IMG/VR virus record: IMGVR_UViG_3300032118_000048
Span: 1 to 28,677 of that record
DNA length: 28,677 nucleotides
Direction: 5' to 3' (one strand)
From: a virus
Shown: positions 1-28,677 of the stretch, in pieces
Numbering within the stretch: the first letter of the stretch is position 1
How the letters are laid out: every line of letters starts with the position of its first letter
Made by a program: the position numbers and the translations under genes
The notes under the pieces: generated by a model
What the model was told of the DNA's origin: nothing
Database searches by the model: none
What the model saw: the letters and a program-made list of their open reading frames with translations, nothing else

Positions 1-1
1 T

Positions 2-523
2 GATTTATTTGTTATTGACGGTAGTAATTTTGGAAGTATTTCAGTTCAATCACGTTTGGACCAACGAAACGAAAAAAGTCTAAAAGCAAGAGAATCAGTA
101 CAAAAACGTTGGAACAAAACACAAAATGATACGAACGTATTACAATCGAATAACGATAGTAATACTATAAAGGAAAGTAAAGTAAAGGAAAGTAAACCAA
201 AGGAAATAAAAGTAATTAGTATTGAAGACCGCAAATTAAAATTTGCTGAAACTTTAAATTCTTTTTTACCTGTTTATGGAAAAGACCTTTTAAATAACTT
301 TTTTTTATATTGGACCGAGCCAAACAAATCAAATACAAAAATGAGATTTGAATTAGAACGGACTTGGGAAAATGAAAGAAGATTAATTACTTGGTCAAAT
401 AATGAAAAAACCTTTAAAACGAAAAACAATGGAAAACCAAATAACACGGCACAAGGACGAGAAGATGCACTTCGTAACTGGGGACGAATGGCAAGTGGCG
501 AAAGCAATAACGGAGGGAACTAA
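2..523 (+). CDS. Replication-initiator-like phage protein, C-terminal part (5' truncated)
   Basis: The reading frame is open to the left edge of the window, so the gene starts outside it. A TTG at 56 is a possible internal start but nothing supports it. About 173 residues are visible. A Lys/Arg/Ser/Asn-rich, low-complexity linker (around 130-220, with a repeated KESK pattern) is followed by a more ordered end with several aromatic and Arg/Glu residues. This linker plus small C-terminal domain resembles the end of DnaD-like or DUF4373-type replication proteins in Bacteroidota phages, which sit at this place in the early region. That assignment rests on general appearance and position only. The 3' end overlaps the next gene in another frame, which suggests translational coupling. 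Confidence 0.5.
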   Translation, partial: DLFVIDGSNFGSISVQSRLDQRNEKSLKARESVQKRWNKTQNDTNVLQSNNDSNTIKESKVKESKPKEIKVISIEDRKLKFAETLNSFLPVYGKDLLNNFFLYWTEPNKSNTKMRFELERTWENERRLITWSNNEKTFKTKNNGKPNNTAQGREDALRNWGRMASGESNNGGN

Positions 524-1241
524 AATAAACACTTTAACCAACGATGAAAGTTTAATTGTTGTATTTATGTATGTTTTCGCTTTAATAGGGCTTAAAACAG
601 AGCAAATGCCGAATAAAACGGAAACAATCGTACTGGTTAACTTTGTAAAATCAAATTATGGAGCGTTTAGGGTTGAAGAAATAAAGGTTGCTTTTGAACT
701 CGGTATAAAAAAACAGTATCAAGTTGACATGAACCATTATGGAAATTTTTCCCCTTTGTACTTTGGTAACATTATGAATGCTTACAAAGAAAGCAGAAAC
801 AAAGTTGGTTTAGAACTAAACAGGATTGAACAAAAAAAACAATCTTTAATTCAAAAAGAGGTTACAGATTCAGAACTATTAAAAACTAATCAAGAATTCA
901 CCGAGAATGTAATCAATCCAATTTTTAATGAATACAAAAAAACTGGAATTTTGGATTTTGGAATCACAAGTCCGAAAATTGTTTATAATACTTTGATTTT
1001 TGAAAATAAGGATTATTTCAGTCTGGAGGATAAAAAACAAATTAAAATTGAAGCAATTGAAAACATAAAAAAACAAACAGTTGAAACGGAAAATCAAAAG
1101 TCAATAAATAAAGAAGATTTTGCAAAGAAAAAAGCTTTTTTAGATTTAGTTGGTGTTCCGGCACAAGTTGAAAACTTGGTGAAAAATGAATGTTATAAAA
1201 TTGCAGTAAAACAAATATTTAATAAAATAAAAACACTATGA
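465..1241 (+). CDS. Conserved early phage protein, possibly replication accessory
   Basis: The frame opens with ATG codons at 402, 429 and 465. I chose 465 because the phage-like sequence (DEWQVAKAITEGT) begins directly after it and the longer forms add only Lys-rich residues overlapping the previous gene. The 258-residue product has an all-helical look. Its first 110 residues contain the pattern V-hydrophobic-YVFALIGL, then FELGIKK, a tyrosine-rich NHYGNFSPLYFG and IMNAYKES, which I associate with a common Bacteroidota phage early protein of unknown function. The C-terminal half is Lys/Glu-rich. It overlaps the upstream gene by 59 bases and the next gene by ATGA, so the three are probably one transcript. 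A role as replication or helicase-loading accessory is a guess from position. Confidence 0.7.
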   Translation: MHFVTGDEWQVAKAITEGTKINTLTNDESLIVVFMYVFALIGLKTEQMPNKTETIVLVNFVKSNYGAFRVEEIKVAFELGIKKQYQVDMNHYGNFSPLYFGNIMNAYKESRNKVGLELNRIEQKKQSLIQKEVTDSELLKTNQEFTENVINPIFNEYKKTGILDFGITSPKIVYNTLIFENKDYFSLEDKKQIKIEAIENIKKQTVETENQKSINKEDFAKKKAFLDLVGVPAQVENLVKNECYKIAVKQIFNKIKTL

Positions 1242-1690
1242 AACTAGAACTAAAACACCTAGCACCTTATTTGCCTTATGGTTTGATTTTTCACCATGAG
1301 ATAATACAAAAAAATTTAACCATGATTGGTTGTGAATTTACACATGAGTTAAGAATACGATTAACAGATGGTTTATACGCTTATGATGTTTGTAAACTTA
1401 AACCAATCCTTCGACCTCTTTTAGAGCTTGAAACAAACATGGAAGATGGTCATGAGTACATTGAATTATTAAACGCAATGTATGGGGATTCTGTAACTGA
1501 TTTTAATTTTATTGGTAATCGTTTAGTTGAACATACTTCGAAAGATAAAGGTATTACATTTGATAGAATTGAATATACAAATAGGACTATGCCGTATTAT
1601 ATAATGGAGTTTTTGTTTCAATATCACTTCGATATATTCGAACTTATTCCGCAAGGATTGGCAGTTGATATAAACACACTAGAAAAATAA
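1238..1690 (+). CDS. Conserved hypothetical phage protein
   Basis: A 150-residue protein whose ATG overlaps the upstream stop codon (ATGA), with the leader AAAAACACT directly before it. The N-terminus (LKHLAPYLPYGL) is one I associate with a widespread Bacteroidota phage and prophage protein of unknown function. That family usually lies in the replication/recombination region, as here. No catalytic motif, signal peptide or membrane segment is visible. The middle holds acidic and Cys/His residues without a recognisable metal site. Its stop codon lies inside the first copy of the 28-bp leader repeat that precedes the methyltransferase gene. Confidence 0.75.
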   Translation: MKLELKHLAPYLPYGLIFHHEIIQKNLTMIGCEFTHELRIRLTDGLYAYDVCKLKPILRPLLELETNMEDGHEYIELLNAMYGDSVTDFNFIGNRLVEHTSKDKGITFDRIEYTNRTMPYYIMEFLFQYHFDIFELIPQGLAVDINTLEK

Positions 1691-1710
1691 ACCTATAAGT
1701 TGATATTATG
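1683..1710 (+). repeat. 28-bp direct repeat, copy A (leader of the C5 methyltransferase gene)
   Basis: This copy and the one at 2447-2474 match at 26 of 28 positions; the differences are A/G and T/C. The repeat ends with the ATG start codon of the downstream gene in both cases. Copy A also contains the stop codon of the gene before it. The two copies bracket the methyltransferase gene and a 104-base spacer. Confidence 0.9.
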
Positions 1711-2367
1711 GAAAACAAAAAAATAAGAATATTAGTAGGATGCGAAGAAAGCCAAGCGGTTACAATAGCATTAAGAAAATTAGGACACGAAGCATTTAGT
1801 TGCGATTTATTGCCTTGTAGTGGTGGACATCCTGAATGGCATTACCAAGAAGATATATTTAAGGTGATTGATAAAGGTTGGGATATTTTAATATGCTTTC
1901 CACCTTGCACAGATTTAGCAGTAAGTGGCGCAAGACATTTCGAGCGTAAAATTGCAGACGGTAGCCAGGCTAAAAGCATTGAGTTTTTTATGGCATTAGC
2001 AAATTGTAACATACCGAAAATTGCTATTGAGAACCCGATTGGAATAATGAGTGGTAAATGGAGAAAACCAGATCAAATAATACAACCATGGCAATTTGGA
2101 GATAAAGCACAAAAAAGTACTTGCTTATGGTTAAAAGGATTACCTAAATTAAAACATACTGAAATAGTAGACAAAGGAGAATTTTTTGAATTTACTAGTA
2201 AGAAAGGCAAAAAAAAACGTATGCCGATGTGGTATTATAAAGCCTTGAAAGACGCTAAAACACCCGAGCAAAGAAGAACATTAAGAAGTAAAACTTTTCA
2301 AGGCATAGCTGATGCAATGGCGTGGCAGTGGACTAATACAATTAATAATCAATTAACACTTTTTTAA
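1708..2367 (+). CDS. C5-cytosine DNA methyltransferase-like protein
   Basis: The 219-residue protein shows the signature of Dcm-type methyltransferases in compact form. An N-terminal nucleotide-binding start (ILVGCEESQAV, about residues 8-18) is followed by FPPCTDL at about 64-70, whose Cys fits the catalytic residue of motif IV, and IENPIG at about 106-111, which matches the ENV/ENP motif VI. Classical C5 enzymes exceed 300 residues, so this is a small phage version, and the target-recognition part must be short. It would methylate phage DNA, probably against host restriction. It stands between two copies of a 28-bp repeat, which suggests it was acquired as a unit. An inactive or base-hypermodifying relative cannot be excluded. 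Confidence 0.75.
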   Translation: MENKKIRILVGCEESQAVTIALRKLGHEAFSCDLLPCSGGHPEWHYQEDIFKVIDKGWDILICFPPCTDLAVSGARHFERKIADGSQAKSIEFFMALANCNIPKIAIENPIGIMSGKWRKPDQIIQPWQFGDKAQKSTCLWLKGLPKLKHTEIVDKGEFFEFTSKKGKKKRMPMWYYKALKDAKTPEQRRTLRSKTFQGIADAMAWQWTNTINNQLTLF

Positions 2368-2446
2368 ACATAGGAGCGTGGGAAAAATTTTATCCTAATT
2401 AAGCATAACACAAAGTTAACCGTCCGTTTTAATGGCGGTAATAATT

Positions 2447-2474
2447 AAAAATAAACCTGTAAGTTGATATCATG
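2447..2474 (+). repeat. 28-bp direct repeat, copy B (leader of a 63-residue protein gene)
   Basis: Second copy of the leader found at 1683-1710, with 26 of 28 bases identical and again ending in the start codon. It lies at the end of the 104-base gap 2368-2471. The rest of that gap contains only a weak bulged dyad (2419-2439) and no convincing promoter. Confidence 0.9.
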
Positions 2475-2663
2475 ACAAAATCTAAACTAACTGAAAATCT
2501 TAAAAAATTAGGTTTTAAATTTACTCAAAGCGAATTTTGTAAAAAGGATTCATTTATTGTTGTTTTAGATTGCTTTCCTTATTTGGTAGAATCTGGAAAA
2601 AATCAATCTTTATTTTTTACCAGTTGGAATGAATTTATAGTTTTTTACAATAAACACAAATAA
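2472..2663 (+). CDS. Small hypothetical protein (63 aa)
   Basis: A short ORF starting at the ATG that ends repeat copy B; the shared leader is the main argument that it is translated. The product is mixed: a Lys-rich N-terminal helix (KLTENLKKLGFKF) followed by alternating hydrophobic and aromatic residues typical of beta strands. No motif is recognised. It ends one base before the start of the ninG-like gene, so the two are likely co-translated. Confidence 0.6.
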   Translation: MTKSKLTENLKKLGFKFTQSEFCKKDSFIVVLDCFPYLVESGKNQSLFFTSWNEFIVFYNKHK

Positions 2664-2664
2664 A

Positions 2665-3204
2665 ATGAGATGCAAAGAATGTAATACCAAATTCACCCCG
2701 AAGTATTTTAATCAAAAGTTTTGCATTGAGAATGACGAGTGCTTGAAAGCCTTGTCCGAATACGCAAGGGAAAAGGAAGTTCAAAAGGAAAAAAAAGACT
2801 GGAACCAAAGGAAAACAGCATTAAAAAAGGATTTATTGACTGTTCAGGATTATATTAAAATGGCTCAACAAGTTTTTAACCAGTGGATAAGATTGCGCGA
2901 TGCTGGAAAAAATTGTATTTCATGCCAAAACACAGCTAAAAAGGAGAATGCTGGTCACTATTTTAATGCGAATAATCACTGGAACGTTCGTTTTAATGAA
3001 AACAATGTTCATCTTCAATGCGAATATTGCAACACCCATTTAAGCGGAAATCTTATAAAATACGGGGTTGAATTGGAAAAGTTAATTGGACCAGAGGAAT
3101 TCATAATTTTGCGCGAAAAAGCTTATCAAACCAAAAAATTCACAAGGGAGGAATTAAAAGAAATCATTGAAAAATATAAAAATTTGATAAAAAAACAAAA
3201 ATAA
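2665..3204 (+). CDS. ninG: NinG/Rap-like recombination nuclease
   Basis: The 179-residue protein has the layout of lambda NinG (Rap), a structure-specific endonuclease acting on recombination intermediates such as D-loops and Holliday junctions. Cys pairs at the N-terminus (CKEC, then FCIENDEC) look like a zinc knuckle. A central helical linker of charged residues follows. Then comes the diagnostic block: CISC at about 84-87, AGHYF with a His and RFNENNVHLQC, and CEYCNTHLSGN near 120-130, an HNH-like zinc fold. Length and order fit the family (about 200 residues). It lies directly before the recombination operon with the Rad52-like protein, which fits a shared role. It is the last gene before promoter P1. 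Confidence 0.88.
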   Translation: MRCKECNTKFTPKYFNQKFCIENDECLKALSEYAREKEVQKEKKDWNQRKTALKKDLLTVQDYIKMAQQVFNQWIRLRDAGKNCISCQNTAKKENAGHYFNANNHWNVRFNENNVHLQCEYCNTHLSGNLIKYGVELEKLIGPEEFIILREKAYQTKKFTREELKEIIEKYKNLIKKQK

Positions 3205-3217
3205 TTCATTTTTTGTA

Positions 3218-3247
3218 TTGTTGTATTAAAAGTTATATATATATTTG
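3218..3247 (+). promoter_or_regulatory. Promoter P1 (Bacteroidota type)
   Basis: TTG at 3218-3220, 19 bases, then TATATTTG at 3240-3247 matches the Bacteroidota housekeeping consensus TTTG-N19-TAnnTTTG. It lies 23 bases before the first ATG (3271) of the recombination operon. The block ATAATTCATTTTTT (3201-3214) begins 39 bases upstream of the -7 element and also occurs at P2 and P3. Confidence 0.8.
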
Positions 3248-3270
3248 TATAACAAAAGAAAAAAAACACT

Positions 3271-3411
3271 ATGATTTCAACAAGCACAATATCAGAATTA
3301 AACGCTAAAATGGTAAAGATTGCAGAAGCAAACGGATTGACAATTGAGCAATTTAAAAAACTATCGAGAAAAAAGTTTATCGCAATGTGCAATACTTACA
3401 ACAACAAATAA
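3271..3411 (+). CDS. Small hypothetical protein (46 aa)
   Basis: The first ORF after promoter P1, preceded by the A-rich leader and CACT found before several other starts here. The 46 residues form a predicted helix pair: SELNAKMVKIAEANGLT followed by IEQFKKLSRKKFIAMC, rich in Lys with a hydrophobic repeat. This could be a small DNA-binding or helix-hairpin protein, but there is no clear family. The next gene begins 7 bases after its stop with an almost identical leader. Position, leader and coding-like content support a real gene. Confidence 0.65.
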   Translation: MISTSTISELNAKMVKIAEANGLTIEQFKKLSRKKFIAMCNTYNNK

Positions 3412-3418
3412 AAACACT

Positions 3419-3619
3419 ATGAAAGCAGTAATCACAATTCCAAACCATTTAGCGGAGCAATTCGAAAACGACTTTAACAAAGACATGGATATTAGGTTTC
3501 CATTCCCAAACAAAGCACAAGGAGAATTTCACACGGTTTTCACATTTACGGTTGAAGACGAGGACGACGAAAACGAACTTCACACGTTTGGAAACGTGTT
3601 CAAAACAAGTAATCAATAA
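3419..3619 (+). CDS. Small acidic hypothetical protein (66 aa)
   Basis: The frame extends upstream to a TTG at 3344, but the ATG at 3419 has the recurrent leader AAAAACACT and avoids a 68-base overlap with the previous gene, so I take it as the start. The protein begins with a strand-like MKAVITIPNHLAEQF and carries a very acidic run (EDEDDENE) near residues 47-54. No enzyme motif is seen. Acidic early phage proteins of this size can be DNA mimics or host inhibitors, but nothing specific supports that here. It belongs to the P1 operon ahead of the annealing protein. Confidence 0.65.
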   Translation: MKAVITIPNHLAEQFENDFNKDMDIRFPFPNKAQGEFHTVFTFTVEDEDDENELHTFGNVFKTSNQ

Positions 3620-3640
3620 ACATAAATAAATAAATTCACT

Positions 3641-4177
3641 ATGACAAATGCAGTAAAAGTAATTCCAAAGCTTTCAGATTTAATTTCTGATACAGAAATG
3701 GACTTAAAAGAGAACGGTTTAATGGTTCTTTTGAACCAACCTCCTCCAGAAGATTGGCTAGTAAACCACCCAATGATTCAAGGATATAAATACCTACCAA
3801 TTGAAAGGGTTGAATATCTTTTAACACGAATTTTCGGAAAGTGGTGGGTTGAAGTTAAAAACGTTCAACAGGTTGCAAATTCAATGGTCGTAACTGTTCG
3901 TGTTTATGTAACAAACCCAGTAACAAATGAAATAGACTGGCAAGATGGAGTTGGAGCACAAGCAATCCAAACCGACAAAGGTGCTGGAGCGATGGATTGG
4001 AACCACGCAAAAGCAGACGGAGTTCAGAAAGCTGTTCCAAGTGCTGAAACATACGCAATCAAAGACGCTTGTGATAAGTTCGGGAAGCTATTTGGAAAAG
4101 ATGTTTCCAGAAGGAATCAAATTAATTATAATTCACTTTTAAAAGAAAAAAACAATCATAATGGAGTTACAGAATAA
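3641..4177 (+). CDS. Rad52-family single-strand annealing protein (Sak-like)
   Basis: The 178-residue protein has features of the Rad52/Sak group of phage annealing proteins. There is a core of aromatic and beta-rich sequence with GKWWVEVKNVQQVANSMVV (about 67-85), a Gly-rich turn GVGAQ at about 103-107, and then a helix with A-x-x-Y-A-x-K-D-A-x-D-K-FGK (about 135-149), which corresponds to the conserved A..DALKRA..FG region. Such proteins anneal complementary single strands coated by SSB. The downstream nuclease gene overlaps it by 17 bases, the classic annealase-exonuclease pairing, and an SSB-like gene follows in the same operon. A DdrA- or Erf-type annealase is the main alternative. A structure-based search would settle the family. 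Confidence 0.72.
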   Translation: MTNAVKVIPKLSDLISDTEMDLKENGLMVLLNQPPPEDWLVNHPMIQGYKYLPIERVEYLLTRIFGKWWVEVKNVQQVANSMVVTVRVYVTNPVTNEIDWQDGVGAQAIQTDKGAGAMDWNHAKADGVQKAVPSAETYAIKDACDKFGKLFGKDVSRRNQINYNSLLKEKNNHNGVTE

Positions 4178-5042
4178 AATAACAGAAGGAATCCATTTGG
4201 ATATGGATATAAACGTTTACCACGCTGACAAAGAATTTGTTTCAGCTTCAAGTGTAAAAGAGGGAATTAAATCAATGGCTCATTTTAATTTACAAAGAAC
4301 AAAACCAAGTGAAAGAAAAAGTCACTTTGATTTCGGAAATGTTTTTGAAATTGCGCTTTTGGATTCAATAAATGGAACAAGGTTTTTTGATGAAAAGGTA
4401 ATTATTTTTGATGTTGAAAATCGTCCAGAACAAACAAAAGGAATTACTTCCAATATTAACCAAGAATGGAAAAAAGGTATTTTAAACGGTTCAAAATACG
4501 TTATAGAAAAGACAGGAGTTGAAAGCATGGAAACACTTCATGAAATGCTTCAAAGTTGCATGAGGGACGCCACAATTCAGAAAGTTCTTAAAAATACAAC
4601 TTATCAAGAAAGTTATTTTTGGACAGACAAAAAAACTGGATTAAAATGCAAGTCAAGACCAGATTTAAGAAAGAACGGAAAAGGAATTATCATTGATATA
4701 AAAACAACAAAAGACGGAAGCCCAAAAGCATTCGCTAAAGATGTTGCGAATTTAGAATATCCAATCCAAGCTGTTATGCAAATGAAAGGAGCAATTGAAT
4801 CTGGAGCCGTTGAAAAAATGGAATCTTATTACTGGTTAGCAGTTGAAAAAGTTGCTCCGTATAATGTAACTCTTTATGAATTTCAAATGGATGATTGGCA
4901 GTTTGTTGATGACAAGTTGATTTACTACATGACTAAAATAAAAGAATCTTTGGATTCATGTGTTTACAAAGGTTATTCAGCTGAAGCCGACAACCAACTC
5001 GGAATAATTAGTTTAGAATTACCGATGTATTATAGATTTTAA
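4161..5042 (+). CDS. PD-(D/E)XK nuclease, RecE/exonuclease VIII-like
   Basis: A 293-residue protein with the motifs of the PD-(D/E)XK nucleases used by phage recombination systems. HFDFGNVFEIALLD at about 55-68 supplies the H-x-x-G-x-x-x-E type first motif. SRPDL (about 166-170) gives the metal-binding Asp. IIDIKTT (about 176-182) is the D-x-K core. EYPIQAVMQ (about 199-207) fits the Q/Y helix after the core. Together this is the RecE C-terminal/DUF3799-like arrangement, a 5'-3' exonuclease that makes 3' overhangs for annealing. It overlaps the Rad52-like gene by 17 bases, so the two products are likely made together. All expected active-site residues are present. Confidence 0.85.
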   Translation: MELQNKITEGIHLDMDINVYHADKEFVSASSVKEGIKSMAHFNLQRTKPSERKSHFDFGNVFEIALLDSINGTRFFDEKVIIFDVENRPEQTKGITSNINQEWKKGILNGSKYVIEKTGVESMETLHEMLQSCMRDATIQKVLKNTTYQESYFWTDKKTGLKCKSRPDLRKNGKGIIIDIKTTKDGSPKAFAKDVANLEYPIQAVMQMKGAIESGAVEKMESYYWLAVEKVAPYNVTLYEFQMDDWQFVDDKLIYYMTKIKESLDSCVYKGYSAEADNQLGIISLELPMYYRF

Positions 5043-5060
5043 TTAATAAATAAAAGTAAA

Positions 5061-5306
5061 ATGTCAAAAGCAATTGTAATTGAAGAAAAAGCACCAAGAA
5101 AATTTCTTGGAAAAACGTCAAGATTTCTTAATAAAAAAGAAAGAAATTCGGAAAAGAAACATTTAAAAGCTTATTTGCGAGGAAACAAATATTGGGCAAA
5201 TGGTTTTTTTAATTTAAAACAGGGGAAATTCCCTAATTGGGAACTGGTTAAACAAGAGAACCAGTATAGAAGTGAAAACGACCTTAAAACAAAGAAAAAT
5301 GTATAA
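5061..5306 (+). CDS. Small basic hypothetical protein (81 aa)
   Basis: An 81-residue, strongly basic protein (many Lys and Arg) with conserved-looking aromatics (KYWANGFFNLKQGKFPNWELV). It lies between the nuclease and the SSB-like gene and overlaps the latter by 8 bases (ATGTATAA). No known motif is seen. Its charge and position suggest nucleic-acid contact or an accessory role in the recombination operon, but this is inference. No signal peptide or membrane segment is present. Confidence 0.7.
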   Translation: MSKAIVIEEKAPRKFLGKTSRFLNKKERNSEKKHLKAYLRGNKYWANGFFNLKQGKFPNWELVKQENQYRSENDLKTKKNV

Positions 5307-5676
5307 AGTAACCGGAACAGTAAAATTTATTGGAGAAACAATAAATGTAACAGAGAAATTCTCGAAAAGGGACTTGGTAATAACAGACCAAAGTCAATAT
5401 CCACAAGACATAAGCTTTCAGCTTTCACAAGATAAAGTTGATTTATTAGACAGCTTTGTTCAAGGCGATTTGATAGAGGTTTCGTTTAATTTAAGAGGTC
5501 GTGAATGGGTTAACCCTACAACTGGAGAAGTTAAGTATTTCAACACCTTAGACGCTTGGAGAATTGAAGGCTTAAATCAAGTTGAAAGAAACAACCATGA
5601 AGCAGAACAGGTTGCAAATATTCCAACAGTAGAAACAGTTGCAACGGAAACAGCAGAGGACGATTTACCTTTTTAA
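5299..5676 (+). CDS. ssb: DUF3127 single-stranded DNA-binding protein
   Basis: The frame is open from an ATG at 5272, but the DUF3127-like domain starts MYKVTGTVKFIG, so I choose the ATG at 5299 (125 residues). The N-terminal 95 residues show the OB-fold pattern of this family: strand GTVKFIGETINVTEKFSKRD, then LVITDQSQYPQDISFQLSQD, a V-x-F turn, and a final strand ending in DAWRIEGL. A polar linker follows and the protein ends in EDDLPF. That acidic tip is the classical SSB C-terminus, which binds recombination and replication partners. It would coat single strands for the annealing protein upstream. It is the last gene of the P1 operon, before a hairpin terminator. Confidence 0.87.
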   Translation: MYKVTGTVKFIGETINVTEKFSKRDLVITDQSQYPQDISFQLSQDKVDLLDSFVQGDLIEVSFNLRGREWVNPTTGEVKYFNTLDAWRIEGLNQVERNNHEAEQVANIPTVETVATETAEDDLPF

Positions 5677-5693
5677 ATAATAATTATTAACAA

Positions 5694-5724
5694 GGCTCCA
5701 GAAAAACAAACTGGAGCCATTTTA
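5694..5724 (+). terminator. Hairpin terminator after the recombination operon
   Basis: A perfect 8-bp stem, GGCTCCAG (5694-5701) with CTGGAGCC (5711-5718), a 9-base A-rich loop, then ATTTTA. The T tract is short. It ends the P1 operon but lies only 17 bases before the HTH gene start, so partial read-through or attenuation is possible. Confidence 0.75.
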
Positions 5725-5735
5725 AAACAAACAAA

Positions 5736-5957
5736 ATGACAATTCAAGAAAAAATAAATTTCTGTGAAAACATTGAAAAGGAATTACGAGGTGTAATTTC
5801 AACAGTTACCAAGTCTGGAGAGGTTACAAAGTGCAAAATATCGGTTGAAGCTGGTATTCATCCAGCAATTATAAACAAGTTTATGAGGGCTGAAAGTGGG
5901 ATTTCAACAGCTTCTATTCAGAAAATTGCAAAGGGAATTAAAAATATTTTAAAATAA
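5736..5957 (+). CDS. Small helix-turn-helix DNA-binding protein
   Basis: The 73-residue protein carries a Cro/CI-like pattern in its second half: KCKISVEAGIHPAIINKFM, then SGISTASIQKIAKGIKNIL. This reads as helix, turn and recognition helix, then a supporting helix, like the HTH_3 family (A-x-x-AGIS-x-x-x-I-x-x-F). The N-terminal 30 residues form another helix. It is therefore probably a phage regulator, perhaps acting on the similar promoters P1, P2 and P3. It sits between a terminator (5694-5718) and promoter P2, and no promoter of its own is visible, so expression likely depends on read-through of the hairpin. Target sites and repressor or activator role cannot be read from the sequence. 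Confidence 0.68.
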   Translation: MTIQEKINFCENIEKELRGVISTVTKSGEVTKCKISVEAGIHPAIINKFMRAESGISTASIQKIAKGIKNILK

Positions 5958-5969
5958 TTTCATTTTTAT

Positions 5970-6001
5970 TTGTTTTATATAGTTTATTATATATATATTT
6001 G
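5970..6001 (+). promoter_or_regulatory. Promoter P2 (Bacteroidota type)
   Basis: TTG at 5970-5972, 21 bases, then TATATTTG at 5994-6001, and a gene start at 6021. The spacer is slightly long but the -7 element is perfect. The block ATAATTTCATTTTTA (5954-5968) begins 40 bases before the -7 element, as at P1 and P3. Confidence 0.75.
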
Positions 6002-6020
6002 TGTAACAAAACAAAGAGAC

Positions 6021-6323
6021 ATGAAATTTAATTTGACAACAGAAGAATTTAAGACTTGGTGCAAAGCAAACAAGGAGCAATTAAAAAATATTGATATTTT
6101 GAGAATTGTAACTTTTAAAAGACAAACAGCTCACAATACTTTACAAAGTTTTGGAACTGAAATTTTAGCACTTGAAAAGCAAGGTTTAAAATCAATTGGA
6201 ATTAGAACTGTAACAGATACAAAAAAGTTATGGTTAAGAAGCCAAACAGATGCAAACAATAGTTTTTTAACTCTTTTGGCAAATAACGAAATTGAATGTT
6301 TAGAATTTAGTACATCATTTTAA
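6021..6323 (+). CDS. Hypothetical protein (100 aa)
   Basis: The open frame runs back to an ATG-like start near 5970, but that part is promoter P2 and reads as low-complexity Tyr/Ile. The ATG at 6021, 20 bases after the -7 element, is the plausible start. The 100-residue product begins MKFNLTTEEFKTWCKANK and has mixed helices with Lys and Leu. It lacks Cys/His metal patterns beyond single residues and has no membrane segment. A sequence LRIVTFKRQTAHNTLQSFG resembles a DNA-binding helix pair, but this is weak. First gene of the P2 transcript; function unknown. Confidence 0.65.
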   Translation: MKFNLTTEEFKTWCKANKEQLKNIDILRIVTFKRQTAHNTLQSFGTEILALEKQGLKSIGIRTVTDTKKLWLRSQTDANNSFLTLLANNEIECLEFSTSF

Positions 6324-6345
6324 TTAACTGATAAAAAAAAAAACT

Positions 6346-6609
6346 ATGGAAGTTAAAGATTTTAAAGGAACAAAAGGAAAATGGAAAATTGCAACTAAAA
6401 GTGATAGATGTATTTCTTTAAACACGGATAAAAGAGGTAGTTTTATTGATTGCTGGGGTGGAGAAATTGCAGATGTTTCAACAGAAGAAATGAAAGCAAA
6501 TATGCAGTTGATTTTAACCTCAAAAGAATTATTAAACGCATGTATTAAAGCGAGTAAAATCATGAACCTTCCATATCTTGAAAAAGCAATTAAAAAAGCA
6601 TTAAAATAA
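6346..6609 (+). CDS. Conserved small phage protein (87 aa)
   Basis: The 87-residue protein begins with FKGTKGKWKIA, a start I associate with a common Bacteroidota phage protein of unknown function, and ends with a helical, Lys-rich segment containing LLNACIKASKIMN. Its ATG follows an A-run and ACT. The stop codon overlaps the ATG of a 29-residue membrane peptide (TAATG), so translation is likely coupled. No catalytic residues are recognised. Proteins of this type are usually early. Confidence 0.7.
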   Translation: MEVKDFKGTKGKWKIATKSDRCISLNTDKRGSFIDCWGGEIADVSTEEMKANMQLILTSKELLNACIKASKIMNLPYLEKAIKKALK

Positions 6610-6698
6610 TGAAAGTTCCATTATTAACAGTAATCGCCCATTTATTCCAGATGGTTATTTGGGCGATATTTTTCTTTTTCATCATTTTACACAAATAA
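6609..6698 (+). CDS. 29-residue single-pass membrane peptide
   Basis: A tiny ORF whose ATG overlaps the preceding stop (TAATG) and whose stop lies one base before the next ATG. Almost the whole product is one hydrophobic helix (LLTVIAHLFQMVIWAIFFFF), ending in HK. Its tight fit between neighbours and membrane-helix composition argue that it is real. Possible roles such as exclusion peptide or membrane anchor are guesses. Confidence 0.5.
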   Translation: MKVPLLTVIAHLFQMVIWAIFFFFIILHK

Positions 6699-6699
6699 C

Positions 6700-6921
6700 A
6701 TGAACTTAGACGAACAATTTAAAAAAAGCGTGATAGTGTTTATTAGCTTTATTATTTTACTTGGAGTGATAGTATTTATAAGAATAAAGGTAAACGTTCC
6801 GCAAATCAAAGAAAAACAGCAAAAAAAGGTATTTGAGTACAAAGAGCAAACAGATTTAAACTTAACAGAGCTTGAAAATGGTAAAAGGTTATTTTACGAA
6901 GAATTAAACGGGACAAGATGA
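6700..6921 (+). CDS. Small membrane protein with cytoplasmic-type charged tail (73 aa)
   Basis: After a short charged start (NLDEQFKKS), residues 10-27 form a clear transmembrane helix (VIVFISFIILLGVIVFI). About 45 charged residues follow, rich in Lys and Glu, probably a helix (KEKQQKKVFEYKEQ). No signal-peptide cleavage site is evident, so it is likely an anchored single-pass protein. It begins one base after the stop of the 29-residue membrane peptide and overlaps the next 27-residue ORF by ATGA. The arrangement recalls small spanin- or exclusion-like gene clusters, but no lipobox or lysis gene is near. Confidence 0.6.
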   Translation: MNLDEQFKKSVIVFISFIILLGVIVFIRIKVNVPQIKEKQQKKVFEYKEQTDLNLTELENGKRLFYEELNGTR

Positions 6922-7001
6922 AAACAGCAATTAATTTTATACTCAATTGGATTCTAAACAGAATCAATGACGGGTTAATATCACAGCAAAACGGATTTTA
7001 A
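6918..7001 (+). CDS. 27-residue peptide ORF
   Basis: The ORF overlaps the previous stop by ATGA and ends 4 bases before the exonuclease start. The product (MKTAINFILNWILNRIND, then a polar tail) would be an amphipathic helix. Coding status rests on the overlap and the compact spacing alone, and it may only serve translational coupling to the exonuclease gene. Confidence 0.4.
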   Translation: MKTAINFILNWILNRINDGLISQQNGF

Positions 7002-7005
7002 AATT

Positions 7006-7551
7006 ATGGGAAAAGTAAACATTGCAATAATTGATATTGAAACAGGAGGATTCGCCAAAGAAAAAAACGCTATTTGCGAAATAGGAGTTATTATCGTTGA
7101 TAAAGAGTTCAATGAACTGGAGCGTTACGAGGCAATTATAAAGCCGTACAAACGCATTGGAAGTGATGAATTATGCAGTTATAAATTTGGTGCCATGCAA
7201 GTGAATAATATTTTAATGAAAGACATTGAAAACGGAAAGGAAATTGGATTTGTTTTAAGTGAATTAATTCAGATTCTTAAAAAATATAATGCGAAATCTT
7301 TTTGTGGTCATAACTCCAGCAACTTTGATTTTAAATGGGTTGATTATTTGATTGAGAATTATTCGGATGAACCTTTTGATTTTTTAGAATGCCTTGACAC
7401 GATGAAAATGGCTAAAATGTTGCTCCCAAGTTTAGGTTCACATTCTTTGAAAGCTGTTTGTTTACATTTTGAGGTTGTAAACAATAACCCACACAGGGCA
7501 ATTGGTGACGCAGAAGCCACTTTGGGAATATTAAAACACCTTATTAAATAA
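7006..7551 (+). CDS. DnaQ-like 3'-5' exonuclease (DEDDh)
   Basis: The 181-residue protein has the three motifs of DEDDh exonucleases: DIETGG with Asp10 and Glu12 (Exo I), HNSSNFDFKW at about 102-111 (Exo II), and HRAIGDAEAT at about 163-172, where His163 and Asp168 complete the active site (Exo III epsilon). The length fits a stand-alone catalytic domain like the epsilon subunit of DNA polymerase III or RNase T. It would remove nucleotides from 3' ends of DNA or RNA. No polymerase gene is in the window, so it may proofread for the host replisome or process recombination ends. It starts 4 bases after the preceding peptide ORF. Confidence 0.9.
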   Translation: MGKVNIAIIDIETGGFAKEKNAICEIGVIIVDKEFNELERYEAIIKPYKRIGSDELCSYKFGAMQVNNILMKDIENGKEIGFVLSELIQILKKYNAKSFCGHNSSNFDFKWVDYLIENYSDEPFDFLECLDTMKMAKMLLPSLGSHSLKAVCLHFEVVNNNPHRAIGDAEATLGILKHLIK

Positions 7552-7557
7552 TTTTAC

Positions 7558-7565
7558 TAAATTTG
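7558..7565 (+). promoter_or_regulatory. Possible -7 element before the 75-aa membrane protein gene
   Basis: TAAATTTG followed by CC, 17 bases before the ATG at 7583. No TTG lies at the proper distance upstream, so this is only half a promoter signal. Confidence 0.35.
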
Positions 7566-7582
7566 CCTTAAAACACTTCAAA

Positions 7583-7810
7583 ATGAAAGATAAAAAATGG
7601 TTAAAAATAACGATTGGACTTTTCATTATTCCAATTATGTTTTGCGTATTTATTCTTGACAGAATAACGCTTTTAGTTCTTCCACATGTAGCCGGAACAA
7701 CAATACAAAAATTCCTTTTTGATAAAAAAGAAATGAAATCCAGTTTAATTCGAGTTATCGCAGTTGGTATTTTTTACTGGTTAATCGATTTAATTTACTA
7801 TTCAATATAA
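7583..7810 (+). CDS. Small membrane protein with two predicted helices (75 aa)
   Basis: Residues 8-29 (ITIGLFIIPIMFCVFILDRI) and about 56-75 (IRVIAVGIFYWLIDLIYYS) are hydrophobic segments separated by a charged stretch with DKKEMK. Both ends are short. The two-helix hairpin and size could fit a holin or a membrane-inserted accessory protein, but the gene is not next to a lysin and holins usually lie elsewhere, so the function is left open. It follows the exonuclease after a 31-base gap with a possible -7 element and precedes a 49-base gap with an inverted repeat. Confidence 0.6.
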   Translation: MKDKKWLKITIGLFIIPIMFCVFILDRITLLVLPHVAGTTIQKFLFDKKEMKSSLIRVIAVGIFYWLIDLIYYSI

Positions 7811-7827
7811 TCCAAAATCTTCTTAGC

Positions 7828-7856
7828 AAATAAATGGTATTTATTTTGTATATTTG
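7828..7856 (+). promoter_or_regulatory. Inverted repeat plus -7 element before the HNH gene (possible operator)
   Basis: AAATAAAT (7828-7835) and ATTTATTT (7839-7846) form a perfect 8-bp dyad around GGT. It ends two bases before TATATTTG (7849-7856), a perfect -7 element. The ATG at 7860 is only 3 bases after that element, so the transcript would be nearly leaderless. A -33 TTG at the usual distance is missing. Confidence 0.5.
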
Positions 7857-7859
7857 GGC

Positions 7860-8384
7860 ATGAAAAAATATTTCTGTAAGAATTGTAATAATGAATTTGA
7901 AAGCAATAAAGGCTGTAAATCAAGAATTCCAAAGTTTTGCAGTAAAAAATGTTCAGCTATTTACAATGTAGCACTTCCAGAAGTAAAAGAAAAAATGTCA
8001 CTTGCAAAAATTGGAAAACCAGCTTGGAATAAAGGAGTGAAAATGTGGGAGGGCAAAGAACACCCAAAGGGGACAAAAGGAATGAAATTTCCTGAAAGGT
8101 CAGGCGATAAATGCAATTTTTGGTTGGGTGGTGTTTCAACTGAAAATGAATTACAAAGAAAAACACCTGAATACAAAGAATGGAGAACAAAAGTGTTTGA
8201 AAGGGATAACTTTACATGTCAGGAGTGTAATAAAAAAGGATTAAAAATACATGCAGACCATATAAAACCATTTTCAAAACATAAAGAGTTAAGATTTAAT
8301 ATCGATAATGGTAGAACATTATGTGTTGAGTGTCATTATAAAACAGAAACATACGGAGGAAAAATGTTAAAATATGAAAATTGA
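7860..8384 (+). CDS. HNH endonuclease with N-terminal zinc ribbon and NUMOD3-like linker
   Basis: The ATG at 7860 is chosen because the zinc-ribbon domain starts directly after it. Residues 5-40 hold Cys pairs (CKNC, then FCSKKC). The middle has AKIGKPAWNKG and repeated Lys-Gly motifs typical of the NUMOD3 DNA-binding segments of homing endonucleases. The C-terminal 60 residues are the HNH nuclease: RDNFTCQECNKKG, then HADHIKPFSKH with the catalytic His, and LCVECHYKT, with two Cys pairs for structural zinc. It would nick or cut DNA. It may be a homing-type mobile gene, or may help the terminase, as HNH proteins near terminases do in HK97-type phages. It overlaps the methyltransferase gene by 11 bases. 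Confidence 0.87.
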   Translation: MKKYFCKNCNNEFESNKGCKSRIPKFCSKKCSAIYNVALPEVKEKMSLAKIGKPAWNKGVKMWEGKEHPKGTKGMKFPERSGDKCNFWLGGVSTENELQRKTPEYKEWRTKVFERDNFTCQECNKKGLKIHADHIKPFSKHKELRFNIDNGRTLCVECHYKTETYGGKMLKYEN

Positions 8385-9591
8385 ATTAATTAAAATCTCA
8401 AAACTTGTAAATAATACAGGTCAAATTGAAGGACTTCCAAGAAATCCCAGAGTTTTAAAGGACGATAAATTTCTTAAATTAAAAAAATCATTGCAAGACG
8501 ACCCCGAAATGCTTGGGCTTCGTGAGGTTATTGCATACGATAATAACGGAGAATTAGTAGTTATTTGTGGGAACATGCGCTTAAAAGCTTGTAAGGAGTT
8601 AGGAATAAAAGAAGTTCCAACAAAAATACTTCCAATTGAAACATCAGTGGAAAAACTAAAAGCTTACACAATCAAGGATAATGTTTCCTTTGGAGAACAC
8701 GATTGGAGTGAACTTGCAAATGAATGGAATCAAGAAGAATTGGAAGAATGGGGATTGGATTTACCCGTTGACTTTAATCCCGAAGTACTAGAAGCAGAAG
8801 AAGATGATTTTGATGCAACGCCTCCCGAAACACCTATCACCGTTTTAGGAGACATTTACGAAATTGGAGAACATCGTTTACTTTGTGGAGATAGTACACA
8901 AACAGATACTTTTGAAAAACTAATGCAAGGAGAATTTGCTGATATGGTTGTAACCGACCCACCGTATAATGTTGCTTATGAAGGCAAAACTAAAGAAGCT
9001 CTTACTATTGAAAATGACTCGATGGGGAATGATGATTTTTATAAATTCTTATATGATTTTTATACAGCATTAACTACAGTAGTAAAAAAAGGTGGTGCGA
9101 TTTATGTTTGGCACGCTTCATCGGAAATTATAAACTTTGGAAAGGCGATGGTAGATTCAGGTTGGCTTTTAAAGCAACAGTTAATTTGGGTAAAAAATAC
9201 AATGGTAATGGGAAGACAAGATTACCAATGGAAGCACGAACCTTGCTTATATGGTTGGTTAAAAGGAGATAGTCATAAATGGTATTCAGATAGAAAACAA
9301 ACAACCATTATTGAGTGGGATAAACCTCAAAGAAACGGAGAGCATCCTACAATGAAGCCAATTGGAATATTTGCTTATCAAATAGAAAACAGTTCTAAAC
9401 AAGGCGATATTGTAATAGATGCATTTGGAGGTAGTGGAACTACAATGGTGGCTTGTGAGCAAATAAAACGCAAGGCACGAGTAATTGAATACGACCCGAA
9501 GTATTGCGATGTAATAGTAAAGCGAATGATAAAACTTGACCCGACACTTACAATAAAACGTAACGGAGAAGTAACTAAAGACTTTGAGTAA
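8374..9591 (+). CDS. ParB-like domain fused to a DNA adenine/cytosine-N4 methyltransferase
   Basis: This 405-residue protein has two parts. Residues 1-130 form a ParB/Srx-type domain, with LPRNPRV near residue 22 and VICGNMRLKACKELG at about 62-76, the conserved G-N-x-R box. Residues 160-400 form an amino-methyltransferase: catalytic DPPYNV at about 195-200 (motif IV), then DAFGGSGTT near 350-357 (S-adenosylmethionine site, motif I). This order, IV before I, is that of the beta class of N6-adenine or N4-cytosine enzymes. Such fusions are common just before small terminase genes and probably modify phage DNA against restriction. All key residues are present. It overlaps its neighbours on both sides (11 bases and 1 base). 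Confidence 0.9.
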   Translation: MKIELIKISKLVNNTGQIEGLPRNPRVLKDDKFLKLKKSLQDDPEMLGLREVIAYDNNGELVVICGNMRLKACKELGIKEVPTKILPIETSVEKLKAYTIKDNVSFGEHDWSELANEWNQEELEEWGLDLPVDFNPEVLEAEEDDFDATPPETPITVLGDIYEIGEHRLLCGDSTQTDTFEKLMQGEFADMVVTDPPYNVAYEGKTKEALTIENDSMGNDDFYKFLYDFYTALTTVVKKGGAIYVWHASSEIINFGKAMVDSGWLLKQQLIWVKNTMVMGRQDYQWKHEPCLYGWLKGDSHKWYSDRKQTTIIEWDKPQRNGEHPTMKPIGIFAYQIENSSKQGDIVIDAFGGSGTTMVACEQIKRKARVIEYDPKYCDVIVKRMIKLDPTLTIKRNGEVTKDFE

Positions 9592-9986
9592 TGGCATACG
9601 ATAGAAACAAAATATTAAAACAAGCAAAAGAAATGATAGTGCAACACAAATTATTTTTTGTGGACGATATTGTTTCTTTTTTACCTTGCGCAACTTCAAC
9701 TTTTTATGAGTTTTTTCCAGCTAATTCGGAAGAAATGGAAGAACTAAAAGAACTTTTAACTGTAAACAGAACAGAATTAAAGGTTTCAATGCGTTCAAAG
9801 TGGTATAAATCAAATGCTCCAGCACTACAAATGGCTTTAATGAAATTGATTGCCACTCCAGAGGAGTTAAAGAAACTATCAATGCAGTACATTGAAAGCG
9901 AAAATAACAATGTAAATCACAACTCAAAACCGTTAACACTGGAGGAACTTAAAAAGCGTTCTAAAGAGCTGGATGAGGAGTTTTGA
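9591..9986 (+). CDS. terS: Terminase small subunit
   Basis: The 131-residue protein has an N-terminal DNA-binding region that reads as helix-turn-helix (FFVDDIVSFLPCATSTFYEFFP, given here only in outline, residues 22-43). A charged oligomerisation helix, the motif RSKWYKSNAPALQMALMKL and a Glu/Lys-rich tail follow. This is the form of small terminase found in Bacteroidota siphophages: it recognises the packaging site and recruits the large subunit. Its ATG overlaps the methyltransferase stop by one base. Unusually, the large subunit gene does not follow directly; a 627-base stretch with its own promoter and two small genes separates them. Confidence 0.78.
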   Translation: MAYDRNKILKQAKEMIVQHKLFFVDDIVSFLPCATSTFYEFFPANSEEMEELKELLTVNRTELKVSMRSKWYKSNAPALQMALMKLIATPEELKKLSMQYIESENNNVNHNSKPLTLEELKKRSKELDEEF

Positions 9987-10069
9987 GTTTCACAGCCTTA
10001 TTTTTAAGTGTTGATTTTCAGTCAGTTAGAAACTATTTTAAAAATAATTGAAAAATACTTTGAAAAAAG

Positions 10070-10100
10070 TTTGCAGTTATCAAAATAGGTTGTATATTTG
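10070..10100 (+). promoter_or_regulatory. Promoter P4, full match to the Bacteroidota consensus
   Basis: TTTG (10070-10073), exactly 19 bases, then TATATTTG (10093-10100). It lies in the 156-base gap between the small terminase gene and a two-gene cassette, 42 bases before the ATG at 10143. No other element is evident in this gap. Confidence 0.88.
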
Positions 10101-10142
10101 TATCAGATAAGCAATTAAGTATATCACTAAAAAATAAAAAAA

Positions 10143-10337
10143 ATGACAACTTCAAACGTAACATTCAAAGTAGAGCAAAACGCAAAGTATGGAGATTTTA
10201 GAGTAGTAAAATACTTAAACGGAACTTGGTTAAACGAAAGAGATGGCAACTGGACAAAAAGCAAAGCAGAACAAAAAGCAAAAGAATACAGAGAATTGGC
10301 AAACAAAGGAATAACAACAATGTCAGACAATGTCTAA
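10143..10337 (+). CDS. Small hypothetical protein (64 aa)
   Basis: First gene of the P4 cassette. The 64 residues fold in outline as strands with FRVVKYLNGTWLNERDGNW and a C-terminal Lys/Glu helix (KSKAEQKAKEYRELANKG). The combination looks like a small single-domain protein with a WxxNERDGxW turn; it has no known catalytic motif. It overlaps the next ORF by 8 bases (ATGTCTAA). An A-run leads directly into the ATG. Because it sits between the terminase genes under its own promoter, it may be an accessory gene expressed at a different time from packaging genes. Confidence 0.65.
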   Translation: MTTSNVTFKVEQNAKYGDFRVVKYLNGTWLNERDGNWTKSKAEQKAKEYRELANKGITTMSDNV

Positions 10338-10500
10338 AGTTAAAAAAGAAACGAGAGGGGGCAAACGCCCCCTTTCTGGACGCAAAAAAGCGGACTATAA
10401 AACAAAAACTATTGCTTTTCGTGTTCGTGTTGAATTTGCTGAACCGATTAAACAAATGGTGAAGGATTATGTTACGGAGCGTCTGCAAGGTGAGGAATAA
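10330..10500 (+). CDS. Ribbon-helix-helix-like small protein (56 aa)
   Basis: A short ORF overlapping the 64-residue gene by 8 bases. The protein starts basic (SKVKKETRGGKRPLSGRKK), a form of the GGxRPGxGRKK tag known from many phage and plasmid proteins. It then has KTIAFRVRVEFAEPIKQMV, which matches a ribbon-helix-helix pattern: beta strand with alternating residues, then a helix beginning at the Glu/Pro step. RHH proteins dimerise and bind DNA as repressors. It could control its own promoter P4. The first third of the gene encodes a GC-rich perfect hairpin, odd for this AT-rich genome. Overlapping longer frames here are shadows. Confidence 0.72.
   Translation: MSKVKKETRGGKRPLSGRKKADYKTKTIAFRVRVEFAEPIKQMVKDYVTERLQGEE
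10353..10376 (+). other. Strong GC hairpin inside the RHH-like gene
   Basis: AGGGGGC (10356-10362), loop AAAC, GCCCCCT (10367-10373); with flanking GAG/TTC pairs (one G-T wobble) the stem reaches 10 bp. Only three T follow, then CTGG, so it is not a standard terminator. It lies in codons 8-16 of the small gene and encodes the RGGKRPLSG motif. Confidence 0.8.
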
Positions 10501-10551
10501 CTAATGTCTAACCCTCACATAAAATGTAAAACAATGAATTAACTTCAATCA

Positions 10552-10611
10552 ATGACAAAGGATATTAAGAATGATTTTGTATTTGAAAAGAATAAGCATT
10601 TACCGTTTTAA
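10552..10611 (+). CDS. Possible 19-residue leader peptide ORF before terL
   Basis: In the 113 bases between the RHH-like gene and the large terminase there is an ATG ORF of 19 codons whose stop lies two bases before the terL ATG. The peptide (MTKDIKNDFVFEKNKHLPF) shows no motif. The spacing would allow coupling to terL. It may be chance; the rest of the gap shows nothing clear. Confidence 0.25.
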   Translation: MTKDIKNDFVFEKNKHLPF

Positions 10612-10613
10612 TT

Positions 10614-12047
10614 ATGAATAAGGAAACAGATATACATTTAATTCAATTAAAGTGTTTAAAATCGTTTAGTTTTTTCACACGTTATTTCTTTAAAGGTAAG
10701 AGCCAAAGAAAGTTTGTTTTAAATGAACACCATGAAATAATTTTTAAAGCCTTACAGCGTGTTATTGATGGCAAAACAAAGAAGCTAATTATTAACATCG
10801 CACCAAGATATTCAAAAACGGAAATAGTTGTAAAGAATTTCATTGCATACGCTTTGACGTTTAACCCGAAAGCAAAGTTTATTCATTTATCGTATTCAGA
10901 TACTCTTGCATTGGATAATAGCGAAGAAATCAAAGATTTAATCCTTTCGGACGAATACCAGCAACTATTTCCACACGTTCAAATTAAAAAGGATTCCAAA
11001 GCCAAAAATAAATGGTACACAACGGAGGGCGGTGGAGTTTTAGCACGTTCAGCCAGTGGTCAAGTTACAGGTTTTGGAGCTGGAGAAGTTGATAGGGAAG
11101 AAAACGATATTGACGAATTTACGGAACTGAATACAATAAGCTCTTTTGGAGGTGCAATTATTATTGACGACCCAATTAAACCAGATGAAGCTGGTTCTGT
11201 AACGGTGCGCGAAAAGATTAATAACAAATTTGATACAACTATTCGGAACCGTGTAAATTCCCGAAATACTCCAATCATTGTAATTATGCAAAGGCTTCAC
11301 TCAAACGACCTTTGTGGATATTTAATGGATAATGAACCGAATGAATGGGAGGTTGTTTCATTACCAGTAATCAAAACAGATGGAACGGCTCTTTGGTCCT
11401 TTAAACATACAATTGAAGAACTTCATAAATTAAGAAGAATTAATGAATTTGTTTTTGATACTCAATACATGCAAAATCCTAAACCTAAAGAGGGACTTTT
11501 GTTTGCTAAAGAGGATTTGAACTATTATAACGGAAACGACCTTAAAACGGCTGAAATTAGCGGAAAATTGGCTTTTATTGATATTGCTGACACGGGAACA
11601 GATGCTCATTCAGTTCCAATTGGTTATTTAATAGGTAAAAAGATTTATATTCACGATGTATTATACACTACAAAAGGAACGGAAGACAACGTTGGAATGA
11701 GTGCTGAAATACTTAATAAACATCTTCCAGAATATTGCCGTGTGGAATCTAATTTTGGGGGTGGCATGTATGTACAACTGTTGACACCTTTAGTTAATGG
11801 AATGGTTTCTTTATTACCAATTAGAGCAACCAGTAATAAACATTCAAGAATAATTCAAATGGCTGGTTTTATCAAAGAGTATTGTTATTTCCGTACAGAT
11901 TACGAACATGGCTCCGACTATTATCACTTCATGAAGAATTTAACCGAGTATTTAAAGACTGGTAAAGTAGAACACGACGACGCTCCAGACAGTTTGGAGG
12001 GTTTATGCTCAATGATTAAATCTTTTCACTCCGATTTATACCAGTAA
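10614..12047 (+). CDS. terL: Terminase large subunit
   Basis: The 477-residue protein has the ATPase and nuclease halves of large terminases. NIAPRYSKTE at about 61-70 is the variant Walker A loop used by this family (P-R-x-S/G-K-T/S). AIIIDDP at about 180-187 is Walker B with the catalytic acidic residue. QRLHSNDLCGYL (about 226-237) is the coupling region. The RNase H-like nuclease has AFIDIADTGTDAHS near 320-333, and HDDAPDSLEGL near 454-464 gives the last acidic residue. It powers DNA packaging and cuts concatemers. No split or frameshift is seen. Upstream lies the P4 cassette rather than terS directly, and downstream a promoter, not the portal gene, which is unusual. Confidence 0.93.
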   Translation: MNKETDIHLIQLKCLKSFSFFTRYFFKGKSQRKFVLNEHHEIIFKALQRVIDGKTKKLIINIAPRYSKTEIVVKNFIAYALTFNPKAKFIHLSYSDTLALDNSEEIKDLILSDEYQQLFPHVQIKKDSKAKNKWYTTEGGGVLARSASGQVTGFGAGEVDREENDIDEFTELNTISSFGGAIIIDDPIKPDEAGSVTVREKINNKFDTTIRNRVNSRNTPIIVIMQRLHSNDLCGYLMDNEPNEWEVVSLPVIKTDGTALWSFKHTIEELHKLRRINEFVFDTQYMQNPKPKEGLLFAKEDLNYYNGNDLKTAEISGKLAFIDIADTGTDAHSVPIGYLIGKKIYIHDVLYTTKGTEDNVGMSAEILNKHLPEYCRVESNFGGGMYVQLLTPLVNGMVSLLPIRATSNKHSRIIQMAGFIKEYCYFRTDYEHGSDYYHFMKNLTEYLKTGKVEHDDAPDSLEGLCSMIKSFHSDLYQ

Positions 12048-12075
12048 AATCAAGGGTTTTAGCTTAAAAACAAAA

Positions 12076-12123
12076 ATAATTTACTTTTTATTAGGTTTAT
12101 ATATTTATATATATGTATATTTG
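12076..12123 (+). promoter_or_regulatory. Promoter P3 with the conserved upstream block
   Basis: TATATTTG at 12116-12123 is a perfect -7 element, 25 bases before the ATG at 12149. The block ATAATTTACTTTTTATT starts at 12076, 40 bases upstream of the -7 element, as in P1 and P2. The -33 TTG is degenerate. Confidence 0.68.
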
Positions 12124-12148
12124 TTAAAACATTTAAAAAATAGAAATT

Positions 12149-12319
12149 ATGAAAGCATTAAACCAACAAGAAGCAATTTATTACAGAAACAACTTGGTAT
12201 CATTTATTGATTGGGATAGCGTTTATGAAGTTGAAACATTAACAGGTACAGATTTTAGAATTTCTATTTATGTTGGAACAGCTTTATTGAATGTGAGCTT
12301 TCACGAATTATCAAATTAA
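12149..12319 (+). CDS. Small hypothetical protein (56 aa)
   Basis: A 56-residue ORF, first after promoter P3, with the A-rich leader AAAAAATAGAAATT. The sequence begins with a helix (MKALNQQEAIYYRNNLVSFI) and continues with alternating strand-like residues (YEVETLTGTDFRISIYVGT). Such a helix plus strands is a compact fold, but no family is recognised. It is followed after 24 bases by the radC-like gene, so the two form a cassette. The ORF is short, but promoter position and coding-like composition support it. Confidence 0.6.
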   Translation: MKALNQQEAIYYRNNLVSFIDWDSVYEVETLTGTDFRISIYVGTALLNVSFHELSN

Positions 12320-12343
12320 TATTAACCAATAAAACACTACAAA

Positions 12344-12787
12344 ATGAACAGTATTGCAGAAGTAAAATTAACCTATACAACAAAGGTTAAAGCATCGGAC
12401 AGGGAAAAGATAACATCAAGTGAAAAAGCTTGTCAAATATTTAGACCGTTTTTCTCCGATATAATGGAGTATAAAGAAGCGTTCTTTGTTATGTATTTAA
12501 ACAGGGCGAATAAAGTGCTAGGAGTCATTAAAATAAGCGAGGGAGGTTGTTCAGGAACTGTTGCAGATGGTAAAATTATTTTTCAAGGTGGATTATTAGC
12601 AAATGCACAGGCTATGATTCTTTGCCATAACCATCCGAGCGGAGCATTAACACCAAGCGAAGCCGATTTAAGGTTAACCTCAAAAATGGTTGAATTTGGT
12701 AAAATGATTGATTTACCTATATTGGACCACGTTATAATCACAGAAGAAAGTTATTATTCATTCGCTGACAACGGCAAAATTTCATAA
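12344..12787 (+). CDS. radC: RadC-family JAB/JAMM domain protein
   Basis: The 147-residue protein is a RadC-type JAB1/MPN domain. HNHPSGALTPSEAD (residues 95-108) carries the zinc-binding His-x-His and Asp, and the upstream acidic and Gly-rich part (KISEGGCSG) fits the family. It lacks the N-terminal helix-hairpin-helix of chromosomal RadC proteins (about 220 residues), so it is the short form common on plasmids, prophages and defence islands. The biochemical role of RadC is not firmly known; a metal-dependent DNA-related or peptidase-like activity is proposed for the fold. It lies in a promoter-terminator cassette between terL and the inverted portal gene, not in the recombination operon. 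Confidence 0.88.
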   Translation: MNSIAEVKLTYTTKVKASDREKITSSEKACQIFRPFFSDIMEYKEAFFVMYLNRANKVLGVIKISEGGCSGTVADGKIIFQGGLLANAQAMILCHNHPSGALTPSEADLRLTSKMVEFGKMIDLPILDHVIITEESYYSFADNGKIS

Positions 12788-12796
12788 ATAAAAAAA

Positions 12797-12820
12797 AAAG
12801 GGAGTTTAAAAGCTCCCTTT
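12797..12820. terminator. Bidirectional terminator between radC and the inverted portal gene
   Basis: AAAGGGAG (12797-12804), loop TTTAAAAG, CTCCCTTT (12813-12820): a perfect 8-bp stem. On the plus strand it follows radC by 9 bases; on the minus strand it begins 4 bases after the portal stop and is followed by an A run that is a T run in the minus transcript. It can end both convergent transcripts. Confidence 0.85.
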
Positions 12821-12824
12821 GTTA

Positions 12825-14066
12825 TTATAATTCTAATTTAACAAGCCTTTTAATTTCTTCGCTGGAGTACATTCCAACTTCCGAAAGTGTTTTAATTGTG
12901 TTTGCTTTACGTTCCAAGATTTCAGCATTTTCTTTTCGGTTTTCTTGTAGTACTGGGATATGCGCATAGCACAATTCTAAAAATTCGCCTTTTTCAAGCA
13001 ATTTAAACTGTTCTGAACGTTGCATTGCTAGTTCTTCGGCTTCTGGTATAATAGTACTTTGATAAGCTTGTTTCATGCCCTCATTAAGATTTTCAAAGGT
13101 GCTACCTTTTGTACGACTAAACAGGTTAACATTCATGCCGTAATTATCAATGATTGTTAAAAAATCTTCATCTACTTCTTCGAATAACATCATATCCTTT
13201 GTTGGAAAGGACATTGATTGCCATGTCAAAGAAGCATTTGTCATAAGAATTTGTTGTTGGTCCTTATCAATTCCAAATTGTCTTTGATATTCCTTGTCAA
13301 TTCTTTTACGTTCTGTATCTGAAAGTGGTATTGCTCCAGAACTATCTTTGGAAGCATTTGTAAGCAATCCAAGTGCTCCTTTCTTGGTCATAATAACGTT
13401 TCTAAACTGGTATGACGCACGAATGTTAGAAATAGGCATGTGAATAGGTATCATCGGACTTTCGCCCTTAACAGCGTTTAAAGCGTTAATTATTCTTGTA
13501 TGATTAACCTCTTTTGTTTCCAGTTTGTCAATAGCAACTGAATTTCCCTTTTCAAAAACTTCGTAATAAAGAATAATATCCTCAATTTTTGTTTGTTTGT
13601 AGTATTTTCCAGATGTTTTAATAGCTACTGTTGTCGGGTCAATGTTTGTTAATTGGTCAGGCAAATCTTGATTATTAAAAGCCTTTAAAATATACTCGTA
13701 ATTGTTACCGAATACACACCTGTTCTCGTTCCATTGTCTTATTAAATCATTTCCCTTTACTAAGGGATTAGGATTTTCTAAAAGTTTAACGGCTGGAGAA
13801 TTAAGAATTTCAACTGGTTTACCATCTTTTCCAGCTTTGTAATGACGCCAAACTCCAGAAGCTAACAAATAACCCCTCCGATTAATTACAGCGTAAAGCT
13901 GGGGAGTAGTCATAAAGATATTATGAGCGTTCCAAGTGTCAGGATTTAAAAATTGTGCTTCCCCTGTTAAAATTTGAGTTTGATTTGGAAGTTTTGGTGT
14001 TTTGTAATACTCCCTTGAAGTATTAAAAAAAGCATTCATTATTTCTGGAACAGAGATTAAAGCCAT
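12825..14066 (-). CDS. Phage portal protein (HK97 family), on the minus strand
   Basis: The 413-residue protein matches HK97-type portals. Near the N-terminus NRRGYLLASGVW resembles the helix and wing start. VKLLENPNPLVKGNDLIRQW (about 92-111) and FGNNYEYILKAF (about 119-130) are the conserved portal positions. The second half has the clip/crown pattern, with LTWQSMSFPTKDMM and a helix with NVNLF (about 323-327). The C-terminus is helical and Lys/Glu-rich. The portal forms the dodecameric ring through which DNA is packaged. The gene is complete but runs opposite to all other genes in the window, between terL and the protease, where it normally runs with them. It therefore needs its own promoter near 14090 and ends at the bidirectional terminator. 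Confidence 0.88.
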   Translation of the reverse strand: MALISVPEIMNAFFNTSREYYKTPKLPNQTQILTGEAQFLNPDTWNAHNIFMTTPQLYAVINRRGYLLASGVWRHYKAGKDGKPVEILNSPAVKLLENPNPLVKGNDLIRQWNENRCVFGNNYEYILKAFNNQDLPDQLTNIDPTTVAIKTSGKYYKQTKIEDIILYYEVFEKGNSVAIDKLETKEVNHTRIINALNAVKGESPMIPIHMPISNIRASYQFRNVIMTKKGALGLLTNASKDSSGAIPLSDTERKRIDKEYQRQFGIDKDQQQILMTNASLTWQSMSFPTKDMMLFEEVDEDFLTIIDNYGMNVNLFSRTKGSTFENLNEGMKQAYQSTIIPEAEELAMQRSEQFKLLEKGEFLELCYAHIPVLQENRKENAEILERKANTIKTLSEVGMYSSEEIKRLVKLEL

Positions 14067-14088
14067 AATTAAATTCGATTAATTTATT

Positions 14089-14127
14089 GCAAATTAAATC
14101 ATTTATAATAAATTATTCTACATTTGC
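14089..14127. promoter_or_regulatory. Possible divergent promoters between portal and protease genes
   Basis: GCAAAT (14089-14094) and ATTTGC (14122-14127) are mirror copies facing outward. On the plus strand TACATTTG (14119-14126) fits the -7 consensus. On the minus strand TTAATTTG (14097-14090) fits at 7 of 8 positions and lies 23 bases before the portal ATG. Neither has a TTG at the usual distance. Confidence 0.5.
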
Positions 14128-14159
14128 CATAGGATTATCAAATTTATTTCTAACAAGTT

Positions 14160-14246
14160 ATGGAAAAGGAAAAGATTGAAGCCATTAAACAGGCTAAAAA
14201 AGACCGTGAAAAAGCCGTTAAAACTCAACAAATTGTAAAGAAATGA
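14160..14246 (+). CDS. 28-residue basic peptide ORF before the protease
   Basis: A short ORF starting 33 bases after the TACATTTG element and overlapping the protease start by ATGA. The product (MEKEKIEAIKQAKKDREK, then VKTQQIVKK) is a highly charged helix. The coupling overlap and position make translation plausible, and the peptide might be a remnant or a small scaffold-type helix. No homologue is recognised. Confidence 0.45.
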   Translation: MEKEKIEAIKQAKKDREKAVKTQQIVKK

Positions 14247-15064
14247 CAAAGGAACAAGAAATTGCATACATCTTTAAGAATAAAGAGTTGATTATTACTC
14301 AAAAAACCAACGCGATTAAGCATGGGGATTTTTGTAATGCAGTAATTCAAGAAGATAATGGAGTTCAGAAAGCTGGTGTTGATGTTACTGGAGAGGATTC
14401 AACAGTTTTAAATGCAAAATTGATAATTAACACCACAAATGTCATTGACTCTCACATGGATTGCCATATCAACGGGTTGTGGAAAAAATCATTAAACGAA
14501 ACAAAATCTTTGCTTTTATTACAAGAGCACCAAATGGACTTTGAAAATGTTATTGCTGATTCTGTAAATGACAATTTAATAGCGACAACAGAAATAATTG
14601 ACTGGAAAAAATTAGGTTTTAAATTTGTGGGCAGTACAGAAGCATTGATTTTTAACGCTCAAATCAAAAAAGATGTTAACGAATTTATGTTTAATCTGTA
14701 CAGAAAAGGGAGGGTTTTAAATCATTCTGTTGGGATGCGATATATTAAAATGTTCCTTTGTATAGATTCCAACGAAGCGATGTATTCAAGTGAAAAAGCT
14801 AATTGGGACAAGTATTATCCAATAGTTGTAAATCAAGAAGTTGCAGACCATAAAGGATTTTTTTACGCAATTACGGAAGCAAAAGTAATAGAGGGTTCAG
14901 CCGTTGTAAAAGGTTCAAATGCTTACACCCCCACAATTGAAATTGAAATTGAAAAAGAAAATACTGGAGCCGATATTATCACTCCAGAAACCGAAGCCGT
15001 TTTAAACACTTCAAACAACAAATCTGGGGACAAGGCTTCACAGAAAATTAGTAGTTATTTATAA
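14243..15064 (+). CDS. Prohead protease (HK97/herpesvirus-like S21 fold)
   Basis: The 273-residue protein has the hallmarks of phage prohead proteases: VIDSHMDCHINGLWKKSL near residues 72-90, a catalytic His in LLLLQEHQMDF (His96), and the catalytic Ser in LNHSVGMRY (Ser162), giving the His/Ser arrangement of this fold. The Ser-Val-Gly-Met motif and the order before the capsid gene fit. It would trim the capsid N-terminus and itself during maturation. The C-terminal 60 residues are low-complexity Glu/Thr/Asn with a triple Ile-Glu repeat, typical of removable tails. The next gene, 11 bases on, is the major capsid protein. Sequence identity to HK97 gp4 is not obvious, so the call rests on motif and position. 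Confidence 0.8.
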   Translation: MTKEQEIAYIFKNKELIITQKTNAIKHGDFCNAVIQEDNGVQKAGVDVTGEDSTVLNAKLIINTTNVIDSHMDCHINGLWKKSLNETKSLLLLQEHQMDFENVIADSVNDNLIATTEIIDWKKLGFKFVGSTEALIFNAQIKKDVNEFMFNLYRKGRVLNHSVGMRYIKMFLCIDSNEAMYSSEKANWDKYYPIVVNQEVADHKGFFYAITEAKVIEGSAVVKGSNAYTPTIEIEIEKENTGADIITPETEAVLNTSNNKSGDKASQKISSYL

Positions 15065-15075
15065 ACAAAAAAACA

Positions 15076-16392
15076 ATGAAAAATTTTAAAGAATTTTTAG
15101 TTTCAAAAGGGCACAGCCAAGAGGCGTTTGATGCTATGGAACCAGCAGAACAAGCGGATTTATACAAGGAGTATAACGCTGAAATGAAATCCTTTATCAA
15201 CGAATTGCAAAAAACAGTTGAAGGAAAGGTTGACCAAGTTGCTTTGGATAACGCTGTTAAGGCATTAAACGAAGGGAAAACGGAAGAAATGCGTTTATTA
15301 GGTGAAAACATGAAAACAGTAATGTTGGCAATGAAATCACTTAGTGAAAAAGGCGTTAAAGCAGAAGTAAACAAAGGTTTACGAGCTTACATTATGGAGC
15401 ACTCTGAAACAATCAAGGCGATGAAAGAGAACGCTACACAGCAAAAAGCACACGCTGGGTTCTCAATGGAAGTAAACAAAGGAACACAGGGAGCAACCGA
15501 TATTGGAGACCGTGATTATTTAGGTACAATCGAAGCTGGAATTGAAAGAAAACCAGTAAGAATGACCAATATAATGGACTTATTTTCAAGAGGTCCAGTA
15601 AGCACTGAATATCTTCACTATTGGGAAGAAAACGTTGTAACTCGTGATGCTAAATTCGTGATTGCTTGTGCAACTTCTACGCATACAACCAAAGTAACTT
15701 GGGCGAAAAGAACTGTTGAATTAGCAAAACTTCGTGATATCGTTGATATTTGTATCGATATGATGGATGATTACGCATTTGTTGAGGGCGAAATAAACAC
15801 TTTAATAAACGAATCTATTGCTTTAAAAGCTGAATATGAATTGTTATTAGGTGCTTCGGCAACGGCAACAGATATGCTTTCAATAGACTTTATTTCAAGT
15901 GAATTTAACCCATTGAATGTTCTTGCAGATTTCAGTTTAGCAATCCCAGTTCCAACCTTGGGAGATTTGGCAATTTGTATGAAAGCACAAATCTACACTT
16001 TTGGACAGCAAAACAAATGGAATGCAGACACTATCATAATGAATTATACTGATATGGTTACCTACTTACTGGCTAAAGATTTGAATGGAATGTATTTGTT
16101 CCCGAATTTTGCGTTTGGAGTAACTGACAGAGTTGGGGATATGAGAATTGTAACTTCTCCAATTGTGGCACAGAATACGATGTACGTTTTAGATTCTACA
16201 AAAGGAAAAATTCTTGACAGAAAGAAAACGACAGTAGTGGCTTCATTTGAGAATAAGGATAACATTGAACATGAATTGGTGACAATGGTTGCAGTTGAAA
16301 GACTTCAATTCCATGTACGTTTAATCAATCGTGATGCGTTCATGAAGTGTTCAGATATTGCAACAGCGTTAACAGCAATCACAAAACCATAA
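15076..16392 (+). CDS. Major capsid protein, HK97 fold with N-terminal scaffold domain
   Basis: A 438-residue protein directly after the protease. Residues 1-115 form a charged, helical segment (many Glu, Lys and Ala) like the delta domain that serves as built-in scaffold and is cut off by the protease. The mature-like part begins around residue 130 (GFSMEVNKGTQGATDIGDRD) and continues with E-loop and P-domain type sequence, such as ERKPVRMTNIMDLF, YLHYWEENVV and a strand-rich end with VRLINRDAFMKC. Length and order fit HK97 gp5 relatives. No decoration domain is seen inside it. It is expected to be the most abundant virion protein. Confidence 0.88.
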   Translation: MKNFKEFLVSKGHSQEAFDAMEPAEQADLYKEYNAEMKSFINELQKTVEGKVDQVALDNAVKALNEGKTEEMRLLGENMKTVMLAMKSLSEKGVKAEVNKGLRAYIMEHSETIKAMKENATQQKAHAGFSMEVNKGTQGATDIGDRDYLGTIEAGIERKPVRMTNIMDLFSRGPVSTEYLHYWEENVVTRDAKFVIACATSTHTTKVTWAKRTVELAKLRDIVDICIDMMDDYAFVEGEINTLINESIALKAEYELLLGASATATDMLSIDFISSEFNPLNVLADFSLAIPVPTLGDLAICMKAQIYTFGQQNKWNADTIIMNYTDMVTYLLAKDLNGMYLFPNFAFGVTDRVGDMRIVTSPIVAQNTMYVLDSTKGKILDRKKTTVVASFENKDNIEHELVTMVAVERLQFHVRLINRDAFMKCSDIATALTAITKP

Positions 16393-16403
16393 TCTTTTAA
16401 AAG

Positions 16404-16724
16404 ATGAAAATTAAATTCACAAGAGATTACTCTCCCCGTAAAAAGGGAGAGATTTTCGAAGCAAGAAACAGGGACGAAGTAAGAACGGCTGAATGGTATT
16501 TAGCGAACGGGATTGCAGAACTTTGTAAATGCTCACAGGCTCCAAATGGATGCCCAGATTGCGAGGAAAAAAGCAAAGCGAAAGAGGTTGATTTATCAAA
16601 ATTAAGAATAATTGACCTTGAACCAATTGCTGAAAAACTTGGAATTGAAGTGCCAGAGGGAACAAAAAAAGCTGGAATAATCGCATTGATAAAAACAGCA
16701 CAAGCAGAACAGGAAAACAACTAA
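16404..16724 (+). CDS. Small head-region protein with Cys cluster and HeH-like C-terminus
   Basis: The 106-residue protein has an N-terminal strand-rich part (KFTRDYSPRKKGEIFEARN), then CKCSQAPNGCPDC (about residues 41-53), a four-Cys cluster that could bind zinc. Residues 62-100 read as a helix-extension-helix (VDLSKLRIIDLEPIAEKLGI, then GTKKAGIIALIKTA), like the SAP/Rho-N/HeH type found in phage head-tail connector neighbourhoods. It lies between capsid and the first connector gene. It may bind the capsid or DNA near the portal. The function is inferred from position and shape only. Confidence 0.6.
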   Translation: MKIKFTRDYSPRKKGEIFEARNRDEVRTAEWYLANGIAELCKCSQAPNGCPDCEEKSKAKEVDLSKLRIIDLEPIAEKLGIEVPEGTKKAGIIALIKTAQAEQENN

Positions 16725-16737
16725 AAAATAAAACTAA

Positions 16738-17235
16738 ATGGCTTCAATCTTAACCGTTCAAGATTTTGTTGGAAAGTATGAACTTTCAATCACAGAAGAA
16801 ACAGAAATTAAACTTCAATTTTATATTGACCGTTTAGAAGTTTCTTTATTGCGTGAATTGTTTGGTTTGGACTTATACACTCTCTGGGACGGCTCGGTTA
16901 ATCCTATTTATACCATTCTCACAGCACCTCTTGTTTTTCAAGAGGATGCCTGTGAAGGTAAAATATGGGAATCAAAAGGTTTGGTTGATATGTTAATTGG
17001 TTTTATTTATTTTGATTATTCTCGTGATGCTTACACTCAACAAACAGTTGATGGAGCACAGAAAAACGCTGGGGAAAACAGTTTAAATTCGACTTTTGCG
17101 ATGGCAAATTTGCACGGAAGATATTCGGAAGCTTTAACAAGTTACGAAGCAATTCAAGCATACATTAAAAAAGAATCGGTTATTTATCCAGAATTTCACG
17201 GTATTAAAAAACACGTTTTAATCCCGTTCTTTTAA
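16738..17235 (+). CDS. Head-tail connector-like protein (165 aa)
   Basis: A 165-residue, mainly helical protein, with an N-terminal DFVGKYELSITEETEIKLQF and helical repeats of Leu/Tyr including LVDMLIGFIYFDYSRD. This is the profile of head-completion (gp6/gp15-type) adaptors that attach under the portal, and the gene order agrees. The next ORF starts on the last base of its stop codon (TAATG), so they are coupled. No enzyme motif is seen. Identification is by order and shape, not by a recognised signature. Confidence 0.58.
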   Translation: MASILTVQDFVGKYELSITEETEIKLQFYIDRLEVSLLRELFGLDLYTLWDGSVNPIYTILTAPLVFQEDACEGKIWESKGLVDMLIGFIYFDYSRDAYTQQTVDGAQKNAGENSLNSTFAMANLHGRYSEALTSYEAIQAYIKKESVIYPEFHGIKKHVLIPFF

Positions 17236-17909
17236 TGGAAGATATAGTAAACATAGTTAAACGAGAAATAATCGATAAAATGTCCCTTAAATTGGAAATA
17301 AAGTCGATTGTAACGGTGTTGATTACTGTTTGTAATCCAAAATGGGCGAGAGTTGGGAGTTTTGTTAAGGATGAAAACAATGTTTCTTATAAAATTATAG
17401 CTGTTGATTATGTTTTAAACACAATCACGGTTGATACTGATTTTTTAGGAACAGAGGTTTATTTAAAGGCTCCAATTTTTTTATATGGAACGCCTTTAGA
17501 GGTTAACTCCGAATGGGGTTTGTTAACTAAAATAGAAAAGGACAAAATACCTTTCATTTGGTTAATATTACCAGCAAACGAAGTTCCTTTCGGTAGAGAA
17601 AGTTCCATTGAAAGAGAAGCAGAATTAAGACTTATTTTTTCTGATAATCGATTGGTCACAAGTTGGAAAATAAAGGACATTCACAATTTTAGGGTGCAAT
17701 CATTATTAAATATGGTTGAAGAATTTAAAAAAGTGATTGTGCAAAACCCAATTTTTAAAACCGTAACCGATTACAGACAAAAAGTGCTTGACAAGCTGGG
17801 AACAGAAAGCGAAAAAGGTTTTATCAATAATATAATTGATGCGAATTTAACGTCTGTTGATTTAAGGTTAACCCTACCGATTTACAAAGGGATGAATTGT
17901 ATTTGTTAA
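17235..17909 (+). CDS. Neck or tail-completion-type protein (224 aa)
   Basis: The 224-residue protein starts with a helix, then strand-rich sequence (VRVGSF-like KWARVGSFVKDENN, then IAVDYVLNTITVDTDF), and a helical C-terminal half with FKKVIVQNPIF. The position between the adaptor and tail tube suggests head closure or tail terminator. It is longer than usual for those proteins, and I do not recognise a family. It is translationally coupled to the preceding gene and followed by a 19-base gap. Confidence 0.5.
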   Translation: MEDIVNIVKREIIDKMSLKLEIKSIVTVLITVCNPKWARVGSFVKDENNVSYKIIAVDYVLNTITVDTDFLGTEVYLKAPIFLYGTPLEVNSEWGLLTKIEKDKIPFIWLILPANEVPFGRESSIEREAELRLIFSDNRLVTSWKIKDIHNFRVQSLLNMVEEFKKVIVQNPIFKTVTDYRQKVLDKLGTESEKGFINNIIDANLTSVDLRLTLPIYKGMNCIC

Positions 17910-17928
17910 ATTAAAAAAAAGAGAAAAT

Positions 17929-18831
17929 ATGTCAGTAGGATGTAATTGCACAAATGGATTAGGAAACACAGGGCAACCAAATTGTATTCCAATTCAAAGC
18001 GTAACTTCGACACTTATCATGGTGCCGTTATACGCAAACGATGGAACAAGAAACGGAATAAATTTAACTATTCCTTTGCCTGTTTGGTCTGATTTAGTAA
18101 ACGAAGCAGATGCTTCAAAACGTTGGTTCCCGTTACCAAAATTTGAGAATGTTGAAATGCCAAAAGCTGATTCACAATTCGAAGAAAGTAATTCTGGACG
18201 TAAAGTGTTTTTACGTGAAGGAGTTCGTTCTTTCGCTGGGGAACTTTGGGCAGAAGATTCAAGCACGACTTTACTTGGAAAATTAAAAGGTAATCGTTGC
18301 GTTGATTTTGGGGTTTATATCGTTGATGTAAATGGTGATTTAGTAGGCAGTCAAGAGGGGGACGTTTTATATCCTGTTCCAGTTGATAATCCAAGCTTTG
18401 ACCCTCGTTGGATGGTTGCAACTGATTCAACAACTTCAAAAATTATGGTGGCTTTTGATTTCGCTCGTTTATTTGACGATTCAACACTTTATATGATTAC
18501 ACCAACAGAAGCTGGAATTGATTTTAATTCTTTAACAGGCTTAATTGATGTGAATTTTGACTTTGTTTCTTGTGGTCAAACTGTTGCCGTTATTGAATTA
18601 GATTTTGATTATGGAACGGCAATTAACAAGTTAAAGTTTATCGGTGGAACAGCTCCAGATTTTTCAATTTTTAATAATACTACTCCGGCACCTGTTATCG
18701 TATTATCGGCTATTGAAGGACCAGATGGAACATACACAATTACTTATGCTTCTCAATCAGTTTCAGACAGTTTAACGTTCACTTTGAACAAAACTGGTTT
18801 CATTGGAAACGGAACAGAGGTAGTTGTATAA
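17929..18831 (+). CDS. Major tail tube protein with C-terminal extra domain
   Basis: The 300-residue protein begins MSVGCNCTNG, a Cys-rich start, then a beta-rich body with LPVWSDLVN, RWFPLPKFENVEMPKA and FFLREG-like VFLREGVRSFAGELW. This strand pattern and place after the completion genes fit a siphovirus tail tube subunit. Residues from about 215 on (LDFDYGTAINKLKFIG, then APVIVLSAIEGPDGTYTITY) look like an added beta-sandwich domain, similar in role to the Ig-like domains decorating tails. Tail tube proteins are typically 150-250 residues, so the extra length fits that idea. It uses an A-rich leader without Shine-Dalgarno. Confidence 0.72.
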   Translation: MSVGCNCTNGLGNTGQPNCIPIQSVTSTLIMVPLYANDGTRNGINLTIPLPVWSDLVNEADASKRWFPLPKFENVEMPKADSQFEESNSGRKVFLREGVRSFAGELWAEDSSTTLLGKLKGNRCVDFGVYIVDVNGDLVGSQEGDVLYPVPVDNPSFDPRWMVATDSTTSKIMVAFDFARLFDDSTLYMITPTEAGIDFNSLTGLIDVNFDFVSCGQTVAVIELDFDYGTAINKLKFIGGTAPDFSIFNNTTPAPVIVLSAIEGPDGTYTITYASQSVSDSLTFTLNKTGFIGNGTEVVV

Positions 18832-18843
18832 TTTAGGTTTGAA

Positions 18844-18999
18844 ATGTATATCCAAATCGGAAAAATTGGTATTCATACGGAGACGTTGAAATCAATAACA
18901 GAAAAGGAAGCCGTAGAAAAATTCAGTCATATTAGCGCTTTAATCGTGAAAATGGCTTGGAAGAAAGCAAACGGAAAAAAAGCGAAAAACGTTGAATAA
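18844..18999 (+). CDS. Small basic protein after the tail tube gene (51 aa)
   Basis: The 51-residue ORF starts 12 bases after the tail tube stop and ends before a strong terminator. It is mixed: strand-like MYIQIGKIGIHTETLK, a Glu-rich helix and a Lys-rich tail (KKANGKKAKN). Its place just after the tail tube gene is where small chaperones occur, but 51 residues is short for those. It is probably the last gene of the head/tail-tube transcript. Confidence 0.55.
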   Translation: MYIQIGKIGIHTETLKSITEKEAVEKFSHISALIVKMAWKKANGKKAKNVE

Positions 19000-19019
19000 A
19001 ACGTAACCTAAAAATGGTG

Positions 19020-19051
19020 AAAGGGTGTGAAGCAATTTGCACCCTTTTTTT
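19020..19051 (+). terminator. Strong rho-independent terminator with GCAA tetraloop
   Basis: AAAGGGTGTGAA (19020-19031), loop GCAA (a GNRA tetraloop), TTTGCACCCTTT (19036-19047), a 12-bp stem with two G-T wobbles, then more T to 19051. It divides the tail tube transcript from the tape-measure side. Confidence 0.88.
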
Positions 19052-19073
19052 ATACATTAATAAAGAAAAAGAA

Positions 19074-19081
19074 TACATTTG
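19074..19081 (+). promoter_or_regulatory. Possible -7 element before the tail-assembly ORFs
   Basis: TACATTTG lies 4 bases before the ATG at 19086 and after the strong terminator. No TTG is at the usual -33 distance. If used, the mRNA would be almost leaderless. Confidence 0.4.
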
Positions 19082-19085
19082 CAAT

Positions 19086-19535
19086 ATGGTTGATTTAATG
19101 CAAACTTTATTAGGCGACAAACTACGAAAAGCGATGGTTATTTCTGGTCAAATGGCATGGTATGAAGCGTTTGATAATGAATTAAAGAGGTTTATATTAG
19201 ATTGGATTCAAAAAGACCAGCTACAAAAGGGAGTTGATGAAGATGGGGATTTATTAGGGTTATATTCAGAATTTACGGAAAGTATTAACCCTTTAAAAAT
19301 TGCTGGTACTCCTTACACTTTGGAAGATACAGGAGATTTTTACAAAAGCATGTTTATAACAGTACTTTCAGATAGTTTTATTATTGATGCGGACCCAATT
19401 AAGGGAACGGATAATTTATTTTTTAAATATGGGGATGGAATTGTTGGGCTCACTACGGAAAACATGGATAAGCTTCGGGAACAAATTAAAAAGAAGTACA
19501 TCGCATTTATTAGGAGGTCATTGGAAATCGGTTAA
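19086..19535 (+). CDS. Tail-region protein (149 aa), possible tail assembly chaperone or completion protein
   Basis: An ORF longer by 24 codons is open upstream, but that part lies over the terminator, so the ATG at 19086 is chosen. The 149 residues include INPLKIAGTPYTLEDTGDFY and FIIDADPIKGTDNLFFKYG, a sequence style I associate with conserved proteins just upstream of the tape measure in Bacteroidota siphophages. The C-terminal third overlaps a second ORF in the +1 frame. The pair before a tape measure gene recalls the gpG/gpGT tail assembly chaperones, which use ribosomal frameshifting. Near its end stand tandem AGG AGG Arg codons. Role assignment is positional. Confidence 0.62.
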   Translation: MVDLMQTLLGDKLRKAMVISGQMAWYEAFDNELKRFILDWIQKDQLQKGVDEDGDLLGLYSEFTESINPLKIAGTPYTLEDTGDFYKSMFITVLSDSFIIDADPIKGTDNLFFKYGDGIVGLTTENMDKLREQIKKKYIAFIRRSLEIG

Positions 19536-19950
19536 GGATATTCCTTTGGAAAGTTGGATTAAGTGTTTAGACGGTCAATTTAACTATGTAAACAAGCGAG
19601 TTTGCAGTACATACGGAAAAAAAGATATTGAACGCTGGTTAAGAATTTATGATAATTACATACTAGAGCGAGGATTAACAGAAATTCATTTAAAGCATTT
19701 GAATTTAATGAAGAAAAAAGCTCTTTTACAAATTGATTTTATCTTAACGCATGAACGGTTTAAGTTAACATTAATTGAAATTGAGGAAGCGAGATTGAAA
19801 AATATGTTGGCAAATTCGGGAAATGGAATGAGTATTGAACAAGCGTTGGTCCACATTGGAAAATGGATGGGAGAACGAATAAGAATTAAAGAAATAACGG
19901 CTTTTGAATACTTTGTTTTATTGGACGAATTTTCAAGGGCAAACAAATAG
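19435..19950 (+). CDS. Second tail-assembly ORF before the tape measure; true start uncertain
   Basis: This frame (+1 relative to the previous gene) is open from 19384. The convincing protein part starts around 19510 (LLGGHWKSVKDIPLESWIKC) and runs about 145 residues, mostly helical, with LNLMKKKALLQIDFILTHE, an acidic/basic helix and FEYFVLLDEFSRANK. I take the ATG at 19435 as a formal start, but it adds 24-25 residues read over the previous gene. No ATG, GTG or TTG stands at the start of the conserved part, so a frameshift near 19513-19518 or a non-standard start is possible. It ends 5 bases before the tape measure ATG. I associate it with proteins found just before Bacteroidota tape measures. 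Confidence 0.6.
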   Translation: MELLGSLRKTWISFGNKLKRSTSHLLGGHWKSVKDIPLESWIKCLDGQFNYVNKRVCSTYGKKDIERWLRIYDNYILERGLTEIHLKHLNLMKKKALLQIDFILTHERFKLTLIEIEEARLKNMLANSGNGMSIEQALVHIGKWMGERIRIKEITAFEYFVLLDEFSRANK

Positions 19951-19955
19951 AAATA

Positions 19956-22900
19956 ATGGCAAAAAAAATAACGAGTTCAGACATTGCGGAAATTGACATC
20001 TTTAAATACATAAGAGATTCAGCCGAAAAAACAATTACTTCAATTGAGAAGATTAATAATGAATTTCGTGAAACGGCTACTGTTTTAAAAAAGGGAATTA
20101 CAGGCGCAAAGTTTGATAATTCAAAAAGTATTGATGAATTTGGAAAATCGGTTACAAAGGTTAACGCAATTCAAAAGGACTCAATCAAAATTGAACAAGA
20201 ATTAAGCCGTTTAAAAGCATTAAAAGCCAAAGCTGATGCAGAGATAGAGAAATCAACTCAACAGAAGCTTAAAACAAGCCAACAACAAGCCACAGCAGAT
20301 GCAAAAGCAACTAAAGAAATTGAACGCCAAACAAAAGCAATTACAAATGAAGCGAATGCTTATAAGCAACTGGAGTTAAAAACTAGGGAATTAAAAAACG
20401 AAAGCAAGAAATTAGGTGCTGAATTACTTCATTTGGAGCAATCTGGCAAACGAAATACAAAAGAATACAGAGAATTAGCAAACACTTATAAAAAAGTAAC
20501 ACAGTCCGCTCAACAGGGCGATGCACAATTAAAAAAATTGGATAAAACTGTTGGGGACAATTTTAGACAGGTCGGGAATTATACTGGAGCCGTTGATAAA
20601 TTAAGAAATGGACTTGGTCAACTTGGTTTGGCTTTTGGGATTGGCTCTATTGTTACCAGTGCTGGAAAAACCCTCGCAAAATTTGACGAAGCAAGTGCCG
20701 ACATAGCGAAAACAGTTGGAATAACAAAGGAAGAAGCCAGAAAATTATCAGAGGAACTTTTAAAAATAGACACAAGGTCAAGCGTTGAAGAATTACAAAA
20801 AATCGCTGGAATTGGGGGTCAATTAGGTATTGCAAAAGATGATATAATAGGGTTTACAAAAGCAACAGACCAATTAAATGTCGCTTTAGGAGATGAATTT
20901 CAAGGGGGTGCCGAAGAAATAACAAAAGTTATTGGAGGGTTAAGAAATGTATTTGGGGACATTAAAACAGATTCTGTTGAACAAGATTTATTGCATATTG
21001 GTAATGCTTTAAACGCTTTGGGAGCAAGTGGTTCAGCAACTTCACCGATAATGGCTGATTTTGCTGGTAGAATTGGGGGGGTTGGAATACCTTTAGGATT
21101 AACAACGGATGAAGTATTAGGTCTTTCGGCTACATTGGAAGAATTAAATGTAACCAGTGAAAGAGGGGGGACAGCCGTTACAAAAGTTCTACAAAAAATG
21201 ACCGTTAATACAAAGGACTTCGCAAAACTTGCTGGAATGCCTTTAAAAGAATTTGAAAACCTTGTTAATACTGATATTTATGGAGCGTTCCAAAAGGTTA
21301 TTGAGGGAACAAAAAAATCTGGTAAAAATGCAACTCAACTTGGAAGTATTTTAGATGAATTAGGGTTGGATGGTGCTGGAACTTCGGAGGTCTTTTTAAA
21401 ATTAGGTTCAAATATGGACTTATTGGATAAAAGAACAAAACTTGCTGGAGAATCACTATCCAAAACAGATTCCATTACAGAAGAAGCAAAAGTAAAAAAC
21501 GAAACTCTTTCGGCTTCCGTTGAAAAGTTAAAAAACGCTTGGGACAAGTGGGTTATAGGCATTGATTCGGCAACTGGAGCGAGTTCGTCATTTAGTTCAG
21601 CACTGGGTTTCATTGCTAAAAATTTACCTTTGATTTTAGAATGGGTTGGAAAAGCCGTTATTGCGTGGGGTGCTTATTTAGCAATTTCAAAAGCCATTCA
21701 AGCATACAACTTTTTAATGAGTGGAGGTTTAAAAGTTATGGCTACACGAATGATGGAAGTTTTTAAGGCTGGAAAAGAAGCTGGAAAAGGGATTGAAACA
21801 GTAGGCAAAGAAACAACCAAAACTGGAAAAGCTTTAACAGGTGTTCCGTGGATGATTATCATTGGTTTGGTTATAGAATTAGCAATGGCTTTTTATGATA
21901 TGGCTTCGGGTGCAAAAGAAGCAAGGGAACAGCAAGAATTGTTGAATAAACAAGTTGACAGAGGGACAAAAATTGCGACGATTGTTAACCAGAATTTAAG
22001 TAAGTTAACAACCGAAAGAATGAGATTGCTTGATTTAGAACAAAGAAGAAGGATTGCAAATGGAGAAAAAGAAGCCGATGTAATAAAAGACATATTAGAA
22101 AAAAAGAAACAAGCATACGGAGCAGAACAAGTTTTCATCGATAAAGCTGTTGACAAGTTGGAAACGAATATAAATCAATTAACCCACTACCAAAAAAGGG
22201 CAGAAGATATAAATAAAACAGTGCAAAAATTAAAGTTTAAAGGGGGTTATGATGCTGGAAAACAATTAGCAACACAGTTTAACGCTCTTAAAAAAATCGC
22301 TTCGTCAATAGGGATTAATCCAAGCGCTTTTGCAGATGCCGAAGATTTGGCAAATGCAATTAAAAACCACACGGAAGCACAAATAACTGGAACAGAAACA
22401 GCGATTGAATTATTAGGGGTTCAAAGAAAAGCCACTTCTGATGCTATTGATGAATTAAAGCTTCAAACCCTTGAAGAAGAAAAGAGTAACGAAAAAGAAA
22501 AAGAAACTGTTATCATAAAAGAAAAGAAAATAAAATTAGCAAAAGAAGAAGTTAAAATCAACGAAGAATTAAAAAAATCTTTGGAAGAACTATGGCAAAC
22601 AGAACTTGACAGAACGTCCACACAAGAAACCCTTTTGGCTCTTAAAAAACTGGCAAAGGATGATGAATTAAGGCTTCAAAGGGAATTATCCACAGACTTA
22701 TTAAATCGTGACCAACAATTGAAAGATGCTTTAATACTTAACCAAATTGAGTTTGACAGGGCGATGAAAAATTTAAAAGAAAGTGAAGACGTTGTAAAAG
22801 CTCAAACAGAGGTTAATAAAATTCAATTCAAACTAAATAAGGCAAACGGATTACAGGCAATCGCATTGGAATTTGAGTTGTTAAGTGCTAAACACAAACT

Positions 22901-23822
22901 GTTAGATGAAGAATTAGAAGCAGAACTTTTGTCTGTTGGTAATAATGAAGCCGAAAAGGACAAAATTCGTTCAGAATACGCTTTAAAACATCAAGAATTA
23001 GACAAGGAATTTAAGGATAAATCGATAAAAGACGAGGAGGAAAAAACAGAAGTCGTAAAAAAATCGTTTGAAAATCAAAGGGAGTTTATCAAATTGACAG
23101 CAGACTATTTTATTAAGCGTTCAAATGATAAAATTGCACAATACGATAAAGAAATTGCAATGGCGGAAAAACAAAGTGACATTTTACAACAACTTGCAAT
23201 CAATGGAAACATAACAGCAAAAGAAAGTCTGGCAGAACAGCAAAAATTGATAGTTGAAGCTAATCGTAAAAAAGAAGCCGAAGCAAGAAAGCAACAAAGA
23301 ATAAAACTTGCTGAAAGTGTTTATTCGGCTTATACTTCAAACGTTGAAAAGGATGAAAAAAACCCACTTGCAAAAACAATAACTGACATTACGCTTTTAA
23401 GCCAGTTTATTCAAAGTATTCCTACATTTTACGAGGGTACAGAAACAACCGTTGGTGATGCTCTTGGAAAACCTCAACTTTCGGGGAGGGATGGACATAT
23501 TGTAAGGGTTGACGGCTCGGAAAAAATATTAAACCCAACTTTATCAAGAATGACTGGTGATTTAACCACAAATCAAATAGCCAAAATTGCTATGGAATAC
23601 AATAACGGGAAGTTAGTGCAAAAGGGTGAAGGAGCCGTGCAAATTCAAACAGGGTGGAATTCAATAGAAGTTCTTAAAAAGCTTGATGAAATTGGAAGGG
23701 TTATAGCCGACAAGCCAGAAAGTAATATTGAAGTTGGTCGTATTGTACAGGGTGCGATGGATATTGTCCACAGCCAAAAAATAGGGAATTCAATTATTTA
23801 TAATAAATTCAGGGTGAAATGA
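19956..23822 (+). CDS. Tail tape measure protein
   Basis: At 1288 residues it is the longest ORF here. Residues 60-210 are coiled coil with Lys/Glu/Gln/Ala repeats, ending in the phage tape-measure sequence NFRQVGNYTGAVDKL. A Gly/Ala-rich region follows with many small residues. Two hydrophobic segments, about 555-590 (LPLILEWVGKAVIAWGAYLA) and 629-652 (VPWMIIIGLVIELAMAFYDM), could insert into the membrane during DNA ejection. Residues about 830-1110 are again Lys/Glu coiled coil. The end holds a GRDGHIVRVDGSEKILNP motif typical of Bacteroidota tape measures. At about 0.15 nm per residue the tail would be near 190 nm. It overlaps the next gene by ATGA. Confidence 0.93.
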   Translation: MAKKITSSDIAEIDIFKYIRDSAEKTITSIEKINNEFRETATVLKKGITGAKFDNSKSIDEFGKSVTKVNAIQKDSIKIEQELSRLKALKAKADAEIEKSTQQKLKTSQQQATADAKATKEIERQTKAITNEANAYKQLELKTRELKNESKKLGAELLHLEQSGKRNTKEYRELANTYKKVTQSAQQGDAQLKKLDKTVGDNFRQVGNYTGAVDKLRNGLGQLGLAFGIGSIVTSAGKTLAKFDEASADIAKTVGITKEEARKLSEELLKIDTRSSVEELQKIAGIGGQLGIAKDDIIGFTKATDQLNVALGDEFQGGAEEITKVIGGLRNVFGDIKTDSVEQDLLHIGNALNALGASGSATSPIMADFAGRIGGVGIPLGLTTDEVLGLSATLEELNVTSERGGTAVTKVLQKMTVNTKDFAKLAGMPLKEFENLVNTDIYGAFQKVIEGTKKSGKNATQLGSILDELGLDGAGTSEVFLKLGSNMDLLDKRTKLAGESLSKTDSITEEAKVKNETLSASVEKLKNAWDKWVIGIDSATGASSSFSSALGFIAKNLPLILEWVGKAVIAWGAYLAISKAIQAYNFLMSGGLKVMATRMMEVFKAGKEAGKGIETVGKETTKTGKALTGVPWMIIIGLVIELAMAFYDMASGAKEAREQQELLNKQVDRGTKIATIVNQNLSKLTTERMRLLDLEQRRRIANGEKEADVIKDILEKKKQAYGAEQVFIDKAVDKLETNINQLTHYQKRAEDINKTVQKLKFKGGYDAGKQLATQFNALKKIASSIGINPSAFADAEDLANAIKNHTEAQITGTETAIELLGVQRKATSDAIDELKLQTLEEEKSNEKEKETVIIKEKKIKLAKEEVKINEELKKSLEELWQTELDRTSTQETLLALKKLAKDDELRLQRELSTDLLNRDQQLKDALILNQIEFDRAMKNLKESEDVVKAQTEVNKIQFKLNKANGLQAIALEFELLSAKHKLLDEELEAELLSVGNNEAEKDKIRSEYALKHQELDKEFKDKSIKDEEEKTEVVKKSFENQREFIKLTADYFIKRSNDKIAQYDKEIAMAEKQSDILQQLAINGNITAKESLAEQQKLIVEANRKKEAEARKQQRIKLAESVYSAYTSNVEKDEKNPLAKTITDITLLSQFIQSIPTFYEGTETTVGDALGKPQLSGRDGHIVRVDGSEKILNPTLSRMTGDLTTNQIAKIAMEYNNGKLVQKGEGAVQIQTGWNSIEVLKKLDEIGRVIADKPESNIEVGRIVQGAMDIVHSQKIGNSIIYNKFRVK

Positions 23823-25531
23823 GACATTTTTTAAATGGGACTGAAATTGCACCGAGAAACCTCCCAGAGATAGGGGTTATATCCGACTTTACAGATAGAC
23901 CGAATGAACTTGCATTAAACGTTGACACAATTATTTTACCAAGAGAAGCAAAAATAATTATTGACAACCATTTACAGGCACAAGGACCATTTGAAGGACT
24001 ACCTTACACCGTAACAATGAACGGGGGAATAACTTTGGAATATTACATTGATTTCTTGGAAAATGCCATTTTTAGAAGCCACGAAATAGAAGTAAAAATC
24101 AAACGCAGAAAAGGAAAAGACCAGTTTTTTGAGAATGCTGATGGTTTAACTTTTGAATTAATGAGGAATAAAGGGGTTGTTTTAACCCTTATTGACGTTC
24201 CATATTTAATCATAAAAGATAATGCTGTTGAAATTGCAATACCAATCGCGATTTCTCTTTATGTAATGACAAAGGAATTGATACAAGCAGTTAGTGATTT
24301 AGCAACTGCAACTGGTAATTTAATTCAAGCCGTAACTCCAAATGCAACAGTTCCTCCTTTACCTCCTTTGGGTTCAATAATTTCATTAGTTGTTACAGTT
24401 ATTGCTCAAATCATTTATACTGCATTAGTTTTGGTTGCCGTTATCAAATTAGCTCAACAATTATTTGATTTAATTTTTCCAAAAATTAGATATTATAAGG
24501 GTGCAAAAGTGAAAGAATTAATTTCAAAAGGTTGTCAATATTTGGGTTATTCTTTTCAGTCAACCTTGCTTGATTCCATTTCGGGGTTGTCAATTTTGCC
24601 TGTTCCAATTTTAAAAGAGAAAAAATCTATTTTTGACTATGTTGCAAACGACTTAAATTTCAGTTTCACCAAAGGTTATCCAACAGCAAACGATTCAACC
24701 CCAACTTTAGGAAGCTTGATAACAGCAATTGAAACCCAATTTAACGCAAAAACTAAAGTTGTGAATGGAGTTGTTCAGTTAGAAATAAGAAATTACTGGC
24801 AGAATATCACTCCGAACTCCATTATTCCAGCTTTGGCATTACAGGGGGAACGAATGGATGAATATACATTAAACCTAGAAGAAGCTTGGAAACGATATTA
24901 TATTCACTATCAAGTAGATTATTCAGACACTCATACGCTTGATTTTTACGACCCAACAGATGCCGAATATAGTACGGAGCCTTTAAGTCCTATTAATACC
25001 GATTTAGTAACGATTAAAGGACTTAATGATATAAATGTACCCTTTGCGTTGGGTGGAAGAAAAAAAGGTTTAAATTGGATAGAAAAGTTTGTAAAAGTGT
25101 TTTTTGAAGTAGTGGATGAAGTTACTGGGGTTTTCGGGGGTGGAACAAATTTTGCTTCAATTATAGAAAATAGAGTTGGGGTGTTACAAATCAGTTCACA
25201 GTTTTATTCACAGACAAAAATGTTATATTTAATCGGAGGGAAACAACCAGCAAATTATATTGATTTTTTAAGCGCGACAGTTCTTTGGAATAAATACCAT
25301 TACATAAACCAAATTCAATTAAATGATTATAAAGTAAGAAATTCAATTAGAACAAGAATTTCTGAACAAGATTTTGTAGATTTACAGACGAATAACTTTG
25401 CAGATGTTAATGGAAACATAGTTGAAATATTAAGAATTGAATGGTTAGACGAAAAATCTTATGCTTTAATAAGTTACAAAGAGCCGTTTGATTACGCTGA
25501 TGGACACGTTGAAACGATTAAAATTAATTAA
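23819..25531 (+). CDS. Tail-tip/baseplate protein with hydrophobic helices (570 aa)
   Basis: The gene follows the tape measure with an ATGA overlap, the usual place of distal tail or tail-tip proteins. The N-terminal 130 residues are strand-rich (FLNGTEIAPRNLPEIGVISD). Two hydrophobic segments, about 137-155 and 184-221 (LVVTVIAQIIYTALVLVAVI), surround a Pro/Gly-rich linker with VPPLPPLGS. The C-terminal 330 residues are again beta-rich, with YHYINQIQLNDYKVRN and EILRIEWLDEKSYALISYKE, as in receptor-binding hub proteins. Membrane-like helices inside a tip protein are unusual and could help DNA entry through the host envelope. No hydrolase motif is seen. The family is not recognised. Confidence 0.62.
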   Translation: MRHFLNGTEIAPRNLPEIGVISDFTDRPNELALNVDTIILPREAKIIIDNHLQAQGPFEGLPYTVTMNGGITLEYYIDFLENAIFRSHEIEVKIKRRKGKDQFFENADGLTFELMRNKGVVLTLIDVPYLIIKDNAVEIAIPIAISLYVMTKELIQAVSDLATATGNLIQAVTPNATVPPLPPLGSIISLVVTVIAQIIYTALVLVAVIKLAQQLFDLIFPKIRYYKGAKVKELISKGCQYLGYSFQSTLLDSISGLSILPVPILKEKKSIFDYVANDLNFSFTKGYPTANDSTPTLGSLITAIETQFNAKTKVVNGVVQLEIRNYWQNITPNSIIPALALQGERMDEYTLNLEEAWKRYYIHYQVDYSDTHTLDFYDPTDAEYSTEPLSPINTDLVTIKGLNDINVPFALGGRKKGLNWIEKFVKVFFEVVDEVTGVFGGGTNFASIIENRVGVLQISSQFYSQTKMLYLIGGKQPANYIDFLSATVLWNKYHYINQIQLNDYKVRNSIRTRISEQDFVDLQTNNFADVNGNIVEILRIEWLDEKSYALISYKEPFDYADGHVETIKIN

Positions 25532-25534
25532 AAA

Positions 25535-25762
25535 ATGGACATTTTAGAAGCTCAAAATATGATTGATGGTATTAAAGGACAGCTTGAAACGTTGTTAAAA
25601 ACTTTTGATGCAACTTTGGCAAATATCCCCGAAGATGTTAAACCACAAATAAGCTTCGCACAGGCAGATATGAATGAAATTAAAAAAGCAATTAAATCTG
25701 GAGATATTACAAAATTAAACGAATTAACTAAAAGATATGCCAGTATTAATCCAGAACGTTGA
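25535..25762 (+). CDS. Small helical tail-region protein (75 aa)
   Basis: A 75-residue, acidic, mostly helical protein (MDILEAQNMIDGIKGQLETL, later KKAIKSGDITKLNELTKRYA). It starts 3 bases after the tip protein and overlaps the next gene by 26 bases. It has heptad-like hydrophobic spacing, so it may form a coiled coil or be a chaperone for the neighbouring tail proteins. Function unknown. Confidence 0.65.
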   Translation: MDILEAQNMIDGIKGQLETLLKTFDATLANIPEDVKPQISFAQADMNEIKKAIKSGDITKLNELTKRYASINPER

Positions 25763-28013
25763 ATTCTTTGATAATTTCGGAAACGGACCTTTACCAGCGT
25801 ATAAAAATAATGCTGGAGATAGGTTCAACATGGTCGTTACAATCTGGTCAAGTATTAGGATTTCATCATTAGCCAATTCTTTGATACTTGATGCGTCATT
25901 GAATACGATTACAAGTTCTTCACTTTCTTGGATTGATGAAGGGTTTAGAGTAGGAGATACAGTAGTTTGTTACATTTATTCATTTGGAGGTACGATAATA
26001 AATTCGTGGAGTACAACGATTAACTATGTTGATGCACAAGTTATTGATTTAGGAACAATTCCCTTTTGGCCTATTCCAGCAAATAATGAATTTATTTCAA
26101 TTCAAGTTCCATCACAATGTGGTAGAGGCGATATGGAGGTTCTTTTGAATCACGTTAAAAACAGTGTTTCTGGTTCTGAGTTCAGTTTGATTGATGGAGA
26201 AGTGTCAAGAGTAAATTATAGTGATACAAATTCAATAGCAATAGCCGGTGTTCAGTTAGGAACAATTACAGGAAATCAGTCAGGGCAGTATTTAATATCT
26301 TCGTCATTGACTAGGCTTCCAAATCCTGCAACAAACGAAGTAGCATTTAGATTGTCTTTGGACTTTTCAAATTCAGGTGTTTACGAACAGAGTTGGTTTA
26401 ATACTTCTGAATGTTTAAAGCCGTATTTAAAATTGAAGTGGTCAAGAGAGCCACTTGAAACCTCAAATCTATACACTAAAGTACTGAATGAAACGGCAAA
26501 CACAGGATGGTTTAATCAAGGGTACAATACGTTTCCGATTAATTCTGTATTAGTGCAAGGAATTCAAGAAATAGACTATTGCGCTCCTTCGTCACATACA
26601 ATTATTGTTGAAGGTCCGATTGCTGACGTTGGAATTGGTGCGTCTTATATTCCTTTGGATGAAACGTACTACAAAAATCAGTTATTATCTCAAAAAGATT
26701 TAGGGTTATTTTTACCATCTTCAAGCATTGGTATTCCGTTATTAATTTCAGGGCAAAATGGTTCAGGAGCAGGATGGACAATTACAATTGATAATGTTTC
26801 TGTTTTAGGACTTCAAACAACTATTGAATTGACATTTACTCCGAATGGTGCAATGAATTCATTTATGAGTAATCGTGAAGATGGAGATAGATTGTTCTAT
26901 GTTTGGGTTAAATGTGGGAACGTCAATTTACTAGCGTTTGCCGACCAATTAACTTGCAGTGCGCCTGTTGGTGCTCCATTGATTATCGAGGGGGAAACAG
27001 CCTATTTTGACCATTCAGAAAACATCACAGAATTGATTACTACATCTGACGAAATTGAATTCAATACTGAAGACGATGCAGGATATTTTGGATATTTTAT
27101 GTTAGATAAATTTGCTATAATTGATTCGTTTACGGCAAAGATTGAAGCGTTTAATACATCCACTCAGAATGATTTCACTTTGTTACAAATAGCGTTTAAT
27201 TTTACAGGTGTGTTGATTTCAAATGATGGTAGATACTTGCTAAATCAGACAATGGTTGTGAATCCAAATTTACCAACTACGTCATTGAAAAGAGAAGCGA
27301 AATTATATTTGCTTCCTATTTACGACACACCAAGTCAGTATGCAGTTGGTATTTATTTTCCGTTCATATTTAATTGGCAATATTGGTTAACTCAGACCAA
27401 TGCGAATGTTGACTTTTATCCTAATCAAAACAGAAATTGGCAACAGTACGATGAAACTCTAGGAGATTGGAAAGTTCAGATGGAATTAAGTTTACTTGAA
27501 AATGGTCTTTCACATAACTACACAAAAGATATAACAATTAAGCCTTATGATTCAGAAGAAAATATTGACCAAGTAATTGAGTTGTATATTGACTCATCAA
27601 ATTTGAATGTTGGAATTGTTACTGAAGGACAGTTGATGCGAGTAGTAGCAACGCATACTTTGAATTTTGGATATTGGAATCAGTCGGAAATATGGGGAAT
27701 GATAACAGTTGAGCCAAGAGAATCTATTCCTAGAAGGATTTTAAGTACAGTTGTTCCTTATGATAATGACTTGACAAATCCTTTAAAGCCATTGACAGGA
27801 TTGTTAATGCCAATAACGTTTCCTGCACCAAATGTTGCTAGAATGGAATGTTATTTTAATCCTGACTTAATTAATTTGGAAAATGGTTGTAAATTTACAA
27901 CAAAGATTAAAGGTTGTTTGCAATCTGACGCCATTGTTTTGTATAAAACAACTGCACTAGATGGTATTCAGAAAACGACAACTAATGGTGATAATAAAAC
28001 TTTAGCACAATAA
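25737..28013 (+). CDS. Large tail or receptor-binding structural protein (758 aa)
   Basis: The 758-residue protein is almost all predicted beta structure, with frequent Asn, Ser, Thr, Gly and aromatic residues and few Lys, as in exposed tail or receptor-binding proteins. Starts such as MPVLIQNVEFFDNFGNG and recurrent turns (GWTITIDNVSV, TGVLISNDGRYLL) show a repeated strand design. No signal peptide, enzyme motif or collagen repeat is visible. It sits between the tip protein and a tail fibre gene. Its base composition (richer in T, poorer in A-rich Lys codons) differs from the early genes. Its first 26 bases overlap the preceding gene. Function inferred from position only. Confidence 0.65.
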   Translation: MPVLIQNVEFFDNFGNGPLPAYKNNAGDRFNMVVTIWSSIRISSLANSLILDASLNTITSSSLSWIDEGFRVGDTVVCYIYSFGGTIINSWSTTINYVDAQVIDLGTIPFWPIPANNEFISIQVPSQCGRGDMEVLLNHVKNSVSGSEFSLIDGEVSRVNYSDTNSIAIAGVQLGTITGNQSGQYLISSSLTRLPNPATNEVAFRLSLDFSNSGVYEQSWFNTSECLKPYLKLKWSREPLETSNLYTKVLNETANTGWFNQGYNTFPINSVLVQGIQEIDYCAPSSHTIIVEGPIADVGIGASYIPLDETYYKNQLLSQKDLGLFLPSSSIGIPLLISGQNGSGAGWTITIDNVSVLGLQTTIELTFTPNGAMNSFMSNREDGDRLFYVWVKCGNVNLLAFADQLTCSAPVGAPLIIEGETAYFDHSENITELITTSDEIEFNTEDDAGYFGYFMLDKFAIIDSFTAKIEAFNTSTQNDFTLLQIAFNFTGVLISNDGRYLLNQTMVVNPNLPTTSLKREAKLYLLPIYDTPSQYAVGIYFPFIFNWQYWLTQTNANVDFYPNQNRNWQQYDETLGDWKVQMELSLLENGLSHNYTKDITIKPYDSEENIDQVIELYIDSSNLNVGIVTEGQLMRVVATHTLNFGYWNQSEIWGMITVEPRESIPRRILSTVVPYDNDLTNPLKPLTGLLMPITFPAPNVARMECYFNPDLINLENGCKFTTKIKGCLQSDAIVLYKTTALDGIQKTTTNGDNKTLAQ

Positions 28014-28016
28014 ATT

Positions 28017-28677
28017 ATGGAAATTAATCAGTACCCAAATGAAAGTCTAGTATTTCAAGATGAAGACTTTTACGATATTGACTTTTGGAACGGAAGTAGT
28101 TTTGAAACGAAAAAGATTCTAGGTTCAACAATTAAAGCAGGAATTCGACTTGGTTTATTTGATTTAGCAATAAACACTACTGACGATATAACTGAAGGAG
28201 CAACTAATGAATTTAACAAAACCCATACAGGTGAAGTTATCGGGTCTGTTGCCTTAACCATAGCAAATAACGTAGTTTCTAATGCAAAACTTATAAATGT
28301 ACCAACGAGTACCATTAAAGGCAGGATAACGGCAGGAACAGGCTCTCCTGAAGACCTTACTCCTACTCAATTAACTTCGATGCTAAACATTTTTACTGAT
28401 TTGTTAAAAGGTTTGGTTCCTGCAAGTGGTGGTGGAACAGTTAATTTCCTTCGTGCAGATGGTTCTTGGTCGCCAATTCTAACCCCACCAATTGCAAATG
28501 GGCAAGTTTTTGTTGAAACTGCAATTGGATCAGCCGTAACAACTTTGGTTTATACTGCAATTCAGAATATAATTTTACCTGCAGGAACTTGGTTAATTTC
28601 AATCGATGGTGAGGTAACTCATAACACAAATAATACTTCAATATTTGTTGGAATTGGTGTTGCAGGAGTTTACGAAC
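28017..28677 (+). CDS. Tail fibre protein, N-terminal part (3' truncated)
   Basis: The frame starts at an ATG 3 bases after the previous stop and stays open to the window end (220 codons seen). A short acidic start (MEINQYPNESLVFQDED) leads into DFYDIDFWNGSSF. Then come fibre-type sequence KLINVPTSTIKGRITAGTG, a Gly hinge (VPASGGGTVNFLRADGSWSP) and a beta-rich part with LPAGTWLISIDGEVTHN. The FLRADGSW box is a familiar junction in phage tail fibres, where the adhesive C-terminal domain is swapped. The host-recognition end lies outside the window. Confidence 0.8.
   Translation, partial: MEINQYPNESLVFQDEDFYDIDFWNGSSFETKKILGSTIKAGIRLGLFDLAINTTDDITEGATNEFNKTHTGEVIGSVALTIANNVVSNAKLINVPTSTIKGRITAGTGSPEDLTPTQLTSMLNIFTDLLKGLVPASGGGTVNFLRADGSWSPILTPPIANGQVFVETAIGSAVTTLVYTAIQNIILPAGTWLISIDGEVTHNTNNTSIFVGIGVAGVYE

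Follow-up and report, generated by a model that had tools for sequence, protein, structure and literature searches.

An antisense portal gene and its predicted back-to-back promoter boxes in a large group of probably Bacteroidota-infecting phages

Portal orientation in described phages and in the window

Phage P2 (Peduoviridae) is the nearest precedent for an antisense portal. Its head operons diverge, with P-Q read leftward and O-N-M-L read rightward. The late promoters pP and pO are likewise divergent, an annotated shared activator site lies between them, and a terminator follows the portal gene Q. The original prediction had taken portal and capsid to be collinear in tailed phages, a premise that is too strong since P2 breaks this rule. 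The classical HK97-type head module, by contrast, is read from one strand. More closely related are the Forsetiviridae (Polaribacter phages Freya and Danklef), whose portal is homologous to the one described here at approximately 31% identity, and for Forsetiviridae/Freyavirus distant homology is seen in portal, protease and capsid. Forsetiviridae, phi19:1 and Muminvirus also share the order of portal, protease, capsid and downstream head-tail genes, including a micro-ORF before the protease, but differ in that the portal is collinear with the capsid in all of them.

We analyzed a virus record of 28,677 bases, the whole of which is referred to here as the window. Its portal gene (12825-14066, minus strand) is intact, encodes 413 amino acids and matches PF04860 above the cut-off (E=1.8e-27, residues 58-386) as well as the PHROG portal families 2662 (E=7.2e-26) and 12. 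This ORF is the sole recognizable minus-strand gene of the window and lies between terL and the protease-capsid-tail genes, whereas the plus strand carries terL, RadC-like, protease-family, capsid, tail and tape-measure genes; the predicted opposition of the portal to terL, protease, capsid and tail was confirmed by ORF and profile matches. The portal is under purifying selection at a level like that of capsid and terL (dN/dS of approximately 0.1 against locus L016, with synonymous sites near saturation). Its predicted structure was poor (mean pLDDT of 51) and was kept out of the analysis.

The terminase large subunit gene, terL (10614-12047, plus strand; phrog_38, E=1.6e-97), is convergent with the portal, and a RadC-like JAB-domain gene (12344-12787, plus strand; PF04002, E=1.2e-35) is inserted at the junction between them. 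Just upstream of the packaging genes, positions 8374-9591 encode a ParB-like N-terminal region fused to an N6/N4 DNA methyltransferase. On the other side of the portal lie the prohead protease (14243-15064, plus strand) and the HK97-type major capsid protein (15076-16392, plus strand; PF05065, E=1.5e-12; phrog_10, E=6.2e-20). The 273-residue protease of the window gave no direct family match above threshold, and its assignment to the Peptidase_S78 family comes via homologues, 6 of 17 of which match PF04586 (best 3.8e-23). Histidine and serine columns are invariant or near-invariant in the family, and comparison of the protease model with the PDB returned weak matches only, including the capsid proteases T4 gp21 and HCMV protease. 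We accept the protease label at the family level.

The window thus shares with the HK97-type module a PF04860 portal, an S78 protease between portal and capsid (with PF04586 matched in relatives) and a PF05065 capsid, but the portal is inverted in the window and in most of its relatives. As in P2, where Q opposes O and N, the portal lies on the opposite strand to the scaffold/protease and capsid genes, and the present phages further share with P2 divergent head units, divergent promoters (predicted here) with a putative shared regulatory site between them and, in the window, a terminator after the portal. In P2 the large terminase gene, P, is read on one transcript with the portal gene. The present portal is on its own, with terL upstream on the capsid strand, and for this reason the group is not of the P2 type. 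A distance of 111 bp, with a distinct activator site within it, separates the P2 start sites, whereas the predicted boxes here are adjacent or fused. A search of the open-access literature turned up no description of a lone antisense portal.

Portal orientation across related loci

Viral contigs were searched with portal sequences and alignments, yielding 211 related loci including the window, which are partly redundant, and terL, portal, protease and capsid were placed across them by HMM mapping. In this redundant set the portal is antisense (opposite to terL and/or capsid) at 172 loci and collinear at 37, while the G000 extract and L061 (mixed) fall outside both classes. Counted as distinct portals at approximately 95% similarity, the classes comprise about 101 antisense and 27 collinear. 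The order terL-portal-protease-capsid is otherwise identical in the two classes, so only the portal has been turned round. Wherever both genes were mapped in an antisense locus, terL shares the strand of the capsid gene; the one exception is the chimeric-looking L061, which was excluded from the large trees. Fragments of terL occur on both strands of L061 and of L056, which points to fold-back or chimeric contigs.

The portal is collinear in the cultured relatives Danklef, Freya, phi19:1 and tooticki, and in four gut phage records. From the promoter type and these relatives, the antisense portal would characterize a large, mostly uncultivated group of phages that probably infect Bacteroidota; a host or prophage search gave no match belonging to the window clade. 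One collinear relative, L217 (RFQY01000125.1), sits in a contig labeled as a Rhodobacteraceae MAG and is possibly a mis-binned phage contig. The original prediction had also considered a second portal elsewhere, but none was found in the window record or in 16 longer related records (31-42 kb), apart from a same-orientation end repeat in G010. In this record the portal is present twice, near both contig ends and in the same orientation; the repeat did not pass an exact-match test, so terminal redundancy is not proven.

Directly before the protease of the window is a micro-ORF encoding 28 lysine-rich residues (14160-14246, plus strand), the stop codon of which overlaps the protease start (ATGA). 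It is conserved, with counterparts at this position in many relatives; these, for example in L012 (1825-1956), L214 (8109-8276) and L215 (7131-7247), are lysine-rich, approximately 22-55 residues long, often end in KxVxK or IVKK and likewise directly precede the prohead protease. The cultured collinear phages have the micro-ORF between portal and protease, and none was found before the protease in the L077/L110-type clade. By its position, the micro-ORF evidently remained with the protease when the portal turned.

Promoter boxes and terminators flanking the portal

The flavobacterial sigma-A -7 box has the consensus TAnnTTTG (PMC9723704). We searched for this motif in the 150 nt before each gene, with expected counts taken from shuffles. 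It is present upstream of antisense portals in 52 of 61 representatives (10.3 expected), upstream of the protease at 48 of 59 antisense loci (8.6 expected) and upstream of 12 of 18 collinear portals (2.0 expected), counts that are not independent because the representatives are phylogenetically related. Before the capsid, the next head-tail gene and terL of the same representatives, the motif occurs at background level. Portal and protease boxes are back-to-back in 37 of the 40 loci having both, and in 44 representatives the distance from the portal box to the ATG is 15-35 nt.

In the window, the region 14089-14127 had been suggested as a possible divergent promoter, and it does contain a candidate box on each strand. 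The proposed portal -7 box, TTAATTTG (14097-14090, minus strand), was read directly from the sequence, matches TAnnTTTG at 7 of 8 positions, with one mismatch, and lies 23 nt before the portal ATG, within the range of the relatives; all 10 aligned relatives keep its CAAA, which reads TTTG on the portal strand. On the plus strand, TACATTTG (14119-14126) is the proposed -7 box for the operon of protease, capsid and tail genes. Across loci the box separations are mostly 10-42 bp. At a separation of 10 bp the two boxes are fused into an 18-bp palindrome, CAAAnnTAnnTAnnTTTG, which occurs in 14 loci; the representative loci total 815 kb, and each of the 14 copies found in them sits at the portal-protease junction. 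Separations cluster near 10, 20, 30 and 40 bp, which is suggestive of helical periodicity or phasing, by a weak test uncorrected for relatedness. A -33 element was not clearly enriched near the boxes, so the host promoter alone may not explain them. A scan for E. coli sigma-70 promoters (55 found, 39 expected) was uninformative because the DNA is AT-rich.

At the other end of the portal, an intrinsic terminator follows the stop codon (12797-12820, minus strand). The element had been predicted as bidirectional, and this held: the portal strand has a hairpin with a T run behind it, and the plus strand gives a score for the hairpin as well. Among antisense portals, 11 of 59, the window's included, have a comparable terminator downstream (0.4 expected), as do none of 18 collinear portals. 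Most antisense portals have no recognizable terminator, and in several loci the portal and terL frames abut or overlap convergently by up to 38 bp, so insulation of the portal from terL is not universal. In L028 the portal (6234-7694) and terL (7663-8937) overlap convergently at their 3' ends, as do those of L038, L078 and L159 (20-38 bp). The L028 portal is approximately 75 residues longer than that of the window, and part of its C-terminus may be new coding sequence opposite terL. The terL-portal junction (12048-12824 in the window; also L051, L065, L056 and L198) is a variable insertion site, ranging from a 38 bp overlap to 3.5 kb of extra genes, with inserts that include the RadC-like gene in the window and DUF4494 plus unknown genes in L051.

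The idea of a separate portal transcript is well supported by the conserved, positioned and enriched two-way boxes and by the window terminator, and from these sequence features we infer that the boxes would be active promoters. We propose, with a probability of about 0.7, that the portal gene alone forms an autonomous transcription unit, turned round where it stands between terL and the protease, with its own flavobacterial-type promoter back-to-back with that of the rightward operon. Such a unit would consist of the promoter, the gene and, in the window, the terminator. Leftward portal transcription would start from a flavobacterial-type promoter whose -7 box is back-to-back with the box of the rightward protease-capsid-tail promoter. 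With most paired boxes this close, two polymerases could hardly bind together and would be expected to exclude one another, and the phage would set portal supply apart from capsid supply. An uncoupling of portal and capsid in dosage or timing is plausible.

A possible, though less probable, explanation is that the palindrome and paired boxes serve mainly as an operator, bound by a dimeric late regulator that the phage would encode and that would switch on the portal and head operons together, the divergence following from the shared site. The exclusive location of the palindrome at the portal-protease junction, the clustered separations, the weak -33 element and the annotated activator site between pP and pO of P2 are all consistent with an operator. 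However, each half of the palindrome is an exact host sigma-A -7 box at an ordinary distance from the start codons, and the box pairs are often unfused and form no palindrome. The regulator is also hypothetical, and the apparent periodicity comes from the weak, uncorrected test noted above.

Changes of portal direction and their interpretation

The portal tree of 79 representatives requires at least 4 changes of orientation, and a single antisense clade was rejected by the AU test (p=1.4e-4). When the portal was left out and protease and capsid of 68 representatives were used for the tree, 5 changes were required, 4 of which are forced by well-supported branches; long branches such as L013, L057 and L071 leave some of the changes less certain. 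On a careful tree with 37 representatives there are 2 changes (bootstrap range 2 to 2), to which collinear outgroups add at least 1. Comparison of these trees indicates that the portal changed direction several times in evolution. Collinear L111 and L134 group with antisense lineages, and in both of them portal and protease are each preceded by a box, a pattern that re-inverted descendants would be expected to show. A search for flanking inverted repeats able to drive switching yielded only short, imperfect, chance-like pairs. Beyond its nearest three relatives, the portal of the window groups with other relatives than do its protease and capsid, which suggests the exchange of portal cassettes between lineages.

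Several switches and the disagreement between trees would also fit a tentative second alternative, in which orientation is neutral: portal cassettes with their own promoters would sit either way round, shuffled by recombination and with no benefit in dosage or timing, as the boxes often carried by collinear portals might suggest. We consider this less probable, since antisense is the majority state, persists across deeply diverged lineages and is accompanied by a predicted two-way promoter of high specificity. Two further explanations have a negligible probability: an assembly artefact is rejected by L002, L003 and L010, from other metagenomes, which are 98-100% identical to the window around the portal and show the same orientation (L002 covering terL through part of the capsid gene), together with many diverged loci, and a recent inversion unique to this phage, as the original prediction had entertained, is rejected by the gene order of relatives with only 32-45% portal identity, whose common arrangement must be old.

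For the proposed inverted, autonomous portal unit, inversion of promoter and gene together would have kept the portal expressed, since a box of its own is already present at many collinear portals, and the protease would have gained or kept its own promoter. A more speculative extension, to which we give considerably less weight, is that the self-contained portal unit switches polarity around a palindromic two-way late promoter, at which polymerase or a phage regulator might pick portal or capsid at one site and so fix their ratio. We found no description of such portal-to-capsid control for HK97-type phages in the open-access literature. As judged by comparison of the loci, the arrangement is real, has a long history, has recurred and comes with regulatory sequence at set positions.

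A tailed-phage head contains a single portal of 12 subunits alongside hundreds of capsid subunits. How phages hold this ratio, and how they begin assembly at one vertex, is a long-standing question. The large natural set of repeated changes in strand and promoter of the lone portal provides paired lineages in which uncoupling of portal and capsid expression could be tested, and the junction is a candidate for a compact two-way promoter that Bacteroidota genetics could use.
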